From NCBI GenBank assembly GCA_903871545.1, contig CAIQHG010000004.1:1-54765 (forward strand): a stretch of DNA of 54,765 nt. Reading direction: 5' to 3'. Made by a program: the position numbers and the translations under genes. The notes beneath the pieces were generated by a model, which saw nothing but the letters and a program-made list of their open reading frames with translations, had not been told where the DNA came from and made no database searches. Of the stretch, positions 1 to 54,765 are shown piece by piece. Position 1 is the stretch's first letter. The number at the start of each line of letters is the position of its first letter. Source of the DNA: an uncultured Burkholderiales bacterium. GTDB taxonomy: Bacteria; Pseudomonadota; Gammaproteobacteria; Burkholderiales; Burkholderiaceae_C.

Positions 1-74
1 CTACTTTACTCCAACCTCGCTAGCCTCTCGTGCATCTAAGGGTCGGGGCTAGACTTATGAAAAAACCGAAATTG

Positions 75-119
75 ACTTGACCTATCATTACTTGACCTAT
101 CATTACTTGACATACCATT
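75..119. repeat. 15-bp tandem repeat, 3 copies
   Basis: Two exact copies of ACTTGACCTATCATT (75-89, 90-104) are followed by a third with two changes (105-119). The array ends 41 bp before the fumarase start and each copy carries a TTGAC core, so it could multiply -35-like elements. That promoter role is inference. The first 74 bases hold no gene I can see. Confidence 0.85.
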
Positions 120-160
120 ATTTAAACTACCGTTTGTAACTTTTATTAAAGCCACACTAA

Positions 161-1708
161 ATGACATCTATCAAACAAAACGACATTATCGAATCCGTCG
201 CAGCCGCGCTTCAGTACATAAGCTACTACCATCCCGCGGACTACATTACCCACCTGAGCCGAGCCTACGAACACGAGGCCTCCCCGGCCGCCCGGGACGC
301 GATTGCCCAAATACTCACCAATAGCAAAATGAGTGCGATTGGCCACCGGCCCATGTGCCAAGACACTGGCATCGTCAACGTGTTTTTAAAAGTAGGAATG
401 AATGTCCGCTTTGAGGGGTTCACAGCAGGCTTAGAAGACGCCGTTAACGAAGGCGTGCGCCGTGGTTACGACCAAGCCGACAACAGGCTAAGGGCCAGCG
501 TAGTCGCTGACCCCCAATTTGCTCGCATCAACACAAAGGACAACACACCTGCAGTAATCTTTACACAAATCGTACCCGGCGACACGGTCGAGGTGACCGT
601 TGCTGCTAAGGGGGGGGGATCAGAGAATAAATCAAAACTCGTGATGCTAAACCCAAGCGACAGCGTCGTTGACTGGGTCTTAAAGACTGTTCCAACTATG
701 GGTGCGGGGTGGTGCCCACCCGGAATGCTTGGCATCGGCATCGGTGGGACCGCAGAGAAAGCGGTGCTTCTTGCCAAAGAGAGTTTGATGGATAGTTTGG
801 ATATGTATGAGCTACAGCTCAAATCCTCCTCGGGAGCCAAGTTAGACCCCGTTGAGGAGCTTAGACTAGAGCTTTATGAGAAAGTCAATGCGCTGGGTAT
901 TGGCGCGCAAGGTCTGGGTGGATTGACCACAGTTTTAGATGTGAAAATCAAAATGTACCCAACCCACGCCGCGAGTAAACCCGTTGCAATGATTCCCAAC
1001 TGCGCGGCCACACGTCACGCTCATTTTGTGTTGGACGGAAGTGGCCCGGTTTTCCTAGACCCCCCGTCCCTGGATCTTTGGCCATCTGTGAATTGGGCGC
1101 CCAATGCGCTTACAAGTAAACGAGTGAATTTGAATGAACTAACCCCCGAGCAGGTCGCCAATTGGAAGCCGGGGGAGACACTCTTACTAAACGGAAAAAT
1201 TCTCACCGGACGAGACGCGGCCCACAAGCGGATTCAAGACATGCTCGCTGCGGGTACTCCTTTGCCCGTTGACTTTACAAATAGAGTGATCTACTACGTT
1301 GGTCCCGTAGACCCAGTAGGCTCAGAGGTGGTGGGCCCTGCAGGTCCAACAACTGCGACTCGCATGGACAAATTCACTGAAATGATGTTGGCCCAAACCG
1401 GCCTCATTGCAATGATCGGAAAAGCAGAGCGTGGGCCAGTTGCAATTGAGGCCATAAGGAAACACCGTTCGGCATATCTTATGGCGGTGGGGGGGGCGGC
1501 TTACTTGGTCTCCAAAGCCATTAAGGCCTCCAAAGTGGTCGGTTTCGCAGACCTAGGGATGGAGGCCATCTACGAATTTGATGTAGTTGACATGCCCGTT
1601 ACGGTTGCAGTTGACTCAGGGGGCACGAGCGCGCACATCACAGGTCCAGCAATTTGGCAAAAGAAAATTGCAAGCGGTGAGTTCAAGGGAATAAAGGTAA
1701 GCTCGTAG
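161..1708 (+). CDS. fumA: Class I fumarate hydratase (4Fe-4S)
   Basis: Converts fumarate to L-malate in the TCA cycle; cytosolic, oxygen-sensitive iron-sulfur enzyme. The 515-residue length fits the fused class I family, with a TtdA-like alpha part (about 1-290) and a TtdB-like beta part (about 330-510). Three cysteines sit in the expected contexts for cluster ligands: C66 (MCQDTG), C185 (GWCPPGM) and C281 (NCAATRH). The AKGGGSEN motif at 149-156 and the GPTTATRMD motif are family hallmarks. The ATG at 161 opens a normal N terminus. The gene stands alone, with a DUF6806-like gene about 100 bp downstream. Oddity: the gene holds a 9-G run (610-618) and an 8-G run (1489-1496), both in frame. Tartrate dehydratase is the main alternative, but the fused form favours fumarase. 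Confidence 0.93.
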   Translation: MTSIKQNDIIESVAAALQYISYYHPADYITHLSRAYEHEASPAARDAIAQILTNSKMSAIGHRPMCQDTGIVNVFLKVGMNVRFEGFTAGLEDAVNEGVRRGYDQADNRLRASVVADPQFARINTKDNTPAVIFTQIVPGDTVEVTVAAKGGGSENKSKLVMLNPSDSVVDWVLKTVPTMGAGWCPPGMLGIGIGGTAEKAVLLAKESLMDSLDMYELQLKSSSGAKLDPVEELRLELYEKVNALGIGAQGLGGLTTVLDVKIKMYPTHAASKPVAMIPNCAATRHAHFVLDGSGPVFLDPPSLDLWPSVNWAPNALTSKRVNLNELTPEQVANWKPGETLLLNGKILTGRDAAHKRIQDMLAAGTPLPVDFTNRVIYYVGPVDPVGSEVVGPAGPTTATRMDKFTEMMLAQTGLIAMIGKAERGPVAIEAIRKHRSAYLMAVGGAAYLVSKAIKASKVVGFADLGMEAIYEFDVVDMPVTVAVDSGGTSAHITGPAIWQKKIASGEFKGIKVSS

Positions 1709-1804
1709 TAAACACGGTTTGTTCAGAAAAAGGGCTTTGCGGGCAAGTATTTCGCCTATTACTTTGAAATCTATTGATATCCTGCGTTTTTCTACTGCTA
1801 TCAT

Positions 1805-2446
1805 GTGCTGATGAAAGATTTAAATTCCACTTTTGATATCCACCTACACGGTGAGGTACCCCTGCAAGCGAAGGTCACTTTAGAGCAAATAAAAGAGGCC
1901 CTAAAGCCTTTGTGGACCTACACCGGGGCCACCTCTTTTACGCAAGGTGCTATGAGCTCATTTGATGATGAGCCCGGCATACACTTTAACGAGCAAGATA
2001 TGCTGCTCGAGTTTTGTTGGACAGTGCCGGGGGAGGACGATTTTCGTCAGTGCTTGGACGAAATGTGCATGAGCCTCAATGAGCTCGCAGTGGTTGGCGC
2101 CACCATAGAAGTCACCTTTTATGATACCGAGTTTGATGAAGAGGGTGAGGAGGATGGGCGAGAGTCACTGGATGATTTCTTGATGCTATTTATCGGCCCT
2201 ACACCTGCTGCCATCATGCAGGCTCAGCGGGATTTGTTGATTGCAGACGTGTTCCACATGATGGAGCGTCATTTTGAGCCCTCTGAATTAACGGGTATTT
2301 CTAGCGAAATTGATCGACTTTTTTCAGAACGTTTTAATAATTTAGTCAACTCCCTTGAGATGGGCAAACCTAACCAAATAGGCGGTGCGGGTGCTAGCAG
2401 TAACCCAGGACACGGCGGTCAACGCAAACCAAGGCACCTGCACTAA
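1805..2446 (+). CDS. DUF6806-like acidic conserved protein
   Basis: Function unknown. The 213 residues are strongly acidic in the middle (FDEEGEEDGRESLDD), with no signal peptide or membrane segment, so it is probably cytosolic. From memory it resembles a family of Burkholderiales proteins (DUF6806) that share the IHLHGEVPL start, the central LDEMCMSLNEL segment, the phrase FIGPTPAAIMQ.QRDLL and a basic C-terminal tail ending PRHLH. I could not check this against a database. Translation starts at GTG 1805 or ATG 1811 (two codons later); neither has a clear ribosome-binding site. It ends 15 bp before the end of the convergent dioxygenase-rhodanese gene. The C-terminal 25 residues are Gly/Asn/His-rich and look disordered. 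Confidence 0.72.
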   Translation: MLMKDLNSTFDIHLHGEVPLQAKVTLEQIKEALKPLWTYTGATSFTQGAMSSFDDEPGIHFNEQDMLLEFCWTVPGEDDFRQCLDEMCMSLNELAVVGATIEVTFYDTEFDEEGEEDGRESLDDFLMLFIGPTPAAIMQAQRDLLIADVFHMMERHFEPSELTGISSEIDRLFSERFNNLVNSLEMGKPNQIGGAGASSNPGHGGQRKPRHLH

Positions 2447-2460
2447 GCCCGTAAGTTCCT

Positions 2461-5322
2461 TTAGAGCACCTTAAAGCCGTGTGTGCCGTCTCTTTTTAAT
2501 TGTTCGACTAAGCCGTACTCCCAGTCCAAGTAAGCCTGCATGGCTTGGGCAGGGTTTTCCGTACCCTCATAAGGCCTGCGGTATCTGTCAATTCGGGGAC
2601 TGACCACGTAGGATTCCCCTTGTTGGGTGCTAAAGCCCTGGGCAAACCAACTTTGATTGCCACCCGCTAAGCACACGACGTGCACACCGGGTCTCACCAA
2701 CTTTCTTATCTCATGCACTGCAAAACGAGATGCTAACCCATCGGCGCAGGTCAGCACGTATCGGTTGGCTTTGTGAATGCGTGAGAAGTCCTTTTCAATT
2801 TGTGACCTTAAAATCCACCACGCCCCTGGGATATGGCGTTTGACGTACTGAGCGCTATCGCCCACATCAATTACAAGGGTCAGATTGGTGCGGTTTGCAA
2901 TCCACTCCTTGAGCTGAGTGGCCTGCACCTCCTCTACAGGCTCAATGGTCGGGGGCAATAAAGTGTGTCGGCCATTTGAAGACTTGGTTGGGGGCAATAG
3001 ATCATCAGTAGATATATTTTTGATCACAAAAACTTCCCATCCGAGCTGAACCAACCACGAACCAGTCATGTAGGCTCTGACCCCTTCTGTGTCGTAAAGC
3101 ACCACAAGAGCGCCGCGCACGGGCACAAAGTGATCAGTCTCTTGCACCAACTGACCGCCTGGGGAGCTTTGAGCGCCCTCCAAGTGAGAGACACCGAACT
3201 CCTCAGGCGTTCTTACATCAAACAGGTAGGTTGTGCGGTGAGGCAAAGACTTAAGGCTCAAATACTCTTGCCAATCAATTTTTTTAATCCCTGAGCGAAA
3301 CGCAAGTGCCAAAGCAAAGGCCTGCGCTTTACCCAAATCAAGGGGATCGGGCTTTGGGAACTTAGCCTGTGCGCCTTTGACTAAATCTTGTCCCGCAAGC
3401 ATCCACCCAATCGTTCCGTTTCTAAGGGCGCTAACTGCATTAGGTATTCCCGCATTTACAAGGGACTGGGTGCCTATGATGCTGCGTGTACGACCTGCGC
3501 AGTTGACAATAATGCGGGTACTGGGTTTGGGCGCCAAAGTTCTAGCCCGAAGTACCAACTCCCCCCCAGGAACACTGATCGCACCTGGAATACTCATGGT
3601 CTGATATTCATCAAACCGCCTTGCATCCATCACCACAACGTCGGCCTTTTGTTCGATGAGCGCGTGCACCTCTTGGGCGCTGAGCGAGGGTGTATGTTTT
3701 ATGGACTCAACCAATTCACCAAAGGCTTTGCTGGGCACGTTCACATCTTTAAAAAGTTCCCCCCCCGCAGCAGCCCAACCCGCCAATCCGCCCTCCAAGA
3801 GACTCACCTGGGTGTAGCCCAGGCGCGCAAACACGGATAAAGCGCGCTCGGCCAACCCCTCCGTGTTATCGTAAATGACAATGAAAGTGTCTTTGCGCGG
3901 TATCCTGATGTACGCGTCGACCTCAATGCGTCCGAGTGGCATATTGCAGGCAAAAAGTGGATGACTTTGCGCAAAGGGATCCTCCTCTCGGACATCGATG
4001 AGTGCGATTTCTTTTTTTGCGAGCAGGTACTCTTTTACTTGGGCAGGTTTGGTCGTAGGAGGGGAGGGGCTCTCAAGGGGGGAAGTCGCCTCGGGTTTAA
4101 GACTTATCTGCTGGGCGGGTAGATTGGGTTGATCCGGTTTGAGCGGGACAGGTAAAGACCCTTGACTGGAGTTTGGATCTAGGTTTGGATCTAGGTTTAG
4201 GTTTAGGTTTAGGTTTGGGTTTGGTTTTGGATTTAGTTTTAGTGGTGAATTTGATTCTGAGCTGTGGTTTGGAGTTGAACAAATTTCATCTGGCGATTGA
4301 GGTTTTGTTTTACCAAGCTCAGGCTTATCCCTCACCGGAAATTCTTGGGACAATGCAGTTGTAGTCTCGATATTTAAAAACTGCTGCTGCGCCTTTGAAA
4401 TAGAGGTTGCATTGCCACCAGAGATTGGGGTTGGGAAACTTAGGGCGGAATTTGATCTAACGGAATTTTTAGCCACTTGAGAATCTACATATGCTGCAGA
4501 TACTGGAGTCCCTGCTGGCACTGCTAACACTGCAGATACTTCTGATGCTTCTGATGCTTCTGATAAAGCAGATGCGACTGCAGGTAAGGTCGATGAAGCC
4601 TCTCTCAGCTTGGCCTGCGCTGAGGATGTGGCTGCCTGCAGGGGGGCTACAGTTTTAGTCGACTGAACAGTTGGTTCCCTACTTGTAATAATCTGTTCCC
4701 CAAGTGCTTGGACCGGATTTTGTCCCTCCTCCACCAAACCGCTAAACATGTGAGGAACATTGCTGTAGCCCGAGATAAAGGTCTTACGGGATCCGTCAGC
4801 AAAGTAAACAGAACGAGCAACTTTACCAATGTTGGCTCCGTAAACATGTATGCTGATTGAGACCTGATCATTAAAAGCGTTCCACACTTTGTGGACATCG
4901 CCAAGCCTTGGGGAGACGACCTCGACGTCACCTGGGATCATTTGAATTTGCAAACCCGCCGCAGCCCATCTGCCATCTGACATTCTTGAATACGGCTGGC
5001 ACATCTCTGAGCCCCTGAGCATGCCGATTAAGCCCCACACGGTGTGGTCATGAATTGGGGTAGATTGGCCAGGCCCCCACACAAAGCTGACCACTGAGAA
5101 ACGGTCTGCAGGATCTGCATAAAGCAAGTACTGCTGGTAATGCTGGGGGTGAGGCTGGGCAAAGTCAGGGAGTAACCAATCATCAACCGCAATTAAATCT
5201 CCCAATAACCTGCTACCCTCAGATACTGCTTGAGTCTCACTCGGCGAGGACTCAATCAAGCCTGTCATGTGGGCCAAAAAGTGGTGAAAGCGCTGGGGAT
5301 CGTAAGACTTGATTTCGGACAT
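2461..5322 (-). CDS. Thiol dioxygenase fused to four rhodanese domains
   Basis: A 953-residue fusion linking thiol oxidation and sulfur transfer. I place the start at the ATG ending at 5322 (MSEIKSYD), because a start 28 codons upstream adds a segment unlike the family. Residues 1-190 are a cupin of the cysteine/3-mercaptopropionate dioxygenase family: iron ligands H91, H93 (PIHDHTVWG) and H144, and a Ser-His-Tyr triad S157-H159-Y161. Gln at 63/64, where classical cysteine dioxygenases have Arg, hints at 3-mercaptopropionate. Residues 200-425 are a Ser/Pro/Asn-rich linker with SEASEASEVS and NLNLNLNLDPNLDPN repeats. Four rhodanese modules follow, near 427-523, 548-650, 680-770 and 798-900. 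The second and fourth have catalytic cysteines (C608 in CAGRTRS, C859 in CADGLAS); the first and third have Asp instead (D485, D744). Residues 905-953 form a conserved-looking tail. Confidence 0.88.
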   Translation of the reverse strand: MSEIKSYDPQRFHHFLAHMTGLIESSPSETQAVSEGSRLLGDLIAVDDWLLPDFAQPHPQHYQQYLLYADPADRFSVVSFVWGPGQSTPIHDHTVWGLIGMLRGSEMCQPYSRMSDGRWAAAGLQIQMIPGDVEVVSPRLGDVHKVWNAFNDQVSISIHVYGANIGKVARSVYFADGSRKTFISGYSNVPHMFSGLVEEGQNPVQALGEQIITSREPTVQSTKTVAPLQAATSSAQAKLREASSTLPAVASALSEASEASEVSAVLAVPAGTPVSAAYVDSQVAKNSVRSNSALSFPTPISGGNATSISKAQQQFLNIETTTALSQEFPVRDKPELGKTKPQSPDEICSTPNHSSESNSPLKLNPKPNPNLNLNLNLDPNLDPNSSQGSLPVPLKPDQPNLPAQQISLKPEATSPLESPSPPTTKPAQVKEYLLAKKEIALIDVREEDPFAQSHPLFACNMPLGRIEVDAYIRIPRKDTFIVIYDNTEGLAERALSVFARLGYTQVSLLEGGLAGWAAAGGELFKDVNVPSKAFGELVESIKHTPSLSAQEVHALIEQKADVVVMDARRFDEYQTMSIPGAISVPGGELVLRARTLAPKPSTRIIVNCAGRTRSIIGTQSLVNAGIPNAVSALRNGTIGWMLAGQDLVKGAQAKFPKPDPLDLGKAQAFALALAFRSGIKKIDWQEYLSLKSLPHRTTYLFDVRTPEEFGVSHLEGAQSSPGGQLVQETDHFVPVRGALVVLYDTEGVRAYMTGSWLVQLGWEVFVIKNISTDDLLPPTKSSNGRHTLLPPTIEPVEEVQATQLKEWIANRTNLTLVIDVGDSAQYVKRHIPGAWWILRSQIEKDFSRIHKANRYVLTCADGLASRFAVHEIRKLVRPGVHVVCLAGGNQSWFAQGFSTQQGESYVVSPRIDRYRRPYEGTENPAQAMQAYLDWEYGLVEQLKRDGTHGFKVL
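4171..4218. repeat. Coding microsatellite, NL/DPN codons
   Basis: Hexanucleotide repeats of the form TTTAGG and TTTGGA on the plus strand encode alternating Asn-Leu and Asp-Pro-Asn in the linker of the dioxygenase-rhodanese fusion. A separate 9-bp repeat near 4530-4565 encodes SEASEASE in the same linker. Units are multiples of 3, so length changes keep the frame. Confidence 0.8.
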
Positions 5323-5415
5323 AAATATAATGCGTGTCGAACCTTGTATTGTATGTACTCTTAGCTTAAAAGCGAAGGATCTTGGTGCTAAAAACCAAAT
5401 TGCCAAAGCCCGGTG

Positions 5416-5442
5416 AAATTTTTCAAATTTTTCAAATTTTTC
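5416..5442. repeat. 9-bp tandem repeat, 3 copies
   Basis: Three exact copies of AAATTTTTC lie between the divergent dioxygenase-rhodanese gene and the CoA-transferase gene. A-tract phasing near one helical turn could bend the DNA; that is inference. Confidence 0.85.
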
Positions 5443-5446
5443 GCAT

Positions 5447-5459
5447 GTCCATTATGGAC
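5447..5459. promoter_or_regulatory. Candidate operator, perfect dyad
   Basis: GTCCAT-T-ATGGAC is a perfect 6+1+6 inverted repeat in the 264-bp spacer between the divergent dioxygenase-rhodanese gene (start 5322) and the CoA-transferase gene (start 5587). The position fits a shared operator, but such short dyads also arise by chance and no regulator gene is adjacent. Confidence 0.3.
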
Positions 5460-5586
5460 TCTGAATTAGACTTAAAGTTGTAGGACTTTTTATTGCATAC
5501 AAACCAATAGCTGACTCAGAAAATACAAAAGACCCGCTCACTCTCCCCCAATTTGAACGCTCCAAACCCCGAACTGACACCCAAAA

Positions 5587-6843
5587 ATGGAACACAAGAC
5601 CCCGTTAAATGTAGGCCCGCTAAGCGGCATCAAAGTCATTGAGTTAGGTCAATTGATTGCTGGCCCCTTTGCAGCAAAAACCTTGGCAGACTTTGGGGCA
5701 GAAGTGATCAAAATAGAGCCCCCTGCAAAAGAAGGCTTCCCTAAAGAGTCTGGGGGAGACCCGCTTCGCCAGTGGAGAATGATTAAAGACGGCACTTCGC
5801 TTTGGTGGCAAGTGCAGTCGCGCAACAAAAAATCCATTGTCCTAGACCTCAAAGAGGCCCAGGCCCAAGACATTGTGCGCCGTTTGGCTCAGAGCGCAGA
5901 TGTGTTGATTGAGAATTTCAGACCCGGTGCCATGGAGGCTTGGGGCCTTGGACCAGAAGTTTTAAGCGCTGTGAATCCAAGGCTAATAATGCTGCGAATA
6001 AGTGGCTACGGACAAACTGGACCCTACAAAGATAAACCTGGATTTGGCGTAGTCGCCGAGGCGATGGGTGGATTAAGACACTTGAGCGCTGAGCCCGGAC
6101 GGATCCCGGTCAGAGTGGGCGTGAGCATAGGCGACACTTTGGCTTCCTTGCACGGTGTAATAGGCGTATTGATGGCCCTTCAAGAGAGGGTCAAGAGCGG
6201 ACTAGGTCAAATTATTGATGTGGCTTTGTACGAGGCGGTGTTTAATTGCATGGAGAGTTTGCTCCCTGAATACGCCGCCTTTGGTGCGATCAGACAACCC
6301 GCGGGCAGTGAGCTCCCTGGGATCGCCCCATCTAATGCTTACAAATGCTTGGACGGGTCTTACGCTCTTATTGCTGGAAATGGGGATAGTATTTTTAAAC
6401 GTCTCATGCAAACCATTAGTCGCCCAGATTTAGGCCGCGACCCTGCACTGGCACAAAACGAGGGACGCGTTAAAGAATCAAAAAAAATAGACCAAGCTAT
6501 TGAAGAGTGGACCACTCAACACAGTTGTGAATACGTGATTGCTGCCCTTGACGCAGCGGGAGTGCCGGCGGGGAGAATTTACACCGTAAAAGACATTGCC
6601 CACGATCCACATTACAAAGCTCGGGATATGCTCATTGAGCAAACGCTTGGCTCTGGTGAATGCGTTTTAGTTCCTGGCGTGATACCCAAACTCTCTCGTA
6701 CCCCAGGATTAATTCGAAGTGCCGCACCCAAATTAGGAGAACACACTTTGTCCATATTAAAGGAAATTGGTTTATCTACAGAACAAATAAAAGCCCTCTC
6801 TGACAAAGGTATCTTGGGCAATAAGGGTGAAGAGTTATTGTGA
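5587..6843 (+). CDS. CaiB/BaiF family (class III) CoA-transferase
   Basis: Moves coenzyme A between carboxylic acids in the cytosol; the substrates cannot be read from sequence. The 418 residues match the family length. The N-terminal GIKVIELGQLIAGPFAAKTLADFGAEVIKIE and the ENFRPGAMEAWGLG stretch are typical, as is the GYGQTGPYKDKPGFG region. The expected catalytic Asp is in the GVSIGDTLASLHG segment, and the C-terminal PKLSRTPG motif is present. The stop codon overlaps the GTG start of the next gene by 3 bases, so the two are probably co-translated, although their functions do not obviously connect. Members of this family in Burkholderiales are many and often misnamed; formyl-CoA or succinyl-CoA dependent enzymes are both possible. 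Confidence 0.9.
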   Translation: MEHKTPLNVGPLSGIKVIELGQLIAGPFAAKTLADFGAEVIKIEPPAKEGFPKESGGDPLRQWRMIKDGTSLWWQVQSRNKKSIVLDLKEAQAQDIVRRLAQSADVLIENFRPGAMEAWGLGPEVLSAVNPRLIMLRISGYGQTGPYKDKPGFGVVAEAMGGLRHLSAEPGRIPVRVGVSIGDTLASLHGVIGVLMALQERVKSGLGQIIDVALYEAVFNCMESLLPEYAAFGAIRQPAGSELPGIAPSNAYKCLDGSYALIAGNGDSIFKRLMQTISRPDLGRDPALAQNEGRVKESKKIDQAIEEWTTQHSCEYVIAALDAAGVPAGRIYTVKDIAHDPHYKARDMLIEQTLGSGECVLVPGVIPKLSRTPGLIRSAAPKLGEHTLSILKEIGLSTEQIKALSDKGILGNKGEELL

Positions 6844-7697
6844 ACGCCATTGATCTGCTTTACTCCCAAGGATTTGGTACACGCCGACACTGCATTGCTT
6901 TGATAGAGGAGGGTTACTTTGAGCTAAGCACAGGGCTTGCAAACTCACAACAAGCGAGCCCTCCCGAATTTAGAATTTGTAGAGATGCTTACTGCGAAAT
7001 AGAGGAGTTTTTAAAGGACACTGTCTCACCTGCGCACGACCAAAGCCATGACCAAAGCCATGACCAAAGCCACGACCAAACCCACCATCTAAGCCACGAT
7101 CTAAGCGGTCTTGCCTACAGGGTTGAAAGCGTTATTTGGCATTATCATCCGACCGCTTATGTGATGCTTAATAAACCGATGGGCATTGAGTGTTCACAAA
7201 AACCCTCCAACTGGCCAAGCGTCTACACTTTGCTGCCCGCGCCTTTAAGGCAAAGGCCGAGAAAGGGGGCAAGCCCCGGCGTTCAAGCCGTTGGTCGCTT
7301 GGACCAAGACACCACGGGGCTCTTGCTGCTATCGGATGATGGCCAGTTTATTCACAAAATGAGCTCCCCCAAACACCATGTCCCCAAGGTCTACGAGGTC
7401 ACCACAGAGGATACTTTAGACCAAAGGGTTTGCGATAAACTGCTCAGCGGCGTTCATCTAAAAGACGAATATGAGCTAACTTTTGCCCACAGTGCTGAGT
7501 TGACGGGGGAGACAACGCTGCGGCTTACCCTGACCCAAGGGAAATACCACCAGTTTAAAAGAATGCTCGGCGCAACGGGGCACAAAGTTGTCAAGCTTCA
7601 CCGCTCTCATATCGGCCCCTTAAATATCCCGATAGAGCTCTCGTTTGCAATGTGGAGATGGCTCTCCAAGGCCGAAGTGGACTCGCTTTTTTTGTAA
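6840..7697 (+). CDS. rsuA: RsuA/RluE-family pseudouridine synthase
   Basis: Makes pseudouridine in rRNA, most likely U516 of 16S rRNA. The GTG start at 6840 overlaps the previous stop, indicating translational coupling. Residues 1-60 are an S4-like RNA-binding domain; the catalytic domain starts at YVMLNKPMGIECS and carries the catalytic Asp in GRLDQDTTGLLLL, then GKYHQFKRM and LHRSHIGPL. The LNKPMG and GRLDQDTTGLLLL contexts fit the RsuA/RluB/E/F branch, and the short size fits RsuA. Oddity: between the two domains sits a His/Asp/Gln/Ser insertion of six 12-bp repeats (about residues 66-89), absent from ordinary RsuA. It should form a flexible linker. RluE is the alternative. Confidence 0.85.
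   Translation: MNAIDLLYSQGFGTRRHCIALIEEGYFELSTGLANSQQASPPEFRICRDAYCEIEEFLKDTVSPAHDQSHDQSHDQSHDQTHHLSHDLSGLAYRVESVIWHYHPTAYVMLNKPMGIECSQKPSNWPSVYTLLPAPLRQRPRKGASPGVQAVGRLDQDTTGLLLLSDDGQFIHKMSSPKHHVPKVYEVTTEDTLDQRVCDKLLSGVHLKDEYELTFAHSAELTGETTLRLTLTQGKYHQFKRMLGATGHKVVKLHRSHIGPLNIPIELSFAMWRWLSKAEVDSLFL
7035..7106 (+). repeat. 12-bp tandem repeat encoding HDQS, 6 units
   Basis: Six 12-bp units inside the pseudouridine synthase gene encode HDQS three times, then HDQT, HHLS and HDLS. The first three units differ only at silent C/T positions; the last three have drifted. The repeat adds 24 residues to the interdomain linker. Confidence 0.9.
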
Positions 7698-7717
7698 ACA
7701 ATCAACGCTTTGCAGCT

Positions 7718-7775
7718 CCCCCCACCCCCAAGCTCTATGTTTAGTGGGCGGACCAAAAAACTTGGGGGGAGGGGG
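7718..7775. terminator. GC-rich hairpin with G-runs after rsuA
   Basis: Left arm 7718-7732 (CCCCCCACCCCCAAG) pairs with right arm 7761-7775 through eight base pairs, a 2x2 internal loop and five more pairs, around a 28-base loop. It lies 20 bp after the rsuA stop. A clear T-run does not follow, so factor-independent termination is uncertain. The runs of 3, 6 and 5 G on the plus strand (7746-7775) could instead support a G-quadruplex. Confidence 0.4.
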
Positions 7776-7854
7776 CAAGTAAATCAACAACAAAAGAAGT
7801 TGCAAGATGGGTTGTAATTACAATACGCACAAGAAATTTGAATATTCTTAATTT

Positions 7855-8988
7855 TTGTTTTTAGCTGAGTATTTATTTTCTTACCTCACCTTTGCAACAA
7901 GCCACGTAAACCACTCCGCGCTGAAGCGCTCAGGAATAATTATTTTGAATAAACACCAGCCCACCAAATCAAGCCCAAAAGGCATAACTTTAAGACTCGC
8001 ACAACGCTTTACCTGGGCTAAAAATACGCTGTGTTTGCTTTTATGCTCCTGCCTTTTTAGCGGCTACTCAAGCGCGCTGGGGTTGCCCATATTCGTTTTA
8101 AACTCCCTTGATGCATCAATCAGCGTCATTGATCCAGGGGACTGGACTGAGGTCAAAAAAATACCCACAGGCAAAGAACCTCATCACTTATACCTTACAC
8201 CCGATGAGAAATCCATAATTGTTGGAAATGCGGGGAGCAATTCACTCACCTTTATTGATCCAAAAACTGCGGCTGTTCAACGGGTCGTAAAAAACACCTT
8301 AGATCCCTATCAATTGCGGTTTTCACCCGATATGAAGTGGTTTGTAACGGTTGGCAATAGGCTAAACCATATAGACATTTACAGTTGGAACGGTAGCGAT
8401 TTGACTATTGTCAAGCGCATCCCCTCATCTAAAACACCCAGTCATATATGGATTAGCGCAGACAGTCTCACAGCTTATGCAACGATGCAAGACAGCAACG
8501 AATTAGTGGCGGTTGACTTACCCACCCAAACAATTAAGTGGAGGACGAAAACTGGATCATTACCCGCCGATGTATTTGGCACCCCAGATGGTAAAAGCTT
8601 ATTGGTCGGCTTAACCGGAGGACGCGAAGTCCAAGTATTTGATATTACCCAAAATCCAGCACAGTTACGTCTATCTATACCAACCGGTGAAGGTGCTCAT
8701 GCATTCAGAGCTTTGGGGGACTCACAGCACATTTTCGTTAGCAACAGGGTCTCCAATACGATCAGCCTGATAGATTACACGACTTTTAAAGTAGTCAAAG
8801 AGTTCAGCGCACCGGGTGGCCCCGATTGCATGGAGGTCTCTGCGGACCAGAAAAGGATTTACATTTCCTCACGCTGGATTGGACGCATGAGCGTTGTCGA
8901 CATTGCCAGTGGTAAGTTGATACAACAAGTCAAAGTGGGTAAGTCCCCCCACGGTATATGGACCCTTGAGCATGCAAAAAGAATTTAG
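7855..8988 (+). CDS. Secreted YncE/YVTN-type beta-propeller protein
   Basis: A predicted exported beta-propeller of unknown ligand. Repeats with the pattern of VIDP/VVD followed by a set of G-K-x-P-H residues recur about every 40 residues (DASISVIDPGDW, NSLTFIDPKTA, NELVAVDLPTQ, NTISLIDYTT, RMSVVDIASG), as in YncE and YVTN proteins. A hydrophobic stretch with a signal-like end (LCLLLCSCLFSGYSSALG) lies about 60-75 residues into the longest frame. The start is therefore probably downstream of TTG 7855, for example TTG 7943, just before the basic segment preceding that stretch. No SD settles it. The stop overlaps the start of the polysaccharide deacetylase gene, so the two are likely one operon. 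A role in envelope or metal metabolism is possible but unproven. Confidence 0.78.
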   Translation: MFLAEYLFSYLTFATSHVNHSALKRSGIIILNKHQPTKSSPKGITLRLAQRFTWAKNTLCLLLCSCLFSGYSSALGLPIFVLNSLDASISVIDPGDWTEVKKIPTGKEPHHLYLTPDEKSIIVGNAGSNSLTFIDPKTAAVQRVVKNTLDPYQLRFSPDMKWFVTVGNRLNHIDIYSWNGSDLTIVKRIPSSKTPSHIWISADSLTAYATMQDSNELVAVDLPTQTIKWRTKTGSLPADVFGTPDGKSLLVGLTGGREVQVFDITQNPAQLRLSIPTGEGAHAFRALGDSQHIFVSNRVSNTISLIDYTTFKVVKEFSAPGGPDCMEVSADQKRIYISSRWIGRMSVVDIASGKLIQQVKVGKSPHGIWTLEHAKRI

Positions 8989-9913
8989 ACACCCTTGCAA
9001 AGCACGGTTGTGGGTGAGCGTGTTGCTAATACAAAGCACCCTTACCTACTTTGCTTACTGTGCTTACCCCGCTTCCAGTGAGTCAGTCCAAGCGAGTCCT
9101 TTATCCGCTCCCCTTGCTCCAGCAAATACAACTATTAATTCAAACACCACTCCCCTTTCAGATAAGGAAAGCGCACAAGGACAAGCGCCCTTTTGCAAAA
9201 AACCAATCTACCTAACTTTCGATACCGGTCACATGGAGGTGGCCCCACTAATCTCTGATGTTCTGAGAAAAAACAATGTTCGGGTCACCTACTTTGCCGC
9301 TCAAGAGCGCACTAAAACCGGAGACGGGAGTCTAGGAGACACCTGGGCTAGTTGGTGGAGGCGCGAAGCACAGCTGGGCAACACCTTTGCCTCCCACACC
9401 TACGACCACGTTTATTGGAGCTCGGATCTGCCAGGTAACCGCTTCCTCTTTAAACCCAGCTCAGGCCCTTTGAAGGGTCAAACTCTTAACTGGGGTGCAA
9501 ATGAGTACTGCGACGAGCTCAAAAAATCCAACCAAAGGCTCAAAGAGATCACCGGCATAGAGCCGCTTCCTCTTTTTAGGGCTCCAGGGGGAAAGGTCTC
9601 TACTCAGTTACTAAATGCGGCAAAGTCCTGCGGATTTGAACACGTGGACTGGGCGGCGGCTGGGTTCTTGGGGGACGAGCTGAGCAGCAAAGATTTCTCC
9701 AATGCTTTTCTTTTAAGTAAAGCATTAAAAGGCATTCAAACGGGAGACATCTTAATGGCTCATTTGGGTATTTGGTCTAGACAAGATCCTTGGGCTCCAA
9801 CAGACTTAGAGCCCCTGATCACTGGGTTGAAAGAAAGGGGATTTTGCTTTGAGAGCTTAACCAGACACCCGCGGTTTAAAGATTGGATCTCCCTACACCC
9901 CAAGTCGTATTGA
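8972..9913 (+). CDS. Exported polysaccharide deacetylase (NodB fold)
   Basis: Predicted to remove acetyl groups from a cell-surface or wall polysaccharide (carbohydrate esterase family 4). ATG 8972 is preferred over TTG 8966; both overlap the preceding beta-propeller gene. A signal-type hydrophobic segment (LWVSVLLIQSTLTYFAYC) is followed by a Ser/Ala/Pro-rich spacer to about residue 75. NodB motif 1 appears as YLTFDTGH (Asp-Thr in place of the usual Asp-Asp), motif 2 as SHTYDH with both metal-binding His, and motif 3 as FRAPGGK. The first-motif change keeps the catalytic Asp but replaces the metal-ligand Asp, so activity needs checking. Homologous proteins in Burkholderiales are usually annotated simply as polysaccharide deacetylases. 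Tight overlap with the upstream gene suggests a shared transcript. Confidence 0.85.
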   Translation: MQKEFRHPCKARLWVSVLLIQSTLTYFAYCAYPASSESVQASPLSAPLAPANTTINSNTTPLSDKESAQGQAPFCKKPIYLTFDTGHMEVAPLISDVLRKNNVRVTYFAAQERTKTGDGSLGDTWASWWRREAQLGNTFASHTYDHVYWSSDLPGNRFLFKPSSGPLKGQTLNWGANEYCDELKKSNQRLKEITGIEPLPLFRAPGGKVSTQLLNAAKSCGFEHVDWAAAGFLGDELSSKDFSNAFLLSKALKGIQTGDILMAHLGIWSRQDPWAPTDLEPLITGLKERGFCFESLTRHPRFKDWISLHPKSY

Positions 9914-9930
9914 TTGAATGCAGCCCATAA

Positions 9931-9982
9931 GACTCTTATTGGGGACTCTTATTGGGGACTCTTATTGAGGACTCCTCTTAAA
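9931..9982. repeat. 13-bp tandem repeat after deacetylase gene
   Basis: Units GACTCTTATTGGG (9931-9943, 9944-9956) and GACTCTTATTGAG (9957-9969) are followed by a decayed fourth copy. The array starts 17 bp after the deacetylase stop and reaches the stop codon of the small minus-strand ORF. It shares ACTCTTAT and the 13-bp period with the array at 14188-14240. Confidence 0.85.
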
Positions 9983-10136
9983 GACTTCTATTGCTTGGAC
10001 TGCGTATGAGTAGGTCAACGAGGGAATTAATGGTAAGTCCGTATTCGAAAAAAAGGTACCCTGTCATAATAACTAAAGAAATTACATAGATAATTCCAAA
10101 AACACTGAACTCGGCGATCCACTTATCGCTTTCCAT
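9978..10136 (-). CDS. Candidate 52-residue single-span membrane protein
   Basis: No family recognised. The ORF begins at ATG 10136 (MESDKWIAEFSVF) and encodes a short charged N terminus, one clear hydrophobic segment (about residues 10-32, FSVFGIIYVISLVIMTGYLFF) and a polar tail. A GAGGT sequence sits seven bases upstream of the ATG, a better ribosome-binding site than that of the divergent rodZ-like gene. The two start codons overlap in the sequence CATG (10134-10137), so its promoter would have to lie inside the rodZ 5' end. The 3' end runs into a tandem repeat. It could still be a chance ORF opposite rodZ leader DNA; an in-frame extension to 10238 also exists but is less likely. Confidence 0.42.
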   Translation of the reverse strand: MESDKWIAEFSVFGIIYVISLVIMTGYLFFEYGLTINSLVDLLIRSPSNRSL

Positions 10137-11409
10137 GCTATTTACCTCATCGCTTCCCAGTCCTGTAGAGTTGAAAACTTTGCGTGAAAGCGCAAACATA
10201 GATTTGGTTAACCTTGCCAAAAGAACCAGTCTGTCCATTGCACAATTGAATCAACTCGAGCAAGGCGGTGATAACCTGTTTTACTCTCAAGAGATTAAAC
10301 AACAAGCCATAAAGAGAGTTTTAAAGGTTGTTGACCCCTTTGACTCTTACTCCAATGTATTGGGCAGGACTCTCCCCCTGGATCAAGCCTTTGAGGTGAG
10401 TCCAAGCAAAGAGACACAAACCCCTACCCAGGACAAGGATGTGATCGGAGAAATTGTTCGTCTCTCCAGTAAGTCGCGTAACTCCTTTAATCTATTACCC
10501 TCCTCTAGCAACGCAAGAAAGAGTCTTAGTCCAATGGCTTGGGGTGCCATTTGTGTGATGGTAGGAATTCTCGTGCTTTATTGGAGTCCTTGGGACGCTC
10601 CAAGTTCGGAGCAGGTGACGGATGTGCTTTTGCCAGTTTCTCCGGCCCTACTCCCCTCAGCAAACAATCCTTCGCTTTCCTCGGCCCCTTCTCCTTCCCC
10701 CTCCCCTTCCCCAATTACTTCTATGACTGGAGCGCCAAGCAGTGCAACCAATCCCGCACCCACGTCATTAGAGAAGGATAAAGCGGGGGAGCTCACCGCG
10801 AGCGCAGCCCTCGGCATGAGGGCTGCTGGTTTGCGCGCCGCCGAATTAAGTAGCTCTTTAATAGACGCTATGGGTATGGCTGAGGGTAGCAAAAAAAATA
10901 AAAGCGCCGATACAAACAACGCAAGCGCCAATACAAGTTCCAATTCAAGCACCAACTTAAACTCAAACGCAAACCCGGGCTTAAACGAAAAGATAAGCAC
11001 GAGTGCAGAGTCTCTACCTAAACCATCAGGTGGCGCATTGAAAGTACCAGAATCTCAAAATCCGGGTGTTTCAACCGCCGCTAAAACGGGCGAGCAATTC
11101 GTTGCTGACCCCTGTCAACTTCTCACCTCAGACCCGCCCACTGCAACAACCCTTTATCCGACCAAAGCGGGAAACTATGTTTACCTCACCAGCTCAGATG
11201 ATTTTGAAGCTTGTGTGCAAGACGCGCTAGGCAAAAAGACACCTGTACGCTTAAACAAAGACCAGGGTATGAGTGTTTACGGCAAGTCGCCGTGGCAAAT
11301 AGTCAGTCCTAATTTGCAAAAAATTCAAATCTATTTTCAAGGCGCTCGAGTCAACACCGCCCTTATAAGTGGGCAAACAGTACAGTTGGTCGAGCAAAGC
11401 ATTAATTGA
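10135..11409 (+). CDS. rodZ: RodZ-like cell-shape protein
   Basis: RodZ links the MreB cytoskeleton to the wall-synthesis machinery at the inner membrane. Residues 12-60 form a Cro/C1-type helix-turn-helix (LKTLRESANIDLVNLAKRTSLSIAQLNQLEQG). A single membrane segment follows near 139-156 (MAWGAICVMVGILVLYW), then a long Ser/Pro/Asn-rich periplasmic region. The C-terminal 100 residues (DPCQLL to VEQSIN) match the RodZ beta-domain (DUF4115-like: PVRLNKDQGMSVYGKSPWQI). Length 424 is above the usual 300-350 because of the low-complexity spacer, including a PSPSPSPSP run and Asn/Ser repeats. ATG 10135 has no good SD. In related bacteria rodZ precedes ispG; here it converges with an OGT-type gene, so it has been relocated or is a second paralogue. 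Confidence 0.75.
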   Translation: MLFTSSLPSPVELKTLRESANIDLVNLAKRTSLSIAQLNQLEQGGDNLFYSQEIKQQAIKRVLKVVDPFDSYSNVLGRTLPLDQAFEVSPSKETQTPTQDKDVIGEIVRLSSKSRNSFNLLPSSSNARKSLSPMAWGAICVMVGILVLYWSPWDAPSSEQVTDVLLPVSPALLPSANNPSLSSAPSPSPSPSPITSMTGAPSSATNPAPTSLEKDKAGELTASAALGMRAAGLRAAELSSSLIDAMGMAEGSKKNKSADTNNASANTSSNSSTNLNSNANPGLNEKISTSAESLPKPSGGALKVPESQNPGVSTAAKTGEQFVADPCQLLTSDPPTATTLYPTKAGNYVYLTSSDDFEACVQDALGKKTPVRLNKDQGMSVYGKSPWQIVSPNLQKIQIYFQGARVNTALISGQTVQLVEQSIN

Positions 11410-11414
11410 TAATA

Positions 11415-14066
11415 TTAGGATGAATGCTGGGCTGTGTCCTCGCCAAATAGTTTTATTTGTTCGCACTCCAGTCCAGCTCGAGCTCTTTTGACCATTTCCC
11501 TGTAAAGCGCCTCCAAGTTAAATGTAAATTTAGACGTGTTAAAGAGATCAGTCTGACTCTTTTGAGCGTGGAGTTTGGATTTAATTGCTTTCATTTTGTC
11601 CGGATTAAGCCCTAGCCAAACAGCCCTCTCCTCATACTCCTGAAGGGAGTTCGTGATTAGCTCTGTCATACCAAGAGCGGTCAAAAGGCTGGCTGCCATT
11701 CTGCTTGCAAAGGCCTCCCCGGATAGAGTCAACACAGCCAACCCGCTCCAAAGCGCATCACTCGCAGTTGTACCCGCGTTGTAGGGGTAGGTATCAAGGA
11801 ACAAATCAACCTGTGTAAAACGAGCCAAATACAACTGCTGGGATACGCGGTTGGCAAAATAAAGTCTGTTCGGATCAATGCCTCGCATGCCTGCCTCAAA
11901 GCGCAAATTAGCTATGACGTCCTCGGTGTCTGCGTACAGGTACAAAATGCTTGATTCGACTCGTTTTAAGACTCTCATCCACACATCAAATAGGCTGGGC
12001 GTAATCTTGTAATTGGTATTGAAACATCCAAATATAAAATCGTTTTCAGGCAACCCAAGTAAGGCGCGATTTATGGGTTGAGTAGACATTTGCCTCTTTG
12101 AATCATTGGCCTGATAAACAGGCAAATACGCGATTTTTTCTGTATAGAGCTGCGCGCTTTGAGCGGGAATAATGACCTCATCTGCGATCAAATAGTCCAT
12201 ATAGGGGGCTGCCATGGTGCCTAGGTAGCCAATGTAGCTGATCTGAACGGGCGCGCAGCGCATTGCAAAAATTGCTGTTCTGCTGTTTTTCGTAAACCCT
12301 CCTAAATCTACCGCTATATCTATTCCCATTTCTTTAGAGCGTTCAACCACTTCAAAGTCAGACAAATGATGTGACTCAACCCATATGTCAAATGTTTTTT
12401 CTAGTCGTTTCCTCATCTCATCGGGTTGGGTAGGACCAAGCGAGAAAGCCACTATCTCAAATTCGTTCCGGTTATGGTGCTCAAACAAATCGGCCATCAA
12501 ATAGGAGACGGGATGGTCTCGAAAATCCGCTGAGAAATAACCGATCCGAATTTTGTGAATATTTTTAGAGTTTTTGTGGTCTCTTTGCTGATTTGGGGCA
12601 GCTTGGTTGGGGAATTTGCGTTCGCTCCAAATTCGGGCTGCACTTTGTTGCAGCGTTAAAGAGTCGCTCAAAGCCAAGACGGGAAAGGGAGGCGTTGCCT
12701 GCCTATTCAACTCAATATCTTGGAACAGTTCAACCAACTGATCGTCTAGCCCTCTCCAATCACAAATTTGCATCTTTGCGTGGATCAGCAGTCCTTTTAG
12801 GAATGGATAATTTAAAGAAATAGCCAGCGTGTGTTGGTACTCAAGAATTGATTTGGAAAAAAGTTTTAGTTCCCGCAGTACATTGGACTTGTTGTAATAT
12901 GCATCGGCAAAATCGGGACATAAAGCAATTGCTTGATCAAAGAAATCAATAGCGGCTTTCAAGCGCGAAGACTCCAAATTAAGCACACCTAGATTATTGA
13001 AAGCCTGCGCATAAAACGGGTCTATGACAATGGCTCGCTCGTAGTTAGACGCGGCCAATTCAGTTCTAGCGAGAATCCTTAAAACATTTGCTCGGTTGTT
13101 GTAAGCCTGCGCGTAATCCGGACTTAGTTCGATGGCATGGGAATAGTTCTCCAACGCTTGAGCAAACTGTTTCAGCTCTAAATAGGCATTGCCTAAATTG
13201 TTGTAAGCCTGGAAGTAGGACGGTTGCAGCTCAATAGCCTGTGTAAAGCTTTCTACAGCACTTGCTGACTGCTCAAGATCGAGGAACGTATTTCCCCTGT
13301 TGATGAAATGATCCGCTGCCCGGGAATTAAGCTCAATTGCTTTGTTATAAGCAACCAAAGCCTCCTCTAGGCGCTCCAAGTCGCGTAACGCGTTTCCTAA
13401 GTTAAAGAACGCCTCTGCGTAGGTGGGATTTAATTGAACAGCTTTGTAGTAACACTCAAGCGCCAACTGTGGATGAGCAGCGGCTTTGATTGCATTACCC
13501 AGATTATTATAAATTTGAGAGTCAAAGGGGTTGACTTGAAGGGCCAATTTGTAGTTATTTATGGCGCTGTGATGCTGGCCCTTGGCACTTAAAGCAAACG
13601 CACGATTAACAAGCGCCGGGGCAAGGGCAGGCTCTAAAGCCAAACTGTTGTCGTAAGCTTTTATTGCCTTATCCAACTGGGAATCGGCTTGATAGGCATT
13701 ACCCAAATTCATAAACGTATTTGCATCATCTCCTTTTAAATTTATTGCTTTTAAATACTGCTCAATAGCCAAATTGAATTGACCTAACTCTTTGAGAGCA
13801 ATACCGTAATTATTTAATGCCCCAGGTTGGTTTGGACTTAGTTTGAGAGACTTCTCTATGAGCTCACCCGCCATCTCCCAGTTACTGCTTTGAATTTCAA
13901 TGACCCCTAGCAAGTGCAGTGCATCAATATGTTGAGGATTCATTCGCAGTAGACTTTTGTAGCAGGATCTGGCTGCGTCAAAGTCTGCGTTTGCGTGCGC
14001 GGTCATCGCTTTTTCCAACAAGCTGACGGAAGAATCAGTAAGTTGTTTTTTTTTAGATGACTCCAT
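11415..14066 (-). CDS. TPR protein with O-GlcNAc transferase (GT41) domain
   Basis: Predicted to transfer a sugar from a UDP-sugar to protein Ser/Thr in the cytosol, like SPINDLY/OGT. Residues 15 to about 430 hold roughly 12-13 tetratricopeptide repeats (recurring A.NNLGNA and P.YAQAYNN signatures). The catalytic half starts near IRIGYFSADFRDHPVSYL and contains IDIAVDLGGFTKNSR, IGYLGTMAAPYMDYLIAD, FGCFNTNYKITPSLF and the LFLDTYPYNAGTTASDALWSGLAVLTLSGEAFASR block, all standard for GT41. Length 883 is normal for bacterial OGT-like proteins. It ends 5 bp from the rodZ-like stop (convergent). Bacterial members modify flagellin or adhesins, or are of unknown target. No obvious partner protein or flagellin lies nearby. 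Confidence 0.88.
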   Translation of the reverse strand: MESSKKKQLTDSSVSLLEKAMTAHANADFDAARSCYKSLLRMNPQHIDALHLLGVIEIQSSNWEMAGELIEKSLKLSPNQPGALNNYGIALKELGQFNLAIEQYLKAINLKGDDANTFMNLGNAYQADSQLDKAIKAYDNSLALEPALAPALVNRAFALSAKGQHHSAINNYKLALQVNPFDSQIYNNLGNAIKAAAHPQLALECYYKAVQLNPTYAEAFFNLGNALRDLERLEEALVAYNKAIELNSRAADHFINRGNTFLDLEQSASAVESFTQAIELQPSYFQAYNNLGNAYLELKQFAQALENYSHAIELSPDYAQAYNNRANVLRILARTELAASNYERAIVIDPFYAQAFNNLGVLNLESSRLKAAIDFFDQAIALCPDFADAYYNKSNVLRELKLFSKSILEYQHTLAISLNYPFLKGLLIHAKMQICDWRGLDDQLVELFQDIELNRQATPPFPVLALSDSLTLQQSAARIWSERKFPNQAAPNQQRDHKNSKNIHKIRIGYFSADFRDHPVSYLMADLFEHHNRNEFEIVAFSLGPTQPDEMRKRLEKTFDIWVESHHLSDFEVVERSKEMGIDIAVDLGGFTKNSRTAIFAMRCAPVQISYIGYLGTMAAPYMDYLIADEVIIPAQSAQLYTEKIAYLPVYQANDSKRQMSTQPINRALLGLPENDFIFGCFNTNYKITPSLFDVWMRVLKRVESSILYLYADTEDVIANLRFEAGMRGIDPNRLYFANRVSQQLYLARFTQVDLFLDTYPYNAGTTASDALWSGLAVLTLSGEAFASRMAASLLTALGMTELITNSLQEYEERAVWLGLNPDKMKAIKSKLHAQKSQTDLFNTSKFTFNLEALYREMVKRARAGLECEQIKLFGEDTAQHSS

Positions 14067-14619
14067 GCGGGGGAAAAGATGATTTATTAAATGAAAATTG
14101 TATCTAGTGATCAGGCCGTTTTTAGGTAAAGATCAGTGGGTTAAACCTCTTAAATCTAGACCATTGGTCTTATTGAATATTCTTATTCCTTACTCTTATG
14201 CCTTACTCTTATGCCTTAATCTTATGCCTTAATTTTTCTTTGACCCACCCATTTTCACTGAAAAATACAAAAGTCAAAATTCAAAAGTCAAAATTTAACG
14301 CTCACTCATCACCTAAGTTTTAATTAAAAAACCCTATTTTATGGGGAACACAAGCCCACACACATAAATTTAAACAGCCACACAAGAGGCATTTAATAGT
14401 AATCTCTAATCATTAGCCTCAGTCTCATAAATATCATATGCCTTGGGCCTATGAAATCAGGGCCAATCAACAATATTTTTTTACAAACTATCCACTGAAA
14501 AACAAAAAAAATTGGCTGTGCTTAATAAATTCAAACCCCATATTTTCAGGATCCTGATATCAAATAATTGGACTTGAAAGTTCAGCAACCCAATATTGGG
14601 CTAAAATGCAACCTTTACT
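14067..14619. other. Gene-free AT-rich spacer
   Basis: Between the divergent OGT-type gene and tRNA-Leu there is 553 bp without a convincing ORF. It holds a 13-bp tandem repeat (14188-14240) and the promoters expected for both genes. I saw no other structure. Confidence 0.6.
14188..14240. repeat. 13-bp tandem repeat, 3 copies plus remnant
   Basis: Units CCTTACTCTTATG (14188-14200, 14201-14213) and CCTTAATCTTATG (14214-14226) precede a partial fourth copy. Period and the ACTCTTAT core match the array at 9931-9982, so the two arrays bracket the rodZ/OGT pair. Confidence 0.85.
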
Positions 14620-14713
14620 GCCCGAGTGGTGAAATTGGTAGACACAGCGGACTTAAAATCCGCCGCTTTCGTTAATAGCGGGCGTACCGGTTCGATTCCG
14701 GTCTCGGGCACCA
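14620..14713 (+). tRNA. tRNA-Leu (anticodon TAA)
   Basis: Acceptor arm GCCCGAG pairs with CTCGGGC, followed by discriminator A and encoded CCA (14711-14713). The anticodon stem GCGGA/TCCGC closes loop CTTAAAA, giving TAA. A long variable arm (CGCT...AGCG) and the T arm CCGGTTCGATTCCGG are present. The 3' half and downstream flank recur in decayed form at 16858. Confidence 0.95.
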
Positions 14714-14910
14714 AGCAGCCATGCGCCTTCCAGGAGGCCACCTTCATCTGGACTGCTTATTTGTGCCCCTTTTGGCGTTGCACAATCCTTGCACAAATTT
14801 TTAGCACGACCTAGATTTTCTCAATCAATAAAGTTATTTTTTGAGTCAGTATAAGCTTTCTACGAAATCAATAAATTGCTATAAAAGCTATGGTAGATTG
14901 CAAATTCAAA

Positions 14911-15309
14911 CTATTTAATTAACTTTTCTTGAGCTTTTTTTAAAGCATTTTGCACTGTTTCGACAAGCTCATCGTTATCCCACGGTTTACTCACTACTTT
15001 AAAAATATGCTCTTTTTTTAAATTAACAGAGTCATCCAAAATCATGGTTGTGCCAGTTAACATGATAAGCGCAATAAGGGGGTGATCAGCGTGTATTCGC
15101 TTCAAAAGCTCTCCCCCGTTCATGACAGGCATAAGGTAATCTGATAAGACCAGGTCAACGTGGTTCGAATTTATCAACTCAAGCGCAATTTGACCGTTTT
15201 CGGCGGTCAACAATTGGTATCCTAAGCGCATGAAAAGCCTACGAAGTGATGAAAGTATGTTGGGCTCATCATCTACTAAAAGTAGAACTGTATCTTCAAT
15301 ATTTTTCAT
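14911..15309 (-). CDS. Receiver-only response regulator
   Basis: A single REC domain of 132 residues with no output domain, acting probably as a phosphorylation-dependent switch or phosphate sink. Acidic pocket D13-D14 (LVDDEPNIL), phospho-acceptor D57 (LSDYLMP), T85 (MLTGTT) and K108 (VSKPWDNDEL) are all present, so it should be phosphorylated. The sequence DDEPNILSSLRRLFMRLGY is close to the receivers of the two HD-GYP regulators at 33092 and 36224, which also share the SKPW/TKPW ending, so it is probably a relative that lost or never had the HD-GYP output. No histidine kinase is adjacent. It sits in the tRNA-Leu islet and is more AT-rich than the core genes. An upstream promoter is plausible in the AT-rich DNA before 15309. 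Confidence 0.88.
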   Translation of the reverse strand: MKNIEDTVLLLVDDEPNILSSLRRLFMRLGYQLLTAENGQIALELINSNHVDLVLSDYLMPVMNGGELLKRIHADHPLIALIMLTGTTMILDDSVNLKKEHIFKVVSKPWDNDELVETVQNALKKAQEKLIK

Positions 15310-15507
15310 GTAACCTCATTGAGTTTTGAACAACGTTGAATCAAAACTATTTCAATTAATTCAATATTTTTTTATTCTTTACTCATCATTCTTAGTGCAT
15401 TAACTCCCAATAAAGTGGAACCAAGAATAGCTTGTTTGAAAATAAAAGTATCAAAAACAGTATTAATAAAATAAAAAAGTATTGACAAGCCAATTTTACT
15501 CTAAAGC

Positions 15508-15544
15508 ACCAATCACTCAGTAATTTGAATACGAGGTGATTGGT
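15508..15544. terminator. Hairpin between carbonic anhydrase and regulator
   Basis: ACCAATCAC (15508-15516) and GTGATTGGT (15536-15544) form a perfect 9-bp stem around a 19-base loop. It lies 37 bp past the carbonic anhydrase stop, as a terminator or mRNA-stabilising hairpin would. There is no strong T-run, so termination is inferred. Confidence 0.45.
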
Positions 15545-15580
15545 ACATTTAGATTTAAAAATGAATTAGGGTCGATTCAA

Positions 15581-16306
15581 TTAATTTGCTTCTTGTACTT
15601 TGCGCCCGTTCAAAGGTTGGACAGACCTAGCATTCATTTTAAAAATTTTCTGAAACGATGCTATTTGACCTTTTGATAATTCAACTGGCGTTTTGAGGAC
15701 TTGCCATGCCACGCTTTCGCTGCAAGGTGGCGTAGTCAAAGAACCTGTGAACGCATAGTATCCTAAATTAGCTGGTAATATTTTAGTTACATCAAAAGCT
15801 GCAGGCAGAGCTTTTGAGCCTTCAGTTTCTGGCATGTTAGCAAATACATCTTTCAATGCTGCGTTTTCTTTCCCTTCTTTTAATAAGACTGCTATAACTG
15901 CTAAGTTTCCTGCGTCATTTTTATGAACTAAATGCGCAACCATTGCGTAATTTGCGCCGTTTATTTTTTCTTCACTTGGCGTGTGAAAGTGAAACTGCAC
16001 CAAGCTGAAGCTTCCACTAGGTACAGAAGCAGTTCCTGCATCTTTTAAATTAATCTGAATGGTGTGTCCATTATTGACAACTTCACCAGAAGCAGCGTTA
16101 TAAGAAGTCTTGATCGGACTTAGGGAAGCTTTTTCAACAGATGACGTCTTGATATCAATTGGAGATTGATTTTGTCCAATCTTACAAGTTTTGAAATCCT
16201 CGGCCAAGTCTCCCCATTTCGCCACTTCGCTGTAATCCCAGTGTGCAGCAGCACCCGCAAAAGATGAAATGCTAATCATTGACGCTATCAGAAAAATCTT
16301 CTTCAT
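15581..16306 (-). CDS. Periplasmic alpha-carbonic anhydrase
   Basis: Interconverts CO2 and bicarbonate in the periplasm. A signal peptide (MKKIFLIASMISISSFAGAAA) precedes mature AHWDYS. Zinc ligands are H106 and H108 in the QFHFHTPSEE motif and H125 in AHLVH. C41 (KTCKIGQNQSPIDI) and the Cys of TTPPCSE can form the conserved disulfide. NQSPIDI and LTTPPCSE are alpha-class hallmarks, and 241 residues is the normal bacterial length. It is isolated from other metabolic genes and lies in the AT-rich tRNA-Leu islet, with codon and base use leaning to AT, consistent with acquisition. A dyad at 16340-16356 lies just upstream. Confidence in the enzyme class is high; the physiological need is unknown. 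Confidence 0.95.
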   Translation of the reverse strand: MKKIFLIASMISISSFAGAAAHWDYSEVAKWGDLAEDFKTCKIGQNQSPIDIKTSSVEKASLSPIKTSYNAASGEVVNNGHTIQINLKDAGTASVPSGSFSLVQFHFHTPSEEKINGANYAMVAHLVHKNDAGNLAVIAVLLKEGKENAALKDVFANMPETEGSKALPAAFDVTKILPANLGYYAFTGSLTTPPCSESVAWQVLKTPVELSKGQIASFQKIFKMNARSVQPLNGRKVQEAN

Positions 16307-16339
16307 TTTTGTTTCCTTGTTAAATTTTTAAAACCATTT

Positions 16340-16356
16340 ATTATGTTTTACATAAT
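16340..16356. promoter_or_regulatory. Candidate operator upstream of carbonic anhydrase
   Basis: ATTATGT-TTT-ACATAAT is a perfect 7+3+7 dyad 34-50 bp upstream of the carbonic anhydrase ATG, where a promoter should be. It could bind a dimeric regulator; a chance dyad in AT-rich DNA is possible. Confidence 0.35.
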
Positions 16357-16857
16357 GCGGCGAGTCTAACCTGTAAATGTTTCACTTTGAAGTGCATGTA
16401 ATTCAATATTAAAACTATTACACCTTTGGTAATAATTTATTTTAAAGAAGACTAAAAAATGATGTTTTAATTGATCCTCAAATTAGCTCATGTTTTATTA
16501 CATATTTGTAATTGACGCCACCAGATTTTTATATCTTTCGAAAATTATTTTAGTATCACTTTTTTTAAAATCTAATAGCGATAAAAAAAACCAAACTAAA
16601 ATGTTATTTCTAACTTGTCGGTTTTCTTAAATAAAATTAACTTAAAACGCGGCATCAAATTTCCATTCGACCTCAGACCTAGCCATAATGAGTAATGCTC
16701 CCCTTTTGTTGAGGCGTTAAAAGTAGAGACTTTATATAGTCATTGCTATTTGCTGCTTCTCACAGTCGTTGCTAAAAATCTTAGGGATATTGAATCTAAA
16801 ACAACCTCATTTGACGTAAGAGTTAGTTTACATTTAATGAATTATGATGCGTATCCC

Positions 16858-16905
16858 TACCGGCTCCATTACGGTCTCTGGCACCCAGTATCCATTCGCC
16901 TTCCA
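16858..16905 (+). pseudogene. Decayed tRNA-Leu 3' end (attachment-site-like repeat)
   Basis: Aligns without gaps to 14685-14732 with 40 of 48 positions identical: the T arm, acceptor 3' strand and about 19 bp beyond the CCA (ending CGCCTTCCA in both). Looser similarity runs on to about 16975 versus 14812 (for example the GCGTT and TAGC words). The 5' half of the tRNA is absent. It is therefore a partial tRNA copy, not a functional gene. Confidence 0.8.
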
Positions 16906-17069
16906 AGGGTTTTTACCTTTGGGAGGGAGTTTCATGGTTATAGCGTTTTACAGTCGTTGCGCATTTAATCTAGCGATACTATTGATTTGTCAAGTTTGCA
17001 GTGCTTAGCTTTTTAAGCAAAATAAAGTAACTCTAGGGTATTTACTAAAAAAAGTCCCTTAAATAATTC

Positions 17070-18197
17070 TCACTCCACACTTACGTTAACACTATAGCCG
17101 TGGGTTTTTAATAGTGCATGTTGTTTTGCTTGTGCGAGGTCAACCAAAACCATTTCTTTGCACATCTCTTGGACCGTAATCTCTGGCACCCAGCCCAATT
17201 TTTGTTTGGCCTTGGAGGGGTCACCGAGTAAAGTTTCCACCTCCGTAGGTCTGAAATAGCTTGGGTCGACTCTGACTATTACGTCTCCCGCCTTTAGGGC
17301 GGGACAATTATCCCCATTTACTGCCATAACAACCGCGTGCTCGTCCACACCGATTCCCCTAAATTGCAACTCTATGCCCAGCTCCTCAGCTGTCCACAAA
17401 ATGAACTGGCGAACGCTGAACTGAACACCAGTTGCAATAACGAAATCCTCGGGGTGGTCTTGTTGGAGCATCATCCACTGCATACGAACGTAATCTTTTG
17501 CGTGACCCCAGTCCCTCAGTGCGTCCATATTACCCATGTACAAACAGCTCTCTAAACCGTAGCCAATATTGGATAAACCCCGAGTGATTTTGCGGGTCAC
17601 AAAGGTCTCACCACGGCGGGGACTCTCATGGTTAAACAAAATCCCGTTACACGCATAAATGCCGTAAGCCTCTCTGTAATTAACTGTAATCCAATAAGCG
17701 TACATCTTTGCAACGGCATAGGGACTGCGCGGGTAAAAAGGAGTGGTCTCCTTTTGCGGTGTCTCTTGAACCAATCCGTAAAGCTCGCTCGTACTGGCCT
17801 GATAAAAACGTGTCTTTTTCTCAAGCCCCAATATCCTAATGGCCTCCAAAATCCTAAGTGTGCCCATCGCATCCACATCTGCTGTGTACTCAGGACTCTC
17901 AAAGCTGACAGCCACATGACTTTGCGCGCCCAAGTTGTAAATTTCATCGGGCTGCGTCTCTTGAACGATTCGAACTAAATTACTTGTGTCCGTAAGGTCT
18001 CCGTAGTGCAACTTAAAGTTAAGTTTATCGGTGTGCTGATCTTGGTAGATATGGTCTACACGCTGGGTGTTAAAGAGACTTGCGCGGCGTTTAATGCCGT
18101 GAACGATATAGCCCTTTTCCAACAAGAATTCAGCTAAATAAGAACCATCTTGACCCGTTACGCCCGTTATAAGAGCTACTTTTTGTTGATTAGCCAA
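17070..18197 (-). CDS. gmd: GDP-mannose 4,6-dehydratase
   Basis: Converts GDP-mannose to GDP-4-keto-6-deoxymannose, first step to GDP-L-fucose, in the cytosol. The NAD(P)-binding motif [16 protein letters not shown] starts at residue 9; the catalytic triad region includes STSELYG and [15 protein letters not shown] (YxxxK); [16 protein letters not shown] is a Gmd signature. Length 375 is typical. It is the last gene of the manC-fcl-gmd group, with 56 bp between fcl and gmd. Its product feeds fcl, whose gene lies immediately upstream. The decayed tRNA-Leu copy is 165 bp beyond its stop. No oddities. Confidence 0.96.
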
Positions 18198-18253
18198 TTA
18201 ATTTACCTTTATGAATTTTATTAAACCGTTTTAAATTTTCCGATAAGTCCTAA

Positions 18254-19258
18254 TTAGTGCGCTACATTCCCCACAAAGTCGGCGTAAACAGCCTTTAAGC
18301 CTTCTTTTAATTCCACCTTAGCACTCCACCCAAGCGAGTTAAGTCTTGAGCTATCCATCAGTTTTCTGAGCGTCCCATCCGGCTTTGATGGGTCAAACTC
18401 AATACGACCCTCATAACCCACCACCTCTTTAATCAGCGACGCCAACTCCGCGATCGTGACGTCCTCGCCCTTTCCCACATTAATATGACTCAGCATCGGT
18501 TGGGTGTTGCGGGAGTAAGTATCGAAATCCAATTCCATGACATGAATACTTGCTCTGGCCATATCATCAACAAATAGGAACTCCCTTCTTGGCTTACCCG
18601 ATCCCCAAATTTGAATGCTGGGTGCACGGTTGATTTTGGACTCATGAAAACGCCTGATCAAGGCTGGAATCACGTGGCTATTTTCAGGATGATAATTGTC
18701 CCCATAGCCGTATAAGTTAGTAGGCATTACGCTCCTGTAGTCGATACCGTGTGAGGCTCCGTATTGCCTGTTGTAACTCTCGCATAACTTAATTCCCGCA
18801 ATCTTTGCAACCGCATACGGCTCATTGGTTTGCTCTAAAATGCCAGTTAGAAGTGAGTCCTCACGCATCGGTTGAGGCACCATCTTTGGATAAATGCAAC
18901 TCGAGCCAAGGAAAAGAAGCTTTTTCACGCCTACATTAAAAGCCTCGTGTATGACATTGGCCTGCACCATCAGATTTTGGTAAATGAACTCTGCCGGGTA
19001 TGTGTTGTTGGCATGTATTCCTCCCACCTTTGCAGCGGCTAGGTAAACCTGCTCGGGGCGCTCAGTTTTAAAGAATTCGCGAACTGCGCTTTGATCGGTT
19101 AAATCAAGCTCTGCGTGGGTGCGCACAATAATTTCTACGTTCTCTCTGGGACTAAGACTGCGCACAATTGCTGATCCCACCATGCCGCGGTGGCCTGCTA
19201 CATATATTTTGCAACTGCGTTTTGGTGAACTAGCTGAGTTTTCTGTTAGATCAGACAT
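18254..19258 (-). CDS. fcl: GDP-L-fucose synthase
   Basis: Epimerises and reduces the Gmd product to GDP-L-fucose (NADPH-dependent SDR, also called WcaG). The nucleotide motif [12 protein letters not shown] lies near residue 22; catalytic residues are in [10 protein letters not shown] (Ser) and [16 protein letters not shown] (Tyr, Lys); [26 protein letters not shown] is diagnostic. The start ATG at 19258 adds a short polar leader ([15 protein letters not shown]) compared with E. coli. It lies 89 bp after manC. GDP-fucose points to a fucose- or colitose-like sugar in the surface polysaccharide made by the divergent genes. Confidence 0.96.
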
Positions 19259-19347
19259 GATTCAATTTTTTACTAAGATTTCTGCAACTTTCGGCATTGG
19301 TTTGAAGATCGATCTAAGAGTGCACCCAGGCAGGGCCTGAATATGAT

Positions 19348-20787
19348 CTATAGAGTGCGTCCGTAATTGTCCTCAAGCCTAACAATATCATCCTCGCCCA
19401 GATAAGAGCCCGACTGGACCTCAATAATCTCAAGCTCAATCGAACCTGGGTTTTCTAGGCGGTGCACCTCACCAATCGGTATGTAGGTCGACTGATTTTC
19501 GGTCAACAAAAACACTTTCTCTCCGCAAGTGATGCGACCAGTCCCTTTAACAACAATCCAGTGCTCTGCGCGGTGGTGGTGTTTTTGCAATGACAGCGAG
19601 GCGCCTGGTTTCACACCAATCCTTTTCACTTGGAAGCGAGCACCCTGGTCAACGCTGTCGTACCAACCCCAAGGCCTAGCAACTCTTCTATGTTGAGTTG
19701 CTTGCTCAACTCCTTCTCGAGCAAGCAAAGAAACGATGTCTTTAACCTGCTCAGCGTTCGCTGAGTTAGCAACCAAGAGCGCGTCAGGCGTATCAATGAT
19801 CAATAAATTATCCACACCAAGAGCGACAACTGGGCGCGCGCTTGCGTGAATGTAAGTGTTGGCCGAGTCCTGAATATATCCGGGGCCAACAATGCGGTTT
19901 CCATTCCCGTCGGGAGAAGTTAGATCGGCCACAGCGTTCCAACTGCCCACATCACTCCACTGCCCACTGAAAGGGACCACAACTACGTTTGGATCTTTCT
20001 CCATCACAGCGTAGTCGATGCTCTGAGATCTGCATTCTGAGAAAGAGCTTTTCTCCGGCCTAATAAATTCACCGTCTACTTGCGCTTGAGCCATCGCATG
20101 TTCACAGGACTGAAGGATGTCGGGCGCATATTGCTTTAAAGCGTGAAGAAGTGTGTCTGCTTTTATCAAAAAGATACCTGCGTTCCACAGCACGTGGCCG
20201 CCTAAAATCAAAGCTTCAGCCTTAGCCGCATCAGGTTTCTCAATGAACCGCTTGACAGCTTTAGGGCCTTCATCCGCAGAATCCGCTTTAACTAAGCTCT
20301 CAATGTAGCCATATGCGGTGCTGGGGAATGACGGATTGACACCAAAAGTCACAATCGAGCCGGAATTTGCAGCCTGTGCGCCAGAATGCACCATTTTATG
20401 AAATAACTGGACATCACTGATGTGGTGATCAGCTGGGCAAAATAACAACAAATCTTCTTTTTCGCAACTTAAGGCAGCAAGCGCCATTGCAGGAGCAGTG
20501 TTTTTTGCAACTGGCTCAAGGATGATACTTGTTGGAACGCCTACCTGATGAGACGCGGATTGAACAAAAAATCGATGATCCTCAGCGGCAACACAAATAA
20601 CTTTAGAAGGATTCGATAACGGCTTTATGGTGTTCTTTGGCTCAAGCAATCCCTGAAGCCTTATTAAAGTGTGCTCTAGCAGGCTTTTGTTATCGATTAG
20701 GGGTACAAACTGCTTGGGCAGGGACTTTCTGCTAAGAGGCCACAACCGGGTTCCTGAACCGCCGCAAAGAATAACGGGAATTAACAT
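19348..20787 (-). CDS. manC: Mannose-1-phosphate guanylyltransferase / mannose-6-phosphate isomerase
   Basis: Supplies GDP-mannose from mannose-1-phosphate; bifunctional type II PMI-GMP. The pyrophosphorylase signature CGGSGTRLWPLSRKSLPKQF is at residues 8-27, FIEKPD near 180 and the isomerase cupin at the C terminus (RPWGWYDSVDQGARFQVKRIGVKPGASLSLQKHHHRAEHWIVV). Length 479 is normal. It is the first gene of manC-fcl-gmd and starts 324 bp from the divergent exporter gene. ATG 20787 follows immediately the AT-rich regulatory spacer. GDP-mannose also feeds possible mannose units in the polymer. Confidence 0.96.
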   Translation of the reverse strand: MLIPVILCGGSGTRLWPLSRKSLPKQFVPLIDNKSLLEHTLIRLQGLLEPKNTIKPLSNPSKVICVAAEDHRFFVQSASHQVGVPTSIILEPVAKNTAPAMALAALSCEKEDLLLFCPADHHISDVQLFHKMVHSGAQAANSGSIVTFGVNPSFPSTAYGYIESLVKADSADEGPKAVKRFIEKPDAAKAEALILGGHVLWNAGIFLIKADTLLHALKQYAPDILQSCEHAMAQAQVDGEFIRPEKSSFSECRSQSIDYAVMEKDPNVVVVPFSGQWSDVGSWNAVADLTSPDGNGNRIVGPGYIQDSANTYIHASARPVVALGVDNLLIIDTPDALLVANSANAEQVKDIVSLLAREGVEQATQHRRVARPWGWYDSVDQGARFQVKRIGVKPGASLSLQKHHHRAEHWIVVKGTGRITCGEKVFLLTENQSTYIPIGEVHRLENPGSIELEIIEVQSGSYLGEDDIVRLEDNYGRTL

Positions 20788-21111
20788 TATTTAGTATTAC
20801 TTAATTTTATAAATATCTTGGCAATTATAAAACTAGTTAGTCTAAATTGGGGTGTTCATAAAAGTATTGGGCCGTTTTAATAACAAACTTAGCTGAGAAT
20901 TAGCAAACTCAAGCCCAATAAAGCCATTCGCTGTAACTTATCAAGCGATTTAAAATACGAATTTAAGTCATCTGACGCTCATTAAAGTACTGGTGCTGGT
21001 TGACATAGAATACCTTGTTAAACAAAACCAACTATAAGTTGCACAATTTTTGTGCCCAATTAGTCAGGCCTCCAATTAACTTGTTTATCTCTTAAATTTA
21101 ACTGTATCAAA
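20788..21111. promoter_or_regulatory. Divergent control region of polysaccharide locus
   Basis: This 324-bp spacer must hold the promoters of manC and the exporter gene. It contains an 8-bp perfect inverted repeat, TATTGGGC (20865-20872) with GCCCAATA (20913-20920), and a hairpin GCACAA-TTT-TTGTGC (21041-21055) about 56 bases before the exporter ATG, placed to lie in its leader mRNA. I found no JUMPstart/ops element here. Confidence 0.5.
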
Positions 21112-23742
21112 ATGCATATTTCGCTAAACAACTTGCTCAAAAATTTCAACACAAGATTGTTGGTCTCGAGCACAAGTGCGATTGGCCTTTGCCTCGTTGC
21201 TCTAACTTCTTGGTCACAAATCCCTGGTTTATCACCGATGGCTGCACAACAAAACGCGCTTGGGCTTGGAGGGGGTGCAGGAGCAGGAGCAGGTGGGGGT
21301 GGCATGGGCCAAGGACAAGACTTCAACACCCCTCAGGGGAACGGCGCGAATGCGGGAGGAAATCCTAATAACTTGGCTCCACTCAATTACGCAGACCCGT
21401 TGCCAAGAATTCTTCCCGGTCCTGCTCAAAACTTGTCCTTACCGCCTTTGAAGACCAACGACTTTCAGAAATTTATTTTAGAAACATCTGGATATAGGCT
21501 ACCAATTTTTGGTCAAGAGTTTTTTGAAAACCTGCAGTTTACTCAAATACAAAGAAATGCTGCCACGTTATCAACACAGTTGAACTCAAATATTTTTGCC
21601 CCGCTCGAGAACTCTCCCGTCAACGATAACTACACGGTTGGCCCTGGCGACCAAGTCGTAGTGCGGGTTTGGGGCTCTATCAATGAAGATGCAAAATTAA
21701 TCATTGACCGCAACGGCTTTATATCTATCCCGCGTGTGGGCACGGTGAATGTAGCAGGTGTAAAGGCATCACAATTAGAGGGCATTATTAAAAATGCTTT
21801 CTTCAAATACTACAAAAATTTTGAGTTAAGCGTAACTCTGGGTCAGCTTAGAACCATAACAGTTTACGTGGTTGGCCAAGCCCGACGCCCAGGTAGTTAT
21901 TCCCTTAGCTCTTTGTCCACACTATCAAGCGCTCTATTTGCAACGGGTGGGGTTAACGCAACCGGCTCGATGCGCCGTATTCAACTCAAACGCGATGGCA
22001 AAGTCATTTCTGAATTCGATTTGTATGATTTCCTAACACAAGGCAATAAGACAAACGATTTGAAGCTTATTGATGGTGATGTGCTCTTCATTCCAGCCGC
22101 TTACGGGTACGCGGCGTTAGTCGGGAAAGTCAACAACTCTGCAATTTTTGAATTGAAGAATGAAGGTGAAACAATCGAAAAACTACTCAGCATTGCGGGG
22201 GGAATCCCCGTCACTGCCGATCAAAAACGTGGGACATTGGAGAGAGTTAATCCAAAAGAAAAACAGCCTCGTGAAGTGATCAATTTCTCCATAGATCCAA
22301 AAGGCCTCTCAACGCCCCTGAAAAACGGAGATTTGCTAACAGTTCTGAGTATTTCCCCCGAACTTTCAAATTCCATTACTCTGCGAGGAGCCGTTTCACA
22401 GCCCATTCGCTTGGCGTGGAGTAAAGGAATGAGGATCAGAGACCTCATCCCTAACAAAGAGAGCCTCATCTCAAGAGACTCGATCAGAAGACAAAACGAA
22501 ACTTTATTCGACGTTAATCAGTTAGAGCGCACTCAACTTGACCGACAACAGCTACCCGTCGATTTAAGACCTCAAAACAACACGGATTTTTTCAATAATC
22601 CCAATAATTCTAATAATTCTAACAACCTTGGTATGGTCGGGCTAGGTGCATTGGGTGCTTCAAATGGACTTAATTCGAGTGATTCTTTCGTCAAAAAACC
22701 TTTTACTGGTGCGATCAAAGACATTGCGCTTGACACGCTAAGTAGCAGGATCGGGGATCTTTATGATGAGATAAATTTGGACTACGCAGTGATTGAGCGG
22801 TTGACTCCCCAAGAACTGAAAGTGACTCTCATTCCCTTTAATTTAGGCAGGGTGCTTGCGGATGAAAAGGATCCGGATAACCAACTTCTTCAGCCGGGAG
22901 ATATTGTTACTGTTTTTTCAGCGCAAGACATCCGGGTTCCGTTATCTAAACGCAGAATTATGGTCAGGATTGAGGGCGAAGTGGCAAAGCCAGGCGTTTA
23001 CCAAGCAACCCCTGGGGAGACTCTCTCAACCGTTATTCAACGTGCTGGGGGACTCACCCATGATGCTTATCTTTTCGGGAGCAACTTTACTCGCGAGGCC
23101 ATCAAACTATCTCAACAAGAAAACTTAGACCGTTTGGTCAAGCGTCTTGACGCTGAGTACTCCTCCTCACTGACTAAAGCGATTCAAAGTGTTGGCGCAA
23201 GCTCAGACATTGCTGCAACTCAGTCTAGAGTTCTTGCCTCACAAACTGCGGCTAGACAAGCCATAGACCGCTTAAAAACCTTAAAACCTGAGGGAAGGAT
23301 TGCGCTTGGACTTAATCCTGAGCTTTATAACCATGTTGAGAAACTACCCGAACTTCACCTTGAGAACGGGGACAGGCTCTTGATCCCTGCCAGACCTGAT
23401 TTTGTGTATGTCTTTGGATCCATTAACAGTGAATCTGCTTTGATCTACCGACCTAATTTAACTGTTGCTGATTATCTAAAGCTGTCGGGTGTGACGGCTG
23501 GTGCTGACCGAGAAAATGTGATTTTGGCCCGGGCGGACGGCACGGCGATCACCAACGGCAGCTCATTTTGGGACACCTCGGTGAAAAACATTAAAGTTTT
23601 GCCTGGAGATACCATTTTGATGCCAGAGAAATTAGACCAAGAAAGTGCATGGAGCTCAGTGATCAGGAGCACAAAAGATATAAGTCAAATCTTTTATCAA
23701 ATGGGCCTGGGTGTAGCGGCGATCAAAATACTTAAACAATAA
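21112..23742 (+). CDS. SLBB-domain polysaccharide export protein
   Basis: Predicted outer-membrane/periplasmic exporter of the Wza (OPX) class. An N-terminal hydrophobic signal (to about SWSQ) is followed by a Gly/Ala-rich low-complexity stretch (LGGGAGAGAGGGGMGQGQ). The Poly_export domain begins near NDNYTVGPGDQVVVRVWGSI, and several SLBB-like modules follow (VYVVGQARRPGSYSL, RIEGEVAKPGVYQATPGE, VYVFGSINSESALIY). No lipobox is obvious, unlike E. coli Wza, and at 876 residues it is over twice Wza's length, as in some Burkholderiales and Capsular type OPX proteins. A FFNNPNNSNNSNN repeat (about residues 497-509) lies between modules. It heads the plus-strand operon; wzz follows after 23 bp. 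Confidence 0.88.
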   Translation: MHISLNNLLKNFNTRLLVSSTSAIGLCLVALTSWSQIPGLSPMAAQQNALGLGGGAGAGAGGGGMGQGQDFNTPQGNGANAGGNPNNLAPLNYADPLPRILPGPAQNLSLPPLKTNDFQKFILETSGYRLPIFGQEFFENLQFTQIQRNAATLSTQLNSNIFAPLENSPVNDNYTVGPGDQVVVRVWGSINEDAKLIIDRNGFISIPRVGTVNVAGVKASQLEGIIKNAFFKYYKNFELSVTLGQLRTITVYVVGQARRPGSYSLSSLSTLSSALFATGGVNATGSMRRIQLKRDGKVISEFDLYDFLTQGNKTNDLKLIDGDVLFIPAAYGYAALVGKVNNSAIFELKNEGETIEKLLSIAGGIPVTADQKRGTLERVNPKEKQPREVINFSIDPKGLSTPLKNGDLLTVLSISPELSNSITLRGAVSQPIRLAWSKGMRIRDLIPNKESLISRDSIRRQNETLFDVNQLERTQLDRQQLPVDLRPQNNTDFFNNPNNSNNSNNLGMVGLGALGASNGLNSSDSFVKKPFTGAIKDIALDTLSSRIGDLYDEINLDYAVIERLTPQELKVTLIPFNLGRVLADEKDPDNQLLQPGDIVTVFSAQDIRVPLSKRRIMVRIEGEVAKPGVYQATPGETLSTVIQRAGGLTHDAYLFGSNFTREAIKLSQQENLDRLVKRLDAEYSSSLTKAIQSVGASSDIAATQSRVLASQTAARQAIDRLKTLKPEGRIALGLNPELYNHVEKLPELHLENGDRLLIPARPDFVYVFGSINSESALIYRPNLTVADYLKLSGVTAGADRENVILARADGTAITNGSSFWDTSVKNIKVLPGDTILMPEKLDQESAWSSVIRSTKDISQIFYQMGLGVAAIKILKQ

Positions 23743-23765
23743 TAGTTCAATTCCTGAAAGCGCAC

Positions 23766-24962
23766 ATGTCTGAATCTACTTTACCCAGCACTGAAAATAC
23801 AGATGACGAAATCAGTCTTATAGAACTGGCGATTGCGCTAGGTGAGGAGAAGAAAACTTTGTTTCTAATCCCCCTCCTCACCACGTTAGTTGCTGTAGTT
23901 GTTAGCTTACTCATGACTCCCGTTTTTACAGCTAAAACCTTGATGATGCCCCCCCAGCAACAGCAAAGCAGTGCAGCTTCCGCCCTCGCGAGCTTGGGGG
24001 CACTTGCGGGCATGGCGGGCGGCTTGGCGGGTGTTAAAAGTCCAGATGAGATGTACATCGCATTCATGGAGTCCGAGACCTTGCAAAACGCGGTGATCAA
24101 AAAACTTGATCTCCAAACAAGGTACGAGGCCAAGACATTAGGGGACACCCGGGTCGCTTTAAAAGGGCTTGTTAAAATTGCCTCAGACAAAAAGTCGGGT
24201 CTTATTTCCATTGAAGCCAGTGATAAAGAACCGGTTTTTGCAGCCAAACTTGCCAACCTTTATGTAGAAGAGTTGCACGATTTATTGGGCAAGTTGGCAG
24301 TAACTGATGCACAGCAACGCAGGCTCTTTTACGAGCAACAAATTAAAAAAACACAAACTGAGTTTTCACAAGCCGAAGCTGAATTTAACTCAGCCAACGA
24401 GCGATCCGGTATGCAACTGACATCCATCGTTGCAGAGTCTGGACTTCGAGAAAACGCTCAACTCAGAGGTCAAATTGCAGCAAGGGAAGTGCAACTTCAA
24501 GCGATGAGTCAGTTCGCTACAGCTCAAAATCCGGAGTCCCAAAGACTTAGCAGCGAACTGTTTGCCCTACGGGACCATTTGAGTAAACTCGAAGCCGGCA
24601 GCGGCGCTCGTAAAGCCCCCTACACCCCCTCACAGCAAGAGGCCGTGAAAGCGTATAGAAACATCAAAGTGCAAGAAGCGATGCTTGAGATATTGATCAA
24701 ACAGTATGAGCTTGCTCGAGTCGATGAAGCAAAGGAGGGGCCCCTTTTGCAGCAGGTAGACCCTGCAACCCCACCAGAGCGTAGATCTAAGCCTAAGCGC
24801 AGTTTGATTGTTTTAGTCTCCGCTTTGGGTGGACTTTTCCTGGGCGTATTGGCAGCCTTTATCAGGAGGTCTATCAAGAAAGCTTCGAGCGATCCAGAAT
24901 CATCTCAGCAACTGCGCAAACTTAAAGATGCATGGTCATGGAATAAGGCCAATTTAATTTAA
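23766..24962 (+). CDS. Wzz-type chain-length determinant
   Basis: Inner-membrane polysaccharide co-polymerase that sets chain length. First membrane segment near residues 36-56 (FLIPLLTTLVAVVVSLLMT), long periplasmic helical coil rich in Gln/Glu/Ala (about 170-330), then Pro-rich VDPATPPERRSKPKRS and the second segment LIVLVSALGGLFLGVLAAFI. The pattern is Wzz/PCP-1-like. No C-terminal tyrosine-kinase domain is present and no separate kinase or phosphatase gene is seen, so this is not the kinase-regulated PCP-2a type. An Ala/Gly-rich region SAASALASLGALAGMAGGLAG sits just after the first span. SD-like TGAAAG precedes ATG 23766. It is in one operon with the exporter and the transferase. Confidence 0.88.
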   Translation: MSESTLPSTENTDDEISLIELAIALGEEKKTLFLIPLLTTLVAVVVSLLMTPVFTAKTLMMPPQQQQSSAASALASLGALAGMAGGLAGVKSPDEMYIAFMESETLQNAVIKKLDLQTRYEAKTLGDTRVALKGLVKIASDKKSGLISIEASDKEPVFAAKLANLYVEELHDLLGKLAVTDAQQRRLFYEQQIKKTQTEFSQAEAEFNSANERSGMQLTSIVAESGLRENAQLRGQIAAREVQLQAMSQFATAQNPESQRLSSELFALRDHLSKLEAGSGARKAPYTPSQQEAVKAYRNIKVQEAMLEILIKQYELARVDEAKEGPLLQQVDPATPPERRSKPKRSLIVLVSALGGLFLGVLAAFIRRSIKKASSDPESSQQLRKLKDAWSWNKANLI

Positions 24963-24996
24963 ATCCACTTACAAGTACTCGTATATTTGGAAGACC

Positions 24997-26082
24997 ATGT
25001 CACTTCTAGGCTTCATAATTCCTTATCTGTCCGGCTTTTTAATAAGCGCGCTTTGCGTTGGCCTTTTAGCCTCCCCTATCCTTGCCAAGCTGGGCCTAGA
25101 TAAACAATCAGGCATACAAAAAGTCCATACCAAACCCACCTCCCGCTTGGGGGGGATTGGCATATTCCTTGGGCTGTGCTCTGGGATCTTTTTTATTAAG
25201 GACGATCTCCCTAACGACGCCATTTTGGGGGTATGTTTGCTCATAGGGTCGATCCCAGTTTTTGCAAGCGGATTGATTGAAGATTTAACTCACAAAGTTC
25301 ACCCGACAACTCGTCTTCTAATGGCGATTTTGTCGGCCTTGTTGATACTTTGGATTTTGCATGTGGGCGTTCATAGAACGGATATAGCCGTGTTTGACTT
25401 CCTCCTTCGGCTTCCTTTTTTTATGACCCTGCTTACCATATTGGTTGTATCTGGTTTTACAAACGCTATCAACATTATTGATGGTTTTCACGGGCTTGCC
25501 AGTGGCTGTGTCATGATCATGCTGATGTCACTTGCATTTATTAGCTACAACGTTCAGGACTGGACCGTCATGAGGCTGTCTTTACTGACGTTTTTTGTAA
25601 CATTGGGTTTTGGTGTTTGGAATTGGCCTTTTGGTAAAATATTCTTAGGTGATGCGGGGGCTTATCTAATTGGTTTTTGTGTAGTTGAGCTTGGACTTCT
25701 CATCCCCTACAGAAGTCCTGAAATCTCACCCATGGCGCCTGTATTGGTTGGAATTTATCCGTTGGTTGAGACCGTATTTAGCATGTACAGAAGAAAATTT
25801 GTGAGGACCCACCCCCTTAACCACCCCGACGCCCTGCATTTGCATACGATGCTTTACAGACGGCTGTTCGCTCCTAAGGGTGTGGATGTTTCTGCCAAAA
25901 CCAAAAACTTCTCAAACGCTAAAGTAAGTGTTGTATTTTGGGTTCTTACTGCATTGCCGTGCATATTGGCATGTCTATTTTCTCGTCAAACCACTGTTTT
26001 ATTGGTTTGCATGGCGTGCTTTGCTTTCCTCTACACCTGGATTTACCGTCGGTTGGTTTTCTTTAAAATTCAAAGTTGGTAA
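24997..26082 (+). CDS. WecA/MraY-type sugar-phosphate transferase
   Basis: Begins polysaccharide synthesis by attaching a sugar-1-phosphate to undecaprenyl phosphate (PNPT family, inner membrane). About ten membrane segments are visible. Motifs include HTKPTSRLGGIGIF near the N terminus, GLIEDLTHKVHPTTRL (the usual Asp-Asp pair appears as Glu-Asp), the NIIDGFHGLASG loop and FLGDAGAYLIGF. A short C-terminal HPLNHPDALHLHTMLYRR loop with several His matches the WecA HIHH-like motif. Length 361 fits. GGAAG lies 4-8 bases upstream of ATG 24997. It ends the exporter-wzz operon. Substrate is probably a UDP-HexNAc, but that cannot be read from sequence. Confidence 0.88.
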   Translation: MSLLGFIIPYLSGFLISALCVGLLASPILAKLGLDKQSGIQKVHTKPTSRLGGIGIFLGLCSGIFFIKDDLPNDAILGVCLLIGSIPVFASGLIEDLTHKVHPTTRLLMAILSALLILWILHVGVHRTDIAVFDFLLRLPFFMTLLTILVVSGFTNAINIIDGFHGLASGCVMIMLMSLAFISYNVQDWTVMRLSLLTFFVTLGFGVWNWPFGKIFLGDAGAYLIGFCVVELGLLIPYRSPEISPMAPVLVGIYPLVETVFSMYRRKFVRTHPLNHPDALHLHTMLYRRLFAPKGVDVSAKTKNFSNAKVSVVFWVLTALPCILACLFSRQTTVLLVCMACFAFLYTWIYRRLVFFKIQSW

Positions 26083-26442
26083 TGCAATCTCAAACACAAC
26101 CTTAAACATAAGCTCCAACATAAGCTTGACTCATAAGCTTAATTTTTAGAGTCGCAAACCTAAAGTTAGAAATTTTGAAATTCGGTGTATTTAAATTTTA
26201 AATGTCTATCAAGACAAATAATTTTTAATTATAAAGTATTAAATTAAAATATTTAAGCATTTTAAAGTATTTAAAATTATCGGGATGTTTTAAATTCTTA
26301 TCGCATGTACGTTATTTTGTTGTGAGTTTGACACATTTAATTTTGTCACCCAAGTTAAATATAAATTGTATAAATTTGGTCTAGAATACTTTCACATGAG
26401 CAAATGGCTCATCTAATTCATTCATAACATCGGGATTTCACC
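26083..26442. promoter_or_regulatory. AT-rich leader region before GfcA-like gene
   Basis: This 360-bp AT-rich stretch holds three CATAAGCT words spaced 12-13 bp apart (26107, 26119, 26132), a possible -35 TTGACA (26328) and a TATAAA (26369), without a well-spaced pair. No gene is seen. The length suggests that the GfcA-like gene has its own promoter rather than reading through from the transferase gene. Confidence 0.4.
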
Positions 26443-26793
26443 ATGATCAAAATTTCTGCTTTATTAGTTTCTTTATCTTTAGCACTTTCGCCTGCGGCTT
26501 TTGCACAATCTGGCGCCGGCAACGGTGGATCTAGCAGCGGAGCAAGTGGTAGTGCTGGCGGTAGTGCTGGCGGTAGCGCTGGAGCTGGTGGTGCGGGAGC
26601 AGGTGGTGCTGGAGCTGGAGCAGCAGGCGCAGGAGCCGCTGGTGCCGGTGCAGCAGGCGCCGCTGCAGCAGCAGCTGGTGCAGTTTCAGCTGGTGTTATT
26701 GCCGCAGGTGTTGCTGCTGTAGCAGTTGCAGCCTCAGTTGCAGCTAACAAGAGCTCATCAGCTACAACTACAACGACTACGACTACCAAGTAA
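26443..26793 (+). CDS. GfcA-like Gly/Ala/Thr-rich exported protein
   Basis: Small exported protein of unknown activity. A signal peptide (MIKISALLVSLSLALSPAAFAQ) precedes about 45 residues of almost pure Gly/Ala/Ser arranged as AGGSAGG and AGAAGAG repeats, silk-like. A hydrophobic stretch follows (AVSAGVIAAGVAAVAVAASVAA, about 80-100), then NKSSSATTTTTTTTK. This order (signal, low-complexity, one span, Thr-rich tail with a final basic residue) recalls E. coli GfcA/YmcD of the group 4 capsule operon as I remember it. Its position directly after export, chain-length and transferase genes supports a role in the surface polysaccharide. Strong terminator follows at 26811. Possible roles: membrane-anchored adaptor, or a glycosylation target on its Thr tail. 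Confidence 0.72.
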   Translation: MIKISALLVSLSLALSPAAFAQSGAGNGGSSSGASGSAGGSAGGSAGAGGAGAGGAGAGAAGAGAAGAGAAGAAAAAAGAVSAGVIAAGVAAVAVAASVAANKSSSATTTTTTTTK

Positions 26794-26810
26794 TCTTAGA
26801 TACGTTATGA

Positions 26811-26842
26811 ATTAAAAAAGCGCCTTTAGGCGCTTTTTTAAT
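26811..26842. terminator. Strong bidirectional intrinsic terminator
   Basis: A 14-bp perfect inverted repeat, ATTAAAAAAGCGCC and GGCGCTTTTTTAAT, encloses a TTTA loop. It provides a G/C stem and T-run on both strands, between the GfcA-like gene (plus) and the thiolase gene (minus). Confidence 0.95.
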
Positions 26843-26898
26843 GTGCTTCATCGGTACTGAAACTGTATTTAAATTCTTTGAAAGAAGAACTACAAAAT

Positions 26899-28101
26899 TT
26901 ATACTCGCTCAATAATTAGAGCAATCCCCTGACCCACACCTATACACATCGTGCAAAGTGCATATCTACCTTTGATTTTGTGTAACTGATTAGTGGCAGT
27001 CATCACCAACCTGGCTCCGCTGGCGCCTAAGGGGTGGCCAAGTGCAATAGCACCCCCGTTAGGATTAACTCTTTGGTCATCGTCTTGCAGGCCAAGCATT
27101 CTCAAGACGGCTAAGCCCTGTGCAGCAAATGCTTCGTTGAGTTCAATGACGTCCATTTGTGCCAACTTCAAACCCGTCAAAGACAAGACCTTTTCTGTAG
27201 CAGGTGCAGGACCGATTCCCATAATTCTGGGGGGTACGCCGGCAACTGCCATACCAACAACCCGGGCTCTGGGGGTTAGATGGTTTTGCACAGCGCCCGC
27301 TTGAGTGGCCAGTATGAGCGCACAAGCACCATCATTAACGCCGCTTGCGTTGCCAGCCGTAACTGTTCCCTGAGGGCTCACAACCCCTTTTAACTTGGCT
27401 AAAGACTCCCCTGTGGTCTCCCTTGGATGCTCGTCTTTGCTTACCACCAAAGGGTCGCCCTTTTTTTGAGCAATCGTAACCGAGCAAATCTCCTCATCAA
27501 AGAATCCCGCCTTTTGAGCGGCTACAGCCTTGAGTTGACTGGAGAGTGCCAATTGGTCCTGAGCTACTCTGGAGATGTTGTACTGCGTCGCCACATTCTC
27601 AGCCGTCTCAGGCATTGAATCAACTCCGTAGAGTTGTTTCATCAGCGGATTGATGAACCGCCATCCAATTGTTGTGTCATAAACAGCGTTATTTCTGCTA
27701 AAGGCTGAATCAGCCTTAGGCATCACAAATGGGGCTCTGCTCATGCTCTCCACGCCACCGGCGATCACCAAGGATCCTTCTCCAGAGCGAATCGCCTGTG
27801 CTGCTATTCCTACCGCATTAAGTCCTGACCCGCAAAGCCTATTTATGGTCGCGCCGGGGACCTCAAACGGCAGCCCTGCTAGAAGACTAGACATGTGGGC
27901 CACGTTTCTGTTGTCCTCACCCGCTTGATTGGCGCACCCGTAAATTACGTCGTTAAGGCTTTGCCAATCCACATTAGGGTTTCTTTGCATCAAAGCCTTG
28001 ATGGGCACAGCGCCCAAATCATCAGTCCTCACGCTGCTGAGGGAGCCGGCGTACCTGCCGAAAGGTGTGCGTTGGGCATCACAAATAAAAGCGTCAATCA
28101 T
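26899..28101 (-). CDS. Acetyl-CoA acyltransferase, 3-oxoadipyl-CoA thiolase type
   Basis: Cleaves a 3-oxoacyl-CoA with CoA in the cytosol; sequence context favours the PcaF/PaaJ branch. The catalytic nucleophile Cys is in INRLCGSGLNAVG, the general-base His in GHPLGASGAR and the second Cys in CTMCIGVGQG. The MPKADSAFSRN, DSMPETAENVA and GYGVDSM-like segments are typical of PcaF. Length 400 is normal. It stands alone between a terminator and the divergent DUF1841 gene; no other beta-ketoadipate genes are nearby, so a general acetyl-CoA acetyltransferase (PhaA/AtoB) remains possible. It starts ATG 28101, 116 bp from the divergent gene, implying back-to-back promoters. Confidence 0.85.
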   Translation of the reverse strand: MIDAFICDAQRTPFGRYAGSLSSVRTDDLGAVPIKALMQRNPNVDWQSLNDVIYGCANQAGEDNRNVAHMSSLLAGLPFEVPGATINRLCGSGLNAVGIAAQAIRSGEGSLVIAGGVESMSRAPFVMPKADSAFSRNNAVYDTTIGWRFINPLMKQLYGVDSMPETAENVATQYNISRVAQDQLALSSQLKAVAAQKAGFFDEEICSVTIAQKKGDPLVVSKDEHPRETTGESLAKLKGVVSPQGTVTAGNASGVNDGACALILATQAGAVQNHLTPRARVVGMAVAGVPPRIMGIGPAPATEKVLSLTGLKLAQMDVIELNEAFAAQGLAVLRMLGLQDDDQRVNPNGGAIALGHPLGASGARLVMTATNQLHKIKGRYALCTMCIGVGQGIALIIERV

Positions 28102-28217
28102 GGCAAAATCTCAGATAAAAATGTATTGTCAACCAAACAAATTTCACAGTATATTGATTCGGTCATTATCCCCCATGGGCGGGGTATTCAACTAAAAGTA
28201 AGAGCAAAATTCCCCTT

Positions 28218-28652
28218 ATGTTTACCCCCAGTCAAGACGATGTAAGACGCTTCTTTTGTTCCGTCTACGCAAAAACAGTATCCCAGAGAGTAACCGATTC
28301 CCTTGAGACATTGGCAGCGGGTTGGGTCCAGGAACATCCCCAATATCATGAGAGTTTAGCCAACGAACAGATTGCTTTATCAACGGATTTCAACGCTCAA
28401 AGCCCAACCGAAAATCCTTTCTTACACTTATCAATGCATCTATCCATTAGTGAGCAATGCTCAATAGATCAACCAAGGGGCATCCGACAAGCTGTGGAGC
28501 TTTTGAGCTCAAGGAGAGGTGATTTACACCACGCACACCACGAGGTAATGGAGTGCTTAGGCACGATGCTTTGGGAGAGTCAAAGAAGCGGACGCCCACC
28601 CGATGGGCAAGCGTATATTGACGCTGTGCAGCGAAGAGCAACTAAAGATTAG
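28218..28652 (+). CDS. DUF1841 family protein
   Basis: Function unknown. The 144 residues match the DUF1841 pattern: an N-terminal RRFFCSVYAK, central NPFLHLSMHLSISEQCSIDQPRGIRQ and the HHAHHEVMECLGTMLWESQRSGRPPDGQAYIDAVQRR C-terminal block. The central and C-terminal histidine clusters could bind metal; this is inference. There is no signal peptide, so it should be cytosolic. The gene converges with cytochrome c4 (79-bp gap), an arrangement I know from other betaproteobacteria, and shares a 116-bp divergent spacer with the thiolase gene. Confidence 0.85.
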   Translation: MFTPSQDDVRRFFCSVYAKTVSQRVTDSLETLAAGWVQEHPQYHESLANEQIALSTDFNAQSPTENPFLHLSMHLSISEQCSIDQPRGIRQAVELLSSRRGDLHHAHHEVMECLGTMLWESQRSGRPPDGQAYIDAVQRRATKD

Positions 28653-28730
28653 CAGCCAGATACCTTTAAAGCTCTTAAACTAAAAATTGCGGGACTAAAT
28701 TACCCGAGCAAGCTTGAGAGCGAAGCGAAA

Positions 28731-29393
28731 TTATCTGAATTTTGACTGAGCAACCGTCTTAATTTCACCTTGTTGGCTACCCACATACTGAGCAAGCATC
28801 TTTAATTCGTCATTACTAAATTGTTTAGCTACGCCGCTCATCACGGCGTTATTTCTACCCCAAGAAGGCTGAATGCCTAATTTATAGGACTTGAGAGCCA
28901 CAAACAGATAGTCCCAGTTTTGCCCGGCAATTTTAGGATAACTTGGATCCAAAGGTTTATTGAAATTAGAACCATGGCAAGAGGTGCAAGCACCCTTTTG
29001 AATCAAGGCAGCAACCTCAGGCTGCGCAACAGAGGGATCATCTGAGAGTTTGAGGCCCTCATCTTTACCTAAAAGGGAGTAATAAGCTGCAACGTCTGCA
29101 ATGTCTTGATCGGTCATGGAAACCGCTATACCGTGCATTGTTGGGTGACGACGATCCCCTTTTTTGTAGGCATTTAAGGCAGAGGCAATATATTTGGCAC
29201 CCTGGCCAGCTATTTTGGGGACTTTGTAAACTTGAGGGAAACTGGCCTGGTAGCCAGCGATACCGTGGCATCCAATGCACATAGAGATTTTTTGCTCACC
29301 GTTTTGCGGGTTCCCTTGAATTTCGTCTGCACAAACAAACGTGCTTGAGGCAAAAATAATGGATGCGGTGAAGGTGGATATTAAGAATTTCAT
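28731..29393 (-). CDS. Cytochrome c4 (dihaem)
   Basis: Periplasmic electron carrier to terminal oxidases. Signal peptide (MKFLISTFTASIIFASSTFVCA) then two haem domains with CIGCH (CMCIGCHGIAGYQ) and CTSCH (GACTSCHGSNFNKPL) motifs. Each domain has a distal Met context (PTMHGIAVSMTD, NAVMSGVAKQFS). Length 220 and the symmetrical two-domain layout fit cytochrome c4. Transcribed toward DUF1841 and alone as a unit. Its promoter lies in the 278-bp spacer that also serves MoxR. Confidence 0.93.
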   Translation of the reverse strand: MKFLISTFTASIIFASSTFVCADEIQGNPQNGEQKISMCIGCHGIAGYQASFPQVYKVPKIAGQGAKYIASALNAYKKGDRRHPTMHGIAVSMTDQDIADVAAYYSLLGKDEGLKLSDDPSVAQPEVAALIQKGACTSCHGSNFNKPLDPSYPKIAGQNWDYLFVALKSYKLGIQPSWGRNNAVMSGVAKQFSNDELKMLAQYVGSQQGEIKTVAQSKFR

Positions 29394-29528
29394 TTGTTAG
29401 TAGTCAAAAGAGTACAAAAGCCCGAAGAAAAGCCCGAAGATTTGAGAGCTATTATATCTTTATAGAGGCTAACCCTTAAGTTTGGGGCGTTTTGTAGACT
29501 CCTTTTTTTCGGTCACAAACAGCTCTCG

Positions 29529-29554
29529 CCGATTTTTGCTTTTTTAAAAATCGG
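29529..29554. promoter_or_regulatory. Hairpin in spacer upstream of moxR
   Basis: CCGATTTTT (29529-29537) and AAAAATCGG (29546-29554) form a 9-bp stem with an 8-base loop in the 278-bp divergent spacer. It lies 118 bp before the moxR ATG. It may be a leader hairpin or terminator of an unseen transcript; its T-rich loop makes this uncertain. Confidence 0.3.
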
Positions 29555-29671
29555 TTTCAGCACCTAAGAAGGCCGCTTTAAAGTAGTTCTGCAATCAACT
29601 AAAACGCATTAACTTCGCTCTAGAATGGGCAAAATAACCTTAATTTAGCAACTAAATCCAAAAAACTGATT

Positions 29672-30514
29672 ATGAAATTTACCGGAACTGACCAATACGT
29701 TGCAACGCCTGATTTAATGCTTGCGGTTAATGCAACGATGACCCTTAAAAGACCTTTGCTGATAAAAGGCGAGCCAGGCACAGGTAAAACAATGTTGGCT
29801 GAGGAAGTTGCCCGGGCTTTGTCCCTACCCCTACTGCAGTGGCACATTAAATCCACCACCAAAGCGCAACAAGGTCTTTATGAGTACGACGCAGTTAGTC
29901 GCCTTAGAGACAGTCAACTCGGGGACGCCAGAGTTAAAGACATCCACAACTACATCCTAAAGGGTGTGCTTTGGGAGGCATTCACCGCAGACCAACCCGT
30001 TGCTTTGTTAATCGATGAAATAGATAAGGCCGATATTGAATTTCCAAATGACTTATTGCGTGAACTGGACAAAATGGAGTTTTACTGCTACGAGACCAAG
30101 GAATGGGTCAGGGCTAAAAATCGTCCGCTGGTATTCATCACGTCTAACAACGAGAAAGAGTTGCCAGACGCTTTTTTAAGAAGATGTTTTTTTCACTACA
30201 TACAGTTTCCTGAAGCAAGCACCATGAAAGCCATTGTTGAGGTCCACTACCCCAATTTGAAGAGTGAACTTTTATCCAGCGCATTAAAATCGTTTTATGA
30301 CGTCAGAAATTTACCAGGGTTGAAGAAAAAGCCCTCCACCTCTGAGTTGTTGGACTGGATCAAACTGCTGCTCAGTGAGGACATTGATCCATCCGTGTTG
30401 CACTCAGATGATGATAAAGTGGTCATACCACCATTGCTGGGCGCGCTTTTGAAAAATGAGCAAGACCTCACGCTTTTTCAAAAGTTGGTCTACATGCAAA
30501 GTAGACACCGTTAA
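29672..30514 (+). CDS. MoxR-type AAA+ ATPase
   Basis: AAA+ chaperone that usually works with a VWA-domain partner to insert or activate metallo-enzymes or membrane proteins. Walker A is GEPGTGKT (residues 33-40), Walker B LLIDEIDKAD, sensor-1 VFITSNNEKELPDAFLRR, and the arginine-finger region FLRRCFFHYIQF. Length 280 is typical for the CoxD/MoxR group. The matching CoxE-like VWA gene is at 31362, but a GNAT gene and a tandem-repeat spacer lie between them, unlike the usual tight pair. ATG 29672 has no strong SD. No molybdoenzyme target is in the window. Confidence 0.88.
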   Translation: MKFTGTDQYVATPDLMLAVNATMTLKRPLLIKGEPGTGKTMLAEEVARALSLPLLQWHIKSTTKAQQGLYEYDAVSRLRDSQLGDARVKDIHNYILKGVLWEAFTADQPVALLIDEIDKADIEFPNDLLRELDKMEFYCYETKEWVRAKNRPLVFITSNNEKELPDAFLRRCFFHYIQFPEASTMKAIVEVHYPNLKSELLSSALKSFYDVRNLPGLKKKPSTSELLDWIKLLLSEDIDPSVLHSDDDKVVIPPLLGALLKNEQDLTLFQKLVYMQSRHR

Positions 30515-30570
30515 AAAACCCTAGGCTTAAGGATGCGCTTAAGGATACGCTTATGGATCTGACTTGGCAT

Positions 30571-30630
30571 AAGAACTTCTCCAAGAACTTCTCCAAGAAC
30601 TTCTCCAAGAACTTGTCCAAGAAATTACCC
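30571..30630. repeat. 12-bp tandem repeat in MoxR-GNAT spacer
   Basis: AAGAACTTCTCC occurs at 30571, 30583 and 30595; a fourth (30607) has one change and a fifth is decayed. Further on, CCTTAGAACTTGCCTTAG-like words continue to about 30680. The spacer between MoxR and GNAT (30515-30732) holds no gene. Confidence 0.85.
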
Positions 30631-30732
30631 TAGAGCTTACCTTAGAACTTGCCTTAGCATCCACTTTAGAGCCTGCGTAAACCCTTTGCTTTTAACCCTT
30701 CTACAACAAACCTTTAACCCAACATAACCCGC

Positions 30733-31350
30733 ATGCTGACGCTCCCAAACACCCCAATTGCCTTGGAGGGCGGGCATGTTAAATTAATTCCCTTAACAAT
30801 TGAGCACTGCGCGAGCTTTAAATCCCTTTTACTTACACAATCACTGCACAAGCTTTGGTACACCCATATCCCTAGCGCAGAGCGAGTTGAGGATGAAATT
30901 AAAAGACGACTTGCCTTACAAAGTATCGGCTCAATGATTCCTTTTTCAGTCCTAGACCGGGCAAACAACCAGATCTGTGGAATGACCTCTTTTATGAACA
31001 TCGACGCCAAGAACAGACGAGTTGAGATAGGCTCAACATGGCTTAGTATGTCAGTGCAACGCAGCGCAATCAATACACAGATGAAGTATCTCCAACTGTT
31101 GTACGCCTTTGAGAGTTGGAACTGCATTGCGGTTGAATTTAGAACTCATTTTATGAACCACCAAAGTAAAAAAGCGATCGAGCGCCTTGGTGCGAAACTA
31201 GACGGCGTTTTAAGGAGCCATCAAATCATGCCCAACAAAAGCCTAAGAGACACGTGTGTTTACAGCATCACCCATGCCGAATGGCCCGCAGTAAAGGCGC
31301 ACCTCACACACTTGCAAAATCTTTATACCGATTCATCCTTTGCCTCATAA
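30733..31350 (+). CDS. GNAT acetyltransferase (RimJ/RimL-like)
   Basis: Cytosolic acetyl-CoA-dependent N-acetyltransferase of the Acetyltransf_3 type. The pattern ITIEHCASF..LLLTQSLHKLWYTHIPSAERVEDEI is the usual N-terminal substrate region; NICGMTSFMNIDAKNRRVEIGSTWLS and the AINTQMKYLQLLYAFESW stretch match the core, and HHQSKKAIERLGAKLDGVLRSHQ the C-terminal CoA side. Target unknown. It lies between moxR and the VWA gene; the VWA ATG is 12 bp downstream of its stop, so GNAT and VWA are co-transcribed. Whether it acts on that system is unknown; it may be an insertion into an older moxR-coxE pair. Confidence 0.88.
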   Translation: MLTLPNTPIALEGGHVKLIPLTIEHCASFKSLLLTQSLHKLWYTHIPSAERVEDEIKRRLALQSIGSMIPFSVLDRANNQICGMTSFMNIDAKNRRVEIGSTWLSMSVQRSAINTQMKYLQLLYAFESWNCIAVEFRTHFMNHQSKKAIERLGAKLDGVLRSHQIMPNKSLRDTCVYSITHAEWPAVKAHLTHLQNLYTDSSFAS

Positions 31351-31361
31351 GGGATATATAC

Positions 31362-32585
31362 ATGCTAATTGATTTTTTTTACACGCTTAGAAACGCTCAA
31401 CTGCCCGTTTCTGTATCTGAATATTTAACACTACTTAAAGCACTACAAGAGGGCGTTGTTGGACCCCTTCGCAACAATTCATTGGGCACCCAGGGTACTG
31501 ATAATGCTCACCAAGGCTACAGCATAGATGATTTTTATTTTTTAAGCCGCATGTCTTTAATCAAAGATGAACGCCACTACGACAAATTTGACCGCGCGTT
31601 TGCCTCCTACTTTAAGGGGGTTCAGTTTGTTGGAGAGTTGATGAGTACAGTGCCGCTTGACTGGGTAAAAAAAGCGCTTGAGAAAGAATTCACTCCTGAA
31701 CAACTCGCCGCCATTCAAAAAATGGGTTGGGATGAGCTGATGCAAACTCTGAAAAAACGTTTACAAGAGCAAAAAGAGAGGCACGAAGGCGGCAGTAAAT
31801 GGATTGGAACGGGGGGCACCTCACCCTTTGGCAACGCGGGTGCAAATCCCCAGGGTGTTCGAATTGGAGGACAAAGTCAAAATAAAAGTGCGGTCAAAGT
31901 CTGGGAGCAAAGACAGTACAAGGACTATGATGACACTGTTGAGCTAGGCACTAGGAATATAAAGGTGGCCCTTCGCAGGCTCAGGCGCTTTGCACGCGAG
32001 GGCGCGCAAGAGGAACTAGACATTGATGACACAATTAGATCAACTGCGGTGAACGCGGGATATTTGGACATCAAAATGGTTCCAGAAAGGCACAACAACG
32101 TCAAAGTTCTGCTTTTAATGGACATTGGTGGGACGATGGATGAGCATGTTAGCCGGGTGGAGGAATTGTTTTCGGCAGTGAAAACAGAGTTCAAACACCT
32201 GGAGTTTTTTTATTTTCATAACTGCGTTTACGACTTTTTATGGAAAAACAATAAACGCCGTTATGCAGAAAAGTTTCCGACTTGGGACATAATTCGCAAA
32301 TACAACAAAGATCACAAACTAATATTTGTTGGCGATGCCACCATGAGCCCTTATGAAATTGTTCAACCCGGGGGCAGTGTGGAGTACAACAACGAGGAAC
32401 CCGGAGCTACTTGGTTGCAAAGGCTGACCCACGCATACCCTAAGTTTGCCTGGATAAATCCCGAGCCTCAAGGGGTTTGGCAATACAGGCAAAGCGTCTC
32501 CATGATTCAAGAATTAATGGGACAAAAAATGTATCCTCTTAACCTAAGAGGACTGGAAGAGGCGATGCGTTCCCTAAGTAAATAA
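31362..32585 (+). CDS. CoxE-like VWA-domain protein
   Basis: Partner of the MoxR ATPase. I start at ATG 31362 (MLIDFFYTLRNAQLPV), a family-typical N terminus, 12 bp after the GNAT stop; the longer frame overlaps GNAT and is rejected. Residues 1-180 match the CoxE N-terminal region (SVSEYLTLLKAL). A von Willebrand A domain follows, with LLLMDIGGTMDEHV as the MIDAS region; the usual D-x-S-x-S reads D-I-G-G-T, so metal binding may be altered. IFVGDATMSPYEI and RLTHAYPKFAWINPEP are typical of the family. Length 407 fits. The central segment contains a Gly-rich linker (SKWIGTGGTSPFGNAG). Target of the MoxR-VWA pair unknown. Confidence 0.87.
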   Translation: MLIDFFYTLRNAQLPVSVSEYLTLLKALQEGVVGPLRNNSLGTQGTDNAHQGYSIDDFYFLSRMSLIKDERHYDKFDRAFASYFKGVQFVGELMSTVPLDWVKKALEKEFTPEQLAAIQKMGWDELMQTLKKRLQEQKERHEGGSKWIGTGGTSPFGNAGANPQGVRIGGQSQNKSAVKVWEQRQYKDYDDTVELGTRNIKVALRRLRRFAREGAQEELDIDDTIRSTAVNAGYLDIKMVPERHNNVKVLLLMDIGGTMDEHVSRVEELFSAVKTEFKHLEFFYFHNCVYDFLWKNNKRRYAEKFPTWDIIRKYNKDHKLIFVGDATMSPYEIVQPGGSVEYNNEEPGATWLQRLTHAYPKFAWINPEPQGVWQYRQSVSMIQELMGQKMYPLNLRGLEEAMRSLSK

Positions 32586-32823
32586 AAATCCAAGCAAAAA
32601 ATTTCTACGCCGGTTAAGTTTATTCTGTGCATGGGAGATAATACCCTGTGGCTTTTAACTGATCTGAGCATAAATAATCGTACCCAACGTACCCAACAAA
32701 AGCAGGGGTGGTACTTTTCTTTATAAACTCTCCTTAATCCTGTGATTTTTTTACAAACGCCGTAAAAGAGCCAAAATAATTCTAAAACGCAGTTCTATTC
32801 ACGATTTGTAAGTTCTTACTCAA
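32586..32823. other. Spacer before tRNA-Arg
   Basis: This 238-bp AT-rich stretch has a direct repeat (CGTACCCAA twice near 32680) and no ORF worth reporting. It must carry the tRNA-Arg promoter. Confidence 0.4.
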
Positions 32824-32898
32824 CTCGCCGTAGCACAATGGATAGTGCACATGCCTCCTAAGCGTGGGATACAGGTTCGATTCCTGTCGGCGGGACCA
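32824..32898 (+). tRNA. tRNA-Arg (anticodon CCT)
   Basis: Acceptor CTCGCCG pairs with CGGCGGG (one G-T pair), followed by A and CCA. D arm GCAC/GTGC, anticodon stem CATGC/GCGTG around loop CTCCTAA (anticodon CCT) and T arm ACAGG/CCTGT are all intact. Confidence 0.93.
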
Positions 32899-33091
32899 AA
32901 AGCTATTTAATTCCATATTCTTGATGTCCGCTCTGGAATATCAAAATGATAATGTTAAATTGGTAACAGTATATTGACGGTACCAGTTTAGCTATCACCC
33001 CATAAATAGGAGTATTGCTTTTATAATAATCAAGCATGATTGTTGTTCAACTCCCCTTTGCCTAACACGAGCCCTTTCTTGGTAATTTTCA

Positions 33092-34636
33092 ATGAGTTAT
33101 GACGCTTTTAGCACTGCCCTAAAGACCCTCACTCCACTCAAGGAGCCTTCAAAATACAGTATTTTGTGCGTTGACGATGAAGCCAACATTTTGACTTCGC
33201 TTCGAAGAATGTTTAGCTTAATTGGCTACAACGTCACAACGGCTGAGAGCGGGGCTCAAGGACTAGAGATTTTGGCGAAAACCTCCTTTGACGTCATCAT
33301 CTCTGATATGCGCATGCCCGGTATGGACGGGGCACAGTTTTTTGAATCTGTAAGAGCCAGTTGGCCGGAACCAGTAAGAATACTTTTAACCGGTAACTCA
33401 GAGGTAAGTAGCGCGATCGCTGGTGTCAACCAAGGCGAGATATATCGCTTCGTAACAAAGCCTTGGGTAGATGAGGATCTTTGTGCAACGATCAAATCCG
33501 CTCTTGAATATGCACAACTCAGGCGGGAGCGTTTTGAGCTCCTTGAGCGCACCCGCTTGCATAACGTGCAACTTGAGGAACGTATCAATGAAAGGACTCA
33601 AGATTTAAGCGAGGCGAACATTAAATTGCGCGCCTCCTACGTGTCTTCGATTAAAGCGTTTTCTAATCTTCTGCGCTTGAGACAACCCAGCCTCCTTATG
33701 CACTCGCGCAGAGTTGCATCCATCGGCATGGAGATCGCGAAGTTAGCCGATTTTGATGAAAAAGGTGTTCAAGAAGTTTACATTGCAGGGTTGCTGCACG
33801 ATATTGGCAAAATAGGACTCAGTGACAGGGTTCTCAGAACCCATAGCTCAGAGCTTCCGATCAGCGATCTTGACCTATATAGAAGTCACCCTGTTTTAGG
33901 TGCAACCTTTTTAGAGTCACTAGATGACATGGGTGGGATTGCCGCCATGATTCGCTCGCACCATGAACGCTTTGATGGCAAGGGGTACCCCGATGGACTG
34001 AAGGGCGACTCTATTGCGGCGGGTGCGAAAATTCTCTGTATCGTTGAGGCCTATGAGGAACTCAAGTCCGGCGAAGCAAGCAAAGAAGCTTTGACGCCCG
34101 AGAAAGCAAAAAAAGCTATTGCCGCATTAAGTGGGAAGTATTTTTGTCCAGATATGGTCAAGCACTTTTTACAAGCCATTGAGCAAGGTGCTGACTCTTT
34201 TGAGACCGCACCGCACTCAGAGCGAACACAAGACTCTAGCCAAAATTTGATAAGCAATGAGTTATCCGAAAATAACTCAGATTTTCAGCTCGAGGACCAG
34301 GCTCAAACCCTTGCGCTTCCCTCTTATCCGGCAAGTAACGCTCAAGAAGGCGATGAAGCTATTTCGCAAGGCGCTGTAACCCCTACTAAATTGCCTGCAA
34401 AGTCTAAAGTCGGAACTGATCTACCCTCGGGCCCCAAATATGCTGAATTTGATGCTTTCATTAAAAATCATCCCAACGCCGAGGTGAAAGATTTGCGGGA
34501 CGATCCTAATGGGTTTTTATGGGTCTTCGAGGGCATGAAAAGGTATAACGAGGAAGATAAATTGGGGGAGTGGTTAAAGAAAAAGAAATTCGTTTGGTCA
34601 GATAACGAAAAGGGCTGGTATTTCCCAATTATCTAA
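33092..34636 (+). CDS. REC-HD-GYP response regulator with C-terminal extra module
   Basis: RpfG-type regulator predicted to break down c-di-GMP when phosphorylated. Receiver residues 23-145: D28/D29, phospho-acceptor D72 (ISDMRMPGMDG), T100, K123 (VTKPWVDED). A short coiled coil follows, then an HD-GYP domain with HDIGKIGLSDRVL, HHERFDGKGYPDGL and the intact GYP. Unusually, about 130 further residues follow: an acidic low-complexity linker and a final module (about 447-514) ending LGEWLKKKKFVWSDNEKGWYFPII, rich in Trp, Lys and Asp, which I do not recognise. Its paralogue at 36224 lacks it. Its stop overlaps the convergent MFS stop by 2 bases. No cognate kinase adjacent. Confidence 0.9.
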   Translation: MSYDAFSTALKTLTPLKEPSKYSILCVDDEANILTSLRRMFSLIGYNVTTAESGAQGLEILAKTSFDVIISDMRMPGMDGAQFFESVRASWPEPVRILLTGNSEVSSAIAGVNQGEIYRFVTKPWVDEDLCATIKSALEYAQLRRERFELLERTRLHNVQLEERINERTQDLSEANIKLRASYVSSIKAFSNLLRLRQPSLLMHSRRVASIGMEIAKLADFDEKGVQEVYIAGLLHDIGKIGLSDRVLRTHSSELPISDLDLYRSHPVLGATFLESLDDMGGIAAMIRSHHERFDGKGYPDGLKGDSIAAGAKILCIVEAYEELKSGEASKEALTPEKAKKAIAALSGKYFCPDMVKHFLQAIEQGADSFETAPHSERTQDSSQNLISNELSENNSDFQLEDQAQTLALPSYPASNAQEGDEAISQGAVTPTKLPAKSKVGTDLPSGPKYAEFDAFIKNHPNAEVKDLRDDPNGFLWVFEGMKRYNEEDKLGEWLKKKKFVWSDNEKGWYFPII

Positions 34637-36096
34637 ATTAATTCAGTTTTTTTGACATAAAGCCGTGCAAAACTCGCGCAGGCCGCAAGGCCTGAGAAGA
34701 TTGCCCCCAAGCCCATCGCCCATACTGGGCCGCTCAAACTGGCACCTGCCAAACCCAAACAAAGTGCAACTAATGCAGCGCCTATCGTTTGACCAATCAG
34801 TCTGCCCATAGCGACCACACCACTTGCACCACCGCTTCTGTTGGCGGGAGCACTTGACAATATAGCCTTCAAATTAGGCGATTGAAACCCCCCAAAGCCG
34901 ATCCCGCAAAGCATCAGCCTCCAAACAATATCGAACACGCTAGGCTCTGAAGGCAAAAAGACCAGGGTAATAAATCCCACGCTCATGAGGCTTAAGCCAA
35001 CACCGCCCAAAATACCTGCGGGGTAGCGGTCTGAGAGCCTACCTGCAATAGGCGCTGCGATCGCAACCACTAAGGGCCAGGCGGTGATCAAAAATCCGGT
35101 TTCAACAGGGTCTCGGTGCAACGTGTTCTCAAAATAAAAGGGGAGCGCAACAAAGGCCAGTCCCTGAGCAACGAAAGAGGCCACTGAAGTCAAAGCTGAG
35201 AGGGCAAACATGGGCCTACTCAACAAATCAACAGGCAGCATGGGGGCGGGATGGCCATTTTGTCTTAACAACAAACCCCAAAAGGCTATAAAAGACACCG
35301 CTGCAATGGGGAGTAAAGCCAACAGACCCACTCTTTGAGAGGCAGCGCTTAAGACATAGATAAAACAACCAAAGGTAAGCGCAGTTAACACAGCCGTCCA
35401 GGGATCGAATTTATGGTTTTGCCCTGTCCCCTTGGTCCTAGCCGGCAGCGCTGGCAGGGCAAAACAAAAAGCCATGAGACCCAAAGGAACATTGATCGCA
35501 AAAAGCCATTGCCAAGGACCTACCAATAAAAGCAAAGAGGCCATAGTTGGACCCAGGGTGAAGGAGATACCAACAACCAACGCGTTCAAGCCTACACCGC
35601 GTCCTAAGCGTTCTGCGGGGAACAGTAATTTAATAAGTGCTAGATTAACGCTCATGATGCCCGCTGCTCCTAGGCCCTGAGCGCAGCGACATAGGGCCAA
35701 AACGCCCAGGCTATTTGATAAGGCGCAGGCCAGTGAGAAGACTGTAAAGACTGCTAGTCCCCCCAAAAAAACACGCCTTGGACCCCACAAATCGCCAAGC
35801 GCTGCGAGAGGCAAAAGCGAAGCCACAATGCTTAGCTGATATGCGTTGATGATCCAAATGGATTCGGCAGCTGGGGCCCCTAGGTCTGCGCCTATCGTGG
35901 GTAAGGCCGTGTTGGCTATGGCAGTGTCCAAGGCCCCAAGGCTCACAGCCAACAAAACAGCGCACAAGGCTTTCAAATCTACTTTAAAGGGATCTTTGGG
36001 GGTGGACTGAGATTGGGATAAAGGCAAAATAGGGACAAGCAAGAAATTAAAAAAGTCTTTAGACTCATTCGAGTTTACTCGATTTGATAAACCCAT
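34633..36096 (-). CDS. MFS transporter, DHA2-like drug/solute exporter
   Basis: Inner-membrane major facilitator, about 14 membrane segments, probably a proton-coupled exporter. LDTAIANTALPTIGADL and the GDLWGPRRVFLGG motif-A-like loop match the DHA2 family; the GLGAAGIMSVNLALIKLLF region follows. The 45-residue polar N-terminal lead before KALCAVLLAVSL could be too long, and a shorter start is possible. It lies convergent between two HD-GYP regulators, suggesting either an insertion between duplicated genes or that the regulators control it. The 487-residue length is normal. Substrate cannot be told from sequence. Confidence 0.85.
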   Translation of the reverse strand: MGLSNRVNSNESKDFFNFLLVPILPLSQSQSTPKDPFKVDLKALCAVLLAVSLGALDTAIANTALPTIGADLGAPAAESIWIINAYQLSIVASLLPLAALGDLWGPRRVFLGGLAVFTVFSLACALSNSLGVLALCRCAQGLGAAGIMSVNLALIKLLFPAERLGRGVGLNALVVGISFTLGPTMASLLLLVGPWQWLFAINVPLGLMAFCFALPALPARTKGTGQNHKFDPWTAVLTALTFGCFIYVLSAASQRVGLLALLPIAAVSFIAFWGLLLRQNGHPAPMLPVDLLSRPMFALSALTSVASFVAQGLAFVALPFYFENTLHRDPVETGFLITAWPLVVAIAAPIAGRLSDRYPAGILGGVGLSLMSVGFITLVFLPSEPSVFDIVWRLMLCGIGFGGFQSPNLKAILSSAPANRSGGASGVVAMGRLIGQTIGAALVALCLGLAGASLSGPVWAMGLGAIFSGLAACASFARLYVKKTELI

Positions 36097-36223
36097 AAGC
36101 TATATTGGGCTCAGTTCCAGTGCAAATCAAGTTGTGTGGCGTCACTCTTCAGAGGTATGATTGGGACAATAAATTGATCAAGCGCTACCTCCATCAATCA
36201 GTGCGAGTTTCCTTAAATTTTTA

Positions 36224-37330
36224 GTGTTGAACATGAACGCCTCAATCATTGCACCGTCTGCGCCGAATGAGCCTCGCCAAAGGCGCATATTGTGCGTGGA
36301 TGATGAACCTAATATTTTGTCTTCGCTGCGCAGAATGTTTATGGCCTCAGGACATCAGGTAACGACTGCTGACAGCGCAGCCATGGGGTTGGAGATCTTA
36401 GCTCTTGAGAGCTTTGACGCAATTATCTGTGACATGAGAATGCCAAACATGGACGGGGCCGCATTCTTTGAGCAAGTAAGGCGTCAGTGGCCCCTCCCAG
36501 TTCGTCTTTTACTTACCGGACACGCGGACACGACGAGCGCAATAGCTGCGATCAATCAAGGTGAGATTTACCGCTACATAACCAAGCCATGGGTGGATGA
36601 TGAGCTCATTGCAATTTTAAATTCTGCTTTTGAATTACTTCAACTAAAACAAGAGAGGGAGGAGTTACTCCAGCTCGCCCTTCAACAAAATAACGAACTT
36701 GAGGAAAAAGTACAAATCCGCACTGCTGATTTGAACCAAGCCAATGAGAAGTTAAAAGTGTCCTACATATCCTCGATCAAAGCGTTTTCTAATCTTTTGG
36801 ATCTGCGCAAATCAAATCTATTAGCCCATTCTCGCAAAGTGGCTTACTTGAGCATGGAGATATCAAAATTAGCTGGTTTTGATGACAAAAGAAGCCAGGA
36901 AGTTTTTATAGCTGGGTTATTGCACGACATTGGCAAAATAGGGATGAGCGACCGAGTGCTCAGCACCTCTATTGCAGAGTTGCCGCTGAGCGATTTGGAA
37001 CTCTATAAAAATCACCCCAGCATGGGTGCCTCGTGTTTAGTCTCACTAGACGATATGACTGAGGTCTCGGCCATGATTCGCGCTCACCATGAACGTTTTG
37101 ACGGCAAAGGGTTTCCTGATGGGCTTCGAGGTGAAGAGATACCCATGGGGGGAAGGATTTTGGCAATAGTTGAGGCTTACGAGGAGCTTAAGAATGCAGA
37201 TATCTCCAAAGTACATCAATCCAAAGAGCAAGCGCAGAAAATAATTGCAGGCCTTGTTGGTAAATATTTTTGCCCCCAAGCAACAGATCTATTTTTCAAA
37301 GCTCTCAAGACGTTTAGTGCCAAAGCTTAA
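36224..37330 (+). CDS. REC-HD-GYP response regulator
   Basis: Second RpfG-type regulator, close paralogue of the gene at 33092: receiver starts ILCVDDEPNILSSLRRMFMASGHQVTTADSAAMG, phospho-acceptor Asp in ICDMRMPNMDG, TKPWVDDEL end; then HDIGKIGMSDRVLSTSIAELPLSDLE and HHERFDGKGFPDGLRGEE. The GYP motif reads GFP, a conservative change that may weaken partner binding but need not remove phosphodiesterase activity. It lacks the C-terminal module of its paralogue. Translation starts at GTG 36224, TTG 36227 or ATG 36233 (MNASIIAPSAPNE); none has an obvious SD. 127 bp separate it from the divergent MFS gene start, so promoters are back to back. Confidence 0.9.
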   Translation: MLNMNASIIAPSAPNEPRQRRILCVDDEPNILSSLRRMFMASGHQVTTADSAAMGLEILALESFDAIICDMRMPNMDGAAFFEQVRRQWPLPVRLLLTGHADTTSAIAAINQGEIYRYITKPWVDDELIAILNSAFELLQLKQEREELLQLALQQNNELEEKVQIRTADLNQANEKLKVSYISSIKAFSNLLDLRKSNLLAHSRKVAYLSMEISKLAGFDDKRSQEVFIAGLLHDIGKIGMSDRVLSTSIAELPLSDLELYKNHPSMGASCLVSLDDMTEVSAMIRAHHERFDGKGFPDGLRGEEIPMGGRILAIVEAYEELKNADISKVHQSKEQAQKIIAGLVGKYFCPQATDLFFKALKTFSAKA

Positions 37331-37435
37331 ACAATGCACTCTTTTATAAAGGCGAGGGGTTTATTTTTTGAAAATTTAGAAATGTAGAAAAATATTTTTC
37401 ACCTAAACTATTTGCATTCACCAAGAGAAATAAAT

Positions 37436-37909
37436 ATGCTGCCTAACATTGAACTAAAAACACTTGATTCCAGAATTTTAAATCTTCAAGATTACTCGGG
37501 TAAAACTTTACTCATCGTCAATGTAGCCTCAAACTGCGGATTTACACCTCAATACAAAGATCTTCAAGCACTTTATGAAGAGTTCAAAGACAAAGAGTTT
37601 GCCGTTCTTGGATTCCCCTGTAATCAGTTTGGCGCACAAGAACCGGGCACTCCTGAGGAGATTACATCATTTTGTGAAACGCAGTTTGGCGTGACATTTG
37701 AAATGTTCGAGAAAATTGAGGTCAACGGTGCCAATGCCCATCCGCTTTACGTTTTTTTAAAGTCAAAAGCAACGGGCATTCTAGGCACCGAAAGCATTAA
37801 ATGGAATTTCACCAAATTTCTCATCGATAAATCGGGTGAGAATTTCACACGTTACGGCTCAAACGATTCCATCGCTAAGATACGGGCCGATTTAATTAAA
37901 TTGATGTAA
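37436..37909 (+). CDS. Glutathione peroxidase (thioredoxin-type, Cys)
   Basis: Reduces hydroperoxides in the cytosol. Start ATG 37436 (MLPNIELKTLDSR) preferred over an upstream in-frame ATG at 37412; AAGAG lies about 10 bases before it. Catalytic Cys in NVASNCGFTPQY, Gln in GFPCNQFGAQEPG, Trp in KWNFTKFLID. The Cys in place of selenocysteine and the second Cys in the FPCNQ segment suggest thioredoxin-dependent turnover, as for most bacterial members. Length 157 normal. Small secreted-protein gene lies 27 bp downstream, possibly co-transcribed. No regulator such as OxyR is nearby. Confidence 0.95.
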   Translation: MLPNIELKTLDSRILNLQDYSGKTLLIVNVASNCGFTPQYKDLQALYEEFKDKEFAVLGFPCNQFGAQEPGTPEEITSFCETQFGVTFEMFEKIEVNGANAHPLYVFLKSKATGILGTESIKWNFTKFLIDKSGENFTRYGSNDSIAKIRADLIKLM

Positions 37910-37936
37910 ATACATTAAAACAATTTGGGAATAAAT

Positions 37937-38329
37937 ATGAAATTTCTTAAAATAGCATTATTGTTTTTGTGCTACTTACCTTACTTGGGTATTTGCCAAA
38001 ACAATACGAATGATTCTTATTCAAATTCTCCAAATGATGGGTCTACTCTGTATCCGAATAAAAAAAGTTATCCGACTCCCAATAATCAGACTATTCAAAA
38101 TAACCCAGCTGGTCAATTCAACCAACCGAATATCATTTTAAGTATTCCTAGTCCCGTGACTAATTCAAATACAGCAAGATCCACTCGTAAACTGCCCGCA
38201 ACAAAACCTGATAATCCAGGATATGACACAACCTCTTCATTGGGAGGACCCTCAAACGACCAGGGCAGTGTCACTTACGGGTCTAGTGGGGTCATAAAAA
38301 CAGTAAAACCCAACTCTGACAACAAATAA
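37937..38329 (+). CDS. Small exported Asn/Ser/Pro-rich protein
   Basis: No family recognised. I use ATG 37937 (MKFLKIALLFLCYLPYLGIC), with TTGGGA upstream. The first 20 residues are a signal peptide; the remaining about 110 residues are Asn/Ser/Thr/Pro-rich with repeated NNP and SNT words and no hydrophobic core, likely disordered. There are no further cysteines after the signal. It lies 27 bp after glutathione peroxidase and could share its transcript. A disordered, exported protein might be an adhesin tail, an anchor or a glycosylation target, but nothing in the sequence decides this. Base use is AT-rich like its flanks. Low functional certainty; moderate confidence that it is translated. 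Confidence 0.6.
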   Translation: MKFLKIALLFLCYLPYLGICQNNTNDSYSNSPNDGSTLYPNKKSYPTPNNQTIQNNPAGQFNQPNIILSIPSPVTNSNTARSTRKLPATKPDNPGYDTTSSLGGPSNDQGSVTYGSSGVIKTVKPNSDNK

Positions 38330-38586
38330 ATGAATTTTTGGTAAAAACAGATTGGTCTGCGAAAATAATGTAACGCGCACCGTGACAACATTAAAAGCAC
38401 CTATAAAATCTAATTTTCCCTGACTATAATAAGTTTTTGTGGTCGATTGGTGTTTTATTATTAAATAAAATTCCGATCTAAATATGATTGTATAAATGCT
38501 ATAAATTCATTTATTCGCTTTAACTTATAATAATCACATAATTTATTTTTATCTAAGATTAATATATCTCTTATTGGAATATTCAA

Positions 38587-38952
38587 ATGTCTAAATTAAC
38601 AGTGTCACAATCCCTCGCTCTCATTCAAAAGGAAAGAGAGGCATTGGATAAAAAAGAGAAGGCACTTTTATCGCAACACAAAGGGACAGCATTGGCCCAG
38701 ATCGTCAAGATTGCCCACGACAATGCCCTGTCTGCCTCAGATATTGTTGCTGCGCTAAAAGATACGAAGTTGCTAGATTTGAAATCAAAGCCGGTTTTAG
38801 CCAAAAAAGCCTCAAAACTCCGGGGCAAAGTGCCTCCTAAATATCGAAACCCCTCAAGCCCGTTACAAACTTGGACTGGCAGAGGCAAAATGCCGTCATG
38901 GGTTAAGGTCCTCAAAGACAGCGATACTTTAGCAAGTGCTTTGATCGCTTAA
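38587..38952 (+). CDS. H-NS family nucleoid protein
   Basis: Binds AT-rich DNA and silences acquired genes. N-terminal half is a coiled coil for oligomerisation (LTVSQSLALIQKEREALDKKEKALLSQHKG); the C-terminal DNA-binding loop reads YRNPSSPLQTWTGRGKMPSWV, matching the H-NS/BpH-type consensus around W-x-G-R-G. Length 121 is normal for betaproteobacterial H-NS. GGAA lies 8-11 bases before ATG 38587. Upstream is a 257-bp AT-rich spacer (38330-38586) without a gene, plausibly self-regulated. Being near the AT-rich genes of this area it could act on them, but this is inference. Confidence 0.92.
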   Translation: MSKLTVSQSLALIQKEREALDKKEKALLSQHKGTALAQIVKIAHDNALSASDIVAALKDTKLLDLKSKPVLAKKASKLRGKVPPKYRNPSSPLQTWTGRGKMPSWVKVLKDSDTLASALIA

Positions 38953-39150
38953 CTCCTTGTATGTTTTTGATTTCTTAATTTCTTACTTAATTGACAATTG
39001 GAAATATTTTCAAACAAGCTGGTTTCGGACCTTAGAATGTCCTAGCCTGTTACTTATTAACCAGAGCTGTTGCAACACCGGTTTTTTGAACTGATGGTTG
39101 TGACTACGTATTAAACAAAAAAACAATTAAATTAAACCTGTGGGAGACAT

Positions 39151-40320
39151 ATGAAAAATAGAGCTAAATTAGGATTGATTAAAACCTTGGCATTTTCAAG
39201 TTTGTTGGTGTCAAGCTTGCTTGGCTCTGGGTTTGCAAACGCCGCAGATACCGTCAAAATTTACGGCCTCGTTGAGTTAAGCGGCACTGGGACTACATCG
39301 GGCACCAACTTTAACAACGGCGTTAAACTGGCGTTTAAAGAGATCAACGCAAGCGGCGGTATTTTGGGTCGCAAAGTTGAGTACATCGCCGAGGACACGC
39401 AGTCTAACCCTGGTGTTGCAAAGGGGCTTGCTCAAAAGGCCGTGGATGAGGGGTCTTATATTGTGATGGGACCCGTTTTCTCAGGCTCTATTTTGGTCAG
39501 CATGGCAGAGACTAAAAGGGCTGAGATACCTAACTTTACGGGCGGTGAGGCGGCCTCCATTACCCAGCAGAACAATCCCTATATTTTCAGGACTTCGTTT
39601 ACGCAGTCCACGGCAATGCCCAAAGTTGCAACTTACATTGCAGAAAACCTTAAATCCAAAATAGTCGACATCATTTACACCAACAACGACTTTGGCAAAG
39701 GCGGGCGTGACCTGGCCGTTAAAGTTTTTGAGTCAAAGGGCATCAAAATCGGGGCGGACATCTCAACCGACGCTGGCCAAGTCGATTTCAGTAGCGCTGT
39801 GCTCAAAGCACGTCAATCTGGTTCTGACGCGTTGTTTGTTTATACCAACGAGGAGGAGGCAGCCAGACTGCTGAAGGAGTTGCACAAACAAGGTTATAGC
39901 AAACCCATCGTTGGGGAAACTGTTCTCACAAGCCAAAAAGTGATTGAGTTGGCCGGGGACGCTGCAAACGGTGCAATCGCGCACGTGGGTCTAACCGCAG
40001 ACGCACCTGCTGCCAATGTTAAAAAGTTTGACCTCGCCTTTCAAAAGGAATACCAAACTCGCACCGATCACAACGGTCTCAAAGGTTATAGCGCTGCCTA
40101 TATAGTCAAGGCCGTCACAGAAAAAATTGGCAAATTCGATTCAAAAGCCTTTGCCCAGGCCATGCACGGCATTAGCCTATCTAGCAAACAGTACCCAGGC
40201 ATTTTGCTGGATGTAAGCTTTGACGCAAATGGGGACTTGGACAGAGAAAGCTACATGACCAAGGTCGTTAACGGCAAACAAGTTGTGATTGAAACTTTAG
40301 CCAGCGTCAATAAAAAATAA
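39151..40320 (+). CDS. Branched-chain amino-acid-type ABC binding protein (LivJ-like)
   Basis: Periplasmic solute-binding protein of the HAAT family. Signal peptide (LAFSSLLVSSLLGSGFANA) precedes mature AADTVKIYGLVELSGTGT. The LVELSGTGTTSGTNFNNGVKLAFKEINASGGILGRKVEYIAEDTQSNPGVAKGLAQKAVDEG core is typical, and Ser-rich contexts such as GPVFSGSILVSMAE fit ligand binding. Length 389 fits. GTGGGAGA precedes ATG 39151. No permease or ATPase genes follow. Instead a shikimate-dehydrogenase-like and an amidohydrolase gene come next, so the ligand may be an aromatic or alicyclic acid rather than an amino acid. Confidence 0.9.
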   Translation: MKNRAKLGLIKTLAFSSLLVSSLLGSGFANAADTVKIYGLVELSGTGTTSGTNFNNGVKLAFKEINASGGILGRKVEYIAEDTQSNPGVAKGLAQKAVDEGSYIVMGPVFSGSILVSMAETKRAEIPNFTGGEAASITQQNNPYIFRTSFTQSTAMPKVATYIAENLKSKIVDIIYTNNDFGKGGRDLAVKVFESKGIKIGADISTDAGQVDFSSAVLKARQSGSDALFVYTNEEEAARLLKELHKQGYSKPIVGETVLTSQKVIELAGDAANGAIAHVGLTADAPAANVKKFDLAFQKEYQTRTDHNGLKGYSAAYIVKAVTEKIGKFDSKAFAQAMHGISLSSKQYPGILLDVSFDANGDLDRESYMTKVVNGKQVVIETLASVNKK

Positions 40321-40367
40321 CCGTTCTCTTGGTGCACTCTTTACCTTTGCTTTAATAGGAATTGATT

Positions 40368-41207
40368 TTGTCTTCACAACCATTTGTTTTAGCCGGCGTG
40401 ATGGGCCACCCTGTTGCCCATTCGCGCTCACCCGTTATCCACAACCACTGGATTGAGCAGTACAAACTAAAAGGCGCCTATGTGTTGTTACCGGTTGACC
40501 CTGCAAATTTGCAAGATGGGCTAAGGGGTTTGAGGGCATTGGGATTTGCAGGTTGCAACGTCACCCTCCCCCACAAAATAGAAGCTATGAAAGCCATGGA
40601 CTGGGTGCATCCCGTTGCCAAACAAATGGGGGCAATCAACACCATCGTGGTCCAACCAGACGGTGCCCTGCACGGGTTTAACAACGACGGCTTTGGATAT
40701 ATTCAAAGCATCAAAGACGCAAAAGCCGACTGGCAGGCCAATGCTGGCCCAATTACAGTGATTGGGGCTGGAGGGGCGGCCAGAGCGATCGTTTTAAGCT
40801 TGATCAATGAGGGCGCTAAAGAGATACGCTTAACCAACAGAACTCCGGGCAAAGCTCAGGCATTGGCGGACGAGTTTGGTCCCGCCGTGAAAGTCCTCAG
40901 TTGGAGCGAGCGCCACGACGCCTTAAGCGGGGTGGCCATGCTGGTAAACACCACCAACCAAGGCATGCACGGCCAACCTAAATTAGATCTTGACCTTAAA
41001 CAGTTGCCCACCACTGCGCTTGTATCTGATGCAATCTATATTCCTCTTGAAACACCCTTGTTAACAGAGAGTAGGCTTAGAGGCAACAAGGTTGTTAACG
41101 GACTGGGTATGCTCTTAAACCAAGCTAGACCCGCATTTCAAGCCTGGTTCGGGGTTCTGCCTGAGATCACGCCGGCCCTGCACAAAGCAATTGCGGCGAC
41201 TTTTTAG
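40368..41207 (+). CDS. aroE: Shikimate/quinate dehydrogenase (AroE family)
   Basis: Reduces 3-dehydroshikimate to shikimate, or the reverse in catabolism. I place the start at TTG 40368: AGGA at 40357-40360 is seven bases away, whereas TTG 40362 has no room for an SD. Substrate site GHPVAHSRSPVIHNHW, catalytic Lys in NVTLPHK and Asp in NNDGFGY are present; the NADP fold starts at VIGAGGAARAIVLS. The second nucleotide loop reads LTNRTPGKA, where Arg after Asn suggests NADP. C-terminal NGLGMLLNQARPAFQAWFG is normal. Placement between a binding protein and a dicarboxylate-lactonase-like gene suggests a catabolic role, for example shikimate or quinate use, instead of the housekeeping enzyme. Confidence 0.88.
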   Translation: MSSQPFVLAGVMGHPVAHSRSPVIHNHWIEQYKLKGAYVLLPVDPANLQDGLRGLRALGFAGCNVTLPHKIEAMKAMDWVHPVAKQMGAINTIVVQPDGALHGFNNDGFGYIQSIKDAKADWQANAGPITVIGAGGAARAIVLSLINEGAKEIRLTNRTPGKAQALADEFGPAVKVLSWSERHDALSGVAMLVNTTNQGMHGQPKLDLDLKQLPTTALVSDAIYIPLETPLLTESRLRGNKVVNGLGMLLNQARPAFQAWFGVLPEITPALHKAIAATF

Positions 41208-41254
41208 AGCAGTCTTGGTTTTTCAACTTCTCCTATCAGTGAAGTTCATTTATT

Positions 41255-42076
41255 TTGAGTATTTTTGAAGAACCTAAAATAGATGGTCACTGTCACGTCT
41301 TAGATCCAAAACGTTTTCCTTACCCCGAGAACATTCCCTATAAACCGGCAGGCCAGGAGATGGGCGGAGCCGCGTATTATTGCGACTTAATGGACTCTTA
41401 CGGGGTAGGACACGCGCTTTTGGTGGGACCTAATTCTGGTTACGGAACCGATAATCGTTGTTTGATCGATGCAATTGAGTTAGGGGGTAACCGCTTCAAA
41501 GGGATCGCAGTTGTAGAGAGCAGTTGCGAGCTGAGCGAACTGATGGAATTGAAATCCAAGTCAGTTGTGGGCATCGCTTTCAACGTCGCTTTGCACGGCA
41601 CTAAGTACTACGCCGATATTGAACCCCTTTTATTTCGTTTAAAAGATCTTGATCTTTTTGCTCAATTTCAAGTTGAAGGGGATTTGCTTTGTGAACTCTT
41701 ACCTATGATAGAGCGCTCGGGGGTGAAAGTTTTAATCGATCACTGTGGAAGACCCATTTTGGCAAACGGGATTGATCAACCCGGATTTTTAGCGCTTTTA
41801 AAAATGGGGGAGCAAGAGCGAGCAGTTGTTAAATTATCTGGGTTTGCAAAGTTTTCGCAAACGGGCTACCCGTTCACAGATGTGGACCCCTACGTGGATA
41901 AACTGGTGAGTGCTTTCGGACTGTCTCAGTGCATATGGGCCTCTGACTGGCCGTACTTAAAGGCGCCTTACAGACTCGATTATGGGCCACTTTTGAAGTG
42001 GGTAGAGAGACGTTTCTCAATTGAGGACAGACACAAACTGATGTGGGATACACCTAAAAAATTATTTGGATTCTGA
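41255..42076 (+). CDS. Amidohydrolase, 2-pyrone-4,6-dicarboxylate lactonase-like
   Basis: TIM-barrel hydrolase of the amidohydrolase 2 group. DGHCHVLDPKRFPYPENIPYKP at the N terminus, IDHCGRPILA in the middle and WASDWPYLKAPY near the C terminus match the metal and substrate motifs of LigI, which hydrolyses 2-pyrone-4,6-dicarboxylate in aromatic degradation. The first motif keeps HxH. Length 273 fits. Start is TTG 41255, like the preceding aroE; gap 47 bp. With the binding protein and AroE it forms a probable catabolic operon. Other LigI-like enzymes act on different lactones or decarboxylate benzoates, so the substrate is unproven. Confidence 0.82.
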   Translation: MSIFEEPKIDGHCHVLDPKRFPYPENIPYKPAGQEMGGAAYYCDLMDSYGVGHALLVGPNSGYGTDNRCLIDAIELGGNRFKGIAVVESSCELSELMELKSKSVVGIAFNVALHGTKYYADIEPLLFRLKDLDLFAQFQVEGDLLCELLPMIERSGVKVLIDHCGRPILANGIDQPGFLALLKMGEQERAVVKLSGFAKFSQTGYPFTDVDPYVDKLVSAFGLSQCIWASDWPYLKAPYRLDYGPLLKWVERRFSIEDRHKLMWDTPKKLFGF

Positions 42077-42131
42077 TTAAAGCTAAATTTATTTTTTTCT
42101 AGCCATCGCTCTTTGATATCGCCCTTATTGA

Positions 42132-43781
42132 TTAGTGCGCTCCCCCTGAGTCTTTTACGACTGCGGCTCCCATCTTCTTTGGTCTTTTGGTTAGCCAAAT
42201 CAGCGCAATCAAAATAAGAAAAATAATAGATGAGCCCAGGAATATATCTGTTGCGGCTTTCGTAAAGGACTGCTGATCAATGGCTCTGTTGACTTGTATC
42301 AGCGACTGATTTGTGTCCATTCCACTTTGTTGCATCTGATTGAGTGTGTAGGGAAGATTGCCCTGTACCTGAGTCAACGGCTCGCTCAAGTGAGCGTGGT
42401 GCATCGCGGCCCGGCTCTCCCACATAGTAGTGACGACAGAGGTACCCATTGCACCGGTCATAATGCGAGCAAAGTTACTCAACCCCGCGGCAGCGGGGAT
42501 GCGTGCGGGGGGCTGACCTGCCAACAAAATTGTGGTCAAGGGGATGAAGAAAAAAGCCATCGCAGCCCCTTGCAAAAAGGTAGGTATGAGGATGTGATAA
42601 AAATCCGTATCTGTATTGAACTGAGACCTTTGCCATAGGATAAAAGCAAACACGATGAATGCAATAGTTGCCATGATTCTTGGATCCCAAACAGCCACCT
42701 TCTTGCCAACCAGTGGGGTAAGTAAAATCGCAAAAAATCCAACCGGCGCCAACGCCATCCCAGCCGAGGTTGCCGTGTAGCCCATAAACTGTTGAAGCCA
42801 AAGAGGCATCAAAACGACGTTACCAAAAAATAATCCGTACGCAACAGACAGGGTTAGGGTACCAAAAGCAAAGTTTCGTCCGCTGAATAAACGAAGGTCC
42901 ACAACAGGGTGTTCCTCGGTTAGCTCCCAAATCAAGAAAATTACAAATGTGACGAGTGCGATACACGCCAGTGCAACGATAAAACTGGAGGAGAACCAAT
43001 CCAATTCTTTACCCTTATCCAACATGAGTTGGAGTGAACCGACCCAAAGAACCAAAAGGGTTAACCCAATTGTGTCGATTGGGAGCTTGCGCACAACAGT
43101 GTCCCGGTCTCGGTAGATGCTCCAGGTAAGCGCTGCTGAGAAAAGTCCAACGGGCACATTGATATAAAAAATCCAAGGCCAGGTAAAGTTATCCGTAATC
43201 CACCCCCCAAGCAAAGGCCCCGCTATTGGAGCTACAAGGGTCGTCATACCCCACAACGCTAAAGCAGTTCCCGCTTTTGCAGCAGGATAGCTTGATAGCA
43301 AAAGGGTTTGAGATAAAGGAATCATGGGGCCGGCGGCCAGTCCTTGAAGAACTCTAAAGACCACCAATAGCTCCAAAGAGGGAGCAAATCCGCATAAAAA
43401 ACTTGTAAGAACAAAAAGAAGAATGCTGGTGGTGAAGAGCCTCACAGCCCCAAAGCGTTGGGCCAGCCAACCCGTCAAAGGCACTGATATGGCATTTGCA
43501 ACTCCAAAACTCGTGATGACCCAGGTTCCTTGATTGGGACTGACCCCAAGGTCTCCTGCAATGGCTGGAATGGACACATTTGCAATGGAGGAGTCCAAGA
43601 CGTTCATGAAAGTGGCCAAAGACAGAGCTAGGGTTCCCAGTAGGAGCTGAGCGCCGCTTAAGGGAGGCGGCGGGGCGGAAGGTGTAGATGGTATGGAGGT
43701 GCCAAGCGGGGCTAATGTTGACGGGGGGGCTGCTGTTGATCGAGCGTTGTTTGGTCCAACAGATTGCTCTTTAGAACTCAT
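42132..43781 (-). CDS. emrB: DHA2 MFS efflux pump (EmrB type)
   Basis: Inner-membrane drug:H+ antiporter with about 14 membrane segments. LDSSIANVSIPAIAGDLGVSPNQGTWVITSFGVANAISVPLTGWLAQRFG is the classic EmrB/QacA N terminus, and LQGLAAGPMIPLSQTLLL with GPLLGGWITDNFTWPWIFYINVPVG completes the signature. The N-terminal 45 residues are Pro/Ser/Ala-rich and cytosolic. Length 549. It starts 4 bp from the emrA stop and is the last gene of the marR-OMF-emrA-emrB operon. Substrates are probably hydrophobic or aromatic weak acids. Confidence 0.93.
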   Translation of the reverse strand: MSSKEQSVGPNNARSTAAPPSTLAPLGTSIPSTPSAPPPPLSGAQLLLGTLALSLATFMNVLDSSIANVSIPAIAGDLGVSPNQGTWVITSFGVANAISVPLTGWLAQRFGAVRLFTTSILLFVLTSFLCGFAPSLELLVVFRVLQGLAAGPMIPLSQTLLLSSYPAAKAGTALALWGMTTLVAPIAGPLLGGWITDNFTWPWIFYINVPVGLFSAALTWSIYRDRDTVVRKLPIDTIGLTLLVLWVGSLQLMLDKGKELDWFSSSFIVALACIALVTFVIFLIWELTEEHPVVDLRLFSGRNFAFGTLTLSVAYGLFFGNVVLMPLWLQQFMGYTATSAGMALAPVGFFAILLTPLVGKKVAVWDPRIMATIAFIVFAFILWQRSQFNTDTDFYHILIPTFLQGAAMAFFFIPLTTILLAGQPPARIPAAAGLSNFARIMTGAMGTSVVTTMWESRAAMHHAHLSEPLTQVQGNLPYTLNQMQQSGMDTNQSLIQVNRAIDQQSFTKAATDIFLGSSIIFLILIALIWLTKRPKKMGAAVVKDSGGAH

Positions 43782-43784
43782 ACA

Positions 43785-45008
43785 TTAATTCTTTAAAACA
43801 GAATTTACTGAGGAGCTTTTGCTAAGTTGTGCAGCTAGTATTTTATTTACCTCCACATCTGCTCGAGTGCTCTGAGTCTCAAAGACTGCAGTGGCAGAGG
43901 TGGGGGCTGTTCGGGGAACGTCGGCCAAGGTTTTCCCGGACTGGTCGAGTGTCTCTATGGTGACGTCCATGGAGAGTCCAACCCTCAAAGGATGCTTTGC
44001 CAGCTCCTGTGGATCTAAGGAAATTCGTACCGGTACGCGTTGTACCACCTTGATCCAGTTACCACTTGCGTTTTGCGCAGGCAAAAGAGAGAAAGCAGAG
44101 CCCGTCCCTGCCCCAAGGCCGGAGACTTTGCCGTGAAAGAGAATTTTTTGACCATACACGTCAGCCTGAAGTTCAACCGGCTGGCCAATGCGAATATCTT
44201 GTAGCTGACTTTCTTTAAAGTTTGCATCCACCCACAATTGATTTAGAGCCACGATGGTCATAAGTGGAGCTCCAGCTTGCACGCGTTGACCCACTTGTAC
44301 GCCGCGTTTTGCAATATGGCCATCAATGGGGGAGACCAGCTCAACGCGTTCAAGGGCGAGGAAAGCTTCACGGTACTTGGATACAGCGCGTTGCACATTG
44401 GGGTGACGCTCAACATTGGTACCCTCGGTTTGAGTCATGGAGGCGTGAAGCTGCTCTTTAGCAGCAACCAAGGCGGCTTGCGAGGCTTGGGCGCTGCTCT
44501 TTGCTGAGGCCAGTTGCGAGTTGACGTGATTAAACTCCTCTTGTCCAACTGCACCGCTGTTGAGCAAAGGGGTTCTGCGCTTGACATCGTCCTGCGCTTT
44601 TAAGAGATCCACCTCAGCGTGTGCAACATCGGCCTCTCGAAGGCGTACCTGGGCTCGCAAGGCGTCGTTGTTGGCAAAAAGCGTTTTTACCTCCCTTATC
44701 GTCTGCTCCAGTTGGGCTCGGGCTTGCTCGAGGGCCACTTTCGCGTCCGAAGAATCGATCTTAACGAGTAGTTCCCCCGCTTTAACAAAATCTGTTTCAT
44801 CTGCTTGGATGGACACCACAGTGCCACTGACTTGAGGGGTAATTTGAATTACGTTACCCGCCACATACGCGTTATCTGTGCTGATGTGAGATCTACCGTA
44901 GGACCACTGATAAAAGCCCCAAGCAATTGCAGCGACGCCCACAATAACGCCAACAATCATAAGCCCACGTTTTCTGGCGGGGGATTTATTATTTATATTC
45001 TCAGACAT
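43785..45008 (-). CDS. emrA: Membrane fusion protein (EmrA/HlyD family)
   Basis: Periplasmic adaptor joining EmrB to the outer-membrane channel. One N-terminal span (GLMIVGVIVGVAAIAWGFYQW) is followed by the HISTDNAYVAGNVIQITPQVSGTVVSIQADETDFVKAGELLVKID barrel-lipoyl entry, a long coiled-coil hairpin (about 90-190) and the return lipoyl half (VELVSPIDGHIAKRGVQVGQRVQAGAPLM). The C-terminal 60 residues are a Ser/Thr/Ala-rich tail. Length 407 is slightly long because of that tail. It lies 59 bp after the outer-membrane gene stop and 3 bp before emrB. Confidence 0.93.
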   Translation of the reverse strand: MSENINNKSPARKRGLMIVGVIVGVAAIAWGFYQWSYGRSHISTDNAYVAGNVIQITPQVSGTVVSIQADETDFVKAGELLVKIDSSDAKVALEQARAQLEQTIREVKTLFANNDALRAQVRLREADVAHAEVDLLKAQDDVKRRTPLLNSGAVGQEEFNHVNSQLASAKSSAQASQAALVAAKEQLHASMTQTEGTNVERHPNVQRAVSKYREAFLALERVELVSPIDGHIAKRGVQVGQRVQAGAPLMTIVALNQLWVDANFKESQLQDIRIGQPVELQADVYGQKILFHGKVSGLGAGTGSAFSLLPAQNASGNWIKVVQRVPVRISLDPQELAKHPLRVGLSMDVTIETLDQSGKTLADVPRTAPTSATAVFETQSTRADVEVNKILAAQLSKSSSVNSVLKN

Positions 45009-45067
45009 GTTGTTCTCGCTCTATTAGATATTTGATTTAGATTTAAAAATAATTATTGATACAGTTT

Positions 45068-46831
45068 CTACTGGGAATTAACCACTGCGTCATTATTTGC
45101 AAAGTCGAGGTTTTTGTGACCCACGATTATTTCAGTGTTAAATTGACTCTGTTGCACATCAAGACTCTTTTGAGCTTGTAATTGAGCTTTCAAACTTTGA
45201 TCACTTTGATCACTTTGTTCGCTTTGACTGATTTGACCGACTACTTTGCTTTCAATTATTTTGTTTTTTTGACTAATTTTTAACGCTTGTGAATCTTGAC
45301 TCTTTGGCAAATTTTCATCAAGATTGAGGGCGTGATTTTGATTTGTCATTTGACTTTCATTGAGTCCTTCAAGCGTGAGTTGCCCCCATCCGCCCCCAAG
45401 TACCCGCATCAAAGTGACCCTTGAATCGAGTTGCCTAGCCTGCAAATCGACTGCCATTTTTTGTTGTGCCAGCCACTGGCTCTCCGTATTGAGAACAATC
45501 AAATAATTCCCCAAACCTGCTCGGTATCTCTCAAGGGAGAGCTCGTACGCTGACCTAGCACTCTCAAGCGCTTCTTTTTGCTCTTTGCGTTGATTAACAA
45601 TGAACTGGGAAGAGGTGATTTGGTCACTGCCTTCGCGGGCAGCTTGTACAACGGTTTCGTTGTAATTGGCAACCGCTGCGTCTAACTCTGCCCTTTTAGT
45701 GCCAAGTTGGGCCCTAAGGCGCCCCCCGTCAAAAATGGGCAAACTAATCGCAGGGTCTACTCCAAAAGCTCTGCTATTGCCCGTAATCAGTGGGTTAGAT
45801 TTGAGTGCGTTGTAGCCTGCAAATCCAACTAAATTAAAGTTGGGATAAAACTGTTTTGTAGCGGCGCTCACGTCTTGGGTTGCCGCCTCAACGCGCAACC
45901 TTGCAGCAACTACGTCTGAGCGTCGACCCAATAAATCCGCACCTATAACAGCCGGAATTTGTGTCAATTTAAGACTCTCCAGGCGAGGAGCAACTTGGTC
46001 TAATGCATTCATAGGCTGAGCGCTGAGAGCTGCCAATTGGTGGCGAATGAGCTGAATTTGCTCGAGGACGATCTCTCGCTGAACGCGGGCCTCAAAATAG
46101 GCACTTTGCGCTTGAGCGACCTCTACTTTCGTATCCAGTCCCACTTCAAGTCTGGAACGAGTGAGCTTGTAGATCTCCTCCCTTTGCGTCATCGCTCTTT
46201 CTGCAACATCTAGTTGAGTGCCCATTTTTGCCAAACCAATGTAGGCCTGCGCGATTTGAGCGGAGGTCCACAGAGCTGCTGTCGCCATGTCAGCTTGAAC
46301 GGCACGGGCCTCGCCAAGCGCTGCTGCCGTTTGCGCAGCGTGCATTCCCCATAAGTCTATATTCCAATTAATGCTACCTTGCAGCGACGAAGTCGTAGCC
46401 GTTTGCAATCCTGTATTTTTCAATAGTCCACCAAATAGTCCATTGGTACTGTATCCTTGACGGTTCAAATCTGCACCAATTCCAATCTGAGGCATGCTGG
46501 CAGAGTCATTGAGCTGCGCAAGTGACATGGCACGCTGGACCCTTGCGCTAGCAATCTGTAGCGTGGGTCTGTCTTTTAAGGCAGTCGTGATCAGGGCATT
46601 CAAATTTTTGTCCCCAAACTCAAGCCACCACTGAGTTACAACTTTAGAACTTGCCTCCTTGGAGAGGTTTAGGCGAGTGCCATCAAACTCTTTGATGACG
46701 GTGTGCTCAGCCCCAGGTGTTGCACAGCCAGACAAAAGCAGTGATGATGCAATCAAAGCATACGAGCATATCTTGGCTATCATCAAATGCTCACAAGCTA
46801 GAACAGGATAAATATTCTTTTTTAATTTCAT
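45068..46831 (-). CDS. Outer-membrane efflux lipoprotein (NodT/OprM family) with extra tail
   Basis: Outer-membrane channel of the tripartite pump. Lipobox LLLSGC follows a signal segment. Translation may begin at ATG 46831 (AAGAAG upstream) or at ATG 46783, which gives a normal 20-residue lipoprotein signal. Two OEP repeats are visible: TQWWLEFGDKNLNALITTALKDRPTLQIASARVQRA and later LSLERYRAGLGNYLIVLNTESQWLAQQ..LDSRVTLMRVLGGGW, where these proteins usually end. Here about 105 more residues follow, Gln/Ser/Asp-rich, with ISQSEQSDQSDQSLKAQLQ. This tail would project beyond the usual end, in the periplasm if the barrel has standard topology. Confidence 0.92.
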   Translation of the reverse strand: MKLKKNIYPVLACEHLMIAKICSYALIASSLLLSGCATPGAEHTVIKEFDGTRLNLSKEASSKVVTQWWLEFGDKNLNALITTALKDRPTLQIASARVQRAMSLAQLNDSASMPQIGIGADLNRQGYSTNGLFGGLLKNTGLQTATTSSLQGSINWNIDLWGMHAAQTAAALGEARAVQADMATAALWTSAQIAQAYIGLAKMGTQLDVAERAMTQREEIYKLTRSRLEVGLDTKVEVAQAQSAYFEARVQREIVLEQIQLIRHQLAALSAQPMNALDQVAPRLESLKLTQIPAVIGADLLGRRSDVVAARLRVEAATQDVSAATKQFYPNFNLVGFAGYNALKSNPLITGNSRAFGVDPAISLPIFDGGRLRAQLGTKRAELDAAVANYNETVVQAAREGSDQITSSQFIVNQRKEQKEALESARSAYELSLERYRAGLGNYLIVLNTESQWLAQQKMAVDLQARQLDSRVTLMRVLGGGWGQLTLEGLNESQMTNQNHALNLDENLPKSQDSQALKISQKNKIIESKVVGQISQSEQSDQSDQSLKAQLQAQKSLDVQQSQFNTEIIVGHKNLDFANNDAVVNSQ

Positions 46832-46888
46832 AAACTTCTTAATTTAATTTTTTTTTACTTCAAAGGACTAGATTACTCTTAGTGCATG

Positions 46889-47398
46889 TCACTTTGATCT
46901 CAAAGCAGTTTCTTCTCTAATAAATTCTCCGTTTTTGAGCATCCTTGTCAGCATTCCAAGCATAAGGGACCACTCCTCAGTGCTAAACCCCCGCAAGTGA
47001 TCATTTAAAACATCTGCAAGTACGCCCTTGACCGCTTCTGCTGCTTCTCGCCCTTCAGTGGTCAATTCCAAGTGAACCACCCTTTTATCCGTTTGTGATC
47101 TCCTTTTGCTGATAAGGCCCTTGGCCTCAATTCTGTCTAGTGATCTGGACATTGCAGCCGGATCTATTTGAAACTCGCGGGCTAAATAAACCATCGTGAT
47201 GTCTTCATTTTGTGACAACTTGTAAAGAGGCAACCACTGAACGTAAGTCAAATCAAAAGAGGACAGCCTTTGGTCAGCCTCCATCACGATAGAAGATAAA
47301 ACCTTTTTCATCAAGTAACCCAAGCTTTCCTCTGGCTTGTATTGACCTGAAACATAAAAAGTTGGGCTGGGAGATTTTGAAACTTGTACTAACATCAC
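46889..47398 (-). CDS. MarR-family transcriptional regulator
   Basis: Represses, most likely, the efflux operon it heads. Winged-helix residues include ITMVYLAREFQIDPAAMSRSLDRIEAKGLISKRRSQTDKRVVHLELTTEGREAAEAV, the standard MarR recognition helix and wing. Start is GTG 47398 or ATG 47395 (the next codon); the second is likelier. Length about 168. The gene lies 57 bp before the outer-membrane gene, with the same orientation. Dyads in the 47399-47546 spacer provide candidate operators, so auto-repression relieved by a small aromatic ligand is expected, as for EmrR/MprA. Confidence 0.92.
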   Translation of the reverse strand: MMLVQVSKSPSPTFYVSGQYKPEESLGYLMKKVLSSIVMEADQRLSSFDLTYVQWLPLYKLSQNEDITMVYLAREFQIDPAAMSRSLDRIEAKGLISKRRSQTDKRVVHLELTTEGREAAEAVKGVLADVLNDHLRGFSTEEWSLMLGMLTRMLKNGEFIREETALRSK

Positions 47399-47408
47399 CG
47401 TTAATTTA

Positions 47409-47465
47409 CTTGATTAGACAATTATTGACTTATCAAGCAACAATTACCCTCATAAAATAAGGGTT
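47409..47465. promoter_or_regulatory. Candidate MarR operator dyads
   Basis: Upstream of marR lie CTTGAT (47409) with ATCAAG (47432), a tighter imperfect dyad TTGACTTATCAAGCAA (47425-47440), and TTACCCT with AGGGTTAA (47443-47465). The sizes suit MarR dimers and the position suits auto-repression. Confidence 0.45.
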
Positions 47466-47546
47466 AATACCAATAATGATTCGAAGAAACAAATATTTAA
47501 GTACTAATTTTAGTATTATTTGTCGTAGGCGGTGATTAGGTAATGA

Positions 47547-47993
47547 TTATTTGGGCAGTATGCAAACACCAGACAACCTCAACCTAACAGTTTTGCCTTG
47601 GAAATCGATGTCGTTGTACCCAGACAGTGAAACCGTTTTTTGGTCAACGGTTAGTTCGCTTTCTTGGCCCGTTTCATTGTTTTTTGAACGAATGCCTAAA
47701 CGCTTAGGATTGGTAAGGTTGGTTCCAGTAAAAACTTTGGTGGCCAAAGTGCTCAGTTTCATTTCATACTGTTTTGACCCTGTCACGCGCATGAAAATAT
47801 TATTTCCAATTGTCTTAATCTCCAGTATCACTCTAGCGGAGGGCAACTCTTTATCCTCAAGCGCAGGAATGATGCCTTTAATTTCACAGGGCATTTTGAA
47901 ATTTTCTGCGTTCGCGGACAACGAAAGCAAAGTTACTATCGCCCAAGAGAATGCTTTAACGAAGTATTTAAAAATATTTTTATCAACTAGCAC
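47547..47993 (-). CDS. Small exported protein of unknown function
   Basis: No family recognised. The 148-residue frame starts with GTG 47993 (MLVDKNIFKYFVKAFSW); a signal peptide (WAIVTLLSLSANA) ends before ENFKMPCEIKG. The mature part is about 120 residues, mainly beta-prone, with two cysteines (one near the start, CEIKG, the other near the end, GVCILPK) that could form a disulfide, and no membrane span. Transcription is toward the marR operon, with 148 bp between. The opposite-strand ORF covering the same DNA lacks a sensible protein pattern and is rejected. Weak SD. It may be periplasmic. Confidence 0.65.
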   Translation of the reverse strand: MLVDKNIFKYFVKAFSWAIVTLLSLSANAENFKMPCEIKGIIPALEDKELPSARVILEIKTIGNNIFMRVTGSKQYEMKLSTLATKVFTGTNLTNPKRLGIRSKNNETGQESELTVDQKTVSLSGYNDIDFQGKTVRLRLSGVCILPK

Positions 47994-48105
47994 TGATTTT
48001 TGTTAACTCTCTAACTTGGCAATAAAAAACTTGTGTAACTGCATTAACTGTATCCTGGTTAAGTCATAATTTCAAAGTTGGATAAAATAATATGGGTTAA
48101 AACGC

Positions 48106-48196
48106 GGAAAAATGGCAGAGTGGTCGAACGCGCTGGACTCGAAATCCAGTATACGGTTTTACCGTATCGAGGGTTCGAATCCCTCTTTTTCCGCCA
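48106..48196 (+). tRNA. tRNA-Ser (anticodon CGA)
   Basis: Acceptor GGAAAAA pairs with TTTTTCC, followed by G and CCA. The anticodon stem CTGGA/TCCAG encloses CTCGAAA (anticodon CGA). A long variable arm (ATACGGTTTTACCGTAT) and T arm GGGTTCGAATCCC are present, as expected for tRNA-Ser. Confidence 0.94.
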
Positions 48197-48513
48197 GACG
48201 GCTAACATCCATGAGCATTTATGGCGCTTTTTTATTTCTGCACACCATAAGACATACCCTTAAAGTCTCGCCTGTATGAAACAAGTCTCGGCTCGTATGT
48301 ATATCAGAGAGAACTGTCGGCTCTGCACCATAATCGGGGAGCAGGAACTGTCCGAAGCGACCTAAAAACCGAGAAACCGCCTCTCACCTTGCTTTTGCGG
48401 ATTGGTGGCGGTAGTTCATTATGAAGCTCCAAAATCAATTGACTGGAATCAATCAAAAGGCCGAGAATCAATTCGAACAATTCTCTGATTGCGAAAATTA
48501 ATATATCAGTTCT
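48197..48513. other. Gene-free stretch after tRNA-Ser
   Basis: 317 bp without a convincing gene. A weak hairpin plus T-run near 48192-48231 (CGCCA with TGGCG, then CTTTTTT) could end the tRNA transcript. The remainder has GC-rich patches that differ from the AT-rich neighbours, possibly a decayed fragment, but I recognise nothing in it. Confidence 0.35.
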
Positions 48514-49002
48514 TCAACGCGAGTTGGGGGGTGGGGTCATTGCAGGAGAGGCGGTATTGGGTGTGTTGCTCTTTGGTGCAACTGTCAAGATAACTGTCGG
48601 AGTAGCTGCAAGCGTGCCGTCCCGGATCTCTATAGTCGCTGTTCTGTCTTGTCTGAGGAAAACAATCAAACTGTTGGATCCCCTTGAAGCAGATATAAGA
48701 CCCCAACCCTGCTTGGGATACTGTTCCATAAAAAACTGATAAACGTCATTGGTGTCCCGACCTATCTCCATAGTTATACGACCCACCCATGCATCACCCG
48801 CGCCCAGGATGAGCGTGCGTTCATTGACAATTTTTGAGCCTGGGGGCAGTTGGATCTGACCAATCAGCTCGAAATTAGCAGCTGGCTCACCCGAAGGGGT
48901 TGATCCGGAATCTGTTTTTTGAAGGCTTGTTGAGGCACAACCTACCATCAAACAAAGACTGGCTGTGGTTAAGACACACGCTGAAATTGAACAAAGATTC
49001 AT
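48514..49002 (-). CDS. Putative outer-membrane lipoprotein
   Basis: No family recognised with confidence. Start at ATG 49002 (MNLCSISACVLTTASL) gives a lipoprotein signal with lipobox LMVG-C and no Asp at +2; the longer frame upstream is less likely. The mature protein has about 140 residues: a Ser/Pro-rich lead (STSLQKTDSGSTPSGEPAAN), a globular part (ELIGQIQLPPGSKIVNERTLILGAGDAWVGRITMEIGRDTNDVYQFFMEQYPKQGW) and a Pro/Ala/Thr tail. The TNDVYQFFMEQYPKQGW segment is like the DUF-type lipoprotein halves that contain a V-x-x-F-Y phrase and act as envelope-complex subunits. 247 bp separate it from the following serS stop on the same strand. Confidence 0.75.
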   Translation of the reverse strand: MNLCSISACVLTTASLCLMVGCASTSLQKTDSGSTPSGEPAANFELIGQIQLPPGSKIVNERTLILGAGDAWVGRITMEIGRDTNDVYQFFMEQYPKQGWGLISASRGSNSLIVFLRQDRTATIEIRDGTLAATPTVILTVAPKSNTPNTASPAMTPPPNSR

Positions 49003-49249
49003 AGCGGTGATTTTAAATTGCTCTAGGTATAAACTTTGTAGTTTGAACACTTAGATTTCTCCAATGGGGGGGTATTTAAAAAAATAAAACTTGATCCGAG
49101 TAAAGAGTTTACCTTCGCTTGGTCTATTCCATTGCTAATTAATCAAAAAGCGATGATTTCAAGTTTTTGTAGACTCTGAGATCTTAACTGATTTGGCTTT
49201 AAGGGTAAGATGGTGGATGAGTAAAATTTTTACGCACAGTTATTAGCGT

Positions 49250-50578
<1,329 letters not shown>

Positions 50579-50620
50579 TTAGGGTGGTGATAAAAGCGCG
50601 AAACCGCGGCGTAAATGGGC

Positions 50621-50683
50621 GCAAATCAGAGCAAATCAGAACAAATGAAAGCAACTGCGCCAACTGATCGAACTGATCGAACT
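50621..50683. repeat. Short tandem repeats upstream of serS
   Basis: GCAAATCAGA occurs twice (50621-50640) with a decayed third copy. AACTGATCG is repeated (50662-50679) with a partial third copy. Both lie in the 182-bp spacer between ispH and serS, upstream of the serS start. Confidence 0.75.
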
Positions 50684-50748
50684 GCAATTTGCTTGAAACG
50701 AATTTTTTAGAAAGTGGTTTAAAAGAGAGTAAGAATTTATTCTCTTCG

Positions 50749-51738
50749 CTAGATTTTCAGTCCCTTGGGGAGAGGAAATTTTAACGTCTCTTTGATGCCT
50801 TCCAACGACCTGACAGATACAGCTCCAAACTCTCTCAACTTGACAATGACTTCTTGAACCAACACATCAGGCGCAGAAGCCCCGGCCGTTAAACCCACTC
50901 TGGGTCTGCCAACGAACCACTCCTTTTGAAGCTCAGTGGCATTGTCAATCATGTAGCTGATTGCACCTAAATTAGAGGCCACATCTTTGAGCCTATTGCT
51001 GTTGGAGCTGGAGGGGCTTCCAACCACGATTACGATGTCCACGTTCATACTTAATAGTTTGACCGCATCTTGTCTATTTTGAGTTGCATAACAAATGTCT
51101 TGTTGTTTGGGTCTGCGCACCTGAGGGAATTTCTCCACTATCGCTTTAGAGATCTCTTTTGCGTCATCAACGCTTAGGGTTGTTTGAGTGACAACAGCTA
51201 ATTTTTGGTTCTTTTCAAAGTTCAAAGCCTGAACATCTTCAACATCCTCCACTAAGTGAATTCCGCCATCGAGTTGTCCCATCGTTCCCTCTACCTCTGG
51301 GTGTCCTTTGTGACCAATCATAATGAACACATAACCCTCTTTGTGCAGCTTGGCAACTTCGACATGCACCTTAGTCACAAGAGGACAGGTGGCGTCAAAG
51401 ATCCTAAACCCCCTCCTAAGGGCTTCTAGCTCAACCTCCTTGGGCACGCCGTGCGCACTAAAAACGAGGGTTGCTCCCTCAGGCACATCATCTAAAGACT
51501 CAATAAATATTGCCCCCCTGGACTGAAGGTCTGCTACAACATGGGTGTTGTGCACGATTTCATGGCGAACGTAGATGGGGGATCCAAACTTTTGAAGCGC
51601 TCGCTCCACTATTTCTATGGCACGGTCAACGCCTGCGCAAAAGCCTCTTGGCTCGGCCATGATAATTTCTTGAGGCCCATTTTCCATAGCCGTTGAGCTG
51701 TTGGTGATCGCTGTATCGTGAGTGTTCGCTACATTCAT
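50749..51738 (-). CDS. ispH: 4-hydroxy-3-methylbut-2-enyl diphosphate reductase
   Basis: Last step of the MEP isoprenoid pathway, forming IPP and DMAPP; cytosolic iron-sulfur enzyme. Cluster Cys contexts are MAEPRGFCAGVDRAIEIV, FDATCPLVTKVH and QDICYATQNRQ; HGVPKE, TQTTLSVDD and GSPSSSNSNRL also match IspH. The start ATG 51738 adds about 25 residues (MNVANTHDTAITNSSTAMENGPQE) to the usual N terminus, so a downstream start (MENGPQE or MAEPRG) is possible. The start lies 31 bp from the FKBP stop. FKBP-ispH-serS order is common in this order of bacteria. Confidence 0.96.
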   Translation of the reverse strand: MNVANTHDTAITNSSTAMENGPQEIIMAEPRGFCAGVDRAIEIVERALQKFGSPIYVRHEIVHNTHVVADLQSRGAIFIESLDDVPEGATLVFSAHGVPKEVELEALRRGFRIFDATCPLVTKVHVEVAKLHKEGYVFIMIGHKGHPEVEGTMGQLDGGIHLVEDVEDVQALNFEKNQKLAVVTQTTLSVDDAKEISKAIVEKFPQVRRPKQQDICYATQNRQDAVKLLSMNVDIVIVVGSPSSSNSNRLKDVASNLGAISYMIDNATELQKEWFVGRPRVGLTAGASAPDVLVQEVIVKLREFGAVSVRSLEGIKETLKFPLPKGLKI

Positions 51739-51769
51739 TTTTTGAATCGAAGGTTAAGTTAAATCTGCA

Positions 51770-52336
51770 TCACTCAAGAATACCAATGATTTGTACCTCA
51801 AAGAATAGTTCTTGGTCTACAAGTGGGTGATTAAAATCAAAGAGTATCTCCCCCGGTCTTAGCGCTTTGACAGCGCCGGCATAGGTTCCCTGTCCATTAG
51901 GAGCGGGAAACTCTACCACTTCACCGACTTGGTAGGTCTCCCCAGGCGACCCAAGTCGAGCAAGCAAGTCTTCACTGACCCATTGCACCATCTCAGGGTT
52001 GTGAACTCCAAAAGCCTCTCCCTTGGCCAGTGAGAAGGTAGCTTTTTGGCCCTGTGACAGTCCAATTAAGCGCTGCTCCATGGCGGGGGACAGCTCCCCA
52101 ACTCCAAGTGAAAGAGTGGCCGGCTTTTCATTAAAGGTGTTGATCACGTCTCCACTAGGCCCGGTTAGTCGGTAGTGAAGCGTTAAAAATGAGTCCTGCG
52201 CAACAGTTGGCTGCTCAACTAGCGGCTTTAAAACGGAGGGCTCGGAACTGGGGGGTAAGGTCATAAATGAATTTCCAATCGTGCCCATTGTAGGAGTAGA
52301 AAGTTGTTCCTTAGCTTCTCCCCCCGATTTACCCAA
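51770..52336 (-). CDS. fkpB: FKBP-type peptidyl-prolyl isomerase (FkpB/SlpA-like)
   Basis: Cytosolic prolyl isomerase/chaperone of the SlyD/SlpA group. The core reads FLTLHYRLTGPSGDVINTFNEKPATLSLGVGELSPAMEQRLIGLSQGQKATFSLAKGEAFGVHNPEMVQWV, and FDFNHPLVDQELFFEVQIIGI closes it. Length depends on the start: TTG 52336 gives 188 residues, ATG 52288 gives 172 and ATG 52264 gives 164. The last has GGAA at an acceptable distance. The lead before DSFLTLHY is Ser/Pro-rich. It opens the FKBP-ispH-serS unit; the purine-rich tract at 52349-52380 lies just upstream. Confidence 0.88.
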   Translation of the reverse strand: MGKSGGEAKEQLSTPTMGTIGNSFMTLPPSSEPSVLKPLVEQPTVAQDSFLTLHYRLTGPSGDVINTFNEKPATLSLGVGELSPAMEQRLIGLSQGQKATFSLAKGEAFGVHNPEMVQWVSEDLLARLGSPGETYQVGEVVEFPAPNGQGTYAGAVKALRPGEILFDFNHPLVDQELFFEVQIIGILE

Positions 52337-52600
52337 CTTTCACCGGGATAGGGAGAAAAGGAGAAAAGGAGAAAGGGAGGAAGCAATGCATCTATCTGGC
52401 TACATCCTAGTGAGCCTAGCCGCCCTATGCTTAGCTCCCCCACATTGGCACCGAAACAACCCCTCAAAGTTGCGCATTAGCAACATTGAATTGACAGATT
52501 TCAAAAACCGAGTAATATTCACACACCTGCAAGTTATTTTAATTTTTCTTAATTTAATCATGCACTTGCAGATGAAACTTATTAATCGAGGTTAATTGTA
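52337..52600. promoter_or_regulatory. Divergent spacer with purine tract
   Basis: 264 bp between the FKBP start and parA. A 32-base purine tract, with GAGAAAAG repeated (52353, 52361) and a third variant (52369), occupies 52349-52380. It could be melting- or triplex-prone. Promoters for both units should be here. An ORF on plus (52281-52595) overlaps FKBP and is rejected. Confidence 0.5.
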
Positions 52601-53605
52601 ATGACATTTAAAATTTTAGTTACGAGTCAAAAAGGTGGGGTTGGCAAAAGCACTCTTTCTGCAAATCTTGTGGCCTACTTCAGCAGGCGAATGGGTCTTA
52701 AAACCACATTGATTGATTGGGATCTGCATGGGTCCTCAAGCAACTGGTTGTTACATGCGCCTAATGTAGGTGTGGTCGTGCAGCATTTAAGTTTGCCTGT
52801 AGACCAGGGGGGAAACCGTCCCATTTTTGAAGCCCGGTTGCAGCTCAGGCACGCAACCAAAACCAGCGATGTTGTGCTTTGTGATTTAACGTGGTCGGAT
52901 TACCTTGCGGGTGAGCTGATGTTTGAATTCGACATGGTGCTGGTGCCCACATCAGTGTCGGAAATTGAGCTGGGTGCGACTGCTGGTTTCTTAAGCCGCA
53001 ACCGATGGGTGTTTGACTCCGCTGCTGCGCGCAGACCCATGCTCTTAGTGTGCCCAACTCGTGTCTTGCCTGAGCAATTGGCATCTAACATTTTTACCCA
53101 GCAACGTTTTCCCGTCAGCTTTATGCTTGCCCCCCCCGTGCAGGAGTCTCAAACTGCGAGAGATCTTTACGAGCGCGGATTTTTGATGGACTCACAAGAT
53201 GTTTGCGGACTCTCTTTCCAAGAGTTTGCAAGAGCAGTATGCGCAGCAAAAGAGATGAGAATGGCTCAAATTCAGTCCAAAGCCATCTCCCCCCCAAAGA
53301 GCGCCCCCTACCTCGTATCCGAAACAAACACCTTTGCTTCAGAGCGCACGGGCCCGCTTTGCCCCCCCAAGCACGGGGTTTTAGAGGGACTTGTTGGAAC
53401 TGCCCAGTACTCTATACTGGGCAGACACAGACAACGTAAATTGGCAGAAGCCGAGCAATCTGATACGATGACCCAGAGCAAGGCTACTTTTGGCATTACA
53501 AACAAACAAGAAAAGTCAACGGCTAGTTCACGCAGTTTATCCTCCCTCAGCATCCCCGAGTTTATTAGAAGAATGGCCCGTAACCCCACTTCTGCAAAGC
53601 TTTAA
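52601..53605 (+). CDS. ParA/MinD-type ATPase (orphan)
   Basis: ATP-dependent dimerising ATPase of the ParA/MinD class, acting on nucleoid or membrane to position a cargo. Deviant Walker A QKGGVGKST has signature Lys K11 and P-loop K16; switch TLIDWDLHGSSSNW holds the Walker A' Asp; Walker B is VVLCDLTWSDY. The ATPase domain spans about 1-215. A 120-residue tail follows (from about EMRMAQIQSKA) of low complexity with a final basic helix-like SIPEFIRRMARN. There is no parB or parS-like 16-mer and no plasmid context, so it is not an ordinary chromosome-partition gene. It is followed after 23 bp by an unrecognised coiled-coil gene. A perfect hairpin lies inside the gene at 53400-53424, and an 8-C run at 53132-53139. 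Confidence 0.85.
   Translation: MTFKILVTSQKGGVGKSTLSANLVAYFSRRMGLKTTLIDWDLHGSSSNWLLHAPNVGVVVQHLSLPVDQGGNRPIFEARLQLRHATKTSDVVLCDLTWSDYLAGELMFEFDMVLVPTSVSEIELGATAGFLSRNRWVFDSAAARRPMLLVCPTRVLPEQLASNIFTQQRFPVSFMLAPPVQESQTARDLYERGFLMDSQDVCGLSFQEFARAVCAAKEMRMAQIQSKAISPPKSAPYLVSETNTFASERTGPLCPPKHGVLEGLVGTAQYSILGRHRQRKLAEAEQSDTMTQSKATFGITNKQEKSTASSRSLSSLSIPEFIRRMARNPTSAKL
53400..53424. other. Perfect 10-bp intragenic inverted repeat
   Basis: CTGCCCAGTA and TACTGGGCAG flank the 5-base loop CTCTA, without mismatch, inside the low-complexity tail coding region of the ParA-type gene. It lies about 180 bp before the stop. A stem this strong in coding DNA could act as an RNA attenuator or a binding site. 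Confidence 0.8.
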
Positions 53606-53628
53606 CAATAGTTCATCAGGTAGCACAC

Positions 53629-54309
53629 ATGGCAGAAGATAAATTCCTAGCCTTTAAGGGGCTCAAGCAATACGACCCAGACTCTGGTTGGGCCAATGTG
53701 GATTCTTCTGCGCCAAGAATTGATGGACATAGGCAAGATCAAGATCAACATCAGTACCAGCGCTCGGCAGGTGAAGAGTACGATCAACGTCGCAATGATT
53801 TTTATATTGACCCGGAGTTTGAACAAAATTTAAACGATCTGTCCATGTCACACGAATATTCTGATAACGCCGTCAAACCGTCTCATTCAAGCCCTAGAAA
53901 TACAAGCTTCAATGATCAACCTCACCGCACGCAAAGAGAGCCTGGAGAGCACGGCACCCAGCACTCCAGGGGGAATGCACTTGATGAGCTGAGTTTGGTT
54001 GATCCGCTCTTGTCTGAGCTCTTTGATCAACTCAATCAGCCCCCGCAAGATGAGCTCACACAGAATTGGAAAATAATAGCTACAACTGTGAATATTTTGA
54101 GCCAAAGAATGGCCCAAAGAAAAGTTCTTAAAGAAAGACTACTTAAATTAGATGCGGAACTTGAAACACTCAGATCGGGTATCTTGCACGACTTAGAAGA
54201 TATTCAAAAAGCCGCCGATCAACAACTATCCATGGCTCGTTTGCGTGCAGAGGTCTCTACACTTGCTCAGGCTAGACTTGCATCTAGACTTAAAAAGAAC
54301 AACGGCTGA
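53629..54309 (+). CDS. Unrecognised partner: disordered N-terminus and coiled coil
   Basis: No family recognised. The 226-residue product starts MAEDKFLAFKGLKQYDPDSGW, a basic and aromatic short stretch that could contact ParA. Residues 30-110 are highly polar, rich in His, Gln, Asp, Ser and Arg, and probably disordered. Residues 115-225 are mostly helical: NALDELSLVDPLLSELFDQLNQPP, then TTVNILSQRMAQRKVLKERLLKLDAELETLRSGILHDLEDIQKAADQQL, with heptad-like Leu/Ile spacing, and a basic end. No DNA-binding or membrane motif is seen. It lies 23 bp after parA, so the two are surely co-transcribed. The layout (orphan ParA plus disordered/coiled-coil adaptor) resembles cargo-positioning pairs such as McdA-McdB; sequence identity is not implied. 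Confidence 0.75.
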   Translation: MAEDKFLAFKGLKQYDPDSGWANVDSSAPRIDGHRQDQDQHQYQRSAGEEYDQRRNDFYIDPEFEQNLNDLSMSHEYSDNAVKPSHSSPRNTSFNDQPHRTQREPGEHGTQHSRGNALDELSLVDPLLSELFDQLNQPPQDELTQNWKIIATTVNILSQRMAQRKVLKERLLKLDAELETLRSGILHDLEDIQKAADQQLSMARLRAEVSTLAQARLASRLKKNNG

Positions 54310-54641
54310 TTGCCTTTTCTAGCGCCGCAACCCAAACCTAAAAGCCATTAGCCTTCGGGGCAAAGAGGCTAACGACTGCGAAACAGTTGTCTGTTAAAAA
54401 GCACACTAAAACATAGCTTCCGTTGTAGTTGCAACCAATGCATTTGGAGTCTCCAAAAACGCAACAAGCATTTCTCCTCTTAATTGGCACCGCCGCCCTA
54501 AACGGGCTCAAATTAAAGCTAGCACCAAAGATTTGGAGGGGGGGAGCTTTGAAGTATTTTCAACTCCTAGGGGCTTGTTATTTTTTCAGGCTTCTGTATT
54601 TGCAGTAATTGCTGTAATCACGTTAAGTGAAATACCCGCGA
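54310..54641. other. Spacer with perfect dyad
   Basis: 332 bp with no gene. It contains TTTGGAG-T-CTCCAAA (54443-54457), a perfect 7+1+7 inverted repeat, and a weak hairpin TTAGCCT/AGGCTAA near 54348-54372 that may terminate the parA unit. I see nothing else. Confidence 0.5.
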
Positions 54642-54764
54642 CTAAACGCCTTTCGGCGCTGTAGTCGGGGCATCTGATTTCGCAATCAAATATTCCTGCT
54701 TCGTCTGCTGCTGCATGGACATGGCTTGCGCCTCACCATGGCTTATGCGTGCATCCACAGGCAC
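54642..54764 (-). CDS. 3' end of an unidentified minus-strand gene (partial)
   Basis: An open frame enters from the right edge and ends at TAG 54644-54642. The 40 visible residues read VPVDARISHGEAQAMSMQQQ then TKQEYLIAKSDAPTTAPKGV. They are polar, with a Gln-rich patch and a Pro/Thr tail. The length is too short to identify; it could be a real C terminus or a chance open frame. Confidence 0.4.
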   Translation of the reverse strand: MPVDARISHGEAQAMSMQQQTKQEYLIAKSDAPTTAPKGV

Positions 54765-54765
54765 A

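Follow-up and report, generated by a model that had tools for sequence, protein, structure and literature searches.

How did the 3' end of a tRNA gene come to stand more than once beside a small islet of genes in a freshwater bacterium? The question is raised by the window, which here means the whole analysed stretch of 54,765 nucleotides from an uncultured member of the Burkholderiales, in which a tRNA-Leu(UAA) gene (14620-14713, plus strand; ARAGORN and Rfam tRNA, anticodon taa by ARAGORN) is followed downstream by a repeat of its own end. An earlier note, made from the letters alone, took the repeat for the trace of an old, shrunken integrated element, with duplication of the tRNA flank as the alternative. 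The reading preferred here, to which we give a probability of roughly three in four, is that tRNA-Leu(UAA) has been a repeated attachment site of tyrosine-integrase elements, that the repeats at 16651 and 16858 are displaced 3' ends, and that the present tRNA gene is the rebuilt target.

The repeated tRNA end and the islet beside it

A repeat search of the window bears out the similarity first described: 14685-14732 matches 16858-16905 at 40 of 48 positions (83%), with the displaced fragment in direct orientation and the intact tRNA-Leu gene at the opposite end, and the 5' half of the tRNA has no second copy in the window, as had been stated. The second-best ungapped match of the 48-mer in the window, both strands considered, is 27, and the maxima in shuffled sequences, scanned on one strand, are 27 (300 dinucleotide shuffles of 14733-17069) and 29 (60 shuffles of the whole window), which rules out a chance origin of the repeat. 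The downstream copy, copy B (16858-16968, plus strand), consists of a decayed tRNA-Leu 3' end from the T arm onwards, a flank and a decayed form of the paired TTGCACA motif discussed below. The weaker similarity that the earlier note followed to about 14812/16975 is marginal between the two window flanks (score 25 past the first 48 bases, reached by 6 of 500 shuffles) but strong between copy B and the tRNA-Leu flank of the related genome G029, where about 110 bases align (score 96 versus a shuffle maximum of 38; E 4e-11), beginning in the T arm and continuing past CCA as far as two paired TTGCACA words. This comparison is independent, whereas the score of copy B with the motif model R1 is circular, copy B being part of that model. 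Copy B carries an element-type flank and not a plain chromosomal end. It begins in the T arm, adjoining the start of a vapB gene, and lacks the anticodon part, so that its own crossover is unreadable. The stretch of the G029 flank that matches 14714-14775 contains a 12-pair terminator-like hairpin, and the scan that detects it finds none in the window's own flank.

Between the copies lie the two genes originally reported, both full-length ORFs confirmed by Pfam and both on the minus strand: a lone response-regulator receiver protein (14911-15309; PF00072, 1.2e-23) and an alpha-type carbonic anhydrase (15581-16306; PF00194, 2.2e-45). The islet is indeed AT-rich (GC 34.8% for 14734-16857 versus 45.9% for the window), and it is indeed devoid of an integrase, yielding chance-level tblastn matches only. 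Resident recombinases were considered as a local source and rejected, the four PF00589 matches of the window's genome (G000) all lying on other contigs. The chromosomal flank on the far side carries gmd (17070-18197, minus strand; PF16363) and is also found in G019, G076 and G088.

The position of the receiver and carbonic anhydrase genes suggests that they arrived with a mobile element as its cargo, the link being positional. Among 84 genomes of the genus, the nearest relative of the receiver (G021, 71%) stands as the first gene downstream of a tRNA-Phe, a position consistent with cargo of tRNA-targeting elements. At this locus (L166 255-845), the relative has the same orientation to its tRNA as the receiver in the window, and by eye its neighbour resembles a histidine kinase gene. 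The nearest carbonic anhydrase relative in the same 84 genomes is in G034 (84%), the remaining matches listed being at 37-53%, and no tRNA was found near it within a 16 kb stretch; by eye, this gene is followed by an apparent remnant of an MNT/HepT-like pair (L150 8446-8733). The two genes were not recovered as a pair elsewhere, which the earlier note had suggested looking for at other tRNA-Leu genes: no relative among the 84 genomes carries both.

Nor was an empty tRNA-to-gmd site, another comparison put forward at the outset, found in the relatives. In G019 the interval can be read on one contig, in G076 and in G088 over two, and in each case it is occupied by other genes: 9 kb of them in G019, a truncated MNT and a methyltransferase in G076, and an MNT/HepT-like pair and a methyltransferase in G088. 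G012, G027 and G086 share the upstream neighbourhood, their contigs ending before gmd. The contents between the OGT-tRNA side and gmd differ among the window, G019 and G088, and tRNA 3' repeats are present in the window, G018 and G076. MNT/HepT-like pairs follow tRNA-Leu in three genomes with differing neighbourhoods (L043 7167-7939, L097 8782-9554 and L095 112-926), and in G088 the contig opens with a tRNA 3' half ahead of the pair; HepT relatives of at least 69% number three among the 84 genomes, all in these pairs.

Another neighbourhood than the tRNA-gmd one of the window is represented by the junctions of tRNA-Leu with a DUF6806 gene, which lies downstream of the tRNA in 44 of 61 loci (one per genome, out of the 84 genomes), and within 60 bp of it in 36 of these 44. 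Eight other islets (0.5-4.9 kb) lie between the tRNA and the DUF6806 gene, and a tRNA 3' copy is absent from all eight, so the spot also gains genes without the mechanism considered here; extension of the repeat-bounded model to all islets at tRNA-Leu is thereby ruled out. In the window, a fumarase gene (PF05681) and a DUF6806 gene, both within 161-2443, lie 12-14 kb upstream of tRNA-Leu, which indicates a change in the neighbours of the tRNA. A search beside this DUF6806 gene (1691-2480) revealed no tRNA remnant.

Breakpoint, arm motif and flank in relatives

The search for tRNA-Leu copies covered the same 84 genomes, of which seven gave no match. Seven partial copies were scored (four in G018 and one each in G035, G076 and G079), and all seven start in the anticodon loop. 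The corresponding stem GCGGA/TCCGC and loop CTTAAAA of the window's tRNA (loop 14652-14658, plus strand) form the candidate crossover core, placed by these breakpoints in the relatives. Immediately 5' of the core 0-3 bases match, and beyond these 3-9 of 18 (4.5 by chance). In one copy, G018-C18b, the core itself is altered, and the copy in G079 was scored against the tRNA of G018, its own tRNA not having been found. The count was kept apart from G021:C18 (core missed by the script, loop-started by eye), G088:C44 (at a contig start), the window copies A and B, and partial matches beyond the genus. A degraded tRNA-Leu 3' copy in G021 (L054 9747-9891), loop-started by eye, sits amid chromosomal genes.

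Some of the halves 5' of the crossover resemble one another across genomes, with mutual likeness of 11-13 of 18 among G035, G079 and G018-C57, and 12 of 18 between G018-C18a and G076, the remaining 17 of 21 pairs sharing 1-11. Likeness of this kind is the trace that elements with related integrases would be expected to leave.

Past the tRNA, the window has an element-type flank (14714-14775, plus strand) and then a paired TTGCACA motif, CGTTGCACAATCCTTGCACAAA (14776-14797, plus strand), which may represent the arm-type sites of an integrase. The motif is unique in the window, and 200 shuffles gave four pairs in all. It is identical at 20 of 22 positions to the motif between tRNA-Leu and an integrase gene in G035 and G020, in which the order is tRNA-Leu (tRNA-Leu(UAA) in G035), CGTTGCACAGTCGTTGCACAAA and, 125 bp past CCA, a tyrosine integrase. 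Between the window's flank and those of G035 and G020 the motif pair alone aligns, 62 and 55 bases past the tRNA. The integrase has 410 amino acids in G035 and is interrupted by a contig end in G020; the G035 protein matches phrog_1 (PHROG integrase) at 3e-30, with weak matches to SAM-like Pfam families and none in NCBIfam. The element in G035 is divided over contigs; its distal partial tRNA copy, found on a different one, is preceded by a related motif, CGTTGCACAAAACGTTGCACAA, and followed after 63 bp by a DUF6806 gene.

Of the 84 genomes, 45 contain a protein related to the G035 integrase at E<=1e-5; none was found at that threshold in G000, G018 or G029, the three genomes with the extended flank. 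Of twelve loci with such relatives, tRNA-Leu, tRNA-Lys and tRNA-Asn account for two each, and the other six have no complete tRNA in the stretch covered; the family seems to have switched tRNA targets. Within this genus, L156, L158, L163 and L164 are loci at which relatives of the G035 integrase stand beside tRNA-Lys and tRNA-Asn. Among 5.8 billion proteins, 1640 relatives were found at E<=1e-20. A virus as carrier was considered and rejected, the exact flank pattern having no match in viral_contigs; a search of that collection for the G035 integrase gave 13 pattern stretches, none of them confirmed.

These observations bear on whether an integrase is needed at all. Cassettes could instead have been exchanged between tRNA-Leu loci by homologous recombination after DNA uptake, with the tRNA sequence common to these loci as the region of homology, and such integrase-free exchange would accommodate the three extended-flank genomes without a relative of the G035 integrase, the islets that have no repeats, and the occurrence of the MNT/HepT-like pair after tRNA-Leu in differing neighbourhoods. 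It is very unlikely, however, since it predicts neither the fixed breakpoint in the anticodon loop, the 5' limits failing to scatter in any of the seven copies, nor a conserved paired motif in flanks that are otherwise unlike.

Evidence for lateral delivery comes from the flank itself, whose distribution does not follow genome relatedness. An exact match to the tRNA end with its flank is found in just two further genomes of the GTDB contig collection, the Burkholderiales MAGs CAIMNS01 (KT_bin-0802) and CANJNC01 (Comamonadaceae, RH-23may17-643), taken as G029 and G018, respectively, and apparently of freshwater origin, to judge by their bin names. With the arm motif counted in, the window's post-tRNA flank is identical to those of both G018 and G029 at 73 of 84 positions. 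By SerS (PF02403), however, the window is at 85-89% identity to G086, G019, G076, G027 and G012, and at 74% to G018; by IspH (LytB, PF02401), it is at 81-84% to G027, G012, G076 and G019, at 85 and 87% to the two pieces found in G086, and at 74-75% to G018 and G029. For G088, SerS had no match and IspH stood at 70%, and this genome was therefore left out of the set of closer relatives (n=5). Comparison of the window's flank with those of G012, G027, G076, G086 and G088 gives shuffle-level scores only, and with that of G019 the arm motif only. A flank common to the distant G018 and G029 and absent from five relatives closer by SerS points to lateral delivery and not to duplication of the flank.

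On this evidence, a segmental duplication of the tRNA-Leu 3' end and its flank, with no mobile element involved and with ordinary chromosomal genes in between, is most improbable. Such an event would suit the missing integrase, the start of copy B in the T arm and the eight repeat-free islets at the spot, but it would not produce seven copies in four genomes with one breakpoint and element-like half-sites 5' of it, the integrase gene that accompanies the arm motif in G035 and G020, or a flank that distant and not close relatives have in common. The alternative offered by the earlier note is thus disfavoured by the breakpoints, the upstream half-sites and the flank distribution, while its main proposal of an old integrated element is strengthened by the breakpoint shared by seven copies in four relatives, the G035 integrase with its arm motif, and the flank shared with the distant G018 and G029.

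Proposed layers at one tRNA gene

Two features between the carbonic anhydrase gene and copy B add to the first description of the locus. Copy A (16651-16779, plus strand) comprises a decayed tRNA 3' end (GGCATCA for GGCACCA), a flank and an arm remnant, CACAGTCGTTGC, and is followed by a vapB remnant (16785-16853, plus strand) consisting of the upstream region and first codons, ATGATGCGTA, which match the vapB gene of G018. Alignment gives moderate support to copy A as a second decayed tRNA-Leu 3' copy, its arm part being detected at E 0.0088 by model R1, which was not built from copy A. The stretch 16763-16853 matches L041 925-1025 at E 2e-10, and in L041 the matched region is followed by VapB (PF09957) and a PIN protein (PF01850). 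The vapB match in the window stops after ATGATGCGTA, copy B starts four bases on, and the rest of the module is absent; no VapC relative was found in G000 at E<=1e-20. If a deletion joined the start of vapB to the T arm, this would account for the missing anticodon part of copy B.

It is unlikely that one island, since decayed, had its two ends at the tRNA and at copy B, with copy A a product of chance. The modest scores of copy A (33 and 34 in two comparisons, versus maxima of 29 in 500 shuffles) lend this explanation some weight, as does the distance from tRNA end to arm, 112 bases in copy A versus 74 in G018-C18a, which is a point against copy A. It is opposed by the same vapB upstream region following copy A as follows G018-C18a (score 77 versus a shuffle maximum of 33), and by the element-type flank of copy B. 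The vapB start between copies A and B, with its intact counterpart, vapB and then a PIN-domain gene, between two tRNA-Leu 3' copies in G018, argues for stacked insertions. Of the original proposal, the old integrated element is therefore retained, and the single shrunken element is replaced by several stacked insertions as the likelier history.

G018 has one intact tRNA-Leu and four partial copies. Its contigs C55 and C18 would together form one locus, the sole link being synteny with G087, in which tRNA-Leu, an MNT/HepT-like pair (HepT match below the Pfam cut-off) and an aldehyde dehydrogenase gene lie on a single contig. Joined in the inferred order of these two contigs, the locus would hold at least four tRNA-Leu 3' ends, counting the intact gene, around modules with a caspase-domain gene, a DUF2442 gene, a DUF6632 gene and VapBC. 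One more copy lies on C57, a contig unlinked to the C55/C18 locus. At L040 7611-10808 in G018, whose contig lacks the tRNA itself, a 3' copy of tRNA-Leu and its flank (9494-9642) have a BatA/VWA gene and a Phd/YefM antitoxin on one side and a TctC gene on the other.

In the reading of repeated attachment at tRNA-Leu(UAA), strand exchange in the anticodon loop would link the 5' half in the chromosome with a 3' half supplied by the element. This new half would bring its own flank with arm-type integrase sites, and the old one would end up further downstream by one insert length. A next insertion in the same way would cause displaced ends to pile up as layers. In the window, the layers would run from the tRNA with its arm sites (14620-14797) through the cargo of receiver and carbonic anhydrase genes, copy A, a vapBC module and copy B to gmd. 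Of vapBC, deletion would have spared no more than the upstream region and the start, and the integrase and most of the mobile DNA would have been lost. The copies, the common motif, the breakpoint that relatives have in common and the disagreement between flank and genome relatedness can be read from the sequences; the catalyst, the number of insertions, their order and the arrival of the receiver and carbonic anhydrase genes by this route are what we infer. The islet is probably immobile now.

Place among known tRNA-targeting islands

A faint repeat can be read as a layered series of insertions at one tRNA, for which the integrase family that probably made the layers can be named, and for which a core site (the anticodon loop) and arm sites are predicted and testable. 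Stacks of toxin-antitoxin and comparable modules without an integrase, in uncultured freshwater Burkholderiales, could escape integrase-based searches. Integron cassette arrays consist of small modules, some of them toxin-antitoxin, between repeated recombination sites, and are resembled most clearly by the G018 stack; unlike in integron arrays, the repeats here are tRNA 3' halves with an arm-like motif. By a bolder and rather doubtful extension, tRNA-Leu(UAA) would be an integron-like loading platform, at which cassettes without an integrase are stacked singly by an integrase supplied in trans, each of them excisable or reshuffled alone. Equally tentative is the list of such cassettes (VapBC, the caspase-like protein, the MNT/HepT-like pair and carbonic anhydrase), each of which would have a tRNA 3' half, with a flank and arm sites of its own, as its boundary.

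Displaced tRNA fragments left by integration are textbook knowledge (PMC4383910, PMC9897764), and recurring tRNA 3' repeats have been described in an island of freshwater Methylophilaceae (PMC10872708). The islands collected by Islander, like the window, have an intact tRNA at one end and a direct displaced 3' fragment (PMC4383910), and the anticodon-centred sub-site proposed here is that of 2083 of 3919 Islander islands (PMC4383910). By contrast, the Islander filter tests for an integrase (PMC4383910), and the island in the window lacks one. More than two tRNA ends are stacked here, whereas Islander describes four tandems of at least three, each member needing its own integrase (PMC4383910). 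Catalogued cases with three or more displaced tRNA ends in a stack are rare, and the usual requirement of an integrase for every island may be the reason.

The additive flexible genomic islands of freshwater Methylophilaceae (PMC10872708) share with the present case recurring tRNA 3' ends and variable genes at one tRNA. Their repeat is the last 20 bases of tRNA-Lys (PMC10872708), whereas here half of tRNA-Leu is repeated together with a flank and an arm motif, and an integrase-bearing relative has been identified here. The tRNA fragments arising from element insertion in PMC9897764 are, as here, partial tRNA sequences made by a mobile element; those fragments were mis-annotated as tRNA genes, whereas the present copies are too decayed for ARAGORN. 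Tycheposons (PMC10872708) are likewise tRNA-anchored islands of aquatic bacteria, but they carry a tyrosine recombinase, which the window lacks, and in the Methylophilaceae case the tRNA is tRNA-Met (PMC10872708). The window is accordingly a decayed new example of the known islands with displaced tRNA fragments, unusual in its stacking, its kept arm motif and its modules without an integrase.
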